From the NCBI RefSeq assembly GCF_021044935.1, contig NZ_JAJNMP010000003.1:620001-684000 (forward strand): a stretch of 64,000 bases of DNA. The letters are read 5' to 3'. Below are positions 1-64,000 of this stretch, piece after piece (position 1 is the first letter of the stretch; each line of letters starts with the position of its first letter). A program made the translations under genes and the position numbers. A model generated the notes under the pieces. That model had not been told where the DNA came from, did not search any database, and saw nothing but the letters and a program-made list of their open reading frames with translations. The DNA comes from Agromyces cavernae. Its GTDB lineage: Bacteria; Actinomycetota; Actinomycetes; Actinomycetales; Microbacteriaceae.

Positions 1-2946
1 GGTGAAGGAGCTTCCGCGGATGCCGTCGTGGGAGTTGTCGTCGCTCAGGACGACGCGGCCCGGCACCGGGGGCAGCAGCGCCTCGATGCTCGTCGTCAGC
101 GCGGCGAGTGCCTCGTCGATGTGCGCTTGGGACGCATCGGTGGCGTCGCCGACCGCGACCGCCGCCCCGAGCGCGTCCTCGAGGCCCGCGGTGTCCCCGA
201 CCGGGTCGGTGGCGAGGAAGCGCTCGGCGCGATCGACCTCGGTCCACAGCGCCGCTGCGTCGCCACGGTCGGGACGACCCATGCCGTCGCGCGAGACGAG
301 CCCGTTCCATCGCTCGACCCACTCCGCGCCGAACGACTCGGCGACGGCGCCCGACGACGAGAACTGCAGGGTCTCGAGGTCGAGTCCGGCGGCCTCGACG
401 GAATCGGGCTTCACGAGGTTCGTGTTGATCTTGTCGCTCCAGCGCGAGAGCGAGTACGACGACGCGGGATTCGCGAACGTGTTCGTGCTGCCCTGGTACT
501 CGCCGCCGCCGATGATCACCGAGTGGTCGAGTTCGTTGCGCGCCTGCACGTAGAGCGAGTCCTCGTTCTCCCAGATGTCCGAGCGGCTGCATCCGTTCGT
601 GGCATCGACCGCGTAGTCGGCGACGGTGCAGGGTTCGCCGGTCTCCGTCACGCGGGGGACGTACCAGTCGTCGATCTCGGGGAAGGCGATCGGGGTGCCG
701 TCGGAGTACTCGGCCGCGCCATTCGTGTAGTGCTCGACCCACGCCTCGATGATCTCGGGCGTCGAGCTGTACTTCTCGCCCTCGCGAACATCGAGGTACG
801 CGTTGAACCGGCTCTGCACGACCCAGGCGTTCGAGACCGGCAGCCCCTTCTCGCCCTTGCGGTGGTAGAGCTGATCGTGCCCGGTGCGGGCGACGTCGAT
901 GAACACGTTGTCGTTCGCGGTGTTGCTGTGGCCCGACTGGAAGAACACCCCCGAGTGGGAGTCCTTCACCACGTTGTGGTGGAAGCGCATGCCCGAGACG
1001 CCGTCGTCCATGTAGAACGCGTCGTTCTTGCCGCCGACCTTCTCGAAGAGGTTGTACGCGACCTCGTTGCCGAGGTAGGTGTAGTCGCGCCCGGTGTAGA
1101 CGACGCCCTGGTCGCCCGCGTTCTGGAGCACGTCGAAGAAGTGGTTGTGATTCACCTTCATGTCGTTGCCCATGATCTGGACGGCCATGTGCGGCGCATC
1201 GTGCACGTAGTTGTACTCGAACGAGTTGCCGACGCCGTAGAGGTAGCCCGCCGGAGTGTAGGTGGCGAGCTTCGAGAAGCGGGTGATCTCGTTGTGGTGC
1301 GCGACGTTGTCGCCGCGCTCGAGCGTGTCGCGGTCGCCGCCCCCCAGCAGCACTCCGCCGCCGCCGAGGTCGTGCAGGAACGAGTTCCGGACGACGTTGC
1401 CGTGTCCGCCGCGCACGGTCTCGTAGTCGGGCAGCGCGGTGATCGTCTCGGTGGTCTCGCCGATCCGGATGGCGTCCATGCTCACGTTCGAGATCTCGAC
1501 GCCATCGATGAGCGTGTCCTCGGCATCGAGCAGCTGGACCCCGCTCACGAGCGAGTTCGACATCGCCAGATCGCGCAGCACGACCCCGGTCGTGCCCTCG
1601 AGCGTGAAGAAGTTCTCGTCGAACGCCGAAAGGGTGATCTGCTTGCCGTCGATCGTGCCGCCCTCGGGCATGAAGTACAGTACGTCGTTGCCCTCGAAGC
1701 GGTCGATGTAGTACTCGCCGGGCGCGTCCAGCTCGGCGAGGACGTTGGTGGCCTTCACCTTGGTGTACCCGTCGACCGGGATGTACATCGAGGGGTACTT
1801 CGTGTACAGGGTCGTGCCGCTCCACGAGAGCATCCGGACCATCTCGTTCGCGTAGTTGTTGCCGAGGTAGCCCGCGAGCCAGCCCTCGGTCTCGTACCGG
1901 GAGTTGTCGATGTCCTCGATCCACTCGGGGTCTGCCTGCACCGGGATGTCGGCGTACTCGCCGAACCCGCGGGTGCCCCAGTCGTGCACGGTCGGCACCG
2001 CTTCGGGCGCCCAGCCCTGGTAGCGGTCGCCTTCGAGCGCCCGGCCGCCGACCTCGAAGATCGCCGGAGTCATCTTGCGGAGCTCGTCCTGCGACCAGGT
2101 GTCGCGCGAGACGCCGTCGGGCAACTGCTGCTTCTTGTCTTCGAACTGCGCGCGCGGCGAGGTGCCGCTCGCCTGCCAGTCGTCCTCGACGCCGAACCGA
2201 CCCTCGAGGTCGACGTGCATGAGGTCGCGCGGCGCGGTCGCGCCCCACTTGCTGCCCGTGCCCCAGAGGTGACAGTCCGTCTGCGAGGTCGTGCAGGAGT
2301 CGTCGTTCGGATACTCGGCAAGCGTCTGCAGCGTGCCGTCGACGGCGAGCTCGGGCGCGAACGGCTGCTGGAGCCAGTTGAAGCCGTTCTTGTACAGCGT
2401 GCCGGGTTCGACGCCGGCCGCGCCGAGGTCGTACACCCAGGCGCCGGCGCGAGCGCTCTCGTCGTGCAGTCGCGACTGCGACGAGAACTGCGGCTCGGCG
2501 AGCGCGTCGTCCGACATCTCGCTGAGCTTCTGCCACCCGTCGGCCGAGAGCTGATGGGCGCCGGTGATCTGCACGTCCTCGCCGCGATAGGCGGCGTACG
2601 TCACCCACGAGTGCTCGTCGCCCGCAAGCGTGATCGCGTCGTCGAGCACGTACTCGCCGCCTCGGATCCAGACCGTGCCCGGCGCATCCGCGCTCGTCCT
2701 GCCTGCCAGCGCATCGCGAGCGGCCGTGATCGTGCGCAGTGGCGAATCGATCGTGCCGTCGCTCGCGTCGTCGCCGTCAGGCGAGACGTAGACGACCAGC
2801 TCGGCCGCGGACGCGCTCGTCGACTGCGACGCCGCGTTCGCTGCCGCCGGCGCGGCGCACATGGCGCCGAGCGCGATGGCCGCGACGAGGGCGACAGGCC
2901 ATCGGCGAGGCACCGACCTCGTGTCGCCGGATTGCGTTCTCCTCAT
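1..2946 (-). CDS. Secreted right-handed parallel beta-helix protein (C-terminus beyond window)
   Basis: The frame opens at ATG 2946, with an AGGGAG ribosome site 6 bases upstream (2953-2958), and stays open to base 1, giving at least 982 residues. Residues 1-40 form a signal peptide (basic stretch, then VAAIALGAMCAAPAAANA). The mature start YVSPDGDDASDGT is typical of secreted beta-helix enzymes. From about residue 470 to 750 there are repeated helix rungs with Asn ladders (FEYNYVHDAP, VNHNHFFDVL). Near residues 905-950 an alpha-helical stretch (LEDALGAAVAVGDAT...LAALTTSIEALL) resembles a FIVAR domain, and a further domain begins at the window edge. Family members act on extracellular polysaccharides as lyases or hydrolases; the substrate cannot be read here. 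It diverges from a probable sugar-catabolic operon and shares its fold with the gene ending at 6468. Confidence 0.85.
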   Translation of the reverse strand, partial: MRRTQSGDTRSVPRRWPVALVAAIALGAMCAAPAAANAASQSTSASAAELVVYVSPDGDDASDGTIDSPLRTITAARDALAGRTSADAPGTVWIRGGEYVLDDAITLAGDEHSWVTYAAYRGEDVQITGAHQLSADGWQKLSEMSDDALAEPQFSSQSRLHDESARAGAWVYDLGAAGVEPGTLYKNGFNWLQQPFAPELAVDGTLQTLAEYPNDDSCTTSQTDCHLWGTGSKWGATAPRDLMHVDLEGRFGVEDDWQASGTSPRAQFEDKKQQLPDGVSRDTWSQDELRKMTPAIFEVGGRALEGDRYQGWAPEAVPTVHDWGTRGFGEYADIPVQADPEWIEDIDNSRYETEGWLAGYLGNNYANEMVRMLSWSGTTLYTKYPSMYIPVDGYTKVKATNVLAELDAPGEYYIDRFEGNDVLYFMPEGGTIDGKQITLSAFDENFFTLEGTTGVVLRDLAMSNSLVSGVQLLDAEDTLIDGVEISNVSMDAIRIGETTETITALPDYETVRGGHGNVVRNSFLHDLGGGGVLLGGGDRDTLERGDNVAHHNEITRFSKLATYTPAGYLYGVGNSFEYNYVHDAPHMAVQIMGNDMKVNHNHFFDVLQNAGDQGVVYTGRDYTYLGNEVAYNLFEKVGGKNDAFYMDDGVSGMRFHHNVVKDSHSGVFFQSGHSNTANDNVFIDVARTGHDQLYHRKGEKGLPVSNAWVVQSRFNAYLDVREGEKYSSTPEIIEAWVEHYTNGAAEYSDGTPIAFPEIDDWYVPRVTETGEPCTVADYAVDATNGCSRSDIWENEDSLYVQARNELDHSVIIGGGEYQGSTNTFANPASSYSLSRWSDKINTNLVKPDSVEAAGLDLETLQFSSSGAVAESFGAEWVERWNGLVSRDGMGRPDRGDAAALWTEVDRAERFLATDPVGDTAGLEDALGAAVAVGDATDASQAHIDEALAALTTSIEALLPPVPGRVVLSDDNSHDGIRGSSFT

Positions 2947-3060
2947 TGAGATCTCCCTTGTCTCTCATCGGTGCACACGCGGCGACGAGCAGGCGGCCGT
3001 GTCGGATCGGATCGGACCGTCGCAGCCGCCCTCATTGCCGGAGCACATGGAACACCTAGG

Positions 3061-3090
3061 GATCGTACGTATGATCTATCGCTCGGGCAA
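3061..3090 (-). promoter_or_regulatory. Promoter and palindromic operator for the beta-helix gene
   Basis: On the minus strand TTGCCC (3085-3090) is followed after 17 bases by TACGAT (3062-3067), a good sigma-70-type promoter for the gene starting at 2946. The -10 lies inside a 16-bp palindrome, GATCGTACGTATGATC (3061-3076), in which 7 of 8 base pairs match. A repressor bound there would block this promoter. The identity of the regulator is unknown; the TACGTA core suggests a GntR- or LacI-type protein, which is inference. Confidence 0.55.
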
Positions 3091-3094
3091 GGGC

Positions 3095-3123
3095 TTTCCC
3101 AGATTCATCTGATGTGTTATGAA
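3095..3123 (+). promoter_or_regulatory. Promoter of the dehydrogenase-ThuA operon
   Basis: TTTCCC (3095-3100) and TATGAA (3118-3123) are separated by 17 bases and would start transcription near 3130. That leaves a leader of about 50 bases before the ATG at 3180. The palindrome at 3061-3076 lies 19 bases upstream of the -35, so one regulator could control both divergent units. Confidence 0.45.
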
Positions 3124-3179
3124 TGTCAGACCGACGGAATCGGCGCGCCGGTCGGACGCGCCAAGACGAGAGGCGTGGC

Positions 3180-4172
3180 ATGCGACCGAAGGCGGTCTTC
3201 GCGATGAGTCCGGGCTCGCTGGTCGGCCAGCTCTTCACCGCCGAGATGCTCGCCGAACTGCAGGCGCTCGCCGACATCGACCCCGGCGTCGTCGTCACCG
3301 AACTCGACGACGCGGGGCGCGCCGCGCTCGAAGGCGCGGAGATCGTGCTGGGCGGCTGGGGTGCGCCGCGAATCGCCGTCGAGGATGCTCCCGCACTGCG
3401 TGCGCTCGTCTACCTCGGCGGCGTCGCCGTCACCTGCCTCGACACCCCCGAGCGCTGGGCAGAGCGCGGCCTCCTCGCGGCGAACGCGCGCACCGTCAAT
3501 GCGATCCCCGTGGCCGAGTACGCCCTCGCGATGATCCTGCTCGCAGGCAAGGACGCCTTCGCGGTGGAGCACCGGTACCGCGAGCAGCGCGCCCTGCCCG
3601 ACCGGGAGCACGAACTGACCGGCATCGGCAACTACCGCCGCACGGTCGGCGTCGTCGGCCTCTCGCAGATCGCGCAGGTGCTGATCGAGCTGTTGAAGCC
3701 CTTCGACCTCGACATCGTCGCCTTCAGCCCGTCGCTGACGCCCGCCCGGGCCGAAGGACTCGGTGTGCGCATGGCCTCGCTCGACGAGGTGATGGCGACG
3801 AGCGACGTCGTCTCGCTCCACCAGGCGGTCACACCCGCGACGATCGGGCAGATCGATGCACGGCTGCTCGCCTCGATGCGCGACGGCGCGACACTGCTCA
3901 ACACCGCCCGTGGTGCGGTCGTCGACCAGGACGCACTCGTCCGCGAGCTGCGGACCGGCCGGATCCGCGCCATCCTCGACGTCACCGAGCCCGAGCCGCT
4001 GCCGCGCGACCACGAGCTCTGGAGCCTGCCGAACGTGACCTTGACCCCGCACCTCGCCGGCTCGATCGGCACCGAACTGCATCGCATGGGGGCCAACGCG
4101 GTGGCCGAGGTGCGACGATTCGTCGAGGGAGCGCCGTTCGAGTACCCCGAGCAGATCGGAGGACGACGCTGA
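3180..4172 (+). CDS. D-isomer-specific 2-hydroxyacid dehydrogenase family protein
   Basis: The 330-residue protein has the usual length and the NAD-binding and catalytic halves of the D-2-hydroxyacid dehydrogenase family. Conserved catalytic positions are the Arg in LNTARGAVVDQ, the Glu in DVTEPEPL and the His in TPHLAGS. The Rossmann glycine motif is altered: VGVVGLSQIAQ has Ser and Ala where most members have Gly-x-Gly-x-x-Gly, so coenzyme use may differ. I place the start at ATG 3180, which has GAGAGG just upstream; an in-frame ATG at 3123 overlaps the predicted -10 and is unlikely. The stop codon overlaps the next start (TGATG), so the two are translationally coupled. The likely role is reduction or oxidation of a sugar-derived 2-oxo acid (inference from neighbours). 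Confidence 0.85.
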   Translation: MRPKAVFAMSPGSLVGQLFTAEMLAELQALADIDPGVVVTELDDAGRAALEGAEIVLGGWGAPRIAVEDAPALRALVYLGGVAVTCLDTPERWAERGLLAANARTVNAIPVAEYALAMILLAGKDAFAVEHRYREQRALPDREHELTGIGNYRRTVGVVGLSQIAQVLIELLKPFDLDIVAFSPSLTPARAEGLGVRMASLDEVMATSDVVSLHQAVTPATIGQIDARLLASMRDGATLLNTARGAVVDQDALVRELRTGRIRAILDVTEPEPLPRDHELWSLPNVTLTPHLAGSIGTELHRMGANAVAEVRRFVEGAPFEYPEQIGGRR

Positions 4173-4897
4173 TGGCGTCGCACGCGACCGAACGAGCGGG
4201 CCGAGCGAGCCGCCCACGCAGCGCCCTCGTCGTCCGCGGCGGCTGGGAGGGCCACGACCCAGTCGGCTGCACCGAGCTCTTCATCCCACATCTCGAAACG
4301 CAGGGGTTCGCGGTCGAGATCAGCCACGACCTCGCCGTCTACGACGACGACGAACGCCTCGCCGCGACGGACCTCGTCGTGCACAGTTGGTCGGGTGGCG
4401 CGCTCACCGCGGCGCAGGAGTCCAACCTCGTCTCCGCAGTTCGCGGCGGCACCGGGTTCGCGGGCTGGCACGGTGGCATCATCGGCACCAACGTCGCGAA
4501 CGCCGCCTACCTCCGCATGGTCGGCGGCCGCTTCCTGTTCCACCCCGAGGGATTCCAGGACTACACGGTCCGCATCGAGGCGGAGCCCGAGCGCGACGGG
4601 GAGATCGTCGCCGGGCTCGAGGACTTCGCGGTGCACACCGAGCAGTACTGGGTGCTCTCCGACTCGCACAACACCGTACTCGCGAGCACCGTCTTCGACG
4701 TCGAACCCGGTGGGGAGTGGGGCGAGCCGGCCGCCATGCCCGTGACCTGGACCCGCCGATGGGGTGCCGGGCGGGTCTTCGTCTGCACCCTCGGACACCG
4801 CGTGGGCGATCTGACGCAGCTCCCGACGAACACCATGATCCAGCGCGGCCTGCTCTGGGCCGCGCGCGCCCGACCGATCCGAGAGGCCCGCCAGTGA
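4172..4897 (+). CDS. ThuA-like (trehalose utilisation) domain protein
   Basis: This 241-residue protein has a glutamine-amidotransferase-like ThuA fold. Recognisable family segments are LVVHSWSGG, GWHGG, HTEQYW and the C-terminal MPVTWTRRWGAGRVFVCTLGH. ThuA proteins occur in sugar catabolism gene sets and are linked in rhizobia to 3-keto-disaccharide metabolism; the chemistry is not settled for most members. The start ATG overlaps the upstream stop and its own stop overlaps the next GTG, so this is the middle gene of a tightly coupled trio. It has no signal peptide and is expected in the cytoplasm. Confidence 0.85.
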   Translation: MASHATERAGRASRPRSALVVRGGWEGHDPVGCTELFIPHLETQGFAVEISHDLAVYDDDERLAATDLVVHSWSGGALTAAQESNLVSAVRGGTGFAGWHGGIIGTNVANAAYLRMVGGRFLFHPEGFQDYTVRIEAEPERDGEIVAGLEDFAVHTEQYWVLSDSHNTVLASTVFDVEPGGEWGEPAAMPVTWTRRWGAGRVFVCTLGHRVGDLTQLPTNTMIQRGLLWAARARPIREARQ

Positions 4898-6402
4898 ACC
4901 CCGCCGAAGCCGCAGCCCCCGATGCACTTCCTGCTCACCGCACCGACGCACCGGCGCCTTCGGCGCCCCGCCGCCCCGACGTCGCGGCACTCGCCCGCTG
5001 GATGCGCACCTGGGTCGGCGAGGGCGGCGAGATCCGCGGATTCCACAACCACAGCGTGTGGGGCACGAACCCGGCGACGTTCCTCGACTTCACGAGCGGG
5101 CACCAGGCGTTCTCGGCACCCGCGACCGCGGCGTTCGGCGAGGCGCTCGGTCGCCGCTACGACGAGCGGGGACTCGAACTCTGGCGTCGGCTCATGCTCT
5201 TCCAGGCCCGAACGGTGCAGCCCGACGGCCAGTACGCGCACATCGGCTTCCAGGTCGGCGAATCCGCGACGTCCGGGCTCATCCACAACATGGTCGGAAG
5301 CCTCGGACTGCTCGAGGGGCTGCGGCATGCCGGCCGGTACCTGTCCGATGACGAGCGCGGCGAGGTGCTCGCGGCGGTTCGGGCGAACCTCGACGCCTGC
5401 GTGGTCTACGGCGGCGGGCGTCCCGGGCCGGACGGCACCTGCAACCAGGAGTACGCCCGCGTCTGGGTCAAGCTCCTCTACACCGAGCTGTCCGGCGACG
5501 AGAGCTACGCCGACGAGATTCCCGAAGACCTCGATGCGCTCATCGCCCTGCACCATGTGCGCGGGGTTCCCGACGACGACAGCGTCGGCACGTTCCGTGT
5601 CGCCGCCGACCGCCTCCGCGGGGGCATCCTCGAGCCGGCCGAGTATTACGGCCTCATGGTCGTCCCCCTCGTGCTCGCGGCACGACGCTACGGCCGCCCG
5701 GATCTCCTCGAGGAGGCCCGCGCGATCTGCCGCCACGTCGCCCGCTCGGCGTGGACGGACGATCGCGGCGAGACCCGCTACCACCGGTACTGGTATCTCA
5801 TGGGCGACCGTGCCCTGCTCTCGACGACGCCGATGCTCATCGCGGGCATGGGCCTGAGCCTCCGTGGGATCGCGGAGGTGCTCGCCGAGGGCGAGGACGC
5901 AGAGCTCTCGGCCTTCGTGGATCGCTGCCTCGGCACCTACGCCGCGTACCAGACACCGGCGGGTTACTTCGCGTCTGCCACCGGCTGGCACAACGAGGCG
6001 GATGTCGCGCCGAGCACAGCGTGGCACTCTCACGACCTCATGTTCCTGATGCACTGGTCGCCGACCGATGAACAGTTCTGGGATCACGTGTTCGCGGCAT
6101 CCGACCGCCAGTCGGTGCTGCTCTCGGACCGTGCCTACTGGGTCGAGGACGACGTGCACTGGTGCATCCTCAGCCCGCTGACCGCGGGCGACCTGAGCCT
6201 CTATGGCCGGAAGGACCGCGACACCTTCGCGAGGTCGTTCTTCTCGTGGACCGATCGCGAGCCCCTGCCTGCAGACCTTGCCTATCCCGATGCGCCGACC
6301 TTCTTCGCGGCGGACGACGGTCTGTACCGGGTCGACGACCCTGCTCGCGATGTCGATGTCAGCTCGATCGGCACGGTGCCGTATCGGGGACGGATCACGT
6401 AG
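4894..6402 (+). CDS. Uncharacterised protein, possible alpha-helical toroid enzyme
   Basis: The 502-residue protein starts at GTG 4894, overlapping the ThuA stop by four bases (GTGA), with GAGAGG at 4881-4886. I do not recognise the family with confidence. It is rich in aromatic and histidine-containing segments (GGEIRGFHNHSVWGTN, YHRYWYLMGD, WHNEADVAPSTAWHSHDLMF) and in evenly spaced helical blocks. That pattern recalls six-hairpin (alpha/alpha)6 glycosidases or lyases. There is no signal peptide, so it would act in the cytoplasm on a product imported by the cell. Co-transcription with a hydroxyacid dehydrogenase and a ThuA protein, between two secreted beta-helix proteins, suggests a step in breakdown of a plant or microbial polysaccharide. 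It deserves a structure prediction. Confidence 0.7.
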   Translation: MNPAEAAAPDALPAHRTDAPAPSAPRRPDVAALARWMRTWVGEGGEIRGFHNHSVWGTNPATFLDFTSGHQAFSAPATAAFGEALGRRYDERGLELWRRLMLFQARTVQPDGQYAHIGFQVGESATSGLIHNMVGSLGLLEGLRHAGRYLSDDERGEVLAAVRANLDACVVYGGGRPGPDGTCNQEYARVWVKLLYTELSGDESYADEIPEDLDALIALHHVRGVPDDDSVGTFRVAADRLRGGILEPAEYYGLMVVPLVLAARRYGRPDLLEEARAICRHVARSAWTDDRGETRYHRYWYLMGDRALLSTTPMLIAGMGLSLRGIAEVLAEGEDAELSAFVDRCLGTYAAYQTPAGYFASATGWHNEADVAPSTAWHSHDLMFLMHWSPTDEQFWDHVFAASDRQSVLLSDRAYWVEDDVHWCILSPLTAGDLSLYGRKDRDTFARSFFSWTDREPLPADLAYPDAPTFFAADDGLYRVDDPARDVDVSSIGTVPYRGRIT

Positions 6403-6417
6403 TCACGCATGCAACGA

Positions 6418-6449
6418 CTGCGGCCCGCCGGGATCCCGGCGGGCCGCAG
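6418..6449. terminator. Bidirectional terminator hairpin
   Basis: A perfect 32-bp palindrome, from CTGCGGCCCGCCGG to its complement around a central GATC, is followed by CCTTTCG. It lies between two convergent genes with stops at 6402 and 6468, and can end transcription from both sides. Confidence 0.8.
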
Positions 6450-6467
6450 CCTTTCGTGCTCTGGAGG

Positions 6468-8489
6468 TCAGCGCCGCGCGCCGGCCTCCGCCATCACCCG
6501 CTTGGCCTCGTCGGGCCACTCCTCGCGGGGAACCCCGTTGAGGTCGACCTCGTCGGTCCAGTAGGTGCGGTACTCGGGGAACCGCACGTACCGCTCGCGC
6601 CCGCCCGTCCACCAGTTGCTCGTGAACTGGAGGTCGAGGGTGTTGAAGATCTCGGGACCCTTCGTGTCGGCGTTCACGTAGATGTACCGACTCGAATCGA
6701 GGATCACGTTCTCGCGCACCTCGATGTACCGCGACCCCTGGTCGATCAGCATGCCGAAGGTCTCACGGCTGTCGTAGATGTAGTTGCGCTCGATCACCGT
6801 GCCGGGACCCGACGACAGGGTGTAGATGCTGCCGCCGTCGTGCATCTCGTTCTTCGTGTCGTAGATGAGGTTGTACGCCACGTGGTTGTCGCGGAACGTG
6901 GTGGGGGTGTCGTAGACGGGCTGGTACTCGAACAGTCCTGCGTCCTTGTAGTACTGGTTGCCACCCGGGTCGTTGATGCCCCAGCCCCAGCCGATGTCGA
7001 TGCCGTCGTACGGCAGGTCGGTCAGCGTGTTGTGGGAGATCTCTGCGCGCGTGACGTACGTCGAGAGGATCCCGGCGCTGTCGCGGTAGCTCTGTCCGAC
7101 ACGGGTGATCGTGTTGTCGACGATGGTGATGTCCTTCACGGTCATGCGCTCGTCGCTCGGGTGGTGCGCGTCGGGCTGCACGCCGCCGACGACGATGCCC
7201 GAGCCGCCGAGGTCGGCGAACTCGTTGCCGAGCACGTCGATATCGGATGCCCCGTAGCCGACGCCGGTGGCGTGAGCGTTCGGGTCCATGCCGATGCCGA
7301 GGCCCACCGAGCCGAGTTGGTCGAACCGGTTGCCCTGGAAGGTGACGTGGTCGGCCGCGGACACCTGCACCGCGGCAGGGATCTGCCACCATTCGTTGCG
7401 GGTCTGCTCGAACTCGGGGCATCCGTCCTGACAGGTCGTCAGGTAGTCGGCCGGCGGGGTGTATTCGCCGACGATGTGCGCGCCGCTCTGCTGGTCGGCG
7501 TAGCCCCACTTCGAGCTCGGCCGCAGCCAGGTGGTGTGCGCGAACTCGATACCCTCGAAGGACAGCCCCGTGACCGGCCGGTCGTAGGTGCCGCCCACCT
7601 CGACGAGCGTCTCGAGCTCGGGGAGGCGCACGTCGACACCGTCCATGGTCGCGCCGTCGGCGGCCTTGTAGAAGACCTTGCCGGCGGGCGAGTCGAGGTA
7701 CCACTCGTCGGCGTTCGCGAAGAACTCGTAGGCGTTCACGAGGTAGAGCGCCCCGCGGTTGTACGGCGACTTCAGCGTGTCGTAGCCGAAGTTGTTGTTC
7801 TCCCACGCGGGCTGCACCATGTTGATGTCGCTGCCGACGATCGAGTCGACCGGCGAGATGCGGTCCGTGAACGAGCCCATGCTCACGAGCTCGAGGTCGG
7901 CGTGGTTGCCGAGCGCGCCGAGGTCGCCGAAGCGGTCGTCGTTCAGCGTGATGCCGGTCTCGGTCCAGGTGAGGTGCGCGCGGTCCCGCTTGTCGGCACC
8001 AAGCAGGAGCTTCGTCTTCTCGGCGGGCTGCCCGTCGACGTAGAGCTGTCGAGACTCGGTCCCCGGTGCGACGTCGGCCACCCAGATGTTCTGGTCAGGA
8101 TCGTGCAGCGTCCACCCGGTCAGGGCGTGGCCGCCCGAGAGCACGGCTTGCTCACCAGGGGCGCTCGCCCACGTGACGGTGTGGCCGTTCGCCCCGCCGT
8201 CCTTCGCGTCGAAGCGCAGGGGGGCGTCGAGCTCGTACGTGCCTCCGTCGAGGAGCACGCGCACGTCACGTGAAGCCGCCTTGTTCTTGACGACGCTCTG
8301 CGCAGCGTGGATCGAGGGAACGACGATGTCGCCCGCGGGGGCACCTGCTTTGCCATGTGGTGCGACGACCACGGTCAGCGTCGGATTCGGGCTGGCGACC
8401 GCCGGCTGCCCGATCGCGACGACTCCGGCGGCCACGAGCGTCAGGGCGGCAACCGCCCCGGTCGCGCGATGACGAGTGAGTATCTTCAT
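6468..8489 (-). CDS. Secreted right-handed parallel beta-helix protein
   Basis: The gene starts at ATG 8489, preceded by GGAGAG seven bases away. An in-frame ATG at 8504 overlaps that ribosome site and is not favoured. The 673-residue product has a signal peptide (residues 1-35, ending GQPAVASPNP). Beta-helix rungs with repeated N-x-x-x/D pairs follow (ITIVDNTITRVG, AEISHNTLTDLPYDGIDIGWGWG, VIERNYIYDSRE). This domain order, an N-terminal 'inhibitor' sandwich followed by a helix, occurs in large families of secreted glycosidases and lyases in actinobacteria. It is distinct in sequence from the beta-helix gene at 1-2946. Both have their own promoter and point away from the coupled trio, as expected for an extracellular degradation set feeding a cytoplasmic pathway. 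Confidence 0.85.
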   Translation of the reverse strand: MKILTRHRATGAVAALTLVAAGVVAIGQPAVASPNPTLTVVVAPHGKAGAPAGDIVVPSIHAAQSVVKNKAASRDVRVLLDGGTYELDAPLRFDAKDGGANGHTVTWASAPGEQAVLSGGHALTGWTLHDPDQNIWVADVAPGTESRQLYVDGQPAEKTKLLLGADKRDRAHLTWTETGITLNDDRFGDLGALGNHADLELVSMGSFTDRISPVDSIVGSDINMVQPAWENNNFGYDTLKSPYNRGALYLVNAYEFFANADEWYLDSPAGKVFYKAADGATMDGVDVRLPELETLVEVGGTYDRPVTGLSFEGIEFAHTTWLRPSSKWGYADQQSGAHIVGEYTPPADYLTTCQDGCPEFEQTRNEWWQIPAAVQVSAADHVTFQGNRFDQLGSVGLGIGMDPNAHATGVGYGASDIDVLGNEFADLGGSGIVVGGVQPDAHHPSDERMTVKDITIVDNTITRVGQSYRDSAGILSTYVTRAEISHNTLTDLPYDGIDIGWGWGINDPGGNQYYKDAGLFEYQPVYDTPTTFRDNHVAYNLIYDTKNEMHDGGSIYTLSSGPGTVIERNYIYDSRETFGMLIDQGSRYIEVRENVILDSSRYIYVNADTKGPEIFNTLDLQFTSNWWTGGRERYVRFPEYRTYWTDEVDLNGVPREEWPDEAKRVMAEAGARR

Positions 8490-8531
8490 TGATTTGCTCT
8501 CCATACATTAGTCGAATGACGTAACACCTTT

Positions 8532-8560
8532 AACGTATTGAGAGGGTTGGGGTTCGTCAA
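8532..8560 (-). promoter_or_regulatory. Promoter of the second beta-helix gene
   Basis: On the minus strand TTGACG (8555-8560) and TACGTT (8532-8537) are spaced by 17 bases. Overlapping the -10 is an imperfect inverted repeat, ACGTAA...TTAACGT (8519-8536), a candidate operator. The leader to ATG 8489 is about 35 bases. Confidence 0.6.
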
Positions 8561-8717
8561 CCGCGTATTCTTGGCGCGCTTCCGCAACTCTGGGAAGTTC
8601 AGCCACGTCAGAGGTTTGATGACCTTGGCTTTCTGGTGCGAACGGATCCTCGGGTGGTGGACCCACTGGGTTCACGGACGTGACCCTTGAGCGTGGACGC
8701 ACTGGCTCTCTGCGCCC

Positions 8718-8772
8718 GGCGACGGGCGACCGGCGACGGGCGCCGGCCGACCGGCGCCGGCCGACGGGCGAT
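8718..8772. repeat. Short GC-rich tandem repeat between genes
   Basis: About 55 bases consist of imperfect direct repeats of CCGGCGACGGGCG and GGCGCCGGCCGA. They sit just downstream of the thiF stop (8778) in the 288-base gap between two minus-strand genes. They may fold into a terminator, but there is no T-run. The rest of the gap (8561-8717) shows no gene. Confidence 0.4.
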
Positions 8773-8777
8773 TCAGC

Positions 8778-9980
8778 TCAGCGGTGCACGAAATCGGGGG
8801 CGACCCCCGAGAAGGCAGCGATGCCGCCGGCGAGGTACACCACGTCGGAATGCCCGAGTGCGCGAAGTGTCCGCGCGGCTCGTCGAGAGCGCGGATCCTG
8901 TTCGCAGTAGACGACGATCGGCACGTCGCCGGGCTTCGGCCCGCCGCCCGACGCGACCTCCCCGAGCGGGAAGAGTTCGCTCCCGCGAATGCGGCGGCGC
9001 TCCGCCTCGGCGGGTTCGCGCACGTCGACGAGGCGCAGCGGCGCGCCGCCGCGCAGGCGCGCCAGCAGTTCGGCGGCCGTGACCGGTCGAGCGGATGCCT
9101 CGGCAGCGATGCCGTCGGGTTCGCCCGCGCTCGACGGGTCGATGCCGCAGAAGATCTCGTAGTCGATGAGGCTCGTGATCTCAGGGGCATCCGCGATCGC
9201 CTCGTAGGAGATCTCCGGGGTGCGGCCGGTCAGCGCATCGAGGGTCAGGACACGACCGAGCAAGAGCTCGCCGACGCCGGTGATGACCTTCACGACTTCG
9301 GTCGCCATGAGTGCGCCGACGGTCGCGCACACGCTCGGCAGCACCCCGCCCAGCTCGCAGGAGGGCACCTCGCCGGGTGCGGACGGCACGGGGAACAGGT
9401 CGCGGTAGGTCGGGCCATGCGGGTGCCACGCGACCCCGACCTGGCCGTGGTAGCGGAGGATCGCGCCCCAGACGAGGGGCGTGCCGGCGAGCACCGCCGC
9501 GTCGTTCGTGAGATACCGGGTGGGGAAGTTGTCGCTCCCGTCGACGATCAGGTCGTATCCGGCGAGAATGCCCCGGATACTCGCCGCGGTGAGCCGCTCG
9601 CCGTGGCGCACCACGAGGCAGGCCGGGTCGATCGCCGCGACGGTCTCGGCGAGGGAGTCGACCTTCGACCGGCCGATGTCGGCGACGCCGTGGCTCACCT
9701 GGCGGTGCAGATTCGACAGCTCCACGGTGTCGTCGTCGGCGATGCCGATGGTGCCGACGCCCGAACCCGCGAGGTACGGCACGAGCGCGCTGCCGAGCCC
9801 GCCTGCGCCCACTACGAGCACCCTCGCCGCAGCGAGGCGGCGCTGGGCGAGCTCGCCGAAGCCGGGGAGCATGAGCTGCCGGCTGAACCGCGCGATGCGG
9901 TCGGGTGCGAGCTGCGGCCCGGGTTCGACGAGGGGGACGGGACGCCGCGATCCGCTCCGCGCGGCGTACGGCGTGTTCAT
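8778..9980 (-). CDS. thiF: ThiF/MoeZ-type adenylyltransferase with rhodanese domain
   Basis: The 400-residue protein combines an E1-like domain (residues about 25-270) with a C-terminal rhodanese domain (about 300-400). Visible motifs are the nucleotide loop VVGAGGLGSALVPYLAGSGVG, DDDTVELSNLHRQ, DGSDNFPTRYLTND and, in the rhodanese part, VVYCEQDPRS with the persulfide Cys. The first zinc Cys pair of E. coli MoeB is replaced by YRDLFP, as in actinobacterial MoeZ. It should adenylate the C-terminal GG of ThiS and pass it sulfur for thiazole formation; a second role in molybdopterin or thiocarboxylate chemistry is possible. Its start overlaps the thiD stop (ATGA), making it the third gene of the minus-strand thi operon. 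Confidence 0.88.
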   Translation of the reverse strand: MNTPYAARSGSRRPVPLVEPGPQLAPDRIARFSRQLMLPGFGELAQRRLAAARVLVVGAGGLGSALVPYLAGSGVGTIGIADDDTVELSNLHRQVSHGVADIGRSKVDSLAETVAAIDPACLVVRHGERLTAASIRGILAGYDLIVDGSDNFPTRYLTNDAAVLAGTPLVWGAILRYHGQVGVAWHPHGPTYRDLFPVPSAPGEVPSCELGGVLPSVCATVGALMATEVVKVITGVGELLLGRVLTLDALTGRTPEISYEAIADAPEITSLIDYEIFCGIDPSSAGEPDGIAAEASARPVTAAELLARLRGGAPLRLVDVREPAEAERRRIRGSELFPLGEVASGGGPKPGDVPIVVYCEQDPRSRRAARTLRALGHSDVVYLAGGIAAFSGVAPDFVHR

Positions 9981-10897
9981 GCGGACATCCTTCGCCGCGC
10001 ACCACTCAGCCCGCCGCCGCCGGCGACCGGCCCCGCGACGGCGTCGTCGGCAGTCGGAGCGGTGCGAACGCCCCCGCGCGCCCACAGACCCGCGAAGTGA
10101 CTGATCGGGCCGTTGCCGGCCCCGACCTCGAGCGACTCGCCGCCCGCGAGGGACTCCCGGAGCCAGGCCCGCGCCTCGGCCACCGCGGGCTCCCACTCGC
10201 CGAACTCCGCGCGCAGGGAGGCGATCGCCGACGAGAGCGAACATCCGGTGCCGTGCGTCGCGGTGGTCTGGATGCGGGCGCCGGGGAACTCGACGATGCG
10301 CGATCCGCGGGCATCGACGAGGGCATCCGGCGAGCTCGCGCCGCCGAGGTGCCCGCCCTTCGCAAGCACCAGTACGCCGTACTCCGCCGAGACCCGTTCG
10401 GCCTGCACGAGGGCGTCAGCCCAGGTGTCGGCACGAGGCTCGCGGGCGATCACGGCGATCTCGTTCAGGTTCGGCGTGATGAGGTGCACTGCCGGGATCA
10501 GCTCTCGAAGCGCCGTTTCCGCATCCGCGTCGAGCAGTCGGTCACCGCTCGTCGCGATCATCACGGGATCGAGTACGACTACGGGCGGCCGGGCACGGCC
10601 GAGCCATCTGGCGACGGTGCGGATGATCTCGGCGTCCGCGAGCATGCCGATCTTCACCGCATCGATCGCGACGTCGTCGCTCACCGCGTCGAGCTGCGCG
10701 CCGAGGAATGCGGCCGGCGGCACATGAACGCTGCGCACGCCTCGCGTGTTCTGCGCGACGAGGGCGGTGACCACCGCCATGCCGTAGCCGCCCACGGCGG
10801 CGATCGACTTCAGGTCGGCCTGGATCCCCGCACCGCCTGAGGGGTCGGTGCCGGCGATGCTGAGCACGCGAGGTGCGCGCCGGCTCGCGACATCCAT
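9977..10897 (-). CDS. thiD: Hydroxymethylpyrimidine/phosphomethylpyrimidine kinase
   Basis: ThiD phosphorylates HMP and HMP-phosphate to give HMP pyrophosphate for thiamine assembly. The 306-residue ribokinase-fold protein has the family segments VLSIAGTDPSGGAGIQADLK near the N-terminus, KIGMLADAEI, VLDPVMIATSG, ITPNLNE and the anion-hole motif ATHGTGCSLSSAIAS with the catalytic Asp position read as His-Gly-Thr-Gly-Cys. The C-terminus (about 270-306) is a low-complexity tail. ATG 10897 overlaps the thiE stop (TGATG) and its stop overlaps thiF (ATGA), so the three are coupled. Confidence 0.92.
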   Translation of the reverse strand: MDVASRRAPRVLSIAGTDPSGGAGIQADLKSIAAVGGYGMAVVTALVAQNTRGVRSVHVPPAAFLGAQLDAVSDDVAIDAVKIGMLADAEIIRTVARWLGRARPPVVVLDPVMIATSGDRLLDADAETALRELIPAVHLITPNLNEIAVIAREPRADTWADALVQAERVSAEYGVLVLAKGGHLGGASSPDALVDARGSRIVEFPGARIQTTATHGTGCSLSSAIASLRAEFGEWEPAVAEARAWLRESLAGGESLEVGAGNGPISHFAGLWARGGVRTAPTADDAVAGPVAGGGGLSGARRRMSA

Positions 10898-11577
10898 CAC
10901 CCGCTCCGCCACGCTGCCGCGAACCGCGCCGCCGCACCGCGCGGATCGGTCGCCCCGCAGACGGCCGACACGACCGCCACTCCTGCGGCTCTCGCCTTGC
11001 GGAGCGCAGGCACATCGGCGTGCGTGATCCCGCCGATCGCCACGCACGGCAGCTCCGCGGCGGCCGCGATTCGGGCGAACCCGGCGACGCCGATCACCGG
11101 CGCGTGGTCGGGCTTCGTCGAAGTCGCGCGGATGACACCCACGCCGAGGTAGTCGACCGTGCCGCGCGGCATCCGTCGTACCGCGGCGAGGTGGGGCTCG
11201 CTGGAGGCGGTGAGCCCGACGATCGCCTCGGGCCCGAGACGATCGCGGGCGACCGAGACCGCGGCATCACCCTGACCGAGGTGCACGCCGTCGACCGGTA
11301 GCCCATACGCCCGCGCGGCGAGCGCGATATCGAGCCGGTCGTTCACGAGCAGCGCAGCGCGGCCGTCGACCACGCTCGACAGCCGCTCCAGCTGCCTCAG
11401 GAACGCCGAGGCATCCGCGGTCTTGTCCCGAAGCTGCACGACGCTCACCCCGCCGTCGATCGCGTCGGCCACCACGGACTCCACCCCGCGCGCACCGCAG
11501 CGCACGGCATCCGTGACGAGGTAGACCGAGAGGTGGAGTGCGGTGCGGGCCGGGGCGGCAGTCAGGCGATCGCGCAT
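10897..11577 (-). CDS. thiE: Thiamine phosphate synthase
   Basis: ThiE joins HMP-PP and thiazole phosphate to make thiamine monophosphate. The 226-residue TIM-barrel protein shows VYLVTDAVRCG, the pyrophosphate-binding VVQLRDKTADA, LLVNDRLDIAL, GVHLGQGDA, TASSEPH, YLGVGVIRATSTK and AIGGITHADV. It is the first gene of the minus-strand thi operon. Its ATG 11577 follows the TPP riboswitch directly, so thiE, thiD and thiF should all be shut off by thiamine pyrophosphate. Confidence 0.93.
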   Translation of the reverse strand: MRDRLTAAPARTALHLSVYLVTDAVRCGARGVESVVADAIDGGVSVVQLRDKTADASAFLRQLERLSSVVDGRAALLVNDRLDIALAARAYGLPVDGVHLGQGDAAVSVARDRLGPEAIVGLTASSEPHLAAVRRMPRGTVDYLGVGVIRATSTKPDHAPVIGVAGFARIAAAAELPCVAIGGITHADVPALRKARAAGVAVVSAVCGATDPRGAAARFAAAWRSG

Positions 11578-11582
11578 TGCGA

Positions 11583-11665
11583 CATCCCTTCGCTAGTACG
11601 AACTAGATCAGGTTCAACGGGTGTGATCTCAGCCGGGCGTCTGGTGGGCGCGGCACCCCGTGTCA
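11583..11665 (-). ncRNA. TPP riboswitch controlling thiE-thiD-thiF
   Basis: Read on the minus strand, the leader has the THI-box order: CGGGGTGCC, a variable stem, GGCTGAGAT, ACCC, TTGAACCTGATCTAG and a closing GCGAAGGGA. The 3' arm (GCGAAGGGA, about 11583-11591) lies just upstream of the ATG at 11577 and carries the only purine-rich ribosome site. Ligand binding would therefore hide the ribosome site; no separate terminator hairpin is visible. Confidence 0.92.
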
Positions 11666-11674
11666 TTCCGAGCG

Positions 11675-11702
11675 AGCCTAGCGGACCTCGCAGTTCTGTC
11701 AA
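11675..11702 (-). promoter_or_regulatory. Promoter of the thiE operon
   Basis: TTGACA (11697-11702) and TAGGCT (11675-11680) on the minus strand are separated by 16 bases. They place the transcript start near 11668, exactly at the 5' edge of the TPP riboswitch. Confidence 0.75.
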
Positions 11703-11764
11703 CGCGAGCTGCCGGCCGCGGTTCGCCGGCGAGCCGCATGCGCTATGGTCGGTCTCACCAACCC

Positions 11765-11850
11765 ACACGGGAGTCCGCGGCAGCGGGCTGAGATGGAGCT
11801 GTTCCGCTCCGACCGTCGAACCTGATCCGGATCATGCCGGCGAAGGAAGT
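11765..11850 (+). ncRNA. TPP riboswitch controlling thiO-thiS-thiG-tenI-thiC
   Basis: The plus-strand leader shows CACGGGAGTCC, GGGCTGAGAT, TCGAACCTGATCCGGATCATGCCGG and GCGAAGGAAGTGAGG in THI-box order. The last purine-rich segment (GTGAGGA) also serves as ribosome site for GTG 11865, so control at translation start is likely. A possible -10, TATGGT (11744-11749), lies just upstream; its -35 is weak. Confidence 0.92.
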
Positions 11851-11864
11851 GAGGAACGATTCCT

Positions 11865-16245
<4,381 letters not shown>

Positions 16246-16359
16246 CCCGCGGACCCCGAGCGGGCACGAGGAGCATCAGCAGATGACGCTCGTCACCGTT
16301 CGGTACGTCGCGGGCGCAGACCTGGATTCCATCTGCCGCACGTCGAGCGCGGTCGTTCC

Positions 16360-16500
16360 TCAGGACGCCGCTGCTTCCGCTGCCTTCTTCAGGTCGGCGG
16401 TGAACTGCTCGAAGCTCACGTCGAACGGCGGGATCATCCGGGCGAAGACGAGGAGTAGGTCGACTCCTTCAGCGACAGGTGAACACCATCGAGGGCGGGC
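16360..16500 (-). pseudogene. Possible remnant of a minus-strand gene
   Basis: Between thiC and the AraC gene, the minus strand reads VAEGVDLLLVFARMIPPF, then DVSFEQFTADLKKAAEAAAS and a stop at 16360-16362. This looks like a genuine protein C-terminus, but no start or upstream domain remains. I do not recognise the family. The 5' part may have been lost when the AraC/reductase pair arrived. The remaining bases from 16246 hold nothing else I can support. Confidence 0.3.
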
Positions 16501-16519
16501 CGTCGGCGATGATGTCAGT

Positions 16520-17359
16520 GTGGAGTATGTGTCCAGGGTGCCCGGTCCGCCGTTGGACGGGCTGATCGGCGACCTCTACTACCTGGAGGGCGCTCCGCCG
16601 TACTCCCGGCTGATGCTGCCGGCGGCGCCCGCGCCTCTGCTCATCGTCAACCTGGGGGCGCCGTTCCTCATCCGCGCAGGCGCCGACGTAGAAGCCGTGG
16701 AATACGCCGATGGCTGCGCGGTCACCACGCCCACCCGTGCGTGGGAGTTCGGCTACCCGACCCCGACGCGGTCCGTGGGCGTCCACTTCATGCCGTGGGG
16801 GCTGGCACCGTTCCTTCCGATGCCGGCGGCCGAGTTGTGCGACCGACCGGCGACGGTGGAGCAGATCTGGGGCCGGCCCGCTGTCGCTGAGTTGCGACGC
16901 CGACTGACCTTGGCGGACGCACCGCACGAAATGCTGATGTTGCTCGAGGAGGAACTGGTGCGACGGCTGCGCGCGATCAACGGCCTGGACATCGTCCGCC
17001 ACATGAGCAGCGCCATCGCGGAGACCGGCGGAGCGGTGCCGATCAGCGACGTCGGCGGGGCAGCCCACGCCAGCAGCACGTACTTGGCGAAGCGGTTCAA
17101 GGAGATCATCGGCGTCACACCGAAGCGGCTGGCGCGCAGCTACCGATTCACCGCCACCGTGTTGGCGATCAACGTAGCCGCACCTATCGACTGGGGCGAC
17201 GTTGCCGCTGCCGCAGGCTACTTCGACCAAGCTCACTTCGTCCACGAATTCCGGGAGTTCACCGGGCTCACGCCGACGCGGTATGTCGAAGTCCGGCGAC
17301 GCTTTCTCCGCGAACATCCCGACCACGCGCTGGATGGCTGGCCGCTGCCGGCCGATTGA
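16520..17359 (+). CDS. AraC-family transcriptional regulator
   Basis: About 279 residues with a DUF6597-like N-terminal sensor (PGPPLDGLIGDLYYLEGAPPY) and a C-terminal AraC double HTH ending in AGYFDQAHFVHEFREFTGLTPTRYVEVRR, a classic HTH_18 signature. The start is uncertain: GTG 16520 and 16529 fit the family N-terminus, but neither has a strong ribosome site; the same frame is open back to 16283. It is followed after 62 bases by a RibD-type reductase, a pairing common in actinobacteria, where the regulator probably controls its neighbour. Base composition is slightly lower in GC than the thi genes. Confidence 0.82.
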   Translation: MEYVSRVPGPPLDGLIGDLYYLEGAPPYSRLMLPAAPAPLLIVNLGAPFLIRAGADVEAVEYADGCAVTTPTRAWEFGYPTPTRSVGVHFMPWGLAPFLPMPAAELCDRPATVEQIWGRPAVAELRRRLTLADAPHEMLMLLEEELVRRLRAINGLDIVRHMSSAIAETGGAVPISDVGGAAHASSTYLAKRFKEIIGVTPKRLARSYRFTATVLAINVAAPIDWGDVAAAAGYFDQAHFVHEFREFTGLTPTRYVEVRRRFLREHPDHALDGWPLPAD

Positions 17360-17421
17360 TTTCTTACAAGAGCGACCACTCACGACACACGAGACTTGGG
17401 ACTCCAACAGAGGAGGAACTC

Positions 17422-18003
17422 ATGGGGAAAGTGGTCATGAATGCGTCGGTCTCGGTGGATGGCTTCATTGCGGCTGAGAACGACGATCCCGGCCCGCTGT
17501 TCGAATGGTTGGTCAGCGGTGACGTGCCGTTGGACGACAGCGGCGTACTGAACGTGTCGCAAGCGTCCTACGACCACATCCGGCCGTACTGGGACGAGAT
17601 CGGGGTGACAATCGCCGGTCGCCACGTCTTCGACCTCACGGACGGCTGGGACGGGAAGCCTCCGAGCGGGATCGACCACGTGGTCGTCGTGACACACCGG
17701 CCGGCGCCCGAGGGCTGGGACTCCAACGCAGCGTTTCACTTCGTCGACGGTATCGAGGCGGCCGTGGCCAAGGCGAGGGAGCTCGCGGGTGGCCGCACTG
17801 TCGAGGTTGCTGCTGGCGACGTCGGCGGCCAGGTGCTCGCCGCAGGTTTGGTCGACGAGGTACGCATGGACGTCGCACCTGTCGTGCTCGGGTCCGGCAA
17901 GCGCTACTTCGGCTCCGTCGACTCGCAGCACGTGCTGGAAGACCCGGACGTAGTCGTTCAGGGCGACCGGGTGCTTCACCTACGGTATCGGGTGCGCCGT
18001 TGA
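17422..18003 (+). CDS. RibD C-terminal/dihydrofolate-reductase-like protein
   Basis: The 193-residue protein has the DHFR-like fold seen in YyaP/YwjB and the RibD C-terminus: MGKVVMNASVSVDGFIA, GVTIAGRHVFDLTDGW, VVVTHRPAPEGW, TVEVAAGDVGGQVLAAGLVDEVRMDVAPVVLGSGKRYF. AGGAGG at 17411-17416 sits five bases before ATG 17422. Substrate is unknown for this subfamily; it is not the essential folA type. It is probably co-transcribed with the AraC gene. Confidence 0.83.
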   Translation: MGKVVMNASVSVDGFIAAENDDPGPLFEWLVSGDVPLDDSGVLNVSQASYDHIRPYWDEIGVTIAGRHVFDLTDGWDGKPPSGIDHVVVVTHRPAPEGWDSNAAFHFVDGIEAAVAKARELAGGRTVEVAAGDVGGQVLAAGLVDEVRMDVAPVVLGSGKRYFGSVDSQHVLEDPDVVVQGDRVLHLRYRVRR

Positions 18004-18122
18004 CCGATCTGAGTGGGTACGCGAAAAGTCCACCATGACGGTGACACGAGATGGGGCCCGCGACTCGTTGAACGAGAACGAGTTCATCGGCGGCAGAAAT
18101 CCCTGACTAACCAAGCCTTTTG

Positions 18123-18196
18123 TAGCGAGGGCGGGACTCGAACCCGCGACACCACGATTATGAGCCGTGTGCTCTAACCACCTGAGCTACCCCGCC
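18123..18196 (-). tRNA. tRNA-Met (CAU)
   Basis: A full cloverleaf on the minus strand: acceptor GGCGGGG paired with CCTCGCT (two G-U pairs), D arm GCTCAGGTGGTTAGAGC, anticodon loop CTCATAA in stem CACGG/TCGTG, T arm GCGGG-TTCGAGT-CCCGC. The 5' G and non-initiator acceptor indicate the elongator Met. CCA is not encoded. Confidence 0.9.
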
Positions 18197-18233
18197 GGGA
18201 AGGTTCTTCGAGCATACGCCCCTACCGAACCAG

Positions 18234-18305
<72 letters not shown>

Positions 18306-18385
18306 GTGTGCCGCAATTGGCAACCGTACGAGGATATCACCTCGCAAGGGGTGCTTCGAACCATGCCGAGCCACCGTCGGGTGGG

Positions 18386-20272
18386 TCACCAGGCGGGCGC
18401 CGCGACGCCCGGCAAGGTCCAGACCGCGAACGTCGCTCCGGTCGCCGAGAGCGTCACGAGGCCATCGGATGTCGCGAGCCCCGCATCGCCGAACATCGCG
18501 GTCGCGGCATCCGATCGCAACAGGGCACCCGGCTCCAACGACAGCGCTGCCGACTCGAACGACAGCGTCGACGCCGCGCGCGCGGCGAAGACGAGCAGGG
18601 TCTCGTCCGCCGATTCCCGCACGAAGGCGACCGCATCGTCGTCGACCGCGAGCCAGCGGATGCCACCGGTCGCGAGCACCGGATGCGCCCGCCGAAGCGC
18701 GACGAGCGCACGATAGGCGTCCAGCACCGGCGCGACATCCGCCGAGCCCTCGCTCCCCCACGGGATCGGCGTGCGCGACGCCTCGCCGTCGACGCCCGTG
18801 AGCCCGAACTCATCGCCCGCCCACACGACCGGGATGCCCGGCAGCGTCACCGCGAGCCCGAACGCGACCGGCACAGTGCCGGGCAGGGCAGAGGTCGCGA
18901 ACCGCGGGGTGTCGTGCGTGTCGAGCGCGTTCATGGTCGCGATGCGGGTGCGCCAGGGGAATCCGGCGGCGAAGCGGTGGTGCGCCGCGACGAACTCGCC
19001 ACCCGTGAACGTCGGCACCTGCGCGAGCGCGAATCCGATGCCGCCGCCGGCCGGGCTGCCCGGCTGCGCCAGCCAGCTCCACAGCGGCCTCGTGAACGGC
19101 GTGTACGTCATCGCGCCGTGCCACGCGTCGCCCTGGAAGTCGCTCGCCGCATCGTTCGTCGACTCGCCCAGCAGGATCGTGTCGGGATTCACCTCGAGCA
19201 TCGTCGCGCGGATCGTGCGCCGCACCTGCTCGTTGAGGTCTTCGTCGCCGAGCCGCCCGGTCATGTTCGCGACGTCGATGCGCCACCCGTCGAGGTTGAA
19301 CGGCGGCGCGAGGAACCGGGCCACGACCGATTCGGCGCCCTCGATGAAGCGGCGGCGCAGCTCAGGCGACTTCCAGTCGAACTTCGGCAGGCTCGGCACG
19401 CCCAACCACGACTCGTACGTGCCGTCGTCGTGCAGGTAGTAGAAGGCCCGCTCAGGCGCGGCCGGGTCGGCCTGCGCCGCACGGAACCACTCGTGCGCGT
19501 CGCCCGAGTGGTTCGACGTGAGGTCTCCGATGACGCGGATGCCCCGTGCGTGAGCCGCCTCGACGAGCCGGACCAGCGCGTCGTCGCCGCCGAGCAGGGG
19601 GTCGACGTGGTCGAAGGTCGACGCGTCGTAGCGGTGGTTCGACCGCGCCGGGAAGAACGGGGTGAGATAGAGCAGGTTCACGCCGAGCGACTCGAGATGG
19701 TCGAGGTGCTCGCGCACCCCGTCGAGGTCACCGCCGTAGAGCTGCGCCGAGCGGGCCGGCGGCACGAGGTCGACCGGGTCGCTCCACTCGGCGGGGATCG
19801 CCCAGTCGGGCGTCGGGCGCCCGTCGGCGCCGGGCCCGGTGGACGCTGCCGCCTTCGCGAACCGGTCGGGGAACACCTGGTACAGCACGCTCGACGCGGC
19901 CCACTCGGGCGCCTGCGCGTGCGCGACGAGCTTGAAGTCGTCGTGATCACGCACCTCGACGCTCGACAGCCCGGCCTGGTTCAGCCAGTGCTGGCGACCG
20001 TCGTCGCCGACGAGCAGCCAGCGGTACCCGTGCACGGGGTTCTCGACCTCGACCGCGGCCTCCCACCACTGCCAGCCGTCGGCCGATGCCACGACCGACG
20101 CCTCGTCGAACCGCGGCTCGCGGTTCGGGTTCGACCGCGTGCCGACCCACCGCAGCGGCCCGAACGCGTCGGGCACGCGCAGCCGCACCCGCACGACCTC
20201 GCCGAGCGCGGGCGCCTGAGTCGAGACGTGCAGGGGCGATCCGTCGTGGTGCGGGTTCAGTCGCTCAGGCAT
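18386..20272 (-). CDS. GH13 maltodextrin hydrolase (cyclomaltodextrinase/neopullulanase type)
   Basis: The 628-residue cytoplasmic enzyme has an N-terminal beta domain (about 1-115) and a GH13 barrel. Catalytic positions are visible: nucleophile Asp in GWRIDVAN, acid/base Glu in ILLGEST and the third Asp in ALDTHDTPR; the barrel opens with SSVLYQVFPDRFA and has YLTPFFPARSNHRYD. Family members hydrolyse cyclodextrins, pullulan and short maltodextrins. It lies downstream of malE-malF-malG on the same strand (gap 119 bases) and is likely co-regulated to process the imported oligosaccharides. Exact specificity cannot be read. Confidence 0.87.
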   Translation of the reverse strand: MPERLNPHHDGSPLHVSTQAPALGEVVRVRLRVPDAFGPLRWVGTRSNPNREPRFDEASVVASADGWQWWEAAVEVENPVHGYRWLLVGDDGRQHWLNQAGLSSVEVRDHDDFKLVAHAQAPEWAASSVLYQVFPDRFAKAAASTGPGADGRPTPDWAIPAEWSDPVDLVPPARSAQLYGGDLDGVREHLDHLESLGVNLLYLTPFFPARSNHRYDASTFDHVDPLLGGDDALVRLVEAAHARGIRVIGDLTSNHSGDAHEWFRAAQADPAAPERAFYYLHDDGTYESWLGVPSLPKFDWKSPELRRRFIEGAESVVARFLAPPFNLDGWRIDVANMTGRLGDEDLNEQVRRTIRATMLEVNPDTILLGESTNDAASDFQGDAWHGAMTYTPFTRPLWSWLAQPGSPAGGGIGFALAQVPTFTGGEFVAAHHRFAAGFPWRTRIATMNALDTHDTPRFATSALPGTVPVAFGLAVTLPGIPVVWAGDEFGLTGVDGEASRTPIPWGSEGSADVAPVLDAYRALVALRRAHPVLATGGIRWLAVDDDAVAFVRESADETLLVFAARAASTLSFESAALSLEPGALLRSDAATAMFGDAGLATSDGLVTLSATGATFAVWTLPGVAAPAW

Positions 20273-20391
20273 GGTTCGAACCTTTCAGACGCAGGTTTCG
20301 GGAAGGTTGACTCGCGCTGAGACATCCGATTCGCCCGCAATCGCAGCTGCCGGCGACGCGACGCCCGACCGACGACCGACCGACGCCCGCC

Positions 20392-21381
20392 CTACTTGAC
20401 TGCGCCGGCCGTGAGGCCGCCGACGATGTACTTCTGCAGCCAGAGGAACAGGGCCACCACCGGCAGTGCCGCCATCACCGCGCCGGCTGAGAACGCGCTC
20501 CAGTCGGCGTATCGCGGATTCGACACGAGCTTCGTGAGGCCGACCGCGAGCGTCTGCTTGTCGGTGTCGATGAGGATCACGGATGCCACGGCGAACTCGT
20601 TCACCGTGAAGATGAACGAGATCAGGGCCACGACCGCGAGGATCGGCGCCGCGAGCCGCAGGATGATCGTGAAGAAGATGCGCGCGTGCCCGGCGCCGTC
20701 GATCTTCGCGGCCTCGTCGATCGACGCGGGGATCGTGTTGAAGAAGCCGTACATCAGGAACGTGTTCACCCCGAGCGCGCCGCCGAGGTACACCATGATC
20801 AGGCCGATGTGCGTGTTGAGGCCGATCGCCGGGAACCAGTCGCTGATCGCCGACATCAGCAGGAAGATCGCGACGACCGCGAGCATCTGCGGGAACATCT
20901 GCACCACGACGATCGTGACCAGCCCCACACGGCGGCCGGCGAAGCGCATGCGCGAGAAGGAGTACGCCGCGAGCGCGCCGAGGAACACCGTCGCGACAGC
21001 GGTCACGCTCGCGATCAGGATCGTGTTGCCGAACCACTGGGGGAACGGCACCTGCGGGTCGGTGAGGATGCGCACGTAGCTGTCGAGCCCGATCTTCGAG
21101 AACAACGCGTTCGAGCCGGTCAGGGTGCCCTGCGGGTTCAGCGACGACGAGACCACGAAGACGATCGGGAACAGCGCGAACACGACCATCACGATGCCGA
21201 CGATGTGGCGCCACCCGGTGGCCCGGAACCAGCGGGCGAAGTTGAACGGTCGCTTCGAGCGGACGCCCCGAGGGTGCGCCGCACGCTCTGCCTCGGCGTC
21301 GAGCGCCGTCGCCATGATCTCGCCCGACGCACGGTCGGCCTCGACCCAGGAGTAGTGCTCCTTGGTGCCCTTCTTGGCCAT
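20392..21381 (-). CDS. malG: Maltose/maltodextrin ABC transporter permease (MalG type)
   Basis: A 329-residue inner-membrane permease with about six membrane segments; the N-terminal 45 residues are cytoplasmic. The EAA loop that contacts the ATPase reads IDEAAKIDGAGHARIFFTIIL. Its start overlaps the malF stop by one base. No ATPase gene is in the locus, so a shared MsiK-type ATPase encoded elsewhere is expected, as in many actinobacteria. Confidence 0.9.
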   Translation of the reverse strand: MAKKGTKEHYSWVEADRASGEIMATALDAEAERAAHPRGVRSKRPFNFARWFRATGWRHIVGIVMVVFALFPIVFVVSSSLNPQGTLTGSNALFSKIGLDSYVRILTDPQVPFPQWFGNTILIASVTAVATVFLGALAAYSFSRMRFAGRRVGLVTIVVVQMFPQMLAVVAIFLLMSAISDWFPAIGLNTHIGLIMVYLGGALGVNTFLMYGFFNTIPASIDEAAKIDGAGHARIFFTIILRLAAPILAVVALISFIFTVNEFAVASVILIDTDKQTLAVGLTKLVSNPRYADWSAFSAGAVMAALPVVALFLWLQKYIVGGLTAGAVK

Positions 21382-23009
21382 CAGTTCAGCTCCTCGAGGG
21401 TCTTGGTGCGACGGAAGGCGATGATCGAGATCACCGCGATGACGATGAAGATGATGATCGAGTAAGCACTCGCGAGACCGTAGTCACGGGTCTGCCCGGT
21501 GAAGGCGACCTTGTAGACCATCGTGATCAGGATGTCGGTGAACCCGACCGGGATCGGCGCGTTCGCGTCGCGCGGGCCGCCGTCGGTGAGCATGTAGATC
21601 ACGTTGAAGTTGTTGAAGTTGAACGCGAACGATGCGATGAGCAGCGGTGCGACAGTGACGAGCAGCAGCGGCAGCTTGATGAGCCGGAAGATCGCCCACG
21701 GCTTCGCACCGTCGACCGTCGCCGCCTCCTGGATGTCGTCGGGGATCGACTGCAGCGCCCCCATGCAGACGAGGAACATGTAGGGGAATCCGAGCCACAG
21801 GTTCACGATGAGCACCGAGACCTTCGCCATCCACGGGTCGGTCAGCCACGGTATGGATGCCCCGCCGAAGATGACCTGGTTGATGAACCCGAAGCTCTCG
21901 TTCATCATGCCCGCCCAGATGAGCGCTGACAGGAACGACGGGATCGCGTACGGCAGGATCATCGCGACCCGGTAGTACTTGCGGCCCCGCATGCGCATGT
22001 CGTTGAACACGATCGCGAGGAAGAGGCCGAGGAAGAACGTCGATCCGACCGAGATCAGGGCGAACGCGAAGGTCCACAGCGTCACGTACACGAGCGGCTG
22101 CAACAGCCGCGCGTCGGTGACGGCGCGCACGAAGTTGTCGAATCCGACGGTGATCTGCCAGCCGGGGAGCAGTTCCTCGCCGTCTGCCGAGGTGAAGGCC
22201 CCGGTGCCGATGTCGGTGTACACGGTGCCGGTCGTGACATCCGTCATCGTGCCCGCGGCCTCGTCGTACTCGACCGTCGAAGTGTACTGATACGCGCTCG
22301 AGCCGTCGGGCGTGCGCAGCGCGCCCTCGTTGGGGTCATCCGAGACGGGGACGGCGAGATCGGTGATCTCGTCGGTGCGAGCGAGCACCTCCCCGAACTG
22401 CAGCGTCGTCCATCCGTCGACCGCGACGGCCTTGCCGCCGTCGAACTCGGCGTCGACCTGCTGCAGCGGCTGCTCGTTCGTACCGATGAGGGCGTCGCCG
22501 TCGGGGTCGGTGACGAGCAGCCCGAGGGTGCCGAACTGGTCGACGACGGTCACCGGGTACGTCGGCGAGTCCTCGACGCGCTGCAGCGACGAGGCCATGA
22601 GCGACGACACCGCCTGCTCCTTGGTGCCGTTGTGGCCGGTGCCGTAGTTGGTGAAGGCGATGTACCCGGTGTAGACGAGCGTGAACACCTGGAACACCAC
22701 GAGGAAGATGATGCCGGGCGTCAGGTACTTGGCCGGCAGCTTGCGGCGCGAGAAGTAGATCCAGTTCACCGCGACGGCGACGACGGCGACGATCGCCGCG
22801 ATCAGCCACTGATCGGCGGTGACGAGGATGAAGAGCGCGAAGAGCGCGATCGCGTCGACGATGCCGAGCGCGAGCAGCTTGACGAGGAGCACCATGATGC
22901 CCCCGGATGCCGCGTCGGCGATGCCTGCGGCCTGCCGCTGCCGCTTCGTGGGTTTCGGTGCCGTGCCCGAGGTGTCGGGCGTGACCTCTTCGTCAACCGT
23001 GGTCGTCAT
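21381..23009 (-). CDS. malF: Maltose/maltodextrin ABC transporter permease (MalF type)
   Basis: The 542-residue permease has about eight membrane segments and a large extracytoplasmic loop of roughly 160 residues between YLTPGIIFLVVFQVFTLVYT and the core, the position of the MalF P2 domain that touches the binding protein. The EAA motif is IQEAATVDGAKPWAIFRLIKL. The first 30 residues are charged and cytoplasmic. It is followed without a gap by malG and preceded by malE (gap 78 bases). Confidence 0.9.
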   Translation of the reverse strand: MTTTVDEEVTPDTSGTAPKPTKRQRQAAGIADAASGGIMVLLVKLLALGIVDAIALFALFILVTADQWLIAAIVAVVAVAVNWIYFSRRKLPAKYLTPGIIFLVVFQVFTLVYTGYIAFTNYGTGHNGTKEQAVSSLMASSLQRVEDSPTYPVTVVDQFGTLGLLVTDPDGDALIGTNEQPLQQVDAEFDGGKAVAVDGWTTLQFGEVLARTDEITDLAVPVSDDPNEGALRTPDGSSAYQYTSTVEYDEAAGTMTDVTTGTVYTDIGTGAFTSADGEELLPGWQITVGFDNFVRAVTDARLLQPLVYVTLWTFAFALISVGSTFFLGLFLAIVFNDMRMRGRKYYRVAMILPYAIPSFLSALIWAGMMNESFGFINQVIFGGASIPWLTDPWMAKVSVLIVNLWLGFPYMFLVCMGALQSIPDDIQEAATVDGAKPWAIFRLIKLPLLLVTVAPLLIASFAFNFNNFNVIYMLTDGGPRDANAPIPVGFTDILITMVYKVAFTGQTRDYGLASAYSIIIFIVIAVISIIAFRRTKTLEELN

Positions 23010-23087
23010 GCTGCTTGCTCTTCCCGTCGAACGTGAGGGCTCCGGGTCGGACGCCGTTGCGACATCCGACCCGGAGCATCTCGGTCG

Positions 23088-24320
23088 TTACTTGCTGATC
23101 GCAGCCTGCACGTCGCTGGTCAGCTTCTGCCAGGTGGCGACGGGGTCGGCCCCGTTGATCACCCCGGCCTCGGCGATGCCCCAGTACTGCCACACCGAAC
23201 CCATGGCCGGGATCGCGGGCATCGGCACGGCCTCGGCGCCGACGGCGGCGAAGCCCTCGATGATCGGGTCGCTCGACGCGGTCTCGGCAGCGGCCGAGAG
23301 CGCCGGGAGGATGTTGCCCGCCTCGAAGAGCTCGAGCTGCACGTCCTCGGTGCCGATGTAGTTCACGAGGAAGTCGTTCGCGGCGACCTTGTTCGCGGAC
23401 TCCGACGAGACGAAGAAGCCCTTGACGCCGGCGAACGGCGAAGCAGCCTCACCGGTCGGGCTCGGCACGGTGTCGATCGCGACGTTGACGCCGCCGTCGA
23501 TCGCGGCGCCGACGTTCCACGGGCCGGTCAGCCAGAAGGCGGCGGTGCCGTCGAGGAAGGCCTGCTTGGCGATGTCACCGTCGATGTCGGTGTTGAAGTT
23601 GCCGGTGCCGTTCTTGCCCTGCGCGCCGAGCCAGGTGGCGAACTCCTCGCCGCCGGCGTTGCCGAGCTGCAGGTCGGTGGGGTCGTAGCCCTCGTCGTTC
23701 GTGCCGAACACGGGTGCGCCGAACGCCGTCTGGAACGGGTAGAGGTGGTAGGGGTTGCCCTCGGCGCCCTGCTCGACCACGAACGGGTGGTCGAGGCCGG
23801 CGGCCTTGCCCTTGGCGATCATGTCGTCGAAGCTCGTGGCGGCCTCGGGGACGAGGTCGGCGTTGCGCAGCACGGCGATGTTCTCGACCGCGTACGGAAG
23901 CATGTAGGTGGTGCCTTCATAGGTCGACGCGTCGATCGCGACCGGGAGGTAGTCGGCGGCGGAGTCGCCGAGCTCGATCGGCGCGACGACGCCGTTCGTC
24001 GAGAGCTCGCCGAGCCAGTCGTGGGCACCCATCGTGATGTCGGGGCCCTTGCCGGTCGGCACCTGCTGGATGAAGTCGTCCTTGATGTCGGCGTTGTCCT
24101 TGCCGACGAGCTCGACCTCGACGCCCTTCTCTTCGGAGTAGGCGTCGGCCGCTGCCTGCAGCGCGTCGACGCGCTCCGCGTCGACCCAGACCGTGAGCGT
24201 GCCGCCCGCAGCCTCGGCCTGGTTGTTGTCGCCCGATCCGGTCGAGCAGCCCGCGAGGCCGAGCGTCGCGACGACCGCCGCCGCGCCCACCGCGAGCAGG
24301 CTCTTCTTGTTCACCCTCAT
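23088..24320 (-). CDS. malE: Maltose/maltodextrin-binding lipoprotein
   Basis: A 410-residue solute-binding protein of the MalE cluster. The signal peptide ends in a lipobox LAGC with the lipidated Cys at residue 25. Family features include GGTLTVWVDAERVDALQAAA, GPDITMGAHDWLGELSTNG, AFWLTGPWNV and the C-terminal YWGIAEAGVINGADP. ATG 24320 is preceded by GAAGGG. It is the first gene of the minus-strand operon under the operator at 24451-24464. Confidence 0.92.
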   Translation of the reverse strand: MRVNKKSLLAVGAAAVVATLGLAGCSTGSGDNNQAEAAGGTLTVWVDAERVDALQAAADAYSEEKGVEVELVGKDNADIKDDFIQQVPTGKGPDITMGAHDWLGELSTNGVVAPIELGDSAADYLPVAIDASTYEGTTYMLPYAVENIAVLRNADLVPEAATSFDDMIAKGKAAGLDHPFVVEQGAEGNPYHLYPFQTAFGAPVFGTNDEGYDPTDLQLGNAGGEEFATWLGAQGKNGTGNFNTDIDGDIAKQAFLDGTAAFWLTGPWNVGAAIDGGVNVAIDTVPSPTGEAASPFAGVKGFFVSSESANKVAANDFLVNYIGTEDVQLELFEAGNILPALSAAAETASSDPIIEGFAAVGAEAVPMPAIPAMGSVWQYWGIAEAGVINGADPVATWQKLTSDVQAAISK

Positions 24321-24450
24321 TGGTGTGTGCCCTTCGTGTGCGTGAGTCCGGCACCTTCGCCTGGTGGAGGAGCTGTATTCCCCGTTCCGCCGGGCGGAAC
24401 CACTGCACCGTGACCGAAAGGCCGCTCTTTCGTGTGGAGTGCTCGCGATC

Positions 24451-24470
24451 TGCAAGCGATTACAGGTATA
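24451..24470 (-). promoter_or_regulatory. malE -10 region and LacI-family operator
   Basis: TGCAAGCGATTACA (24451-24464) matches the LacI/CcpA-type operator pattern TGNAANCGNTTNCA at every fixed base. On the minus strand it follows TATACC (24465-24470), the probable -10 of malE, directly, so a bound repressor would cover the transcript start. The -35 is weak. Confidence 0.75.
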
Positions 24471-24547
24471 CCTTGACGACGTCGCATTACCAAACCGGGA
24501 TCCCCCGATCGATACCGGTTCGTGACCATCTGTAGTCACACTCGGTA

Positions 24548-24585
24548 TGCAAGCGTTTCCATCTCTTGTTCAGATGTCGTACAGT
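24548..24585 (+). promoter_or_regulatory. Second LacI-family operator and promoter of the alpha-glucosidase gene
   Basis: TGCAAGCGTTTCCA (24548-24561) also matches TGNAANCGNTTNCA completely. TACAGT (24580-24585) fits a -10 whose -35 would fall inside the operator. Six bases separate this -10 from ATG 24592, so the transcript probably starts at the ATG. Confidence 0.7.
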
Positions 24586-24591
24586 TTCCGC

Positions 24592-26307
24592 ATGACTTCC
24601 GAATGGTGGCGCACCGCCGCGATCTACCAGATCTACCCCCGGTCGTTCGCCGACGCGAACGGCGACGGCATGGGCGACCTCGCCGGCATCACGTCGCGTC
24701 TGGGCGACCTGCACGACCTCGGCGTCGACGCCATCTGGCTGTCGCCGTTCTACACCTCGCCCCAGCGCGACGCGGGCTACGACGTCGCCGACTACTGCGA
24801 TGTCGACCCCCGCTTCGGCACCCTGGCAGATTTCGACGCCATGGTCGCCGAGGCTCACGCGCGCGACATCCGCGTCATCGTCGACCTCGTGCCCAACCAC
24901 TCGAGCGACCAGCACGTCTGGTTCCAGGCCGCCCTCGAAGCCGCGCCGGGCAGCGCCGAGCGTGCGCGCTACCTGTTCCGCGACGGGCGCGGCGCCAGCG
25001 GAGAACTGGCCCCCAACAACTGGGAATCGGTCTTCGGCGGCCCCGCCTGGACCCGCGTCACCGAGGCCGACGGCGCCCCCGGGCAGTGGTACCTGCACCT
25101 CTTCGACAGCACACAGCCCGACTTCGACTGGACGAATGAAGAGGTCCGCGAGGAGTTCCGGCGCATCCTGCGCTTCTGGCTCGACCGCGGCGTCGACGGG
25201 TTCCGCGTCGATGTCGCCCACGGCATGATCAAGGCCGACGGCCTGCCCGACTATACGCCGCCCGCCGACGGCGGCAGCATGGGCGGGGCCGGCGGCGTGA
25301 CGGCCGATGGTCATGACACGGTCGGCGCCGATGCGACCGGCGTTGCGCTCGAGCCCGAGATCAGCGACGAGGCCGGCGACGGCGCCCCCTACTGGGCGCA
25401 AGACGGTGTGCACGAGATCTACCGCGACTGGCGCGCGCTGCTCGACGAGTACCCCGGCGAGCGCATCCTCGCCGCCGAGGCGTGGGTCGACCCGCTCAGC
25501 CGCGTCGCGAAGTGGGTGCGGCCCGACGAGATGCACCAGGCGTTCAACTTCGCCTACCTCGAGACCCCGTGGAACGCCGCCGCGCTGCGTACCGTCATCG
25601 ACGCCTCCCTCGATGCGTTCGGAGCCGTCGGCGCCCCGTCGACGTGGGTGCTCTCGAACCACGACGTCGTACGCCACGCGACCCGCCTCTCGGTGACCGA
25701 GGCCAACCCCCAGGGCCACGGCCTCGGCCCCCGGTCGGCCGGGCTGCCGCAGTACGAACCGGGCCTGCGTCGTGCCCGCGCCGCGACGGCGCTCATGCTC
25801 GCGCTGCCCGGATCGGCCTACATCTACCAGGGTGAGGAGCTCGGGCTCCCCGAGGTCATCCACCTGCCCGACGAAGCGCGGCAGGACCCCACCTGGTTCC
25901 GCACCGCAGGCGAGCGATACGGGCGAGACGGATGTCGCGTGCCGCTGCCATGGGAGAGTACTGCTCCTTCGTACGGGTTCGGTCCCTCGGATGCCTCGTG
26001 GTTGCCGCAGCCCGCACAGTGGGCCGAGCTCGCGCGCGACCAGCAGCGCGGTGTCGCCGGCTCGACGCTCGAGCTGTACCGCGACGCGCTCGCGCAGCGG
26101 CGTGAGCACGGCCTCGCCTCGGGGTCGCTCGAATGGCTGCCCGGATACGCGGCCGAGGTCGTCGCGTTCCGCAACGGTGACGTCGTCGTCGTCGCGAACA
26201 CCGGTTCCACGGCGGTCGAGTTGCCCGCCGGCGGCGTGCTGCTCACGAGCGAGACCCTCGCCGACCGCACGCTGGCGCCCGACACCACCGCCTGGCTCCG
26301 CGCGTAG
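24592..26307 (+). CDS. GH13 alpha-glucosidase (maltase/oligo-1,6-glucosidase group)
   Basis: The 571-residue enzyme starts MTSEWWRTAAIYQIYPRSF and has the family calcium/core segment DANGDGMGDLAGI. Catalytic residues are Asp in GVDGFRVDVAHGM, Glu in ERILAAEAW and Asp in LSNHDVVRH. It would release glucose from maltose or short maltodextrins brought in by malEFG. I chose ATG 24592 because the upstream ATG at 24547 lies inside the operator and before the -10; there is no ribosome site, so initiation is likely leaderless. It diverges from malE and shares the regulatory region with two identical-pattern operators. Confidence 0.9.
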   Translation: MTSEWWRTAAIYQIYPRSFADANGDGMGDLAGITSRLGDLHDLGVDAIWLSPFYTSPQRDAGYDVADYCDVDPRFGTLADFDAMVAEAHARDIRVIVDLVPNHSSDQHVWFQAALEAAPGSAERARYLFRDGRGASGELAPNNWESVFGGPAWTRVTEADGAPGQWYLHLFDSTQPDFDWTNEEVREEFRRILRFWLDRGVDGFRVDVAHGMIKADGLPDYTPPADGGSMGGAGGVTADGHDTVGADATGVALEPEISDEAGDGAPYWAQDGVHEIYRDWRALLDEYPGERILAAEAWVDPLSRVAKWVRPDEMHQAFNFAYLETPWNAAALRTVIDASLDAFGAVGAPSTWVLSNHDVVRHATRLSVTEANPQGHGLGPRSAGLPQYEPGLRRARAATALMLALPGSAYIYQGEELGLPEVIHLPDEARQDPTWFRTAGERYGRDGCRVPLPWESTAPSYGFGPSDASWLPQPAQWAELARDQQRGVAGSTLELYRDALAQRREHGLASGSLEWLPGYAAEVVAFRNGDVVVVANTGSTAVELPAGGVLLTSETLADRTLAPDTTAWLRA

Positions 26308-26342
26308 CCCGTCCTTGTCGCGACATCCGCTCGCCCTTCACA

Positions 26343-26406
26343 CAACGCAGGATGAGCGCCGCACCACCCCGCTCACCGACGGTCGGCGACCCCTCATCCT
26401 GCGTTG
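26343..26406. repeat. 64-bp element, copy 1 (overlaps DUF559 gene 3' end)
   Basis: The ends are perfect 14-bp inverted repeats, CAACGCAGGATGAG and CTCATCCTGCGTTG, around a 36-bp interior. The right arm contains the stop codon of the DUF559 gene (26394-26396). It lies between convergent genes and could also act as a terminator stem. Two further copies of exactly the same length lie on the other side of the nuclease gene. Confidence 0.8.
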
Positions 26407-27413
26407 GGGCCGAGCAGTACTCCGAGCGGCACATCGAGCCGGTCTTCATGCTCGTATTTCGGCATCGGCACAGAGGGAGCCGGCGATGACTGGGCGCGAT
26501 ACCCCCAGCGATGTTCGCCGCGAGCGACGAGGGCGCGCAGACCCGCCGCCGAAGTATCCCACTCGTCCATGACCATGCGGTAGCTGAGCCTCAGCACGAG
26601 GTAACCGCGCATCGCAAGCTCGAAGTCGCGCCGCCGATCGCTCTCGAATTCGGCCCCTGTGTGGAACTTCGACCCGTCGATCTCGATCACCAACCGGTCG
26701 CCGACGAGGAGGTCGACCCGGCCGACACCATCGATCTCGACCTGTGCGCGATGCGCGATGTTGTGTCTGCGAAGGAAGAGGCGCACCCGCGACTCGATGC
26801 CCGACTCGGAGAGAGCCGAAGCCCGATCCACCAGCGCCCGCCGCGAGGGCAGCGCGAGCTCGCGCATCCGCGCGAGCCCCGGAGCCGTGAGCTGACCCGA
26901 AGCGAGTGCCGAGTCGATCGTCGCGATCGCATGCTCGGCCGGGGCGCATGACAGCATCTCGGCCAGCGCGATCGGCAGCGGGTCACGGGCGCTGTTGAGC
27001 GGAGGGTCGGAGCGATAGTGAACGCAGACTCCGTCTGCAGCTCGGTCGAGACGCGATGACACCACGGCACCCGGCGGCGTTCCGCGCTGGGGCGGCGTTA
27101 CATCGGGCGAACGCAATCGCGAGGCGGTGCGGGCGACCCGCACGTGGAGCAGCGGGTCGGAATGCATCCAGAGCCCATGAAGGCGAGCTGCGGATGCCCC
27201 AGTCAGCACCCCACCCACTCGCACCGCCCGAAGGACCTCGCGGGGTGCGTCGGGCACCGCATACCAGCCCCGCCGCACCCGCGTGATCGCGTGGTCGGCG
27301 AAGGCCGCCACGACTGCAGCACGATCGATGCCCGCGGCCTCGAGCTGCCGCACCGAACGGGCGCCGCCGTTCGCGCGGACGTGGCGGGCAACCTGCAACG
27401 CTGACCAGTTCAC
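26394..27413 (-). CDS. Winged-helix (AbiEi-like) plus DUF559 PD-(D/E)xK nuclease-fold protein
   Basis: The 339-residue protein starts at GTG 27413. Residues 1-65 look like the winged-helix domain of AbiEi-type antitoxins (LQVARHVRANGGARSVRQLEAAGIDRAAVV...RRGWYAVPDA). The C-terminal 120 residues are a DUF559/Vsr-like nuclease fold: GRVDLLVGDRLVIEIDGSKFH gives the Asp and Glu-x-Asp(Lys) metal site near residues 228-245, followed by DRRRDFELAMRGYLVLRLSY. It should bind DNA and cut it or make a single-strand nick, but the biological role of this family in Microbacteriaceae is unknown. The final codons (GPNAG, stop) lie in one arm of a 64-bp element present twice more upstream. Confidence 0.82.
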   Translation of the reverse strand: MNWSALQVARHVRANGGARSVRQLEAAGIDRAAVVAAFADHAITRVRRGWYAVPDAPREVLRAVRVGGVLTGASAARLHGLWMHSDPLLHVRVARTASRLRSPDVTPPQRGTPPGAVVSSRLDRAADGVCVHYRSDPPLNSARDPLPIALAEMLSCAPAEHAIATIDSALASGQLTAPGLARMRELALPSRRALVDRASALSESGIESRVRLFLRRHNIAHRAQVEIDGVGRVDLLVGDRLVIEIDGSKFHTGAEFESDRRRDFELAMRGYLVLRLSYRMVMDEWDTSAAGLRALVARGEHRWGYRAQSSPAPSVPMPKYEHEDRLDVPLGVLLGPNAG

Positions 27414-27531
27414 GGCTCGATTCTGACCGCGATTCGGCTCGTGGGGCGGGGTGCAGGCTCACCTGTGGATAACCAGCCGGCCGCCGCCAGGGTGACGCGC
27501 CTCCCCGCCAGCTCTCTGGCGCGCCCGTGCG

Positions 27532-27595
27532 CAACGCAGGACGACAGCCCCGGCGCCGCACACTGAGCGAGTCCCCGTTCGCGCATCCTGCGCTG
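27532..27595. repeat. 64-bp element, copy 2
   Basis: It begins CAACGCAGGACGAC and ends CGCATCCTGCGCTG, with the same 64-base length as the copies at 26343 and 27646. Its interior is similar to copy 3 (shared ACAGC, GGCG, TCCCCG) and shares TGAGCG with the reverse complement of copy 1. It lies in the 350-base non-coding stretch upstream of the nuclease gene. Confidence 0.75.
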
Positions 27596-27645
27596 AGCAA
27601 CGCCCCGCCGGGTCCACGACGAGATCGGCAGACACCCGACTCGGA

Positions 27646-27709
27646 CAACGCAGGACCACAGCACAGGCGGCGCCCGCAGATCGGTTCCCCGCTTCCTCAT
27701 CCTGCATTG
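27646..27709. repeat. 64-bp element, copy 3
   Basis: It begins CAACGCAGGACCAC and ends CTCATCCTGCATTG; again exactly 64 bases. Copies 2 and 3 are separated by 50 bases in which I see no gene or further signal. Confidence 0.75.
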
Positions 27710-27763
27710 TTGATGTCGCGACCGGGTCTGCGCTGGCCGAGCCGCCTGTACTACCGTGATCGC

Positions 27764-28135
27764 ATGCGTCGCGAACGAGCAGCCGGAGCGCTCGCGCTCA
27801 TGGCGTCGCTTGCCCTGTGCGGATGCAGCGCACCCGCGTGCGACGCCCCGTCGCCCACCTCGATCGCGGTGACCTCGACCAAGTCCGGCATCGCGTCGGT
27901 GCAGTGCTGGTCCGGTTGCGCGCCGAACGCGCGAGAACTCGAGCCGGCTGACGAGGGCGAATGGATGGCGCTGCTCGGCGAATCTCGTCCGACCTCGGTC
28001 ACCCTCGCCGCACGCGACGAGTCGGGCGGGCTGCTATTCGCCTAGCGCTTCCAACTCGAGTGGACCGAATGCTCGGCCATGCCCCGCCCAGCGTCGCTCG
28101 AACTCCTCCAGCCCGAGGGCGGCGCGGCGGACTGA
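27764..28135 (+). pseudogene. Small lipoprotein gene with an in-frame stop
   Basis: From ATG 27764 the frame encodes MRRERAAGALALMASLALCGC..., a signal peptide with lipobox LCGC, then a small Cys-containing domain (VQCWSGCAPNARELEPADEG...PTSVTLAARDESGGLLFA) and a TAG at 28043-28045 (93 residues). Reading through the TAG in the same frame gives RFQLEWTECSAMPRPASLEL and a TGA at 28133. That tail is expected in relatives, where a Phe-x-Leu-x-Trp-Thr strand ends the domain, so a CAG to TAG change probably truncated the protein. It may still be exported as a shorter product. No function is known. Confidence 0.55.
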
Positions 28136-28314
28136 CGCGGCAAGGAGTGCTCAGCTCACGAGTTTGGACGTATCCTCCCGTCACCGCGTTCTCGAGCGCA
28201 ATTCTCCTCAGTTGCAGATGGCGGCGCCGATGAGGGCGGAACGGGCGGCTGACCACGCGCCTCAGCTGAACGTCGCGCGCGCTCGCACCCTGCGAGCCGC
28301 CGGCCCACCCCGAT

Positions 28315-30615
28315 CTAGTTCGTGTTGGCGTACAGCCACTCGAGCGGGTCGACCTTGGTGCCGTCCATGCCGCCGACGCGGATCTCGAAGTGCAGGTGCG
28401 GGCCGGTCGACATGCCGGTCGAGCCGGTGGTGCCGAGCACGTCGGCGACCTCGACGGTGTCGCCCTCCTCGAAGCGGCGCGAGCCGTACTCCATGTGCGC
28501 GTAGACGCTCGTGATGAGTTCGCCGTCGATGACGTGGTCGATCATGACGACGACGCCGAGCGAGCCGCCCTCGTCGGTCGAGTTCACGACGGTGCCGTCG
28601 GCGATCGCCTGGATCTCGGCGCCGAGGCCCGGGTTGAAGTCCTGGCCGCCGTGGTCGCTCGAACACCCGGCGCAGTCGCGGTACCCGAACTGGTCGCCGA
28701 CGTGCACGCCGACGGCGAACGGCCACTGGATGGTGCCGGCCGGGTTGTTGATGAAGTCGGTGTCGGCGCGGATGCCGGCGGCCTCGGCGTACTCCTGCAC
28801 GGTCTGCGATTCGTAGCCCTCGGACTGCACGGTCTGCGTCGCGAGCACACCGCCCGAGATCACGACGCGCTGCCCGTCTTGGCCCTGCATCGTCGCCTGC
28901 TCGAGCGCCATGGCCTGCACGTCGGCAGGTGTCAGCAGCGAGAGCGAGGGCACGGATGTCGCGACCGCGAGCAGCGCCGCGAAGCTCATGGCGATCATGC
29001 TCGCGAGGGCGCGCGCGCTGCGGCGCCGACCCTGGGGAGGGCGAGTCGACGACGGGCGAACGGCCGAAAGGCGAGCGGATGTCGCGCCTCGGCCACCGGG
29101 CACGGAGTCCGTGCTACGGCTCGCCACGCCGGTCGCACGGCGCGCGGTCGTCGCAGGTGACGGTTGGAGCCGACGCGAGGAACGGCTCGATGCGTTCGAG
29201 CCGGCCCGTGACGTCGGAGCGGCCGCGTCGCTCTGCAGCGACGAAGCGAACAGATCGAGGTCGTCGACAGCGGCGGTACGGCTCGACGGAATCGGCCCCG
29301 TGGCGGCCGCAGCGATCGCGGCGGCGAAGTCGTTGGAGGCAGCTGAAGCAGGCGCGGTCGGCACGGGCGGCGCCGCGGTCGGCACAGCCGGGGCCGTGGT
29401 CGGCACGGCCTGGTTCCCGATCGGCACAGCCGGGGATGCGGTCGGCACAGCTCGAGTCGCGCCCCTCGAAGTCGCTGCACTCGATGCAGCCGCAGCCGAG
29501 GCGGAAGCCGTCGCGGCAGAAGCGGACGCGGCAGCCGAAGCAGTCGCAGCGGACGCTGCGGCACTCGAGCCGGAAGCAGCGGTGGCGGATGCCACGGCGT
29601 CGGCCGCAGCTCCTCCGGCCACAGCCGAAGTGGCCCCAGCCGCAACGGCCTTCGCCCCCCGCATCAGCGACTTCGGCGAGGCCTTGGTCGGCTTCGACTT
29701 CTTGGCCTTCTTGTCTTTCTTCGAAGCCCGATCCGCGCGCGCCGAGCGACCGCTGCGGCCGCGCCCCGTCTCGGGCTCGTCATCGTCGACGGTGAGGTCG
29801 GCGAACAGGGCGTCGAAGCCGCCGATGCCGGTGTCGGCACGGGGACGTGCCTCATCGGCGCGAGACACAGCGAAGGCCGAGTCGCGATCACGCCGTGGGG
29901 CGGTCGACTCGGCCTTGGGAAGTGCGGGGGGTGTTTCGGAGGACTGGTGGGTGAAGACGGGTGTCGCCGGTGTCGGCCTCACGGCGCGAGGCGGTTCGGA
30001 AGGCCGCCAGTCGGCGGGCTGCGCGCCGGCCGGCCTCACTTCGGCGACGGGTTCTGTCGCGCGCCTGGCGCGGCGTTCAACCGGCTCGGGCGCCGCCTGC
30101 GCGAAACCGAAGAGCTCATCGAAGCTCGGCTGCGAGTGGCCGGAGGGGGCGGTGGATGCGGGGGCAGGGACATCCGGAATCGCTGCGACCGCAGGCCCGG
30201 CGGCCGCAGGCCGGACCGCGGGCGCAACCGCCGCACTCCGGACCGCGGGCTCAAGCGTCTGCTGAACAGCGGGCGCAACCGCCGCAGGCCGGACCGCGAA
30301 CTCGGCGGCAGGGGGCCCAGCCATAGGTTGCACGGCCGCCGGCCAGGCCGCAGGCTCGACCACCGGGGGCCGGGCCGCGAACTCGATCGTCGCCGGCTGG
30401 GCCGGGAACTCCACTCCCCGCGGCTGCGCCGGACGGTCGACCCCACGCGGTCGCATCGCGAGCCCACCCGCGTCGACCCCGGGCGCCGCGGGCGTGCGCG
30501 GCGCATCAGCGGCCTCACGGGCACGCAGCTCACGACGGGTCAGGGGACGCTCGGGCCGCAGATCAGCCTGAGTGCCTGGCGTGGAACCGTCGGGCACGAG
30601 GGGGGACTCGAGCAC
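28315..30615 (-). CDS. M23-family peptidoglycan endopeptidase with long Pro/Ala-rich cytoplasmic part
   Basis: The C-terminal 130 residues are a LytM/M23 domain: FGYRDCAGCSSDHGGQDFNP supplies the His and Asp zinc ligands and TGPHLHFEIRVGG the HxH motif. A single membrane segment (ALASMIAMSFAALLAVATSV, about residues 530-555) puts this domain outside the cell. The preceding 500 residues are Pro/Ala-rich with long VPTA and AASA repeats and a basic KKDKKAKKSK patch. The start is uncertain: GTG 30615 is chosen because the sequence from there is coherent, but the frame is open to 31011 and no clear ribosome site exists. The role is peptidoglycan hydrolysis or regulation of it during growth or division. 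Confidence 0.8.
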   Translation of the reverse strand: MLESPLVPDGSTPGTQADLRPERPLTRRELRAREAADAPRTPAAPGVDAGGLAMRPRGVDRPAQPRGVEFPAQPATIEFAARPPVVEPAAWPAAVQPMAGPPAAEFAVRPAAVAPAVQQTLEPAVRSAAVAPAVRPAAAGPAVAAIPDVPAPASTAPSGHSQPSFDELFGFAQAAPEPVERRARRATEPVAEVRPAGAQPADWRPSEPPRAVRPTPATPVFTHQSSETPPALPKAESTAPRRDRDSAFAVSRADEARPRADTGIGGFDALFADLTVDDDEPETGRGRSGRSARADRASKKDKKAKKSKPTKASPKSLMRGAKAVAAGATSAVAGGAAADAVASATAASGSSAAASAATASAAASASAATASASAAAASSAATSRGATRAVPTASPAVPIGNQAVPTTAPAVPTAAPPVPTAPASAASNDFAAAIAAAATGPIPSSRTAAVDDLDLFASSLQSDAAAPTSRAGSNASSRSSRRLQPSPATTARRATGVASRSTDSVPGGRGATSARLSAVRPSSTRPPQGRRRSARALASMIAMSFAALLAVATSVPSLSLLTPADVQAMALEQATMQGQDGQRVVISGGVLATQTVQSEGYESQTVQEYAEAAGIRADTDFINNPAGTIQWPFAVGVHVGDQFGYRDCAGCSSDHGGQDFNPGLGAEIQAIADGTVVNSTDEGGSLGVVVMIDHVIDGELITSVYAHMEYGSRRFEEGDTVEVADVLGTTGSTGMSTGPHLHFEIRVGGMDGTKVDPLEWLYANTN

Positions 30616-30919
30616 GTATTGGGGCTTTCGGCGTGGGGGACGGGATGGGACTTCGGGGAGATGCTCATCCCGGCCTACGCCGAGATAACGGATTGGTAAA
30701 GCGTAACCGGTCTCGAACGCGAATGCCACGCGCGAATGAGGTTTTCGTCGCGGTTGCCGCGACTGACCGGCGGTTTCATCTGCGACACGCCGAGCGGCCG
30801 CGCTCGCGCGACACGCCAACTCAGGAGATTCGTCGCGATGTCGCGCTCCCAGCAGGGATCGCGCCCATTTTCCTAGGTTGGACGGCCCCCGCCGGCCTGA
30901 ACTGCGGGCAGGCGCTCCC
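30616..30919. other. Non-coding stretch upstream of the M23 gene
   Basis: About 300 bases between the M23 start and the stop of the phosphatase gene, both on the minus strand. It should contain the M23 promoter, but I see no convincing -35/-10 pair and no terminator. Part of it may be coding if the M23 start lies further upstream. Confidence 0.3.
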
Positions 30920-31750
30920 TCACGCCCCGGCGGCCTCGAGCGCCGCCGCAAGTTCGTCGTACAGCCCCGGCGCGGCCGCGATGAACAGGTCGGAGCCCTC
31001 GCGCCCGCCACCCCGCCCGCCGACCTGCGCCCCGGCTTCGCGCGCGATGACGGCGCCGGCCGCGTGATCCCACGGGTTCAGCCCGCGCTCGTAGACCGCA
31101 TCGAGGCGTCCGGCGGCGAGCATGCAGATGTCGAGCGCGGCCGAGCCGATGCGGCGGATGTCGCGCACCTGCGGCAGCATGTCGAGCAGCACCTGCGCCT
31201 GCTCGCGTCGCACGTCCGATGAGTAGCCGAACCCCGTGCCGACGAGCGCCCGGCCGAGTGGCACACCCGTGTTGACCTGCAGTCGCTCGTCGCCGAGCCA
31301 TGCCCCGCCGCCGGCGCTCGCGGTGAACACCTCTCCCGTCGTCGGGTTGACGACCACACCGGCGAGTCCTTGCCAGCTGCCCGGGTCGGGCGCCCCGGCG
31401 ACGACGGCGACGCTGACGGTCCAGGCGGGCACCCCGTAGAGGAAGTTCACCGTGCCGTCGATGGGGTCGACCACCCAGCTGACCCCGCTCGTGCCCACGC
31501 GCGAGTCGTGCTCCTCGCCCACGATGCCGTCGTCGGGGCGCGCCGCGAGGATGCGCTCGCGGATCAGCGCCTCGGTGTCGCGGTCCGTCGCGGTGACGAT
31601 GTCGGTCGGCGTCGACTTGGTCGCGGCGACCTCGACACCGCTTCCGCCGGCACGTCGCGCCGCGAGCGCGAACTCCCCCGCTTCGACGGCGATGCCCCTC
31701 GCGAGGTCGAGCAAGGCTGCAGGGTCGACGGATGCCTCGTGCTGGGTCAT
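30920..31750 (-). CDS. Inositol monophosphatase family protein
   Basis: The 276-residue protein has the metal-binding motifs of the family: GEEHDSRVGTSG (Glu), WVVDPIDGTVNFLYGVP (DPIDGT) and NPWDHAAGAVIAREAGAQV (WDxAAG). Substrate could be inositol-1-phosphate, histidinol phosphate or a related sugar phosphate; this cannot be separated by reading. TAGCGT lies six bases upstream of ATG 31750, which has no spaced ribosome site, so the mRNA may be leaderless. Confidence 0.88.
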   Translation of the reverse strand: MTQHEASVDPAALLDLARGIAVEAGEFALAARRAGGSGVEVAATKSTPTDIVTATDRDTEALIRERILAARPDDGIVGEEHDSRVGTSGVSWVVDPIDGTVNFLYGVPAWTVSVAVVAGAPDPGSWQGLAGVVVNPTTGEVFTASAGGGAWLGDERLQVNTGVPLGRALVGTGFGYSSDVRREQAQVLLDMLPQVRDIRRIGSAALDICMLAAGRLDAVYERGLNPWDHAAGAVIAREAGAQVGGRGGGREGSDLFIAAAPGLYDELAAALEAAGA

Positions 31751-31830
31751 CCCCTCACGCTACGCCCTGCCGCGGACCGCGCCGGCGAACGCTCGCCGAA
31801 CGCCTCGCGAACCGCCGCTCGGAAAGCACG

Positions 31831-31854
31831 AATGCCCCGGCTGACCGGGGCATT
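31831..31854. terminator. Terminator hairpin, probably the original tRNA-Tyr terminator
   Basis: AATGCCCCGG and CCGGGGCATT form a perfect 10-bp stem with loop CTGA, three bases from the left att site. Before integration this would have followed the tRNA-Tyr gene directly on the minus strand. Confidence 0.65.
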
Positions 31855-31856
31855 CT

Positions 31857-31914
31857 CGTGTGGCGAGTGAGGGATTCGAACCCCCGAAGTCGTAGACAGC
31901 TGATTTACAGTCAG
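31857..31914. repeat. Left attachment site (58-bp direct repeat)
   Basis: Begins CGTGTGGCGAGTGAGGG and ends TTTACAGTCAG; identical to 39692-39749. It holds the T arm, anticodon arm and acceptor 3' end of tRNA-Tyr but not the 5' half, so it is not a functional tRNA. Confidence 0.92.
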
Positions 31915-32039
31915 GATTCGAGACGGATTGCCCGTCCAACTTGTTCCCACGTCTTACCACTCATTCCCTTGATATCTCAGGGATGTCGCGAGGCTGACAT
32001 CTGATTGTGTAGGGTCGTCTCCAAACGATTCTGATCTAC

Positions 32040-32061
32040 GGATTGCCCGTAGATTGCCCGA
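32040..32061. promoter_or_regulatory. Left arm-type integrase site
   Basis: A 22-base sequence made of two direct 11-base units (GGATTGCCCGT and AGATTGCCCGA). The same 22 bases occur at 39588-39609, and a single GGATTGCCCGT at 31925-31935 is close to the att core. Its position on both arms fits DNA sites for the integrase N-terminal domain. It also lies in the leader of the integrase gene. Confidence 0.65.
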
Positions 32062-32074
32062 AAGGTAGCCAGCC

Positions 32075-33280
32075 ATGACGACCGAGACGAAACGCAAGTA
32101 CAAGAGCAACCCCGAGAGCTGGGGCCGGGTCCGCCAGCGCCCGAGCGGTCGGTGGCAGGCGTCCTACAAGGGTCCGGACGGAAAGGTGCACAACGCCCCG
32201 CACACGTTCGACGCCAAAGTGGACGCCCAGGCATTCAATGCGGCGCGGCGCGTCGACATCCAGCGCGGCGTGTGGAAGAGCCCCGCCACGCTCGCGGCAG
32301 AGGCAGAGGCAGAATCGAAGCGGGCGGATGCCGAGCGATTCGGCGCATACGCCGCGACGTGGGTTGAGCAGCGGGTCAGCGGAAAGGGCCAACCGCTCCG
32401 CCCGAAGACGCGAGCCGAGTACGTGCGCCAGCTCGACAAGGGCTTGCACGTGTTCACGAATGACCGGCTGGCCGAGATTACGCCCGCCCGCGTTCGCGCG
32501 TGGCACAACGAGCGCGCCAAGACCGCGAAGACCGCTGCGGGCGCAGAGGCGCGCCTACTGCGGGCAATCCTCAATACCGCTGTCGTCGACGGCATCATTG
32601 TTCGCAACCCGGTACCGGCGAACCTGACGCGCAGCATGACGGGGAGAGGGCACCGCCCGCCTACGATGGATGAGCTTGCCGTCATTCTCGACACGATGCC
32701 CGAAAGCCTGCGGCTGGCCGTTCTGCTGGCCGCGTACGGCGGGCTGCGGTTCGGAGAGTGGCGCGCATTGCGTCGCTCCGACATCGCGGTTGCGGGCGGG
32801 CGCGTGGCCGTCAGCGTGACGCGCGCCGCGCAGCACATCAACGGGCACGGCTGGCACGTCGGCGCGCCCAAGTCCGATGAGGGCGTGCGGGTCGTGACCC
32901 TGCCGTCTGCGCTGACTGCCGATGTCGAGACGCACCTGTCCGAGCACGTCGGCCCGTTCCCCGAGTCGCTGGTGTTCGCGCCGACCGGGCGCACGCAGTT
33001 CCTGACCGACAGCGCATGGAACCGCGCATGGAACACAGCCCGCGACGCGGCGGGCATCCGTGATCAGGGGGTACGTGAGCACGACCTACGCCACTTCGCT
33101 GGGAGCATGTTCACCCAGTCCGGCGCGACCATGGCAGAAGCGATGAAGCTGCTGGGGCACTCGACGATGGTTGCCGCAATGGCGTACCAACACGCCGCAG
33201 CCGACCGCATGACCGAGCTTGCCGACCGCATGCCGTTGCCGCCCGCCGCACCTAAGCGTGTCGCCCGCATCGGCAACTGA
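32075..33280 (+). CDS. int: Tyrosine recombinase (integrase)
   Basis: The 401-residue integrase has an N-terminal AP2-like arm-binding domain (WGRVRQRPSGRWQASYKGPDGK), a SAM-like core-binding domain and a catalytic domain. Active-site residues: Arg in YGGLRFGEWRAL (about 223), Lys in the beta-hairpin region, His-x-x-Arg in HDLRHF (about 334), His in LGHST and Tyr in MAYQHAA (about 370). AAAGG lies upstream of ATG 32075. It acts at the tRNA-Tyr att sites 160 bases to its left. Confidence 0.95.
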   Translation: MTTETKRKYKSNPESWGRVRQRPSGRWQASYKGPDGKVHNAPHTFDAKVDAQAFNAARRVDIQRGVWKSPATLAAEAEAESKRADAERFGAYAATWVEQRVSGKGQPLRPKTRAEYVRQLDKGLHVFTNDRLAEITPARVRAWHNERAKTAKTAAGAEARLLRAILNTAVVDGIIVRNPVPANLTRSMTGRGHRPPTMDELAVILDTMPESLRLAVLLAAYGGLRFGEWRALRRSDIAVAGGRVAVSVTRAAQHINGHGWHVGAPKSDEGVRVVTLPSALTADVETHLSEHVGPFPESLVFAPTGRTQFLTDSAWNRAWNTARDAAGIRDQGVREHDLRHFAGSMFTQSGATMAEAMKLLGHSTMVAAMAYQHAAADRMTELADRMPLPPAAPKRVARIGN

Positions 33281-33289
33281 CTACCCGCG

Positions 33290-33329
33290 ACGACGCCCCC
33301 GCCCCCGTGAAAGGGAGCGGGGGCGTCGT
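33290..33329 (+). terminator. Terminator after the integrase gene
   Basis: ACGACGCCCCCGC pairs with GCGGGGGCGTCGT over 13 bases with a 14-base loop, starting 9 bases after the int stop. There is no long T-run, as is usual in actinobacteria. Confidence 0.7.
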
Positions 33330-33377
33330 GCTGCGCGGCACGTTTCCTGAGAGACCGCCTAGAAGAGTTCCACGGTT

Positions 33378-33417
33378 TTGCACAATCTTGCACTGTCTTA
33401 CACAGTCCTAAACAATC
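33378..33417. repeat. Four tandem 10-bp repeats upstream of the excisionase-like gene
   Basis: The units are TTGCACAATC, TTGCACTGTC, TTACACAGTC and CTAAACAATC, one per helical turn on the same face. This AT-richer segment stands out from its surroundings. It could be an excisionase-binding array, an autoregulatory operator or iterons for a replication protein. Confidence 0.7.
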
Positions 33418-33507
33418 CCGGATCAGAGGGGTGATTTCGTGTCCCAACTAGTTGCTAATGTCCCCATCCAGCCCGAACAAGGGACATCAAACCAGAACGG
33501 AGACGGC

Positions 33508-33684
33508 ATGACCCGCGACGAGAAAATTACGATCGCAACGGCGGCGGCACTTACCGACGTCAGCACCGAGACAGTCCGCAACTGGATCAGCCGGGGTTAC
33601 CTTCCGGCGGTGCGGCTCGGGCCGCGCCTTATCAGAATCCGGCGCGCCGATCTCGACAATCTCGGCAAGTCCCTGACTCACTGA
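33508..33684 (+). CDS. Excisionase-like MerR/HTH_17 protein
   Basis: A 58-residue protein that is almost entirely one winged-helix DNA-binding domain: ITIATAAALTDVSTETVRNW, then ISRGYLPAVRLGPRLIRIRR. This is the family of BldC-like and phage excisionase proteins. ATG 33508 has GGAG upstream; an in-frame GTG at 33439 would add 23 residues. It probably directs excision of the element and may bind the repeats at 33378-33417. Confidence 0.78.
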   Translation: MTRDEKITIATAAALTDVSTETVRNWISRGYLPAVRLGPRLIRIRRADLDNLGKSLTH

Positions 33685-33686
33685 AG

Positions 33687-34523
33687 GTGAACGAGTCGAC
33701 GCGTGATCTCACACGGTGGGCGCTCGCGATCGACCCGCCCGCTTCGCATGGCACGGGCCAGCATGCGATCGGGCGCGTGCTCGTGGCGCTCGTGCAGTAC
33801 GCCAACGCATCCGGCGTCGCGTGGCCCTCAGTCGCCACGCTCGCGGCCGACGTGGGCGGTCTGCATCCGTGGGACGTGCAGAACGCGCTTGCCGCGCTCG
33901 AAGGGGCGGGCATCATCGAGCCGGCCGAGCCGAAGCGCCCGGGCCGCACGACCCGGTGGCGCGTCGGAGCCAGCACGCCGACAGGTACCGACCTCACGGG
34001 CAACCTCACGGGCAACCTCACGGGCAACCTCACGGGCAACCTCACGGGATATCCCAGTGCGAAGAAGAAGGAGAAGAAGAAGGAGAACCCCCCTACCCCC
34101 CGCAACGATCCGCCCGCGACGCCCCGGGCCGAGCATCGGGGGGAGGGAAACGATGAAGAAGAGACGCGCCCCGGCAACGTCGACCGTCACGGGCACGCGC
34201 AACACCGGCACGAGCCGAACGCGATATCGAAGCTCTCCCGGCTCGTCACCGAGTGGAAGGTTCCGCTCCCGGTCGAAGAACTGCTCTCGGACGCGTACCG
34301 GCTCGGAGAGGGTCACCCGTGGCCCGGCGCATGCATCATCGACCGGCGCGCGGCCCGCTCGCTCGACGGGGCGCACGATCCAGCACGAGTGCTCCGGGCG
34401 CGTCTCCGCACCTCAGCAACGCCCGATGAGCGCGGGCTCATCGACGCCGAGCGCGACGCCGAGTCCCGAGCACGACCGCGAGCAACCATGACCGCCACCA
34501 CCTCGAACGGAAACACACCATGA
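33687..34523 (+). CDS. Replication/phage-type helix-turn-helix protein with LTGN repeat
   Basis: The 278-residue protein starts at GTG 33687. Residues 1-95 form a winged helix of the HTH_36 kind found in phage replication proteins and plasmid RepA (ASGVAWPSVATLAADVGGLHPWDVQNALAALEGAGIIEP). Then come five LTGN units (residues about 102-121), a Lys/Glu run (KKKEKKKEN), a polar linker and a C-terminal helical domain. The order resembles actinophage DnaD-like loaders, so a role in replicating the excised circle is plausible but not shown. The next gene overlaps its stop (ATGA). Confidence 0.68.
   Translation: MNESTRDLTRWALAIDPPASHGTGQHAIGRVLVALVQYANASGVAWPSVATLAADVGGLHPWDVQNALAALEGAGIIEPAEPKRPGRTTRWRVGASTPTGTDLTGNLTGNLTGNLTGNLTGYPSAKKKEKKKENPPTPRNDPPATPRAEHRGEGNDEEETRPGNVDRHGHAQHRHEPNAISKLSRLVTEWKVPLPVEELLSDAYRLGEGHPWPGACIIDRRAARSLDGAHDPARVLRARLRTSATPDERGLIDAERDAESRARPRATMTATTSNGNTP
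33992..34049. repeat. 12-bp tandem repeat inside the HTH gene
   Basis: CCTCACGGGCAA is repeated 4.8 times without change, encoding Leu-Thr-Gly-Asn units. The 12-base period keeps the reading frame if copies are gained or lost. Confidence 0.9.
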
Positions 34524-34834
34524 CATCGAACACCCGTACCGCACCGCCAGGGACGCCGACCGCCGCCGTCGTGTCGATCCTCGACCGGGCCGTGCACGTC
34601 GCCTGCCCGCTGTGCGGCGACCAGCACAGGCACAGCCGCGACGACAGCGGGCGCGGCGGCTCGCAGTGGCGCGCCGCAGCGTGCGACCTCCACGCGCCCG
34701 TTGCGCCGTCGATCCGAGCGCGGGGGTACAGGTTCAAGATCGACGCCCCGAACGACGCTCACAGCGGCACACAGGGCCGCATGACCACCACCACCACCAC
34801 CACCACCACCACCACCACGAAAGGCACACGATGA
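34520..34834 (+). CDS. Unknown element protein with Cys/His cluster and poly-Thr tail
   Basis: A 104-residue protein with no family I recognise. CPLCGDQHRHSRDD...CDLH looks like a small zinc-binding site. The C-terminus is twelve Thr residues encoded by eleven ACC and one ACG codons, then KGTR. Both ends overlap neighbouring genes by four bases (ATGA), so it belongs to the 33687-35406 transcript. Confidence 0.6.
   Translation: MTSNTRTAPPGTPTAAVVSILDRAVHVACPLCGDQHRHSRDDSGRGGSQWRAAACDLHAPVAPSIRARGYRFKIDAPNDAHSGTQGRMTTTTTTTTTTTTKGTR
34784..34816. repeat. (ACC)11 microsatellite
   Basis: Eleven consecutive ACC triplets at the 3' end of the 104-residue gene, a slippage-prone tract. Another frame reads it as poly-His. 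Confidence 0.92.
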
Positions 34835-35406
34835 CCACCACGAACGCGCAGAACATCTACGACGACGCCGCGAACGTCGCGAACGGCATTCACGACGAGT
34901 TCGGCTATGAAGAGCGCGCGATCCTGAATGAGCCGTATCTCACCGTCGACGGCCAGCGGGTCAAGATCACCGACGCATGGGAGCGCGCGCGGGACAAGCT
35001 CACCCGCACCCGAGAAGACCGCGACGCGAAGATCGGCGCGCGCGCCGTGCAGCTCGAACGCCAGCTCTACGGACTCCCGAGAGGATCAGCCACCCTCAAC
35101 CCCGGACTCGTCGCCACGAGCCGCGACGCCGACGACCGCGCCGCGAAGATCGACGACCCCCGCGAAGCGGCCCGCGTCATCGAGCACGCGGCCCGTACCG
35201 GCGATGCGATCCTCGCGCGTGCAGTCGCCCTCCACGCCGTCACTCACGGCTGGCTCGACGCCGCAGCGCTGTACTTCAACGAGCGCCCAGCCGACGCCGC
35301 AGCCGTCAACGAGCTGGCAGCGATCAACACCATGCAGAACGACCCGACGCGCTACCTCACAGAGAGCATGCTCTACACGATCCAGAAGCCCGCCGCGGTC
35401 CGGTAG
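34831..35406 (+). CDS. Unknown element protein
   Basis: The 191-residue soluble protein is mostly alpha-helical and rich in Ala, Arg and Asp (ITDAWERARDKLTRTREDRDAKIGARAVQLERQLYG; AAALYFNERPADAAAVNELAAINTMQNDPTRYL). It has no signal peptide or membrane segment. Similar proteins of unknown role accompany small actinophage and satellite genomes; I infer this from style, not from a match. It is the last gene of the plus-strand cassette and is followed by a terminator. Confidence 0.6.
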   Translation: MTTTNAQNIYDDAANVANGIHDEFGYEERAILNEPYLTVDGQRVKITDAWERARDKLTRTREDRDAKIGARAVQLERQLYGLPRGSATLNPGLVATSRDADDRAAKIDDPREAARVIEHAARTGDAILARAVALHAVTHGWLDAAALYFNERPADAAAVNELAAINTMQNDPTRYLTESMLYTIQKPAAVR

Positions 35407-35429
35407 CACCCGGCGCACGACACAAGACA

Positions 35430-35470
35430 CGGCCCGCCGCACGTCTCGCCCAGAGGCGCGCGGCGGGCCG
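35430..35470. terminator. Terminator hairpin between convergent genes
   Basis: CGGCCCGCCGC pairs with GCGGCGGGCCG (11 bp, loop 19) and is followed by CTTCT. It lies 24 bases after the plus-strand cassette and before the stop of the restriction-modification gene. Confidence 0.75.
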
Positions 35471-35552
35471 CTTCTACGTTGAGAGCCGAACCGCAAACCT
35501 CTAGTGACTCGGCCCAATCGAGTTGAAAGCCGCCGCCCAACGGGCGCGGCGA

Positions 35553-38540
35553 TCAGTCTGACACGAGCGCTGCCACCTCGCGTTTGACATGGGCAAGTTG
35601 CCCTTCGTCAACACCGTAGTAGTCATTCACTACGCGGCCGATCCGCACATCGACCACATCACGCTTCGTCCCAATCGGGAGTGAAGACCTAGTTGCCCAG
35701 AGCTGGCCAAGCCGATCCCAAGTCTCACTCTCTGCATCCGCATGCGGGAGCTTAATCGGTGCGTGAGCAATGTAGGGCTTGGAGAACTTGTGGTAGTTGC
35801 CTTGGTAGACGGGGCTATGAGCGATGATGTAGGTCGAAATCAGGGGACTGTTGAGGACCGCGAGAAGCGCATCCGCGTTCATATCCGCAGGCAGGTCGAT
35901 GCTAGTTACTCCGGCCGTCCCCGTGGGGAACAGTCGGCCATCGCCTAATGCGAAGTTGGATCGGCCGCTCAAGCTCGGGGTGAGCAGGTGTCGGCCGCCA
36001 AAGGTGGAGGGGGCGGCCAGGTACATCAGCCCCCACCACTGTCCCGTCAATTGCTCGGCCGACTTCTTGAACCAGCGCCGCGAGCGCAACGCCTTCTCGT
36101 TGGCGTGCAGGTACGCCTCAAGCCAGGGTGCCTGCGACAGGTCGGAAGCGTTGATCACTCGATAAGCGCCGTTCACCTCCTGGTACGGGAAGACGATCAC
36201 CTTCTTCGAGGCGGCCATCGACCCGTCCCTGATGTCTTGCCCGCGTACGATATCGCGGATGTAGGCGGACTCGATTTTCAACTCCTCCGCCTTGGCACGA
36301 TCGAGAATCATGATGGGGTCGCTCCCGGTTTGAACGCCATTCCCGAAGCCAGCCGCGACATCCTCAAGCGCCGTTCCCTGCGATCGAAGGTGTTCCCAGA
36401 GCGCATGAGCCTCCGGGGAGGAGAGATCCCATGACGCGGAACCTAGACGGTCCCGGGGAACCGCCCAGTCCTGTACCACCGCCATGCGTTCTGTTGCGCG
36501 GCTGAAGCGAATCGGTTCGGGCCTTGCTCGAGCCTGCTTAGCCAAGATCAAGATTTGCGAGTAATTCGCTGCTTCGTCGAACAGGCGGGCTGCCTGGAAG
36601 TCGACGATTTCTTCCAACAGCGGCTTGTCCGTAAGCGTCTTTCTGAGTCGGGTGGCGGCCCGCGTCGTGTACATCTTGTTCGGCACAACGAATCCGAGAC
36701 GGCCGCCGTCTCGGAGCAGGTGAATGCCGCGTTCGATGAACAAGTAGTAGAGGTCCGCCTTTCCGTCGTAGGTTTCATAGTCGGACTTCAGATAGCCGAG
36801 TGCCCGCGGCTCAATCTCGTATCCGGCCATGAGCCAGGGCGGATTGCCGACAACGGCCGTGAAGTCCCCGCCAAGTTCGGTCCAGTCGAATGGATTCAAG
36901 CGAACGCGTTCGGGATTGTGGACGTCGGCCAGTTCGTCATCCGTGAGAATTTCGTTGTCGACGAGGCTATTGCCGCACATGACGTTCCGGTCCAGATCTG
37001 GCAGGATCCGAGCCTTGAACCCCGGCAATGGAGCAGCAGCGTCGGAAGCCTCATGATCCTCCATAAACGTCAAGAGCAAGCTGAGCTTGGCCACTTCGAC
37101 AGCCTGTGCATCGATGTCGACTCCGAAGATGTGATCGACCAGGATGCGGCGTCGTTCTCCGGTGCTAAGCGCGAACTCGCCCAGAGAGTTCTTTTCCAAA
37201 CGGGGAGGCCGACTCTGCAGCCACTTCTGGGGTTCAAGAAGATATTGGTGAAGGTGCCAGTCAAGCAAGGAGCGATAGGCGTGAACCAAGAAGCTGCCAG
37301 AGCCGCAGGCGGGGTCAACAACGCGTAGGCCAGCGTTGCGCGCGGTGGGACGGATGTCATCGGGTGTCTTGTCCACGAGGAGGGGGCGCAGGGTGCGCTC
37401 CAGCACCTCGGTGGACAACCACTCCGGGGTATAAAAGACTCCGCCTGCCTTGCGGACTTCCGGCTTCAGCTCAAGCGCAACTTTTCCGCCAGCTCGCGTG
37501 ATCCTCCAAGAAAGGAAGGTCTCGTACGCCTTGCCGAGAACATCGACCGGCATAACGCCGAAAGCGTAAGGCGACTCCGGAGGATAGAAGCGCATGACTG
37601 TCCTGCGGATGACTTCGTCGTCGATCGTCAGGCTCAGCGTCAGCTCGTCAGGTCGCACGCGGCCCTTCTCGTCATCGAAGTGGAAGAGCCCCGAGTTGTA
37701 CCGTGCATCTGCGTCGCGGTAGACCTGCGTGAGAGCTTTCATTGGGTCTTTGGATGCTGCCGCGTCGCGAAGGGTTCCGTAGGGCTCGATGGACCTGTCC
37801 TCACAGAAGCGCAAGAAGATGATCCGATCGAGCGTGAGCTGGATTGCATTCAGCAGCTGTGCGTCCGTCAGCGATGGGTTCTTGTCTGCCACGTGAGCCA
37901 GAAGCTCACCCCGGGTGACTTCCAGATCACGGAGGAAGACTCGATCGATGCGCTCGGCCCCACGCCTTCCTGGAGCCTCAGCGATGAACGCATCCAGAGA
38001 TCCGCTGGCGACCGCATCGCGGCTGATGAGGTTGTAGAGCTCCTCCCACCGCTCTTCGTACTCGTCAATGGAGAAGTAGAGCAGTCGTGCCTTCGTGGCC
38101 TGATCGTCTTCGAAAGGGCGAACTCGGGCGTCGTAAACGGCGATCTCTCGAAAATTCGTCAGTACGACGAGCGGGAGCTGAGCTGACCATCCATACCGGC
38201 GAGCCTGATAGGCCGGTTCCTTCTGGTTCTTCAGCCAGACGGCGGGCTTCTTTGCCTCGACGAACATCTTTCGCTGTCCGGCCACTCTCAGCACGTAGTC
38301 GGGCGCGCGCTTGTGGCCCTCCACATCCTGGTTTGGCTCCACCACCACGTCTTTGAATCGCTCGGGAAGCCCCGCGCCGTTCGCCACGTCCCATCCGAGA
38401 GATCCGAGAAGGGCGTCGATGAACTCGACCCGTGCGGAGGCCTCCTTGTAGCTCACCGCCTTGAGTTCGGTCTGCCGCTCACGGTAGTTCTCGATCCGCT
38501 CAAGCAAAGCGGCAGGAATCAGGCGGGGTTCGTCGTACAT
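35553..38540 (-). CDS. Fused restriction-modification enzyme (type IIG, N6-adenine methyltransferase)
   Basis: A single 995-residue polypeptide. The N-terminal part holds a PD-(D/E)xK nuclease site (KRAPDYVLRVAGQRKMFVEAKKP, about residues 75-97). The central methyltransferase has motif I DPACGSGSFLVHAYRSLLDW (about 400) and motif IV NPPW (about 565), with NKMYTTRAA and the TaqI/Eco57I-type tail. The C-terminal 250 residues should be the target-recognition domain. It would both modify and cut DNA at an asymmetric site. I prefer ATG 38540 (MYDEPRL); GTG 38579 is an alternative, and neither has a strong ribosome site. Codon use is visibly less GC-rich than in the chromosome, which fits transfer. 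It is the obvious defence cargo of the element. Confidence 0.88.
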   Translation of the reverse strand: MYDEPRLIPAALLERIENYRERQTELKAVSYKEASARVEFIDALLGSLGWDVANGAGLPERFKDVVVEPNQDVEGHKRAPDYVLRVAGQRKMFVEAKKPAVWLKNQKEPAYQARRYGWSAQLPLVVLTNFREIAVYDARVRPFEDDQATKARLLYFSIDEYEERWEELYNLISRDAVASGSLDAFIAEAPGRRGAERIDRVFLRDLEVTRGELLAHVADKNPSLTDAQLLNAIQLTLDRIIFLRFCEDRSIEPYGTLRDAAASKDPMKALTQVYRDADARYNSGLFHFDDEKGRVRPDELTLSLTIDDEVIRRTVMRFYPPESPYAFGVMPVDVLGKAYETFLSWRITRAGGKVALELKPEVRKAGGVFYTPEWLSTEVLERTLRPLLVDKTPDDIRPTARNAGLRVVDPACGSGSFLVHAYRSLLDWHLHQYLLEPQKWLQSRPPRLEKNSLGEFALSTGERRRILVDHIFGVDIDAQAVEVAKLSLLLTFMEDHEASDAAAPLPGFKARILPDLDRNVMCGNSLVDNEILTDDELADVHNPERVRLNPFDWTELGGDFTAVVGNPPWLMAGYEIEPRALGYLKSDYETYDGKADLYYLFIERGIHLLRDGGRLGFVVPNKMYTTRAATRLRKTLTDKPLLEEIVDFQAARLFDEAANYSQILILAKQARARPEPIRFSRATERMAVVQDWAVPRDRLGSASWDLSSPEAHALWEHLRSQGTALEDVAAGFGNGVQTGSDPIMILDRAKAEELKIESAYIRDIVRGQDIRDGSMAASKKVIVFPYQEVNGAYRVINASDLSQAPWLEAYLHANEKALRSRRWFKKSAEQLTGQWWGLMYLAAPSTFGGRHLLTPSLSGRSNFALGDGRLFPTGTAGVTSIDLPADMNADALLAVLNSPLISTYIIAHSPVYQGNYHKFSKPYIAHAPIKLPHADAESETWDRLGQLWATRSSLPIGTKRDVVDVRIGRVVNDYYGVDEGQLAHVKREVAALVSD

Positions 38541-38841
38541 CTGTGTAGTACCGCTTTCCCTTGGTGACAGTCCCCTCACGATAGCGAGGTCCGAAGCCGT
38601 CTGGGGTGCCTTGGCGAACGACTCGAAAACCCGTACGTTCTGGCAGCCGCTATACGCGTAGCGGGGCGGCTGGGAGGGGGAGGGGTGGGGCGGTGCCCCC
38701 TCCGGTGTTCAGGCGCGCCCCAGTCGCGTGCGTGCACGATGGGTGGGCGTCGAAATGCGGCAGGGTCGGGCCGAACGGGTCAACGCTGTGCGCTCGCCTG
38801 ACGCGTCGTGAGTGGGCGACGACGCCCCTTCAGGGCTCGGA
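38541..38841. other. Non-coding stretch upstream of the restriction-modification gene
   Basis: It should hold the promoter of the restriction-modification gene. The only distinct signal is an 18-bp inverted repeat, CCGCTATACGCGTAGCGG (38647-38664), a candidate operator. No gene is supported here. Confidence 0.35.
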
Positions 38842-39468
38842 TCATCGACCGCACTTCTCGGCGATGTAGAGCACGAACTTCTCGGGCGTGACATCGCGCG
38901 TCGTCTTGGCGGCGACCTCGCCTGCACTCAGGAGGTACGAGTCGGTCATCACGCAGTACTGGTCGGTAAGTGTCTTGTAGGACTCGTCAGCGAACAGCAC
39001 GCCGAACGTGACATCGAGCGCGAGTCGAGCCGGGTCGTCGGCGGCGAGTCGCGTCGGGGCGGGTGCAGTGGTCGGCATCGGGGCGGGCGTGGGCGTCGGG
39101 GTCGCTGCGCTCAGGTACACGGCGACTTCGGGGATCTCGACATCGGTGATCGCGACCTCCTCGCCGTCCGCGAAGTGGGATTCGTAACTCGCGCGGTACT
39201 TGTCGCGCCATGTGACGCACGCGTTCGATGCGTCGAATGCGCTCGCGGTCAGGTGATCGATCGAATGTATGCAGACGTTCAGGACGTCGTCCTCGGTGAG
39301 CGGTTCGGGCGTCAGCAGGGCACGAGCAGCGGGATCCATCTCAGTGGCGGCGGTCGGCGTTGCATCGATGCTGCGGCTCGCGGCAAACGAGATGAGGATG
39401 GCAACGCCAACCAATGCGACCGCTGCGAGTGCAGACCACCAAACCCAATTCGGCGCTCGCGTGATCAT
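38842..39468 (-). CDS. Unknown membrane-anchored or secreted protein
   Basis: A 208-residue protein with an N-terminal membrane segment (WWSALAAVALVGVAILISFA, residues 9-29), then a polar extracellular part with four Cys (VCIHSID, NACVTW, QYCVM, EKCGR) and a proline/threonine linker (TPTPTPAPMPTTAPAPT). I do not recognise the family. It is the gene nearest the right att site, a place where cargo genes often sit, and may be unrelated to the neighbouring restriction gene. Confidence 0.62.
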   Translation of the reverse strand: MITRAPNWVWWSALAAVALVGVAILISFAASRSIDATPTAATEMDPAARALLTPEPLTEDDVLNVCIHSIDHLTASAFDASNACVTWRDKYRASYESHFADGEEVAITDVEIPEVAVYLSAATPTPTPAPMPTTAPAPTRLAADDPARLALDVTFGVLFADESYKTLTDQYCVMTDSYLLSAGEVAAKTTRDVTPEKFVLYIAEKCGR

Positions 39469-39587
39469 CGTTCTCCGTTCGTCGTCGTCCGCCGCAGCTT
39501 AGCGTGGCTAAGAAACGCGTTTCGGGACGGGTATGCACCGGAGATCAAGGGTGGCCGGTGCCAAACAGTGCCGCGAATTTTGACTCC

Positions 39588-39609
39588 GGATTGCCCGTAG
39601 ATTGCCCGA
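39588..39609. promoter_or_regulatory. Right arm-type integrase site
   Basis: Identical over 22 bases to 32040-32061 (two GATTGCCCG units, same orientation). In the circular form this and the left copies would flank the att core on both sides, as arm sites do in lambda-type attP. Confidence 0.65.
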
Positions 39610-39640
39610 TCAACAGGCAGGCAGTTCACCGCACGCAAGC

Positions 39641-39688
39641 AAAAAGGCCCGGGCATCCCCGTTTCTGGGGATTCACCGGGCCTTTTTT
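39641..39688 (-). terminator. Element-borne terminator behind tRNA-Tyr
   Basis: AAAAAGGCCCGG pairs with CCGGGCCTTTTT around an inner CCCC/GGGG hairpin; both ends carry T or A runs, so it can act in both directions. On the minus strand it begins 8 bases after the tRNA-Tyr gene. Confidence 0.8.
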
Positions 39689-39691
39689 AGG

Positions 39692-39749
39692 CGTGTGGCG
39701 AGTGAGGGATTCGAACCCCCGAAGTCGTAGACAGCTGATTTACAGTCAG
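39692..39749. repeat. Right attachment site (58-bp direct repeat)
   Basis: Identical to 31857-31914. It overlaps the 3' 54 bases of the intact tRNA-Tyr gene, so integration restores the tRNA. Confidence 0.92.
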
Positions 39750-39777
39750 ATCCCTTTGGCCGCTTGGGTAACTCGCC
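39696..39777 (-). tRNA. tRNA-Tyr (GUA)
   Basis: An 82-base class II tRNA on the minus strand: acceptor GGCGAGT/ACTCGCC, anticodon loop CTGTAAA in stem TGACT...AATCA, long variable arm and T arm GGGGG-TTCGAAT-CCCTC. CCA is not encoded. It is the integration target of the 7.9-kb element. Confidence 0.93.
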
Positions 39778-39791
39778 ATCGCACCCGACCG

Positions 39792-39820
39792 AGTTCTGCA
39801 CACAACCGGGGGCCTGTCAA
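39792..39820 (-). promoter_or_regulatory. Promoter of tRNA-Tyr
   Basis: TTGACA (39815-39820) and AGAACT (39792-39797) on the minus strand are spaced by 17 bases, about 15 bases upstream of the tRNA 5' end. Confidence 0.6.
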
Positions 39821-39977
39821 GAATACCCGCCGGGTGGCGTGTCGAGAAATCGAGGCGGCGAGCGGATGTCCCGCGCCCGTTCACGCCCCTTCACCGCGCC
39901 CGCGCGAGGTCGGTGAACGGCCGGCGCGGCTCACGTTCGTGTCCCGGGCGGGCGTCGCGGTGCCGGCGTCGCACCCC

Positions 39978-40700
39978 TCAGCCGAGGGGCTGGGTGTCGC
40001 CCGACTTCGGATCCCACGCGGGGTTGTCGGTGCTCACGCTCCAGGCGCTTGTGTCGACAGGAGGGGTCTCAGCGTGGAGCGTGTTGATGGGCGCGGTGTC
40101 GGTGCGCACCGTGCCGGCGCTGCCGATGCTGAAGGGGCTCCCGTCACCGCGACCCGAGTCGGCGTTGACGTAGTCGCGCGTTGCCGAGCGCATGCCGCCC
40201 CGAAGGCCCGATCGCTGGATGACCCGCTGAATGGTGAGGCCGCGCTCGTTGGGCTTTCCGACGAACTTGATCTCACGAAGGCCCTGGTCTTGCGCGGCCG
40301 ACTCGAAGATGAAATGACCGTAGCCGAAGATCCGTCCGACGAACGGGCGCTTCACCGAGATGTCGAGGATTCGGGTGATGGGCATGGTGGCGATGTGCTG
40401 CGAGAGGATGCCGTGCACGCGGAACACGCGCATGTTCGTGATGACGAAGCGGTCCATCTGCGCCTGCAGGATGCGCCAGATGCCCCGCAACGCGAGCCAC
40501 AGTGCGGCGACGACCGGCAGCCAGTAGAGCTGCGACGGCATCACGAAGATGAGCAGCAGCACCGGCAACGCGAGCAGCAGCTCGAGCACGGGCGTGACGA
40601 TCGCCGCCCAGTGCTTGGCGACTTCGTCGATGACGACCTCACCCTCGTCGGCGATGAGGTACCGCTCGACGTGCGGATCGAAGAAGCCGCGACGCGTCAT
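39978..40700 (-). CDS. bPH2 (YdbS-like) membrane protein
   Basis: The 240-residue protein has two adjacent membrane segments (VTPVLELLLALPVLLLIFVM and YWLPVVAALWLALRGIWRIL) followed by a bacterial pleckstrin-homology-like domain: DRFVITNMRVFRVHGILSQHIATMPITRILDISVKRPFVGRIFGYG. The C-terminal 70 residues are a disordered Ser/Thr/Pro tail. Function of the family is unknown; it is a common single-copy gene in actinobacteria. Confidence 0.82.
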   Translation of the reverse strand: MTRRGFFDPHVERYLIADEGEVVIDEVAKHWAAIVTPVLELLLALPVLLLIFVMPSQLYWLPVVAALWLALRGIWRILQAQMDRFVITNMRVFRVHGILSQHIATMPITRILDISVKRPFVGRIFGYGHFIFESAAQDQGLREIKFVGKPNERGLTIQRVIQRSGLRGGMRSATRDYVNADSGRGDGSPFSIGSAGTVRTDTAPINTLHAETPPVDTSAWSVSTDNPAWDPKSGDTQPLG

Positions 40701-40721
40701 GGTGCGAACCTGCCGAGCCGG

Positions 40722-40886
40722 CTATGACGCCAGCGAGGTGAAGAACTGGCCGACCGACTGCACTCCGCCCCACACGGCGCCGACGGCACCTTGCACGGCA
40801 TTGGCGGCATCTTCGGGACGGGTGACCATGTAGAAGAACGCGAACACCACGACCAGCGCGATGACGATGCGTTTGACCCACTTCAC
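40722..40886 (-). CDS. Small single-pass membrane protein
   Basis: A 54-residue product from GTG 40886 with AGGGAG upstream: VKWVKRIVIALVVVFAFFYM gives one membrane helix, and the tail AANAVQGAVGAVWGGVQSVG is amphipathic. It lies 21 bases upstream of the bPH2 gene on the same strand and is probably co-transcribed. Confidence 0.7.
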   Translation of the reverse strand: MKWVKRIVIALVVVFAFFYMVTRPEDAANAVQGAVGAVWGGVQSVGQFFTSLAS

Positions 40887-41103
40887 GCGTGTTGCTCCCT
40901 TCTCATACAGCCGCTCGCCGGCCAACGCCCCCAGAAATGCAGACCTCGCCATGTCTACCCCACGACAGGGGGTACGGCAACGCGCCACCCCGAAGAGCTC
41001 GAGATGCGAATGCTGCGTGATCGGCCTGATTACTGGGCAGACGATAGGATGCCCCTGACTCGGCAGCGCCGGGAAGACTCGGCTGTGCCGGGAACGAGGA
41101 GTC

Positions 41104-42123
41104 ATGGCCGGCATCGAAGAGGTGGCGAAGCTCGCGGGAGTGTCGACCGCGACGGTGTCGCGCGCGCTCAGCGGACGGGGTCACGTGTCTCCCGCGTCGA
41201 AGGCGAAGGTCGAAGAGGCGGCCGCCCGGCTCGGCTACGTGGTGTCGTCGAACGCGTCCTCCCTGGCATCCGGCCGCACGCGCAACATCGGCGTGGTGAT
41301 CCCCTTCCTCAACCGCTGGTTCTTCTCATCGGTGCTCGAGGGGGCGCAGCGCGCCCTGCTGCGCCGCGGCTACGACCTCACCCTGTACAACCTGTCGGGC
41401 GACGGCAACGAGCGGTCGAGCGTGTTCGAGCACTTCCTGCTGCGACAGCGCGTCGACGCCGTGATCGCCGTGTCGCTCGAGCTCACCGAGCACGAGGTCG
41501 CACGGCTGCACGACCTCGGCAAGCCGCTCGTCGGCGTCGGCGGGCCGATCCCCGACGTGCCCACCCTCACCATCGACGACGCCGCCGTCGCGCGGCTCGC
41601 GACCGAGCACCTTATCGGCCTCGGCCACCGGCGCATCGCGCACATCGGCGGCGACCTCGAGTTCGACCTGGACTTCCACCTGCCGACGAACCGCCGCATC
41701 GGATACGAAGATGCCTTGCGCGACGCGGGCATCGAGGCCGATCCCCGACTGTTCGCCCCCGCCGACTTCACGATCCGGGGCGGGTACCAGGCGGCGAAGC
41801 AGCTGCTGGGCGCACCTCACGGTCGCCCGACGGCGATCTTCGCGGCATCCGATGAGATGGCCATCGGGTCGATCCTCGCCGCACGCGACCTCGGACTCGT
41901 CGTGCCGCGCGACGTCTCGATCGTCGGCATCGACGACCACGACCTCAGCGACTTCTTCGGCCTCACGACCGTGGCGCAGTTTCCGCGCCTGCAGGGCGAG
42001 ATGGCGGTCGACGTGCTCATGGAGCGGCTCGAGCCGAGCACGCCCGACGCGCCGGCGCCCGCCGCCACTCCCCTGCCCTACGAGTTGCGCGTGCGCTCGT
42101 CGACGGCGATCCCGCCGGTCTGA
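41104..42123 (+). CDS. LacI-family transcriptional regulator
   Basis: The 339-residue repressor has the N-terminal LacI HTH (MAGIEEVAKLAGVSTATVSRALSGRGHVSP), the hinge helix SSNASSLASGRT and a periplasmic-binding-protein-type sensor ending SIVGIDDHDLSDFFGLTTVAQ. CGAGGAG precedes ATG 41104. It is the only LacI-type gene in the window and so is a candidate for the two TGNAANCGNTTNCA operators at 24451 and 24548, 17 kb away; this link is inference. No sugar gene is next to it. Confidence 0.9.
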   Translation: MAGIEEVAKLAGVSTATVSRALSGRGHVSPASKAKVEEAAARLGYVVSSNASSLASGRTRNIGVVIPFLNRWFFSSVLEGAQRALLRRGYDLTLYNLSGDGNERSSVFEHFLLRQRVDAVIAVSLELTEHEVARLHDLGKPLVGVGGPIPDVPTLTIDDAAVARLATEHLIGLGHRRIAHIGGDLEFDLDFHLPTNRRIGYEDALRDAGIEADPRLFAPADFTIRGGYQAAKQLLGAPHGRPTAIFAASDEMAIGSILAARDLGLVVPRDVSIVGIDDHDLSDFFGLTTVAQFPRLQGEMAVDVLMERLEPSTPDAPAPAATPLPYELRVRSSTAIPPV

Positions 42124-42186
42124 GCCTCGGCAGCCCGGCATGCGAGCGACTCGGCGCCGCGACATCCGCTCGGTAAACTGGCGCGC

Positions 42187-42675
42187 ATGGCAGATGCAAC
42201 GTTCGACATCGTGAGCAAGGTCGACAAGATGGAGGCCGACAACGCGGTCAACCAGGCGCGCAAAGAGGTCGAGCAGCGCTACGACTTCAAGAACGTGGGT
42301 GCGTCGGTCGAGTGGAGCGGCGAGAAGGTGCTGCTCAAGGCGCAGACCGAGGAGCGCGTGAAGGCGGTGCTCGAGGTCGTCGAGTCGAAGTTCATCAAGC
42401 GCGGCATCACGCTGCGCGCGCTCGACACGGGTGAGCCGTATGCGTCGGGCAAGGAGTTCCGCATCGAGATCGGCCTGAAGAACGGCATCGACAGCGAGAA
42501 CGCGAAGAAGATCTCGAAGATCATCCGCGACGAGGCGCCCAAGAGCGTGAAGAGCCAGATCCAGGGCGACGAGTTGCGCGTCTCGTCGAAGAGCCGCGAC
42601 GACCTGCAGGCGACGATGGCGCTGCTCAAGGGCAAGGACCTCGACGTCGCGCTGCAGTTCACGAACTTCCGGTAG
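42187..42675 (+). CDS. yajQ: YajQ-family nucleotide-binding protein
   Basis: A 162-residue protein matching YajQ along its length: MADATFDIVSKVDKMEADNAVNQARKEVEQRYDFKN, EDRVKA-like TEERVKAVLEV and the C-terminal DLDVALQFTNFR. Members bind RNA or cyclic di-GMP. TAAACT lies seven bases before ATG 42187 and there is no ribosome site, so translation is probably leaderless. Confidence 0.92.
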   Translation: MADATFDIVSKVDKMEADNAVNQARKEVEQRYDFKNVGASVEWSGEKVLLKAQTEERVKAVLEVVESKFIKRGITLRALDTGEPYASGKEFRIEIGLKNGIDSENAKKISKIIRDEAPKSVKSQIQGDELRVSSKSRDDLQATMALLKGKDLDVALQFTNFR

Positions 42676-42798
42676 GCGCCGGGCGTTCCGCGTGCCCGTC
42701 CCCTCGATCGCAGGGTCACCGATCTGCTCGGGATGCAAATCCTCGCCTGAGGAGCGACGCACGAGCTTCGCCAAGCTTCGCCCTCGAATCGGCAACCT

Positions 42799-42858
42799 TG
42801 GTTTACGACTGTGTACGATGGTTTACGACCGTGTACACTGGTTTACGACCAAGTGTTG
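42799..42858. repeat. Three 20-bp direct repeats upstream of a toxin-antitoxin pair
   Basis: TGGTTTACGACTGTGTACGA (42799-42818), TGGTTTACGACCGTGTACAC (42819-42838) and a third, diverging copy TGGTTTACGACCAAGTGTTG (42839-42858) are head to tail. The last one overlaps the GGAG ribosome site of the next gene. The spacing of two helical turns suggests an autoregulatory operator. Confidence 0.88.
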
Positions 42859-42866
42859 GAGCCTTC

Positions 42867-43478
42867 ATGGACCTTCGGGAGCCCTTGGCATCGCTGATGT
42901 CGCCAGTCGAAGCGGCGAGCCTCCGCGTGCTCGCCCGCAGTTCCACCGAGTTCACCGGCCGGCAGGTGGCGAATCTGGCAACCACTGGAACCGCCGCAGG
43001 CATACGGAAGGCGCTCCTCCGCCTCGGCTCCACCGGCCTCGTGAACGTTCGGGCGGAACCGCACGCCACCTACTACTCGGCGAACGCCGGGCACGTGTTG
43101 TGGCCGGTGGTCGAGCAGGCACTGAGCATTCGCCAGGTCGTCGAACAGCGGATGGTCGACGCAGCGCGTGAGATTGCACGACCAGGGATGACCATCGCGG
43201 TGTTCGGATCGTACGCTCGAGACGAAGCCGGTCCCGAGTCGGATATCGACTTCGTGTTCGTGTTCCCACCCCAACTCTCCGAGCGGGAACGCGACGACCT
43301 GATAACCGAGTACACGCACCGCGTGACGCAATGGACCGGGAATGCGACATCCGTCTACGACACGACACCGGAAGACATCCAGCGGTTGGTCGACGCACAG
43401 GACCCGATCATCGACAGCTGGCTCCGCGACGCACGCACCCTTGCGGGCCCTGGCTTGAACGAACTGGTGAGCCGATGA
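42867..43478 (+). CDS. Winged-helix/MNT nucleotidyltransferase fusion (probable antitoxin)
   Basis: The 203-residue protein joins an N-terminal winged helix (about residues 10-80, SPVEAASLRVLARSSTEFTGRQVANLATTG) to a minimal nucleotidyltransferase domain with the DNA-polymerase-beta signature GSYARDEAGPESDIDFVFVF (Gly-Ser and Asp-x-Asp). In MNT/HEPN systems the nucleotidyltransferase AMPylates and silences the HEPN RNase. Here the fused winged helix could bind the three repeats just upstream. ATG 42867 has GGAG five bases away. The next gene overlaps its stop (ATGA). Confidence 0.8.
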   Translation: MDLREPLASLMSPVEAASLRVLARSSTEFTGRQVANLATTGTAAGIRKALLRLGSTGLVNVRAEPHATYYSANAGHVLWPVVEQALSIRQVVEQRMVDAAREIARPGMTIAVFGSYARDEAGPESDIDFVFVFPPQLSERERDDLITEYTHRVTQWTGNATSVYDTTPEDIQRLVDAQDPIIDSWLRDARTLAGPGLNELVSR

Positions 43479-43888
43479 CCCCGGCCGAAGGCCGTACGCG
43501 ATCGATCGACAAGGCCGGAATCAAGGTGCGCGCCGACGACGCACGGAGCCTCGTCACTGCGGCGCACATGTTCGTCGAGTCTGACGAGACGGCCGACTGG
43601 AAGACCGCCGGCGCGAATGCCGTGCACGCCGGTATCGCTGCAGCCGATGCCATCTGCGGCCATGTGCTCGGGTACCACTCACGGAGCCAAGATCACAGGA
43701 CCGCCGTCGATGTGCTACGCCGAGCCACCCAGCCGGACACCGGACCGGCGAACGATCTGGGGCGACTGATCAACGAGAAGGACCAGTTCGACTACGGCTC
43801 CCAACGTGTCACGCAGGCCAGTGCCCGAGACACCATCAAGCGAGCCGAACGGTTGCTCGCGGTGATGCACGGAAAGCTCCGCAGCTGA
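43475..43888 (+). CDS. HEPN-like protein (probable toxin partner)
   Basis: A 137-residue all-helical protein: DDARSLVTAAHMFVESDETADWKTAGANAVHAGIAAADAICGHVLG then YHSRSQDHRTAVDVLRRATQ and a final helix RDTIKRAERLLAVMHGKL. The helix pattern and the RSQDH stretch fit a HEPN domain, but the canonical Arg-x4-6-His spacing is not exact, so family assignment is moderate. Coupling to an MNT gene strongly supports a toxin-antitoxin pair. Confidence 0.62.
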   Translation: MTPAEGRTRSIDKAGIKVRADDARSLVTAAHMFVESDETADWKTAGANAVHAGIAAADAICGHVLGYHSRSQDHRTAVDVLRRATQPDTGPANDLGRLINEKDQFDYGSQRVTQASARDTIKRAERLLAVMHGKLRS

Positions 43889-43915
43889 CGAAGCCCCACG
43901 ACAGCGGCGACGCGA

Positions 43916-44947
43916 TCAGCGCCCGCGCGGGGCGTAGCCGCGCAGCCAGTGGGCCACGGCTTCGTAGGCGGCTGACCGGGCGGGCTCGCGCGACAGGAAC
44001 ACGTCGTGCAGCGCACCGTCGATACGCGCCACGGCGACGGTTGGGCCGAGCTTCAGGGCCCGCTGCGCGATGTCGTCGACGACGAGCACGATGTCGCTCG
44101 AGAGCATCGCGTCGTCCCACCGGGGTTGCAGCGTCGACCGCGCCGAGAGCAGCGTGAGCACAGGAGCGCCGACATCGATGCCCGCGGCGACCTTCGCGTG
44201 GCCGGCGAGAATGCCCGTGAGCCACGCCGGATGCACCGCGAACCCCCGGTCGGGCCGCCACTCGTGCGAGTACTCCCACTCGCCGTCGAGTTCGCGCGCG
44301 ATCGACCGCGCATAGAACCCGAGGTCGACGTTGGGCAGCGGCCCCATCGGGTTCACGCGAGCACCCCAGCTCATCACCGGCGCGAGCGCCTCACGCGCAA
44401 CGCGACTGCCCTGGAACTCGAGCCAGGGACTGTTCAACACGAGCCCCGCGACGCGCCCATGATTGCGGGCGGCCCACAGGCTGAGCGTCAGCCCTCCCGT
44501 GGAGTGCCCGAGCAAGAGGAGGGGTCGGGGGCGCGAGCCCGGGACATCCGTCACCGCGTGACCCATCTGCGCGAGCGCCGCCTCGATATCGGCGTCGTAC
44601 GTGGCAAGGTCGGTGACATAGCCGGGAGTCTGCCCGGGACGCAGGCTGCGCCCGTACTTGCGCAGGTCGAGCGCGAAGAAGCGGGCGCCCGCGTTCGACC
44701 AGAACTCGGCGAGCGGACGGTTGAAGAAATAGTCGTTCCATCCGTGCACGAAGAGCACGTCGACATCGGATGCCGCTCCCCGCGCCTCCCAGAACCACCG
44801 CCTGCGGCGGGGTGTGTGGCGGACGAGGGTGGCGACGACCTCGCCCTCGTCGTCGGTGCCGAGCGGGAGCGTCAGCTGCTCGAACCCGTCGCCGAGGACG
44901 TCGGGGTGCCACTGGTCGGGTTGCTCTGAACCGTCGAACTCGGCCAC
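43916..44947 (-). CDS. Alpha/beta hydrolase (serine aminopeptidase S33/lysophospholipase-like)
   Basis: The 343-residue hydrolase has the oxyanion motif FVHGWNDYFFNRPLAEF, the nucleophile elbow LLGHSTGGLTLSLW and a catalytic His in IDGALHDVFLSREPAR. The N-terminal 60 residues are a beta strand lead-in and there is no signal peptide. GTG 44947 has GGGGGAGG upstream. Likely substrates are monoacylglycerols or lipid esters; not determinable here. Confidence 0.82.
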   Translation of the reverse strand: MAEFDGSEQPDQWHPDVLGDGFEQLTLPLGTDDEGEVVATLVRHTPRRRRWFWEARGAASDVDVLFVHGWNDYFFNRPLAEFWSNAGARFFALDLRKYGRSLRPGQTPGYVTDLATYDADIEAALAQMGHAVTDVPGSRPRPLLLLGHSTGGLTLSLWAARNHGRVAGLVLNSPWLEFQGSRVAREALAPVMSWGARVNPMGPLPNVDLGFYARSIARELDGEWEYSHEWRPDRGFAVHPAWLTGILAGHAKVAAGIDVGAPVLTLLSARSTLQPRWDDAMLSSDIVLVVDDIAQRALKLGPTVAVARIDGALHDVFLSREPARSAAYEAVAHWLRGYAPRGR

Positions 44948-45002
44948 GGCACCTCCCCCAGGCTCGTGACGTCAGCCTAGCGATCCCCCACGAACGAGGG
45001 CG

Positions 45003-45031
45003 TTGGCCGACGCTGGAACTGCCCGTAACGT
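45003..45031 (+). promoter_or_regulatory. Promoter with transcript start at the GTG of the next gene
   Basis: TTGGCC (45003-45008) and TAACGT (45026-45031) are spaced by 17 bases; the next gene begins at GTG 45038, six bases after the -10. Confidence 0.65.
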
Positions 45032-45037
45032 ATCGGT

Positions 45038-45424
45038 GTGCAGGCGCGACCCGAAGGTGCCGGCGCGTTGGACGCGCTTCACATTACCGACGCCCGCAAA
45101 AGTCGGCGGGGCCTGATCGGCACCATCGCCGTGCTCGTGGTCATAGTCCTGCAGATCGCGATACCGCTGGTCGCCCTGCTGCAGCCGCCGCCGCAGAAGT
45201 TCGGGTTCCAGATGTACTCCGGGCTGGGCGGAGTCACCGCCACCGTCGTCGACGGCGATGGGGCGGAGCGGTCCGTGACCGACTTCGACCAACTCGTGGC
45301 CAAATATCGACCTGACACGGACTGGTTGCCACTGCTTCCCGAGGCGATCTGCGACTCGGATGCCGACGCGGCAGAAGTCCGCGTCGAGCAGTCGGGCCGG
45401 GTTCGGAGCATCGAATGCGGCTGA
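45038..45424 (+). CDS. Small single-pass membrane protein paired with an HTTM-like protein
   Basis: The 128-residue protein has a cytoplasmic N-terminus, one membrane helix (GTIAVLVVIVLQIAIPLVALL, about residues 28-48) and an extracellular domain beginning KFGFQMYSGLGG, with a C-terminal Cys pair (AICDSD, SIECG). The KFGFQMYS segment recurs in proteins next to HTTM membrane proteins; I know no function. It is leaderless by position and overlaps the next gene by ten bases. Confidence 0.65.
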   Translation: MQARPEGAGALDALHITDARKSRRGLIGTIAVLVVIVLQIAIPLVALLQPPPQKFGFQMYSGLGGVTATVVDGDGAERSVTDFDQLVAKYRPDTDWLPLLPEAICDSDADAAEVRVEQSGRVRSIECG

Positions 45425-46227
45425 CCGAGATTCGCACCGATCCGCGCCCGGTGGCAGTAGCTCGTATCGGCATCGGCATCGCTTCGGTCTTCAACGCCAT
45501 CGAAGCCTTCGAGATCCTGCAGCGGGTGTCGACGGGGAAGCTCGCGGTGCCCGTGTTCGCCGGCATCCCGGTCCCATCTGTGCAGTGGCTCGTAGCGGGT
45601 CTGGTGCTGGCGGTCGTCGCCGGGATCGCCGTGACATTCGGTTGGATGACGGCACCGGCTGCCGCGGTATCCGTCGCACTCAGCGCGACGGTGCTGCTCA
45701 TGGACCAGCAGGTGTACAGCAGCCACCGATGGCTCGCGACCCTGCTTCTCGCTTACTTGGTGTTCGCGCAGTCGGGGACGGCATGGTCGGTGCGACCGGA
45801 TCGCACACGAACGTCGGTGATCTGGTGGCCGCAGCTGCTCATGATGAGCCAGCTGTCGGTGCTCTACGTGTTCTCGGCGCTCAGCAAGATGAATCTCACA
45901 TTCATCTCGGGTGTGCCGCTCTCGGGCTGGGTGTGGTTGGACCTGCCGTGGCAGGTCTACTTCGTCGCCTCGGTCATAACGGTGGTGGTCGAGCTCGTGA
46001 TCGGCGTCGGCCTCTGGTTCCGCGCGAGCCGCCGTGTCGCCGTCGTGTTCGGACTCGGATTGCACCTCTCCATCGTCACGCTCATGAACAACGAGACGCC
46101 CGCCCTCATCGCGTTCGCGATCACGTGCGTGTCGCTGTATCCGCTCTTCATCGCTCGGCCCGAACTGCGGACACCACGCGATGGCACGGTCGGGCCGTCT
46201 GCAGCCGGGACCGCTGCGCGCCTCTGA
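45415..46227 (+). CDS. HTTM-like multi-pass membrane protein
   Basis: The 270-residue protein has about seven membrane segments and the pattern of HTTM (vitamin-K carboxylase-like) proteins: DPRPVAVARIGIGIASVFNAIE near the start, QVYSSHRWLATLLLAYLVFAQSG, LSVLYVFSALSKMN and SRRVAVVFGLGLHLSIVTL with the conserved His. Enzymatic activity is unproven for bacterial members. The start overlaps the upstream gene, so the two are translated together and may form a complex. Confidence 0.7.
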   Translation: MRLTEIRTDPRPVAVARIGIGIASVFNAIEAFEILQRVSTGKLAVPVFAGIPVPSVQWLVAGLVLAVVAGIAVTFGWMTAPAAAVSVALSATVLLMDQQVYSSHRWLATLLLAYLVFAQSGTAWSVRPDRTRTSVIWWPQLLMMSQLSVLYVFSALSKMNLTFISGVPLSGWVWLDLPWQVYFVASVITVVVELVIGVGLWFRASRRVAVVFGLGLHLSIVTLMNNETPALIAFAITCVSLYPLFIARPELRTPRDGTVGPSAAGTAARL

Positions 46228-46250
46228 ACGCGAAATCGTTCGGAGCCTGC

Positions 46251-47126
46251 TCAGCGGGCGAACTGGTCGATGATGCCGATCACCGCGGGTGTCAGGATCA
46301 CGATGAACATCGCGGGGAGGAGACAGAAGATGAGCGGGAAGATGATCTTCACCGTCACCTTCTGCGCCTGTTCCTCGGCACGTTGACGGCGCTTCGTTCG
46401 CATCTCGCCCGCCTGCACGCGCAGCACCTCGCCGATCGCGACGCCATATGCATCGGCCTGCACGATCGCTCGAATGAATCGTCGGAGATCCTCGGAGCTC
46501 GTGCGTTTGTCCAGCTCTTCGAACGACTCGCGCCTCGTGCGTCCGATACTCATGTCCTGAAGTACTCGAATGAGTTCCTCTGCCAGCGGACCTTCACCGC
46601 CGCGGGCGGCCTTCGCCATCGCCGAGTCGAACCCGAGGCCGGCTTCGACCGCGATCGTCATCTGGTCGAGCGTGTCGGGCAGTGCGTACAGGATTGCCTG
46701 CTGCCGTTCGTGCGCGCGGCTGTTGATCATGATGTCGGGCGCGAAGAAGAGGAGGACCACGGCCGCGACGGCGAGCACGACCTTGAACGGCTGAGGTCCG
46801 CCGTTTAACACGAAAAGCAATCCGAACACGGTCGCGACGGTCGCGAGGACGACTTTCCACGTCACGATGCTCGTGATCGTCCAGCCCGACGGCCGGCCGG
46901 CATAGACGATCTGCTTCTCGAGCCAGCCGACGTATCCCTTCGGCGCGGCGGAGGCTAGCGACTCACCCAGCGACACGCGTTCCTGGGTGGCCCCGCGTAC
47001 AAACTGCACCTCGTCCGCGGGTGACGACGCGGGCTTGCGGCTCGGAAAGAGCAGGAATACGAAGAGCCCGAGTGCGATGGCGGTCACACCAGCTGCCATG
47101 TAGCCGAACAGCGAAGAGGCCTCCAT
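46251..47126 (-). CDS. tadC: Tad pilus inner-membrane platform protein TadC
   Basis: A 291-residue T2SSF-domain protein. Membrane segments are at the N-terminus (YMAAGVTAIALGLFVFLLF), at about 75-115 and at the C-terminus (IIFPLIFCLLPAMFIVILTP). The central cytoplasmic domain has LPDTLDQMTIAVEAGLGFDSAM and RAIVQADAYGVAIGEVLRVQA. It pairs with TadB to form the base of the Flp pilus machine. It is the last gene of the tad operon, separated from tadB by one base. Confidence 0.9.
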   Translation of the reverse strand: MEASSLFGYMAAGVTAIALGLFVFLLFPSRKPASSPADEVQFVRGATQERVSLGESLASAAPKGYVGWLEKQIVYAGRPSGWTITSIVTWKVVLATVATVFGLLFVLNGGPQPFKVVLAVAAVVLLFFAPDIMINSRAHERQQAILYALPDTLDQMTIAVEAGLGFDSAMAKAARGGEGPLAEELIRVLQDMSIGRTRRESFEELDKRTSSEDLRRFIRAIVQADAYGVAIGEVLRVQAGEMRTKRRQRAEEQAQKVTVKIIFPLIFCLLPAMFIVILTPAVIGIIDQFAR

Positions 47127-47127
47127 G

Positions 47128-48084
47128 TCAGAACTTCACTCTCACGGTGAACGCGATCCAGATGGACCCCAGTATCAGGAGCAGCAGGGCGACGATGAGC
47201 GCCACGATGCCGATGATGTTCGAGAAGAAGACCGCGATGTAGTCGGGGCGAATGACCGCGAAGAAGAGGAAAAGCGCGATCGGCAACACCACGAGAATGA
47301 TGCCCGAAAGGCGGCCCTCGGCGCTGAGCGAAGCCACCTGCCGCCTGACTTGGTTCCGCTCGCGGATGGTCTTGCCAACCTGGTCGAGCACCTCCGCGAG
47401 ATTGCCACCCGTCTCGGCATTGATGCCGATCGCCTGGGCGACCCAGTCGAAGTCCTTGCTCTGCATGCGATCTGCGGTGGTGGCAAGGGCCTCGGGGAGC
47501 GGACGACCGAGTCGCGACTCGTTCACCGCACGCGCGAGTTCCTCGCTCATGGGTGCCGCCGAGTCGCCGGCCACCGCTCCGAGTGCCACGCTGAGCCCGT
47601 GCCCGGCGCGCAGGGTTCCGGCCACCAGTTGCACCGTATCGTCGATCTGATCGGCGAACTTCGCTCGGCGGCGCGACGTGCGGACGATCAGCAGGATCTT
47701 GGCGACCACGGGGGTGAGGATCGCGAAGACGAGGCCCCAGACGATCGACGTTCCGTTTGCGAGACCGAGTACGACACCGAGCAGCGCGAACACGCTCGCG
47801 AAGGAGGCGACGAGCACGAGGTACTGCGACGGCGACGACTTGACGCCTGCGAGCTCGAGCTCTTCGGCGCCGAAGAGCCGGGCGCGGCGTTTGGAGGTGG
47901 CGGACTCGATGACCGCCGTGGTCTGCTCGGTCACCCGCGTCAGCAACGAGACGTGCTCCGCGCCCGGCGCGACGCGTCGCTCGCGAGCAACACGAGGCGG
48001 CGATGGTGCGACCGTGAAGAACACCAGGACCAGTGCGGCCAGCAGACAGATCGTCAGGCCGGTGACGAGCACCACCGGGTTCAT
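47128..48084 (-). CDS. tadB: Tad pilus inner-membrane platform protein TadB
   Basis: The 318-residue TadB homologue has an N-terminal helix, two helices at about 88-130, a T2SSF domain (FADQIDDTVQLVAGTLRAGHGLSVALGAV, AIGINAETGGNLAEVLDQVGKTIRERNQ) and two C-terminal helices. It overlaps the tadA stop by four bases. Confidence 0.9.
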   Translation of the reverse strand: MNPVVLVTGLTICLLAALVLVFFTVAPSPPRVARERRVAPGAEHVSLLTRVTEQTTAVIESATSKRRARLFGAEELELAGVKSSPSQYLVLVASFASVFALLGVVLGLANGTSIVWGLVFAILTPVVAKILLIVRTSRRRAKFADQIDDTVQLVAGTLRAGHGLSVALGAVAGDSAAPMSEELARAVNESRLGRPLPEALATTADRMQSKDFDWVAQAIGINAETGGNLAEVLDQVGKTIRERNQVRRQVASLSAEGRLSGIILVVLPIALFLFFAVIRPDYIAVFFSNIIGIVALIVALLLLILGSIWIAFTVRVKF

Positions 48085-49553
48085 CGAATCTCTCCGAGCA
48101 TCTCGCGGTAGTCGGGAACGAACAGCGATGCCGGCAATCCGATGCCGTGGTCGGCGATGCGCTCGGCGAAACGTGGGCGAACGCCGGTCGGCTCGATTCG
48201 ACCGAGCACCCGACCTTCGGCGTCGAAGCCGGCTTTGTGGTCGAACGTGAAGGCGTCCTGCAGGGTGACGATATCCCCTTCCATGCCGTGCACCTCAGTG
48301 ATGTGGGTGACACGTCGCACGCCGTCCTTGTGACGAGTGATCTGCACGATGATGTCGATGGCTGAAGCGATCTGCTCGCGGATGGCGCGGAGCGGAAGCT
48401 CCATGCCCGCCATCAATACGAGCGTCTCCATACGCGCGACCGCGTCGCGTGGGGAGTTCGCGTGGAGCGTCGAGATCGACCCCTCGTGACCGGTGTTCAT
48501 CGCCTGCAGCATGTCGAGACTCTCGGCGCCGCGAACCTCGCCGACGACGATGCGGTCGGGTCGCATGCGGAGGGAGTTGCGCACGAGGTCGCGGATCGTG
48601 ATCTCACCACGGCCCTCTATGTTCGACGGCCGTGCCTCGAGTCGTACCACGTGCTGCTGCTGCAGCTGCAGCTCGACCGCGTCCTCGATCGTGATGATGC
48701 GCTCGTCGCTCGGAATGAAAGCCGACAGCACGTTGAGCAGCGTGGTCTTGCCGGTACCGGTGCCGCCGGAAACGAGGATGTTCATCTTCGCCTGGACGGC
48801 TGCGTCGAGCACTGCTGCGACTTCGGGCGTCAGCGTGCCGAACCTGATCAGGTCCTCGCTCGTGTACGGGGTACCCGCGAACTTCCGGATCGTGAGCGAC
48901 GAGCCGTTCACCGCGAGGGGCGGGATGATCGCGTTGACGCGGGACCCGTCTTCGAGTCGCGCGTCGACGAGCGGCGATGACTCGTCGATGCGACGCCCGA
49001 CGCGCGCGACGATCCGCTCGATCACCCGGCGCAGTTGGGCCTCCCCTGTGAACCGGTGCGGCGTCTCGGTCAGCCGACCGTTTCGCTCGACATAGAGCTG
49101 ATCGAAGCGGTTGACCATGATCTCGCTCACGCTCGGGTCCTCGAGCAGCGGCTCGAGCGGCCCATAGCCGAGCACGTCCGCGCCAATGTCGTCGATGAGT
49201 CGGTTTCGCTCGGCCGTCGAGAGCGCGAGCTGCTCGCCGGCGACGATCTCCGCAAGCTCGGCGCGTGCCAGTTGATGCAGCTGGTCCTCGGTGAGCGACG
49301 AGTCGTTGAGCCGCGTGCCGATGCGGGCGAACAGTTCCTCAGCGGCCTTCTCCTTCACCGCAGCCAATGGATCGACCGTGGGAGCGGTCCTCGCCTTCGC
49401 CGCGACCGCGGGCTGGAACAGGGGCTCGTCGGCCGCCGACCCGGCAGTCGCTGCGTCGGTCGCTTCGATCAGCCGCGTGACCGGGGGCTCGACCGCTGTG
49501 AGCGTGGCGGAGTCCGGATTCCGAACCGAGTTCAGTCGATCATTGAGGTTCAT
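48081..49553 (-). CDS. tadA: Tad pilus assembly ATPase TadA/CpaF
   Basis: The 490-residue hexameric ATPase has Walker A SGGTGTGKTTLLN (about residue 265), an Asp box IITIEDAVELQ, Walker B RIVVGEVRGAE and the His box GHEGSISTLHANSPRDA. The N-terminal 60 residues are variable. It powers both extension and retraction of the pilus. Its start overlaps the cpaE 3' end by 14 bases. Confidence 0.94.
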   Translation of the reverse strand: MNLNDRLNSVRNPDSATLTAVEPPVTRLIEATDAATAGSAADEPLFQPAVAAKARTAPTVDPLAAVKEKAAEELFARIGTRLNDSSLTEDQLHQLARAELAEIVAGEQLALSTAERNRLIDDIGADVLGYGPLEPLLEDPSVSEIMVNRFDQLYVERNGRLTETPHRFTGEAQLRRVIERIVARVGRRIDESSPLVDARLEDGSRVNAIIPPLAVNGSSLTIRKFAGTPYTSEDLIRFGTLTPEVAAVLDAAVQAKMNILVSGGTGTGKTTLLNVLSAFIPSDERIITIEDAVELQLQQQHVVRLEARPSNIEGRGEITIRDLVRNSLRMRPDRIVVGEVRGAESLDMLQAMNTGHEGSISTLHANSPRDAVARMETLVLMAGMELPLRAIREQIASAIDIIVQITRHKDGVRRVTHITEVHGMEGDIVTLQDAFTFDHKAGFDAEGRVLGRIEPTGVRPRFAERIADHGIGLPASLFVPDYREMLGEIR

Positions 49554-50883
49554 CGGATCCCCGCTTTCTCTGGATCTTTCGACGCTTGGGGAAGGCGTCG
49601 GGCGCGATCCTCATCACGACCGACCGGATGGCCTTCGCCGCCGGGTCGCGCACATCGTCGTGGATGAGTGGGACACCGCGATTGCTCGCGAGCAGTACGG
49701 CGGACGATCGCGGCACATCCACGTCGATGGGCGCGCCGATGATGTTCTCGGCATCGCGAACGGTGAGCCCGCTGAGGCGGTCGGTCTGGTTGAGCACCAC
49801 GTGCCGGTTTCCGGGCATCAGGCCGATCCTCGTGAGCAGATCGAACTCGGTACGCATTGCCCGCAAACTCGGCACACTCATGTTGGAGACGAACACGGCG
49901 TCGGTCACGTGCTCGAGCACCACGAGGGTGTGCTCGCCGAGGCCAGGAGTGGTGTCGACGACCACGTAGCGGAATGATCCGCGCAGCCGCTCGATCAGCT
50001 GACCGAGCGCCTGGGTCGGGATGGCGTCGCCGAGTTCGGGCGACGGTGCACCTGCCACGACGAAGAAGCCATCGGCGTGATGCGTGAGCGCCGTCTTGAG
50101 CACGATCTCATCTGAGGCCGCATCGGCGACGGCATCGACGATCGTGCGCTCGGGCTCGAGGCCGAGCGCGGTGGCGATGTCGCCGAACTGCAGGTCGGCA
50201 TCGATGAGGACGACCGAGTTCGGGGCGACCTCGGCGAGGCCGGTGGCGAGGTTGATCGCCAGCGTCGTCTTGCCTTGACCGCCCTTGGGTGCCACCACCG
50301 CGATCGCTTCGGTCGGCACGCCGGCGGCGAGGGGAGGGAACTCCCAGACCTCCACCGGCGCGGCTTGCGTAAGGGGATCGAACGCTTCGCCCTCGATAGG
50401 CATCGCCTCGAGCTCGACGGGTGGCGCCTCACGCGCGACCAACGCGGCGAGCGTGGCATCGGTAACCCCGGCCGGCGGCCGGACATCGAAGTGGTGCGCC
50501 TCTGCCCGTCCGTTCTCGATGAGCCAGGTCGCAAGCCGTTCAAGCAACTCGAGGATCGTCTCGTCGGACGCGTTCGGGCTCAGCACCGCGTGCGGAGAGA
50601 TCTCGTCGACCCATTCCTCGAGATCCGAGCGTTGCTCTCGAACGACGATCAGCCCGACGTCGGGGTTCAGCTCAGCCAGCGCTTCGACGAGTTCGTGCGT
50701 TTCCTCGTAGTTCAGCAGTGGCCCGAGCAATGCGATCCTCGGCGATGAGTCGAAGCGCCCGACCACCGTCTCGGCGCCGAAGGTGAGGAACTCGCCGGTC
50801 ACGATGTTCACACTCGTTTCGAGCAGAGCCCGAACACGCGATTCGAACTCGACGGAACGACTGACGAGCAGGTAGGGAGTCAC
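49540..50883 (-). CDS. cpaE: CpaE/TadZ-like pilus localisation ATPase
   Basis: The 447-residue protein has an N-terminal receiver-like region (about 1-130, no phosphoryl-acceptor context) and a MinD/ParA-type domain with the deviant Walker A VVAPKGGQGKTTLAINLATG, DADLQFGDIATALGL and VVVDTTPGLGEHTL. TadZ proteins place the pilus machinery at its site. GTG 50883 overlaps the cpaB stop (GTGA); an upstream in-frame start at 50955 would lie inside cpaB. Confidence 0.87.
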   Translation of the reverse strand: MTPYLLVSRSVEFESRVRALLETSVNIVTGEFLTFGAETVVGRFDSSPRIALLGPLLNYEETHELVEALAELNPDVGLIVVREQRSDLEEWVDEISPHAVLSPNASDETILELLERLATWLIENGRAEAHHFDVRPPAGVTDATLAALVAREAPPVELEAMPIEGEAFDPLTQAAPVEVWEFPPLAAGVPTEAIAVVAPKGGQGKTTLAINLATGLAEVAPNSVVLIDADLQFGDIATALGLEPERTIVDAVADAASDEIVLKTALTHHADGFFVVAGAPSPELGDAIPTQALGQLIERLRGSFRYVVVDTTPGLGEHTLVVLEHVTDAVFVSNMSVPSLRAMRTEFDLLTRIGLMPGNRHVVLNQTDRLSGLTVRDAENIIGAPIDVDVPRSSAVLLASNRGVPLIHDDVRDPAAKAIRSVVMRIAPDAFPKRRKIQRKRGSDEPQ

Positions 50884-51626
50884 TGCCGCACGTTGCTCTC
50901 GTTCGTGATCACCGAACCCGAGGTGTCGGTCGCCTCGTTCTGCAGCGTGACCCACACGCCGTATGCACCGGCGTTCTTGTCGACGTGCTCGAGCGCCCAG
51001 ACGAGGCGCTCGACGTCGTGCGTGCCGAGTGCCACGGTGAACATGAGCGTGTTCCCCGACTGCTGCGCGCTTTCTTCGCTGGCGCTGCTGGCCGTCGTGC
51101 CGATCGTCACGTTCGTCACCAGCACGCGATTGAACTCGAATCGGGTGTCGAGCACCTGATTGGGCGCCGGGTTTGGGGCAGTCACCACGATACCGACCGT
51201 GCTCCCGGCTTTCACGAGGCCCCCGGCCATGCGCTGCACCGGCAACGCGAAGCTGACCTGTTGCATGCCTTCAGGCACCGGAACGTCGCCGCGAGCGGCC
51301 AGCTCGAGCGGGTCGATGAATCGAGCCTCGAGCAACTGCTCGCCCGGAAGCAGGTCTGCGTCGGCGACCAGCCCAGCGAGGTCCTCGAGGTTCGTGACGG
51401 TGCCCTCGGCGACGTTTCGCGCAGGGACGCTGTCGACCTTCACGTACTCCGCGACTCCGTCTCCTGCGGTGCCCTCGGGGATCGACTCCTGCACGATGTA
51501 GACGTCGGTGAGTTCGGCACCGTCGGCAGCTCGGGCGTCGGCCCCGCGAACGTAGGTGATCAGGGCGAACGCGCCGACGACGGCCAGAACGAGAGCGGCG
51601 ATAGCGCCGATGATGCGGGTCTTCAT
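50880..51626 (-). CDS. cpaB: Flp pilus assembly protein CpaB/RcpC
   Basis: The 248-residue protein has an N-terminal membrane helix (MKTRIIGAIAALVLAVVGAFALITYV) and an extracellular SAF/CpaB region (PARNVAEGTVTNLEDLAGLVADADLLPGEQLLEARF). I chose ATG 51626, which opens with the membrane helix; frames further upstream overlap tadG. In Gram-positive bacteria without an outer membrane its exact role is unclear. Confidence 0.86.
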   Translation of the reverse strand: MKTRIIGAIAALVLAVVGAFALITYVRGADARAADGAELTDVYIVQESIPEGTAGDGVAEYVKVDSVPARNVAEGTVTNLEDLAGLVADADLLPGEQLLEARFIDPLELAARGDVPVPEGMQQVSFALPVQRMAGGLVKAGSTVGIVVTAPNPAPNQVLDTRFEFNRVLVTNVTIGTTASSASEESAQQSGNTLMFTVALGTHDVERLVWALEHVDKNAGAYGVWVTLQNEATDTSGSVITNESNVRQ

Positions 51627-51663
51627 AGTTTCCAGTCCGGGTCGTAGGGTTTGCGGAAGGCGA

Positions 51664-52695
51664 TCAGTCGATGAGGCGAACGATGCTGAGCCCGCCTTCA
51701 GGCCCCTCACCGACTTCGAAGTCCTCGCCGAGGTCGACGTACTTCACGAAGTACCCTTGGATGCCCTTCGAGTTTCCGGGCGGCCCCGGAATCGACGGCG
51801 GAAGCGCCGAACCCCCGCAGAAGTCCGCTCCGCTCGGCGCCCCACCCGAAGTCTTGAGCCCGGTGAGCTTGAAGGCGGCGAACCTCGAGATGGTGAAGGT
51901 GGCGTTGCTTCCGCCACCGGTATGTGATGTATAGAGCGGGATGAGAAGCGTCTGACACAGCTTCGTTCGCAGCACGTTTGCGTCGCAGCCGTTCTTGTTG
52001 ATGTTCGGCTGGATGCCCGTTTCTCCCGGCACCGTCGCATCGATCGAGATGGTCGAGCTGCAGTTCGTGCCATCGAGCCATCCGAAACCGCCCGGCGCAC
52101 CGCTCGCGCAGGATGCGCCCGTCGGCGAAGGCCCGTTATTGATGAGGAGCCAGGTCCGCGTCGGATTCGTCGCGTCAGCCTCCTGCGGCGGGAGGTCGTC
52201 GAACTCGCACTCCGCGATAGTGAGCGCGAGCTGGGTTGTCCCACCGATCGGCGTACCCCACTCCGCTGTGCCCTGCGCTCCGAGCGTTGTCGGATCGAGA
52301 CCGAGCATCGACGCGAGCGGATGCTGCAGCGCCGCACCCTCTTCCGTGAGCGTCGACGACCTCACTGTCACCCTGCCGCTCATGGGATTGACGACGAACG
52401 TGTCGGACGGGATGACGGCGTCGGCGAGAGCATCGTTCGCATTGCCACCCGAATACCCCACGGCGATGTCGGCCGCATCCGCTTCGCACGAGTCTGCGTG
52501 CAGTGCGCATTCCTGCGCGACGGCGAGCGCCGCCGAATCGGCACCGTTCTGCAACTCCGCCTTCTCGTAATAGAGCAGGCCAACATCGACGACAAATGCC
52601 AAGACGGCAAGGAGCGCCGTGAGGATGAGCGCGACGGTGACGGCGATCGCTCCACGTTCGTCGCTCTCGAGTCGTCGCCGTATCAACCGCCGCAT
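51664..52695 (-). CDS. tadG: Pseudopilin-like TadG protein
   Basis: The 343-residue protein starts with a TadE/TadG-type helix (ESDERGAIAVTVALILTALLAVLAFVVDVGLLYYEKAELQNGADSA) and has a large extracellular part with several Cys (QECALHADSCEAD, TNCSS, NGCDAN, KLCQT, DFCGG). It probably forms part of the pilus shaft or tip. It overlaps tadE by 13 bases. Confidence 0.85.
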   Translation of the reverse strand: MRRLIRRRLESDERGAIAVTVALILTALLAVLAFVVDVGLLYYEKAELQNGADSAALAVAQECALHADSCEADAADIAVGYSGGNANDALADAVIPSDTFVVNPMSGRVTVRSSTLTEEGAALQHPLASMLGLDPTTLGAQGTAEWGTPIGGTTQLALTIAECEFDDLPPQEADATNPTRTWLLINNGPSPTGASCASGAPGGFGWLDGTNCSSTISIDATVPGETGIQPNINKNGCDANVLRTKLCQTLLIPLYTSHTGGGSNATFTISRFAAFKLTGLKTSGGAPSGADFCGGSALPPSIPGPPGNSKGIQGYFVKYVDLGEDFEVGEGPEGGLSIVRLID

Positions 52696-53069
52696 CGCAT
52701 GCTCCCAGTCCCGATCAGGGTCACTCCACCCGAGACCGCGCCCAACCAGCCAGTCAGATCGGTCAGCGGAGTGCGCACGACCATCGTCAGTTCGTCATCG
52801 TCAACTGTGGAGCTACACGTTGACGGGTAGGCGAAGGTCACCGTTCCGTTGACGAGCGCAGCGGCGCGCGCTTCAGCCGCGGCCTGGGCTCCAGGCTCGG
52901 TGTTGTGGATCGCATAGTAGCGAGCGCCCTCTCTGGCTGCCGCGGTCACCGACATCTGCTGGTTGAGGACCCACCCGAAGTCGATGATCGCGAACAACAT
53001 GATGAGGAGCAATGGAAACACCAAGGCGAATTCCACCGCCGCCGCGCCACGATCACGCTTGGCCTTCAT
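52683..53069 (-). CDS. tadE: Pseudopilin TadE
   Basis: A 128-residue minor pilin: DRGAAAVEFALVFPLLLIMLFAIIDFGWVLNQQ is the diagnostic TadE helix with the Glu five residues into the mature part. GAGGG is six bases from ATG 53069 but directly adjacent to ATG 53075, so the former is used. It lies between the flp pilin and tadG. Confidence 0.88.
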   Translation of the reverse strand: MKAKRDRGAAAVEFALVFPLLLIMLFAIIDFGWVLNQQMSVTAAAREGARYYAIHNTEPGAQAAAEARAAALVNGTVTFAYPSTCSSTVDDDELTMVVRTPLTDLTGWLGAVSGGVTLIGTGSMRCGG

Positions 53070-53141
53070 ACTCATCCCTCAGCAACCGACGAATCCCGGC
53101 CGACGGTTGCGCCGGCCGGGATGTCGCCATCAGTCAATGAC

Positions 53142-53360
53142 TCAGGTGGTGGTGCCGGTGCCGGCACCGGCACCTTCGAGCGCGGGCACTACCGTCTCGT
53201 CGATGAAGGTTTTGATGGCTGGCGCAAGAAGTGCGAGCGCACCGACGATCGCGATCGAGGCGACGCCGATGATGAGCGCGTACTCGGTCGCGGTCGCGCC
53301 CTCTTCTTCGGTGCGGAGCGAGTTGATGCGCGCCTGGAGGCGCGAGTATGCCTTGAGCAT
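53142..53360 (-). CDS. flp: Flp-type major pilin
   Basis: The 72-residue prepilin contains EEEGATATEYALIIGVASIAIVGALALLAPAIKTF: cleavage after the Gly leaves the conserved Glu at position 5 and Tyr at 6. A short Gly/Thr-rich tail (GAGAGTGTTT) ends the protein. It is the first gene of the pilus operon and is separated from tadE by 72 bases, room for a processing site. Confidence 0.92.
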   Translation of the reverse strand: MLKAYSRLQARINSLRTEEEGATATEYALIIGVASIAIVGALALLAPAIKTFIDETVVPALEGAGAGTGTTT

Positions 53361-53555
53361 GGGGGAACCCTTCGGGTCTGGGGACGGATATCGCCGGCTC
53401 CAGAGCCGACGTTGAAAGAACCTAACTTTGCGTGTGCATGGAAAGCGATGCCCCCTTTCGGGGGAGGTTCCGTGCCCTGCGGCGAAGGGTGCGGAAAGTC
53501 GCTGAAGTCGGTACGAAATGACCCCTTTAGTGGGGGTCGAGAAGGGACTCGCGTT

Positions 53556-53663
53556 CGGGTTTCGAGACGGCCCTGGCGGGCCTTCTCAAATCACGAAGGC
53601 GGGTTTCGAGACGGCCCTGGCGGGCCTCCTCAACCCACGATGACGGCGGGCCTCCTCAGCCCG
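53556..53663. repeat. REP-like elements upstream of flp (two copies and a partial)
   Basis: CGGGTTTCGAGACGGCCCTG begins both copies (53556 and 53600), each ending CTTCTCAAATC or CTCCTCAACCC, with an inner CCCTGGCGGG. A third partial copy ends at 53663 and contains the stop codon of the prepilin peptidase gene. The rest of the 295-base gap (53361-53555) should carry the flp promoter; CTTTCC and TTAGGT near 53410-53445 are weak candidates. Confidence 0.8.
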
Positions 53664-54312
53664 GGGCGCCGACGAGCAGCACCGCGATGAGCGCCCCCGC
53701 GAGCATCGACGGCCCGAACGGGATCGACCCCCGCAGCGTCACCCGCCGCAAGGCGAGCGCCACGAGCGCGATCACTCCCCCGACCACGAACGCGGCCAAG
53801 AGCCCGATGAGCCACGCGCTGAGCCCGAACCAGCCGAGCAGCAGCCCGATCACGAGGGCGAGCTTCACGTCGCCCATGCCCATCGACGACGGCGAGATGA
53901 GGGCGAGGACGAAGTACACGGCGAACATGCCCGCCGCGCCGACGAGCGCCCAGACGAGCCGCATCCAGTCACCGGACGCCCAGGTCGCCGGCACGAGCAG
54001 CACCGCGACCACGGCCAGCGTGGGGAACACGACTGCGTTCGGCAGGCGTTTCTCGGCGAGGTCGACGACGGTGAGCACCGTCGCGGCGGCCGCGAACACC
54101 AGCAGTGCGGGCAGCAGCCAGGTCAGCCCGAATCGCAGCGTGATCAGCCCGAACGTCACCGCGGTGATCACCGCGGACGAGACGCGAGCGGCGTGGAGGG
54201 ACATCCGATCGTGCTTCATCGAACGCGACGCCCACGCGGACAGCGGCCACCAGCCGAGGGCGAAGCCGACGGCGGCGGCGGATGTCGCGGCGAGCGCGAT
54301 CGCGAGAGGCAT
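53656..54312 (-). CDS. Prepilin peptidase (TadV/CpaA type)
   Basis: The 218-residue membrane aspartyl protease has about seven membrane segments and both catalytic Asp motifs: VDLAEKRLPN and GMGDVKLALVIG. It would process the Flp prepilin and the TadE/TadG pseudopilins encoded next to it. TACGCT lies seven bases upstream of ATG 54312 without a ribosome site, so a separate leaderless transcript is likely. Its last codons (GAPG, stop) fall in a REP-like sequence. Confidence 0.87.
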   Translation of the reverse strand: MPLAIALAATSAAAVGFALGWWPLSAWASRSMKHDRMSLHAARVSSAVITAVTFGLITLRFGLTWLLPALLVFAAAATVLTVVDLAEKRLPNAVVFPTLAVVAVLLVPATWASGDWMRLVWALVGAAGMFAVYFVLALISPSSMGMGDVKLALVIGLLLGWFGLSAWLIGLLAAFVVGGVIALVALALRRVTLRGSIPFGPSMLAGALIAVLLVGAPG

Positions 54313-54376
54313 GAGTTGGAGCGTACCGGGTGGCGATCGCGAGACCCGTCACCCTGTGGATCGGGCTCCTTGCAGG

Positions 54377-54467
54377 CGGTTTCGAGACGGCGCTGCGCGC
54401 CTCCTCAACCCGCGGACTCCGCAGCACAGGCGGTTTCGAGACGGCGCTGCGCGCCTCCTCAACCCGC
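54377..54467. repeat. Two REP-like elements
   Basis: Two direct copies (54377-54413 and 54430-54467) of a 37-base unit starting GCGGTTTCGAGACGGCGCTG and ending CCTCCTCAACCCGC, with an internal GCGC-rich dyad. They fill the gap between the prepilin peptidase start and the fprA stop. Confidence 0.88.
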
Positions 54468-54475
54468 AGAGGCGG

Positions 54476-55855
54476 TTACGCCTCCCCGACCGAGATGTCG
54501 ACCATCTCGTCGCGGGGCACGACCTTCACGCGCACGCGACCCTCGGCCTGCCCGAGCGCCAGCTCGTGCTCGTCGAGGCGGTGCCACCCGTCGAGGTCGG
54601 TGTAGCGGATTCCGCGCGACTCGAGCATCTCGATCACCGACTCCTCGGAGGGCGACTCGGGCCGCCACCAGTTGCCGAGGTCGTTGATGACGTGCTTGAT
54701 CGTCTCCATGGCGTCGCTCTTGGTGTGGCCGATGAGGCCGACGGGGCCGCGCTTGATCCACCCGGTCGCGTACACGCCGTACAGCTGCCGCGACTCGCCG
54801 GTCTCGGCGTCGTGGAAGAGCACCTGGCCCTCGTGGTTGGGGATGACCCCGTATTCGCGGTCGAACGGGATGCCGGGCAGCGGCGTACCGAAGTAGCCGA
54901 CGGCGCGATACACGGCCTGCACGGGCAGTTCGCGGATCTCGCCGGTTCCGACGACTCCGCCCTCGCCGTCGGGAGCGGTGCGCTCCCAGCGGATGCGGCC
55001 GACGCGCCCGTTTCCATCCGAGACGATCTCGAGCGGCTTCGCGAAGAAGTGCAGGTGCAGACGCCGCGACGCGTGGCCGACCTCGCGCTGACGCCACTGG
55101 TTGAGCACCTTGTCGATCACGAACACCTGCTTGTTGCCCGAGACCGCGGCGCGGGCGGCATCGTCGTAGTCGAAGTCCTCGTCGTAGACGATCATGTCGA
55201 CGTCGCGCAGTTCGCCGAGTTCGCGCAGTTCGAGGGGGGTGAACTTCACCGAGGTCGGTCCGCGGCGCCCGAAGACGTGCACGTCGGTGACGGGCGAGGC
55301 GGCGAGACCGGATGCCACGTTGGCGGGGATCTCGGTGGGCATGAGGTCTTCGACGTGCTTGGCGAGCATGCGCGAGATGTCGAGGGCGACGTTGCCGTTG
55401 CCGATGACCGCGATCTCCTTGGCCTCGAGCGGCCAGGTGCGCGGGAAGTCGGGGTGCCCGTCGAACCAGCTCACGAACTCGGCAGCGCCATACGAGCCCT
55501 CGAGGTCGATGCCGGGGATTCGCAGCGACGCGTCGCGCACGGCGCCGGTCGCGAAGATCACGGCGTTGTAGTGCTTCTTGAGGTCGTCGAGCGTGATGTC
55601 CTCGCCGTAGCGCACGTTGCCGAAGATGCGGATGTCGCCACGGTCGAGCACCTCGCGAAGCGCGTTGATGATGCCCTTGATGCGCGGGTGGTCGGGCGCC
55701 ACGCCATAGCGCACGAGCCCGTAGGGCGCCGGCAGGTGGTCGAACAGGTCGATCGACACGTCGAAGTTGCGCTCGGCCTTCAGCAGGATGTCGGCGGCGT
55801 AGATGCCGGCCGGGCCGGCTCCGACGATCGCCAGTCGCAGCTTGTTCCTCGTCAC
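54476..55855 (-). CDS. fprA: Ferredoxin-NADP+ reductase, adrenodoxin-reductase type
   Basis: The 459-residue flavoprotein opens with the FAD fold LAIVGAGPAGIYAADILLK, then APYGLVRYGVAPDHPRIK, an NADP fold EIAVIGNGNVALDISRML and HVFGRRGPTSVKFTPLE, and ends with YATGWIKRGPVGLIGHTKSDAMETI. It transfers electrons from NADPH to ferredoxins for P450s, FeS or cobalamin enzymes. AGGAGA lies eight bases before GTG 55855; the polyprenyl synthase ends 22 bases upstream. Confidence 0.92.
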   Translation of the reverse strand: MTRNKLRLAIVGAGPAGIYAADILLKAERNFDVSIDLFDHLPAPYGLVRYGVAPDHPRIKGIINALREVLDRGDIRIFGNVRYGEDITLDDLKKHYNAVIFATGAVRDASLRIPGIDLEGSYGAAEFVSWFDGHPDFPRTWPLEAKEIAVIGNGNVALDISRMLAKHVEDLMPTEIPANVASGLAASPVTDVHVFGRRGPTSVKFTPLELRELGELRDVDMIVYDEDFDYDDAARAAVSGNKQVFVIDKVLNQWRQREVGHASRRLHLHFFAKPLEIVSDGNGRVGRIRWERTAPDGEGGVVGTGEIRELPVQAVYRAVGYFGTPLPGIPFDREYGVIPNHEGQVLFHDAETGESRQLYGVYATGWIKRGPVGLIGHTKSDAMETIKHVINDLGNWWRPESPSEESVIEMLESRGIRYTDLDGWHRLDEHELALGQAEGRVRVKVVPRDEMVDISVGEA

Positions 55856-55877
55856 GTGCGGTTTCTCCTAGGTATGG

Positions 55878-57006
55878 TCAGCTCTGCCGTTCGACGACGG
55901 TCTCGGCGAAGCGCGTGAGCGCCTTCTTCACGCCGCCTTCAGGCAGCGGCGCGAGGGCGGCGACCGCTTCGCGCGCCCAGCGGTGGGCCTCAGCGAGCGT
56001 AGCGCGCGTTGCTTCGTGTTCACGCAGTTCGGCGACGATCGCGTCGACGGTGGCCTTCGACGGCACGATGCGCGACGCCATGGTGTTCGTGTCGAGCGGG
56101 TCGCCGAGATCGGCCGCGACCGCCGTGACCGTGACCACGTCGCGCTCGATGCGACGCAGCAGGTCGGCCGACGCAGCATCGGTCTTGGCCATCTCGGCCA
56201 GCCGCAGCAGCGGGAGCGTGACCACGCCGGCGCGCAGATCGGTGCCGGGAACCTTGCCGGTCTCTTCGGGCTGCGGCGACAGGTCGATGACGTCGTCGAT
56301 GAGCTGGAACGCCACGCCCACCTTCTCGCCGAATTCGATGATGGGCTTCTCGTAGGCCGGGTCGGCACCGGAGAACACGACGCCCGACTGCGCCGCGGCC
56401 GCGATGAGCGACCCGGTCTTGTCGGCGAGCACCTTGATGTAGTGCGCGATCTTGTCGTCACCCTCGCCCGGGCCCACGGTCTCGTGCAACTGGCCCAGCA
56501 CGAGCCGCTCGAACGTGTCGGCCTGCATGCGGATCGCCCGCTCACCGAGCTTCGCCATGAGCTGGCTCGCCCTCGCGAACAGCAGGTCACCGGTGAGGAT
56601 CGCGACCGAGTTCCCCCACACCGCATGTGCGGCCGGCACGCCGCGGCGACGGTCGGACTCGTCCATGACGTCGTCGTGGTACAGGCTGCCGAGGTGGGTG
56701 ATCTCGATGGCCTCGGCGGCAGTGACGACATCGTCGTTGATGCCCGCGCCGAGCTGTGCCGTGAGCAGTGTGAGCAGGGGGCGAACGCGCTTGCCCCCCG
56801 CCTCGAGCAGGTACCGCGTCGAGACGTCGGCGATGGAGTCGGCGAACCGCACCTCGTCGAGCAGGCCGGCCTCGACGCGTTCGATGCCGTCGTCGATCGC
56901 CTTCGCCATCGCCTTGTCAGCGGGCGAAGCGAAGACTTTCTCGCTCAGGCCCAGGTTGGCTGCAAGGGCCGAGCCGCGACGGGCGACCGGGTGGGTCGGA
57001 TTCACA
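55878..57006 (-). CDS. Trans-polyprenyl diphosphate synthase (menaquinone side chain)
   Basis: The 375-residue prenyltransferase has the first Asp-rich motif HDDVMDESDRRRG, the second QLIDDVIDLSP and GGKRVRPLLTLLTA. The small residues before the first Asp motif (THLGSLYH) fit a long-chain product. Location between fprA and menG supports production of the menaquinone side chain. The start GTG 57006 follows TAGGCT by seven bases and has no ribosome site (leaderless); frames further upstream run into the repeat region. Confidence 0.88.
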
Positions 57007-57031
57007 GGGACAAGCCTACCGTTGGGCGTTG

Positions 57032-57118
57032 GTCGAGGAGCGCCCGACGCGGGAGGACGCGTCTCGAGACCAGCGGAGGGTTTCGAGACGGCGCCGGCGT
57101 TCCTGCTCAACCCACGGG
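57032..57118. repeat. REP-like element between menG and the polyprenyl synthase
   Basis: Two opposed cores: GGTCGAGGAGCGCCCGACG at the left and GGGTTTCGAGACGGCGCCGG to GCTCAACCCAC at the right. The right end contains the menG stop codon (57107-57109). Confidence 0.82.
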
Positions 57119-57820
57119 CGCCGGCTTCGTGGCGCGGTGCAGCGCGACGACGCCCATGGTGAGGTTGCGCCAGGCGACGTCGACGTAGCCCGCGCCGCGG
57201 ATCCACCCCGCGAGCGTGCGCTGGTCTGGCCACGCGTTGATCGACTCGTTGAGGTAGTCGTACGCCGTGTCGTTCGAGCTCGAGAGCCGCACGAGCGGCG
57301 GCATCACGTAGCGCTGGTAGGCGTTGTAGCCGAACCGCACGAACGGCACCGGCGGGGTCGAGAACTCGCAGATCACGAGGCGCCCGCCCGACTTCGTCAC
57401 GCGGAAGAACTCGGCGAGCGCCCGCTTCGGCTCGTTCACGTTGCGCAGCCCGAATGAGATCGTCACGGCGTCGAAGCTCGCGTCATCGAACGGCAGCTTG
57501 GTGGCGTCGGCCTCGACGAACACGAGGTTGGGTACGTGCGCCTGCCGCCTGCGGCCGACGTCGATCATGCCCGGCGAGAAGTCGGCTGCGACGACGGATG
57601 CCCCGGACCGTGCCAGGCTCGCACTCGACGTGCCTGTGCCGGCCGCGACATCGAGGATGCGCTGCCCCGGCTTGGGGTCGACGGCCCTGGTGGTCGCGAC
57701 CCGCCACAGCGGGGCGTTGCCGACCGACAGCACGTTGTTCGTGCGGTCGTAGCGGGCGGCCACCCGGTCGAACATCGCCGAGACCTCGTGTGGATCCTTA
57801 CCGAGGTCAGCGCGTGTCAT
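57107..57820 (-). CDS. menG: Demethylmenaquinone methyltransferase
   Basis: The 237-residue SAM enzyme of the UbiE/MenG family has VSAMFDRVAARYDRTNNVLS, the SAM site ILDVAAGTGTSSASLARSG, FVEADATKLPFDDASFDAVTISFGLRNV and RVTKSGGRLVICEFSTP. It methylates demethylmenaquinone in the last step of the pathway. ATG 57820 lies six bases after TAGACT with no ribosome site. The 3' end runs into a REP-like element that provides the TGA. Confidence 0.92.
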   Translation of the reverse strand: MTRADLGKDPHEVSAMFDRVAARYDRTNNVLSVGNAPLWRVATTRAVDPKPGQRILDVAAGTGTSSASLARSGASVVAADFSPGMIDVGRRRQAHVPNLVFVEADATKLPFDDASFDAVTISFGLRNVNEPKRALAEFFRVTKSGGRLVICEFSTPPVPFVRFGYNAYQRYVMPPLVRLSSSNDTAYDYLNESINAWPDQRTLAGWIRGAGYVDVAWRNLTMGVVALHRATKPAPVG

Positions 57821-57919
57821 GCGTCGAGTCTACGGCGCGGGACATCCGCTCATTCTGTGAGCTTTCTTCGCGTTTCCATGCATAGGAATGCTTCTCCGTG
57901 GGCCCGCGTTGCACCGGAC

Positions 57920-58204
57920 ATGAAGGCAATCTGGAACGGAACCGTGATCGCGCAGTCCGACGAGACCGTCGTCGTCGAGGGCAACCACTACTTCCCGCGC
58001 GAGTCGATCGACGAGCAGTACTTCACCGAGAGCCAGAACCGCAGCGTGTGCCACTGGAAGGGCACCGCCGACTACTTCCACGTCGAGGTCGACGGCAGGC
58101 GCAACCCGAACGCCGCCTGGTACTACGCGACGCCGTCCGAGGCCGCGGCCGAGATCCGCGGGTACGTCGCGTTCTGGCACGGGGTCGACGTCGTCGCGGC
58201 GTAA
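57920..58204 (+). CDS. DUF427 domain protein
   Basis: A 94-residue small beta protein of the DUF427 family: MKAIWNGTVIAQSDETVVVEGNHYFPRESI, CHWKGTADYFHVEVDG and AWYYATPSEAAAEIRGYVAFW. Function is unknown; members are widespread in actinobacteria. ATG 57920 has a modest purine stretch upstream. It stands alone between menG and a cluster of repeats. Confidence 0.88.
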   Translation: MKAIWNGTVIAQSDETVVVEGNHYFPRESIDEQYFTESQNRSVCHWKGTADYFHVEVDGRRNPNAAWYYATPSEAAAEIRGYVAFWHGVDVVAA

Positions 58205-58210
58205 CCGCGT

Positions 58211-58392
58211 CGGTCGAGTAGGCGCGCCAGCGCCGCCTCGAAACCCCCACCCGTGGGTTGAGGAGGCGCGCAGCGCCGTCTCGAAACCCCGCCCCGTGGG
58301 TTGAGGAGGCGCGCCCCGCCGTCTCGAAACCCCCCACCAGGGTCTCGAGACGCTGGTCTCGAGACGGCGCTGCGCGCCTCCTCGACCCACCG
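58211..58392. repeat. Cluster of four or more REP-like elements
   Basis: Alternating units GTGGGTTGAGGAGGCGCGC...GTCTCGAAACCC (58254, 58298) and the opposite orientation GTCTCGAGACGGCGCTGCGC...CTCCTCGACCCACC fill 180 bases between DUF427 and menF. Opposed copies can fold into long hairpins and may end transcription of the DUF427 gene. Confidence 0.85.
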
Positions 58393-58431
58393 CCTTCGAC
58401 GCTCCTCGATCGGCGGACGTAGGCTGGTGCG

Positions 58432-59751
58432 GTGAACCAGAAGCTCGTCGTGCGCACCGAGCCGGTCGATGAGCTCGCGCCGCTGATCCCGCGGGCCGAT
58501 CCGCGACATCCGCTGCTCTGGATGCGGCGCGGCGAGGGCATCGTCGGCCTCGGAGAGACGCTGCGCATCGAAACCAGCGGACCGACCCGCATCGAAGACG
58601 CCGCCGCCGCATGGCGTTCGCTCGCCGCGATGGCGAGCGTCGACGACCGCGTCGGACTGCCCGGCACCGGCCTGATCGCCTTCGGCGCCATCGCGTTCGC
58701 CGACGAGTCGGCCGCAACGAGCGTGCTCGTCGTGCCGTCGCTCGTACTGGGGCGACGCGAAGGGCGCGCGTGGGTGACGCGGATCGCGCTGGCCGAGGCC
58801 GATGCGGCGGGCGCTGACGGCTCGGCCGACTCTGCAGGTTCGGCGGGCGCGAGAGCGGCGAGCGAATCGGATGTCGCGGGCCACGCCTTCCCGCCACTCG
58901 AGATTCCCGAGCCCTCGCCCAAGCGGCGTGTGCCGCGCGTGGCATTCGAACCGGGCGCCGTGCCGCCGCCGGCATATGAGGCGAACGTCGCCGAGGCCGT
59001 GCGCCGCATCGACGGCGGCGAGCTCGAGAAGGTCGTGCTGGCGCGGCAGCTCGTGGGCGAGTTGCACGAGGAGGACGGGCTGCGTGCCGTCATCAACCGG
59101 CTCGCCGAGGACTACCCCGACACGTGGGTGTTCGCCGTGGACGGGCTGATCGGCGCGAGCCCCGAGACGCTCGTCCGCGTCGACCACGGCACCGTCTCGG
59201 CGCGCGTGCTCGCGGGCACGACATCGCGAGGCGCGGGCGAGGCATCCGATCGCGAACGCGCGCTCGCGCTGGCGGCCTCGCACAAGGACCTCGCCGAGCA
59301 CGCCCTCGCCGTGGCAAGCGCCGTGCAGCGTCTCGAACCGCACACCGCGCGGCTCGACGCGAGCCCCGAGCCGTTCACGCTGCAGCTGCCGAACCTGTGG
59401 CACCTCGCCACCGACCTCAAGGGCACCCTCGGCGACGGGTCGAGCTCGCTCGACCTCGTGAGCGCCGTGCACCCCACGGCCGCGGTCGCGGGCACGCCGC
59501 GGCGAACCGCGCTGGCCGTGCTCGCCGAACTCGAGGGATTCGATCGCGGTCGCTACGCCGGCCCCGTCGGCTGGATCGACGGCGACGGCGACGGCGAATG
59601 GGCGATCGCGCTGCGCTGTGCGCAGGTCGAGCCCGACGGCGCGGTCGCGGCATATGCCGGTTGCGGCATAGTGCACGACTCGGTGCCGGCCGACGAGCTC
59701 GCCGAGACGCTCATGAAGTTCCGGCCGATCGTCGAGGCCTTCGGCGGGTAG
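58432..59751 (+). CDS. menF: Isochorismate synthase
   Basis: The 439-residue chorismate-binding enzyme converts chorismate to isochorismate, the first committed step of menaquinone synthesis. The C-terminal catalytic half shows GELEKVVLARQ (the Lys that activates water), FGAS-type LIGASPETLVRV, LAGTTSRG, SHKDLAEH, HPTAAVAGTPR, GPVGWIDGDGDGEWAIALR and YAGCGIV. A Ser/Ala/Gly-rich linker lies at about 125-150. The GTG at 58432 follows TAGGCT by six bases and lacks a ribosome site. It lies opposite to menD and menG. Confidence 0.92.
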   Translation: MNQKLVVRTEPVDELAPLIPRADPRHPLLWMRRGEGIVGLGETLRIETSGPTRIEDAAAAWRSLAAMASVDDRVGLPGTGLIAFGAIAFADESAATSVLVVPSLVLGRREGRAWVTRIALAEADAAGADGSADSAGSAGARAASESDVAGHAFPPLEIPEPSPKRRVPRVAFEPGAVPPPAYEANVAEAVRRIDGGELEKVVLARQLVGELHEEDGLRAVINRLAEDYPDTWVFAVDGLIGASPETLVRVDHGTVSARVLAGTTSRGAGEASDRERALALAASHKDLAEHALAVASAVQRLEPHTARLDASPEPFTLQLPNLWHLATDLKGTLGDGSSSLDLVSAVHPTAAVAGTPRRTALAVLAELEGFDRGRYAGPVGWIDGDGDGEWAIALRCAQVEPDGAVAAYAGCGIVHDSVPADELAETLMKFRPIVEAFGG

Positions 59752-59757
59752 CCGCTG

Positions 59758-59884
59758 AGTGGGTTGAGGAGCGAGCGCAGCGAGCGTGCGCAGCGGGTTG
59801 AGGAGCGAGCGCAGCGAGCGTCTCGAAACCCGGCTGCCCGCACGTCGGGTTTCGAGACGGCGCCGACGCGCCTCCTCAACCCGC
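59758..59884. repeat. REP-like elements between menF and ppk2
   Basis: GTGGGTTGAGGAGCGAGCGC is followed by a second CGGGTTGAGGAGCGAGCGC, GTCTCGAAACCC, then an opposed GGGTTTCGAGACGGCGCCG to CCTCCTCAACCCGC. The convergent arrangement between two genes suggests a terminator role. Confidence 0.85.
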
Positions 59885-59889
59885 AGAAC

Positions 59890-60747
59890 TCAGCTCGCGG
59901 CGAGGCGGGCCTTCTGCTCCTCGATGTCGTAGTCGGCCTTCGGCCACTCGAGGTTCATCGCCTCGAGCGCGTCGATGAGCAGGTGCTGCACGGCGAGGCG
60001 CGCGTACCACTTGCGGTTCGCGGGGATGACGTACCACGGGGCATCCGTCGTCGTCGTGCGGTCGAATGCGACCTGGAACGCGCCCATGTAGTCGGACCAG
60101 TGCAGGCGTTCGTCGATGTCGCCGGGATTGAACTTCCAATGTTTGTCGGGGCGGTCGAGGCGCTCCTGCAGGCGATGCTTCTGCTCGTCCCCCGAGATGT
60201 GCAGCATCACCTTGACGACCGTCGTGCCAGTCTCGGCGAGTTCGCGTTCGAACTCGTTGATGGCGCCGTAACGGCGCTCGATCTCGTCGGGTGGCGCGAA
60301 TCCGTGCACTCGGCCGATCAGCACGTCTTCGTAGTGCGACCGGTCGAAGACGCCGATCATGCCGGCTTCGGGCACCTGCTTGCGGATGCGCCACAGGAAG
60401 TCATGCGCGAGCTCCTCGTCAGTCGGCTTCTTGAAGGCCGCGAGCTGCACGCCCTGCGGGTCGACGGCGCCCATGACGTGCTTGACGATGCCGCCCTTGC
60501 CCGCGGTGTCCATGGCCTGCAGCACGAGCAGCACTCGGCGCTCGTCGTCACCGCCGCGACTGTTCGCGAACAGCTGCTCCTGCAACTCGGCCAGGATCGC
60601 GGCGCCCTCGGCAAGCGATTCCTGACCCGCGGCCTTGTCACCGTCGAAGCCCGGGTGCGCATCGGGGTCGACGTCGGCGAGCGTGAACCCGTCGCCGACT
60701 CGCAGCAGTTCACTCGGATCCGACGCCCAGTACGACTCGTGGCCCAT
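59890..60747 (-). CDS. Polyphosphate kinase 2 family nucleotide phosphotransferase
   Basis: The 285-residue PPK2 protein has Walker A VLQAMDTAGKGGIVKHVM, the lid-side GVFDRSHYEDVLIGRVHGF and the C-terminal WYVIPANRKWYARLAV. Such enzymes move phosphate between polyphosphate and AMP, ADP or GDP; the subclass is not readable with certainty. ATG 60747 has GGGGAG upstream. A 460-base gap with a hairpin array separates it from menD on the same strand. Confidence 0.9.
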   Translation of the reverse strand: MGHESYWASDPSELLRVGDGFTLADVDPDAHPGFDGDKAAGQESLAEGAAILAELQEQLFANSRGGDDERRVLLVLQAMDTAGKGGIVKHVMGAVDPQGVQLAAFKKPTDEELAHDFLWRIRKQVPEAGMIGVFDRSHYEDVLIGRVHGFAPPDEIERRYGAINEFERELAETGTTVVKVMLHISGDEQKHRLQERLDRPDKHWKFNPGDIDERLHWSDYMGAFQVAFDRTTTTDAPWYVIPANRKWYARLAVQHLLIDALEAMNLEWPKADYDIEEQKARLAAS

Positions 60748-60856
60748 CACACGCTCCCCTCGTGCGGCGCCGCGCCGCGCAGGTCTCCATCCTGCCAAGC
60801 GCGGGCGTGCTCGTCGAGGCGCGCCGCGCCGCGGGGCGCCCCTCGCCCCTCTCGTC

Positions 60857-61190
60857 GAGAGTGCAGTGCGCGCCCCCGGGGGGCGCGAAGTGCACCCTCG
60901 GTGGGTGGGTTCGACTCTCCTTGAGAGTGCAGTGGCCGCCCCCGCGGAGGGCGCGAAGTGCACCCTCGGCGGGTGGGTTCAACTCTCCTTTGACCTCGAG
61001 CGTGCAGTGGCCGCCCCCGCGGGGGGCGCGCAGTGCACCCTCGGCGGGTGGGTTCAACTCTCTCCTTGACCTCGAGAGCGCGGGCCGCCCCCGCGGGGGG
61101 CGCGAAGTGCACCCTCGGTGGGTGGGTTCGACTCTCCTTGACCTCGACAGTGCAGTCGCCGCCCCGCGGGGCGCGAAGTGCACTCTCGAC
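60857..61190. repeat. Array of five nested-hairpin repeat units
   Basis: Four full units (starts 60857, 60923, 60998, 61074; 66-76 bases each) and one partial unit (61146). Each unit has outer arms GAGAGT/ACTCTC, middle arms GTGCA/TGCAC and an inner CGCCCCC/GGGGGCG, followed by CCTCGGTGGGTGGGTTC. The units differ by a few bases. The array lies between menD and ppk2. The remaining bases 60748-60856 show no gene. Confidence 0.9.
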
Positions 61191-61209
61191 GAATCCGTTC
61201 GCGACCCGG

Positions 61210-63126
61210 TCAGCGCTGGAGCGGGACCTCGAGGATCGACAGGCCGTCGATGCGGGTGCCGAGGGCCTCATCGAGCTCGCCGCGGGTCGTGGCGCGCGCG
61301 TAGTCCCAGCCGTAGGCGGCGGCGAGCGCAGCGAGGTCGACCTGTTGGGGCGTGAACTGCACGCGGTCGAACGCGTCGGCGGGCGCAGTGCCCGCGACCT
61401 CGAGCGCGTCGAAGATCGTACCGCCGCCGTCGTTGCCGACGATGAGCTGCAGACGCGGGCGGGCCTCCCCGTCGCCGATCAGCAGCGAGCCCACGTCGTG
61501 CAGCAGGGTGAGGTCGCCGATGAGCGCGCGGGTCACACCGCCGGCGCCCGAGCCCGCGGGTCTCGAGACGGTCGCTGCGCTCACTCCTCGACCAGCCTCG
61601 GGGTTTCGAGACGCGTCCGGCTGCGCCGCGCGCTCCTCAACCCGCGAATCGGCCGACTGGCTCGCGATCGCGATGCCGAGCGCGGTCGCGACCGTGCCGT
61701 CGATGCCCGCGAGACCGCGGTTCGCGTGAGCGGTGATGCGACGCCCGGGCACGGCACGGTCGGCCGAGCGGATGAGTCGCGACGCCCCGAACACGAGCCG
61801 GTCGTGCGGCCACGTCGCCGCCCACACGGCGTCGACGAGCATGCGCCGCGTGATCGGCGCCCGCACCGCGGCGAGTTGCGCCTTCATGTACTCGCGCTGC
61901 GCGACGAAGTCGGACACGTGCCCGGTCTCATCGATGCCGCTCGCGAGCGGCGCGCCCTCGGGAAGCCCCGCAGTCACGAGCGCGCGGCTCGCGTGCACCC
62001 AGCGGCCCACCCAGGCGCGCTCGTCTGCGGCCTGCGGATGTCCCGCCACCTGCACCGCCCGCTCGAACCGGCGCACGCGCCGGCCGGGGTTGAACCACTC
62101 GATGCCCGACGGCGCCACGACGATGGTCTCGACGTCGTCGCGCTGCGCGAGCGCCGGAACCTCGCGCGACAGCGTCGGATGCCCGAACACCACTGCCCGC
62201 TGCACCTGATCGCCGAACCCCGGCTCACGCAGCAGGTCGCGGTACGCGACCACGAGGTTCGGCCCGAAATGGGCGCCGCTCGTGACCTCGGCGAAGAGCG
62301 GCCAGCCGCCGGCGCGGGCGAACTCCTCGGCTGCGGCACCGGCGCCCGCACCGGCGATGACGACCGTGCGCGGGCCGGGCTCGATGAGGGCGCCGTGGGC
62401 CGCCGCGGGTTGAGGAGCGCCCGACGAAGGAGGACGCGTCTCGAAACCCGGTGCGCCATCGGGGTTTCGAGACGCTGGTTTCGAGGCGGCGCCGGCGCGC
62501 CTCCTCAACCCGCCGATGTCGAACGGGGACGACAGGGGCTCGCGCAACTGCAGGTTCACGTGCACCGGACCCGGCCCGGGGTGCGCGACGAACGCGCCCG
62601 CAGCATCGAAGCCGAGCGCCGCGGCCACGGCGTCGCGGGCGAGGCGCGCTGCGGCATCCGACTCCCCAGCCGCACCCTCGGGGGCCGTGACGTCGCGTTC
62701 GAGCCGCACCGCGCCGGCGAAGATCCCGGGCTGCATCGTCGTCTGGTTCGAACGGATGCCGCGCAGCTCGGCCGGCCGATCGGCCGTGAGGGCGATGAGC
62801 GGCACGCCCGCGTGGTGCGCCTCGAGCACCGCGGGGTGCAGGTTGGCGACCGCCGTGCCCGACGTCGTCACGACGATCGACGGATGCCGCGAATCGAGCG
62901 CGAGGCCGAGCGCGAGGAACCCCGCACCGCGCTCGTCGATGCGCACGTGCAGGCGCAGGAGGCCGGCACGCTCGAACTCGGCCGCGGCGAGGGCGAGGGC
63001 CTGCGACCGCGAACCGGGGGCGACGACGAGGTCGCGCACGCCGGCACGCACGAACTCCTCGAGCATGGCCACGACGAAGGCGGTGGCTGGCGCGGACGAA
63101 CTTGCGGGCACGCCCGCGTCAGGCAT
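61210..63126 (-). CDS. menD: 2-succinyl-5-enolpyruvyl-6-hydroxy-3-cyclohexene-1-carboxylate synthase
   Basis: MenD is the ThDP enzyme that adds succinic semialdehyde to isochorismate. The 638-residue frame is intact and has [65 protein letters not shown] and the ThDP/Mg motif [14 protein letters not shown]. It is about 65-80 residues longer than usual because two REP-like sequences lie in frame: residues about 205-241 (linker after the first domain) and about 493-524 (loop just before the ThDP motif). ATG 63126 overlaps the upstream gene by eight bases. Activity with the inserts is assumed, since no other menD is visible and the frame is preserved. Confidence 0.93.
61554..61646. repeat. REP-like element inside menD (second insertion)
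   Basis: Contains GCGGGTCTCGAGACGGTCGC, ACTCCTCGACCAGCC, GGGGTTTCGAGACGCGTCCG and GCGCTCCTCAACCCGCG, the same cores as the intergenic REP family. It is read in frame by menD, encoding [20 protein letters not shown] and neighbouring residues. Confidence 0.85.
62404..62514. repeat. REP-like element inside menD (first insertion)
   Basis: Opposed cores CGGGTTGAGGAGCGC...CGTCTCGAAACCC and GGGTTTCGAGACGC...CTCCTCAACCCGCC span about 110 bases. In menD they encode [20 protein letters not shown], then [15 protein letters not shown], residues with no counterpart in usual MenD proteins. Confidence 0.87.
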
Positions 63127-63559
63127 TCGGGCGACCGGACGGGCCGGCCTCGCCCGGCGCCTCGGGGTTGTCAGGACGCGTCGTCCCCGGACCGGCCGGA
63201 TGCTGGTCGTCGGTGGCGCCGGGGGTGTCGGCCTCGCCGTCGAGCTCGGCGAGCTCCTGCTCGAGTCGGCGGATGCGCTCGTCTTGCTCGGCGTCTTGGC
63301 CCAGTCGGCGCAGGAAGTCGGTGTCGTCGTCGGGAGCCACCGTGTGGCCGCGCCCGCCCGACACCGAACTGGTGCGACGACCCCGGCCGATGATGAACCA
63401 CAGCACCGGGCCGATGATGGGCACGAAGATGATCACGACGATCCACCAGCCGCGCGAGAGCCCTCGGATGCGCATGCGATCGAAGAACGCGCAGTCGGCG
63501 ACGGCGTAGATCGTGAAGATCACGGCGGCGACGCCGAGTCCGAAGAGCAGCCGGGCCAT
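63119..63559 (-). CDS. PLDc_N-type small membrane protein
   Basis: A 146-residue protein with two membrane segments: [26 protein letters not shown] and [26 protein letters not shown], the phospholipase-D N-terminal (PLDc_N) pattern without any PLD catalytic domain. The cytoplasmic tail (about 65-146) is acidic with a coiled-coil-like [23 protein letters not shown] 63559 lies six bases after TAGACT, so initiation is probably leaderless. It overlaps menD and should be co-transcribed with it. Confidence 0.82.
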
Positions 63560-63632
63560 GCCCACAGTCTAGGCGCGTCTGCAGCGTAGTGGCTGGGAGC
63601 CCGCGCACAGCTGTCGCGCTTAAGATGACTGG

Positions 63633-63926
63633 GTGAAATCTGTGCCCGTCTGGCTTTGGTACACCGCGTTGCGCATCCTGCTGTTCGCCGTGCCGCTCGC
63701 CGTGCTGCTCGCCGTCGGCGCCAATCCGTGGATCTCCACCGTGGTGGCCGCGCTGTTCGGCCTCAGCGCGTCACTGCTGTTCCTGCGCCGCCCGCGCGAG
63801 TCGATGTCGAGCGACCTCTACGCCGCACGCCACCGCGAGACGCCCGTCGTGCGCGACGACGACGAGGTCGAGGACGCCGCCGTCGATCGTGCCTCCACCG
63901 AGCGCACCGAGCGCACCGCCGAGTAG
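63633..63926 (+). CDS. DUF4229 membrane protein
   Basis: The 97-residue protein has two membrane helices (LWYTALRILLFAVPLAVLLAVG and NPWISTVVAALFGLSASLLFL) and an acidic, disordered C-terminus with TERTERTAE. It is a DUF4229 protein, commonly found next to menaquinone genes in actinobacteria. TAAGAT ends six bases before GTG 63633, so it is probably leaderless. Confidence 0.83.
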   Translation: MKSVPVWLWYTALRILLFAVPLAVLLAVGANPWISTVVAALFGLSASLLFLRRPRESMSSDLYAARHRETPVVRDDDEVEDAAVDRASTERTERTAE

Positions 63927-63969
63927 CGGCATCCGACGGTCGTCGGGCGCTCCTCGATCGACGTAAGGG

Positions 63970-64000
63970 CTACAGCGCGAAGACGAGCCCCAGTCCCACG
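63970..64000 (-). CDS. C-terminal end of a minus-strand gene, possibly menA
   Basis: The last bases encode VGLGLVFAL and a TAG on the minus strand, a hydrophobic C-terminus. MenA (DHNA octaprenyltransferase) ends in this way and often follows DUF4229 in this gene order. With nine codons visible this is inference from context. Confidence 0.35.
   Translation of the reverse strand, partial: VGLGLVFAL

Follow-up and report, generated by a model that had tools for sequence, protein, structure and literature searches.

In-frame palindromic repeats are known from Rickettsia and from other bacteria. The Rickettsia palindromic elements lie in frame inside conserved genes and, according to the available portions of two reports, are apparently tolerated there (PMC2229807, PMC10969869). 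The GTAG/CGTC-tagged REPs are short palindromes, often arranged as inverted dimers, and the available text of the study describing them places some of them in open reading frames with many kinds of function, DNA repair among them (PMC3733652). The same text reports dual REP inserts in uvrA of O. terrae and, in two Xanthomonas species, a recB gene with a REP at roughly corresponding positions, and it already proposes that insertion of REPs in flexible linkers is neutral (Di Nocera et al. 2013, PMC3733652). The terms 'actinomyc', 'Clavibacter', 'Streptomyces' and 'Mycobacterium' do not occur in this text, whose species are listed in figures and supplements. None of the records listed in our literature searches described REPs inside genes of Agromyces or Microbacteriaceae, and in the available text of a paper on Agromyces (PMC5217419) the word 'palindromic' appears solely as part of the CRISPR abbreviation.

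Here, we analysed a stretch of 64,000 nucleotides of Agromyces cavernae (the window) and compared its REPs with those of other members of the genus. Like the Rickettsia elements, as far as these are described in the sources above, the Agromyces REPs are inserted in frame in protein genes. Yet, the Rickettsia elements measure ~105-150 bp and belong to obligate intracellular bacteria, whereas the Agromyces units are mostly 34-42 nt long and often form doublets. Unlike the Rickettsia elements by their description, the Agromyces REPs have also been captured recurrently at two sites of one gene. The GTAG/CGTC superfamilies are described as carrying an unpaired terminal tag, whereas the main Agromyces type ends in GGGTT.../...AACCC; in a second Agromyces type, GGTCTCGATACG...CTACTCGACC, GTAG lies inside the complement and not at the end. 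Finally, unlike in the available text of the GTAG/CGTC study, one genus here allows filled and empty sites to be compared with decayed, deleted and expanded ones. What is new is thus recurrent capture at the same sites of an actinobacterial core enzyme, together with the range of states that one genus displays. We think it very probable that a family of REP doublets without a recognisable RAYT inserts widely in these genomes, and that in-frame insertions survive where they are tolerated and supply linker sequence. Repeat DNA would in this way have been turned into new protein pieces, above all in the two flexible stretches of MenD. Many Agromyces strains are in culture, the two MenD sites can be compared in REP-free, freshly filled, decayed and expanded states, and HutH in an internally deleted one. 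Hence, this genus offers a direct test of whether such repeats are mere litter in proteins or a source of useful new segments.

The REP family and its copies

REP units were searched with a two-arm scan, GGTTTCGAGACG followed after 2-24 nt by CTCCTCAACCC, allowing at most 5 mismatches in 23 positions. The window contains 16 such units and the reversed window 0; at 6 mismatches or fewer the counts are 22 and 4. Of the 16 units, 12 lie at five places outside coding segments and four in menD. The five places are the following:

53558..53636, plus strand: REP pair with 3 and 0 mismatches, outside coding segments (two-arm scan)
54378..54465, plus strand: REP pair, intergenic (two-arm scan)
57030..57113, no strand: REP doublet (minus, plus), adjoining the end of the gene at 57110-57829 (two-arm scan)
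58211..58388, no strand: four-unit REP cluster with 0-4 mismatches, upstream of the isochorismate synthase gene (58432-59751)
59795..59882, no strand: REP doublet, intergenic, between the isochorismate synthase and PPK2-family genes (two-arm scan)

All 16 units fall within 53,558-62,511, with none in the first 53.5 kb of the window. Many REP units also surround menD on contig C3 of A. humatus. As for known RNA families, the sole Rfam match in the 53-64 kb region (E <=1) was mir-577, with 32 bits against a gathering threshold of 100. It coincides with the intergenic REP doublet at ~59793-59883, and we ascribe it to a hairpin that resembles this microRNA model by chance.

A stricter pattern, GGTTTCGAGACGN{4,24}CTCAACCC, was used genome-wide; it matches 70 times in the 4.07 Mb of A. 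cavernae and 0 times in the reversed control. These 70 copies agree with the usual description of REPs as imperfect palindromes of 20-40 nt present in many copies. The strict units of this genome span 28-42 nt, and a doublet with its spacer roughly 85-105 nt. In the genome stretches examined, 90 of 98 units have an inner spacer of 11, 12, 13 or 19 nt, which corresponds to a unit of 34-42 nt. For the second REP type, 40 stretches of A. cavernae DNA yielded 16 units with at most 1 mismatch, against 0 for the reversed control.

In four genomes, the stretches examined contain 99 inverted pairs within 60 nt, of which 98 are in the minus-plus order, and the spacer between paired units has its mode at 17-18 nt. 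Such common inverted pairing with a short spacer is shared with the REPIN/RAYT systems. Unlike in these systems, the Y1/RAYT transposase profile (PF01797), which was positive in 5 of 14 control genomes, has no match in any of 60 Agromyces genomes, in which RAYT was sought as the mobiliser of the REPs. No transposase having been found, we infer the mobility of the REPs from the distribution of their copies and from the sites that are free of them.

At least one strict unit is present in 22 of the 60 genomes of the genus, with 0 in the reversed control of all 60. The genomes with at least 49 strict units are those of A. humatus (85), G019 (74), A. cavernae (70), Soil535 (58) and A. italicus (49).

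REP units inside menD

The gene that carries four of the window's REP units encodes an enzyme of menaquinone biosynthesis, and menaquinones are reported from Agromyces aureus in the available text of PMC5217419. Its features are:

61210..63126, minus strand: menD, 2-succinyl-5-enolpyruvyl-6-hydroxy-3-cyclohexene-1-carboxylate synthase, 638 codons without a stop
62404..62514, no strand: linker-1 insert, a REP doublet, residues ~206-240 (sequence)
62407..62448, minus strand: linker-1 REP unit with a 19-nt inner spacer and 0 of 23 arm mismatches (arm scan)
62463..62474, plus strand: isolated left arm of a REP, GGTTTCGAGACG, separating the two linker-1 units (read from the sequence)
62477..62511, plus strand: linker-1 REP unit with a 12-nt inner spacer and 1 mismatch (two-arm scan)
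61554..61646, no strand: linker-2 insert with two REP units, residues ~495-523 (sequence)
61602..61643, plus strand: linker-2 REP unit with 0 mismatches (two-arm scan)
61559..61594, plus strand: linker-2 REP unit with 3 mismatches (two-arm scan)

An earlier note on this DNA had reported two REP-like palindromes at 61554-61646 and 62404-62514, read through in frame by menD. Both stretches are present in the sequence, the peptides it quoted for them are correct, and the reading frame is indeed uninterrupted over the 638 codons. The two-arm scan and the comparison with relatives bear out the REP origin of the segments; the count of two has to be revised, since there are four units, two in each linker. 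Read on either strand, a REP doublet gives much the same sequence, and this explains the words common to the two inserts, such as ASRNP. The two units of linker 2 differ when compared with A. humatus, where 61602-61643 is missing and faces a gap of ~48 nt in the alignment, while a degraded counterpart aligns with 61559-61594. The latter unit is probably the older one.

The gene is the only full-length match in a MenD search of the genome, the other two being partial matches to the N-terminal part of MenD with 38% and 31% identity. Its product belongs to the TIGR00173 menD equivalog family, with 321.4 bits against a curated cut-off of 244.2. Between A. cavernae and A. humatus the MenD core has a dN/dS of 0.112 (538 codons), a value indicating that it is under purifying selection. 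On the family score, the core dN/dS and the single full-length match, the refuting case named in the earlier note, a menD pseudogene with an intact copy elsewhere, was rejected. Inside the inserts, an alignment of 51 MenDs, mostly of Microbacteriaceae, has 0 invariant columns.

The AlphaFold model of MenD (mean pLDDT 83.3, pTM 0.86) agrees with the earlier placement of the segments at a linker and at a loop. Linker 1 sits between the strands 188-193 and 254-258, and linker 2 between the helix 478-501 and the strand 532-537, which leads into GDLTLLHD. Runs of at least 3 residues with pLDDT <50 occur only at 217-242 and 512-527, i.e. in and just beyond the REP-encoded stretches (~206-240 and ~495-523), although the shallow alignment depth in these stretches by itself lowers pLDDT. 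Residues 206-216 and 495-511 lie outside these runs and are better modelled, the helix reaching residue 501.

MenD linkers across the genus

The DNA of menD was compared for 41 of the 60 Agromyces genomes. Type-A units with at most 2 mismatches are found in linker 1 of all five REP-rich genomes and in linker 2 of four of them. Among the other 36 genes, that of Agromyces sp. S2-1-8 (G033) alone has such a unit. Linker 1 of G080 contains the second REP type with 1 mismatch, and the remaining MenDs of REP-poor genomes have degraded traces or none. Even at 4 mismatches or fewer, 34 of the 41 genes lack a type-A unit in both linkers. The segments are thus absent from most relatives, and the possibility raised in the earlier note, that they are ancestral to all MenD proteins of the family, could be set aside. 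Corrected for relatedness, the association between the REP load of a genome and the presence of REPs in its MenD comes down to 3 independent pairs, of which 2 agree and 0 go against it (p = 0.5).

A simple pattern finds REP words in 7 of 120 listed homologs, the window's own included, these being the best 120 of 4253. Leaving the window's own aside, 23 of 119 listed homologs were hand-picked for reading and for the tree. They add further REP-bearing MenDs, among them P0003-P0005, close relatives of A. cavernae whose linker 1, as judged from the protein only, reads like the second REP type, partly in tandem. The second type lies, or seems to lie, in linker 1 of MenD in other species (L278 and P0003-P0005). 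The linkers of REP-free relatives also differ in length and sequence. The claim of the earlier note that REPs create new protein segments holds therefore in part: the linkers are renewed or lengthened by REPs, they are not created from nothing.

In a tree of the MenD core (43 rows, linkers removed), one clade of REP-bearing proteins includes A. cavernae, A. humatus, G019, S2-1-8 and A. italicus, together with the REP-free lapidis. The MenD of Soil535 stands apart, beside the REP-free ramosus and G009, and its residues flanking both inserts match those of these two. An AU test on 37 of these rows rejects the six REP-bearing rows as one clade (p = 1.6e-78), and still does so when the REP-free lapidis is added to the group (p = 1.9e-8), the groups having been defined only on inspection of the first tree. 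Rejecting a single clade does not by itself exclude presence in an ancestor followed by loss. Both MenD sites carry REPs in at least two lineages. The four MenD units of Soil535 have 1, 0, 0 and 2 mismatches in the 23 arm positions, whereas its menD differs from that of A. cavernae by a dS of 0.52 (594 codons, linkers included). Being so near the consensus despite this divergence, the REPs of Soil535 probably arrived, or were renewed, after its lineage had separated from that of A. cavernae.

One might instead suppose a single ancestral insertion in each linker, inherited, then widely lost or degraded, with copies kept fresh by selection or gene conversion. The sites are indeed the same across species, the frames largely so, and A. 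cavernae and Soil535 share an almost identical linker-2 unit with a common first codon. The degraded copies of bauzanensis, H66, S2-1-8 and Marseille-P2726 would also fit such a history. Yet, this is at odds with units near the consensus at a synonymous divergence of ~0.5 and with inner spacers of linker 1 that vary by species (11, 12 or 17 nt in the first unit, 13 or 19 nt in the second); it is also disfavoured by the rejection of a single REP-bearing core clade, with which loss in between is still compatible. We regard it as improbable.

Other genes and the fate of REP copies

To call a REP cluster intragenic we applied a codon-score test on both of its sides in four genomes. The test flagged 22 of 205 clusters, one of which, linker 2 of the A. 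italicus MenD, was counted twice because of overlapping stretches. By genome the counts are 7 of 55 for A. cavernae, 5 of 50 for Soil535, 5 of 41 for A. italicus and 5 of 59 for G019, the last covering 40 of 43 stretches. The menD gene is thus one of many genes hit by REPs. In-frame REPs occur besides in genes for RecF, an MFS transporter, HutH, LigD and a LysR regulator in A. cavernae; for hydrolase, MoeZ-like and AidB-like proteins in Soil535; for GH38 and oligopeptidase B-like proteins in A. italicus; and for ClpC-like, GntR/FCD and GH38 proteins in G019. The GH3, pterin-binding, ResB and APH/aminotransferase frames of a first pass were unflagged by the stricter codon-score test and are uncounted. 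One of these unflagged cases is a long frame (L099, ~2459-3036) in which REP units lie between APH-like and aminotransferase class-III domains.

Three of these sites were compared in 12 genomes. The linker between the phosphoesterase and ligase of LigD has units with at most 5 mismatches in 9 of them, those of lapidis and S2-1-8 being found only at 5 mismatches. At the RecF site there is a unit in A. cavernae, in A. humatus and, degraded, in A. italicus. HutH contains a doublet in A. cavernae and no REP in 10 of the 12 genomes; in A. humatus the middle of the doublet has been lost in frame and the outer arms are kept. No clean target-site duplication was seen at HutH. In MenD, copies have drifted in S2-1-8, bauzanensis and H66, and linker 1 of A. 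humatus (L081) has amplified arms that encode GGLRS-type and DASRNP-type repeats. Drift, loss of the middle and tandem expansion are the steps expected if REPs feed the evolution of linkers. At the DNA level, the REP arms of this A. humatus linker form a coding minisatellite with units of 15 and 18 nt, and the linker is lengthened.

These observations are best explained by the following scenario. Short imperfect palindromes, GGTTTCGAGACG...CTCCTCAACCC, mostly of 34-42 nt, would have spread in some Agromyces genomes, often moving as inverted doublets with a spacer of ~17-18 nt. They would insert in many places and be mostly purged from genes; with about one tenth of the clusters flagged as intragenic, most insertions in genes have probably been lost. 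The survivors would be stop-free insertions of whole codons at points where the protein tolerates added length, and the added segments are presumably produced as part of the protein. The left end of the doublet has a TGA in one of its three frames. The doublet being the same on both strands, a gene would gain a similar peptide (VEE or GLR ... ASRNP ... GFET ... PQP) whichever orientation enters. MenD would have two tolerant sites, the linker that follows the first domain and the loop preceding the strand that leads into GDLTLLHD. Once in place, copies would diverge, be shortened by loss of their middle part or multiply in tandem, giving rise to species-specific linkers. Intragenic survivors use the VEE frame in 17 of 23 minus-units and the GFET frame in 17 of 24 plus-units, counts in which rows share descent; this unevenness may reflect descent or selection rather than tolerance.

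The predominance of the GFET frame, together with the repeated capture of the same two MenD sites and the tandem expansion in A. humatus, might also be taken as adaptive domestication, the REP peptide being a useful tether or interaction segment selected in MenD and also in LigD. Such selection seems unlikely, since the linkers evolve more loosely than the core between A. cavernae and A. humatus (dN/dS of 0.46 over 72 codons vs 0.11), many species have no REP segments in MenD, and the sequences differ among species after capture. Tolerated insertion accounts for the MenD segments in our preferred reading.

Another explanation invokes the nucleic acid and not the peptide: palindromes might be kept in menD for a role in RNA or DNA, such as a hairpin slowing ribosomes at a domain boundary or the tuning of transcripts. 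The predicted fold of linker 1 (-69.3 kcal/mol against a mean of -52.8) beats 200 of 200 shuffles (z = -4.0), and several REP sites lie between domains (in the LigD, MoeZ-like, AidB-like and GH38 proteins). But the fold of linker 2 is ordinary (z = -1.0, with 35 of 200 shuffles as good), which weakens a general requirement for an RNA hairpin, and other REP sites lie within domains (RecF, HutH, MFS). A conserved role is also at odds with the missing 0-mismatch unit of linker 2 in A. humatus and with the 34 MenD genes lacking type-A units in both linkers. We give it little credence. Repeats are a common cause of misassembly, but an artefact, be it a pseudogene, a misassembly or a mis-called frame, is practically precluded by the open frame, the coding signal on both sides, the strong family score, the purifying selection, and the same arrangement seen in further assemblies as well as in protein records from several sources.

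One might speculate, more tentatively, that linkers in Agromyces evolve chiefly through the turnover of REPs. Most hypervariable linkers of the MenD and LigD kind would then derive from REPs decayed to various degrees, several REP types would feed them, and some segments would have become selected modules. We hold this broader view to be possible, with the odds somewhat against it.

A repeat of another family lies next to menD. Between the PPK2-family gene and menD, at 60851-61201, a sequence of ~68-75 nt occurs in five tandem copies, which have GTGCA/TGCAC at their ends, are palindromic and rich in GC in their middle, and differ from the REPs.
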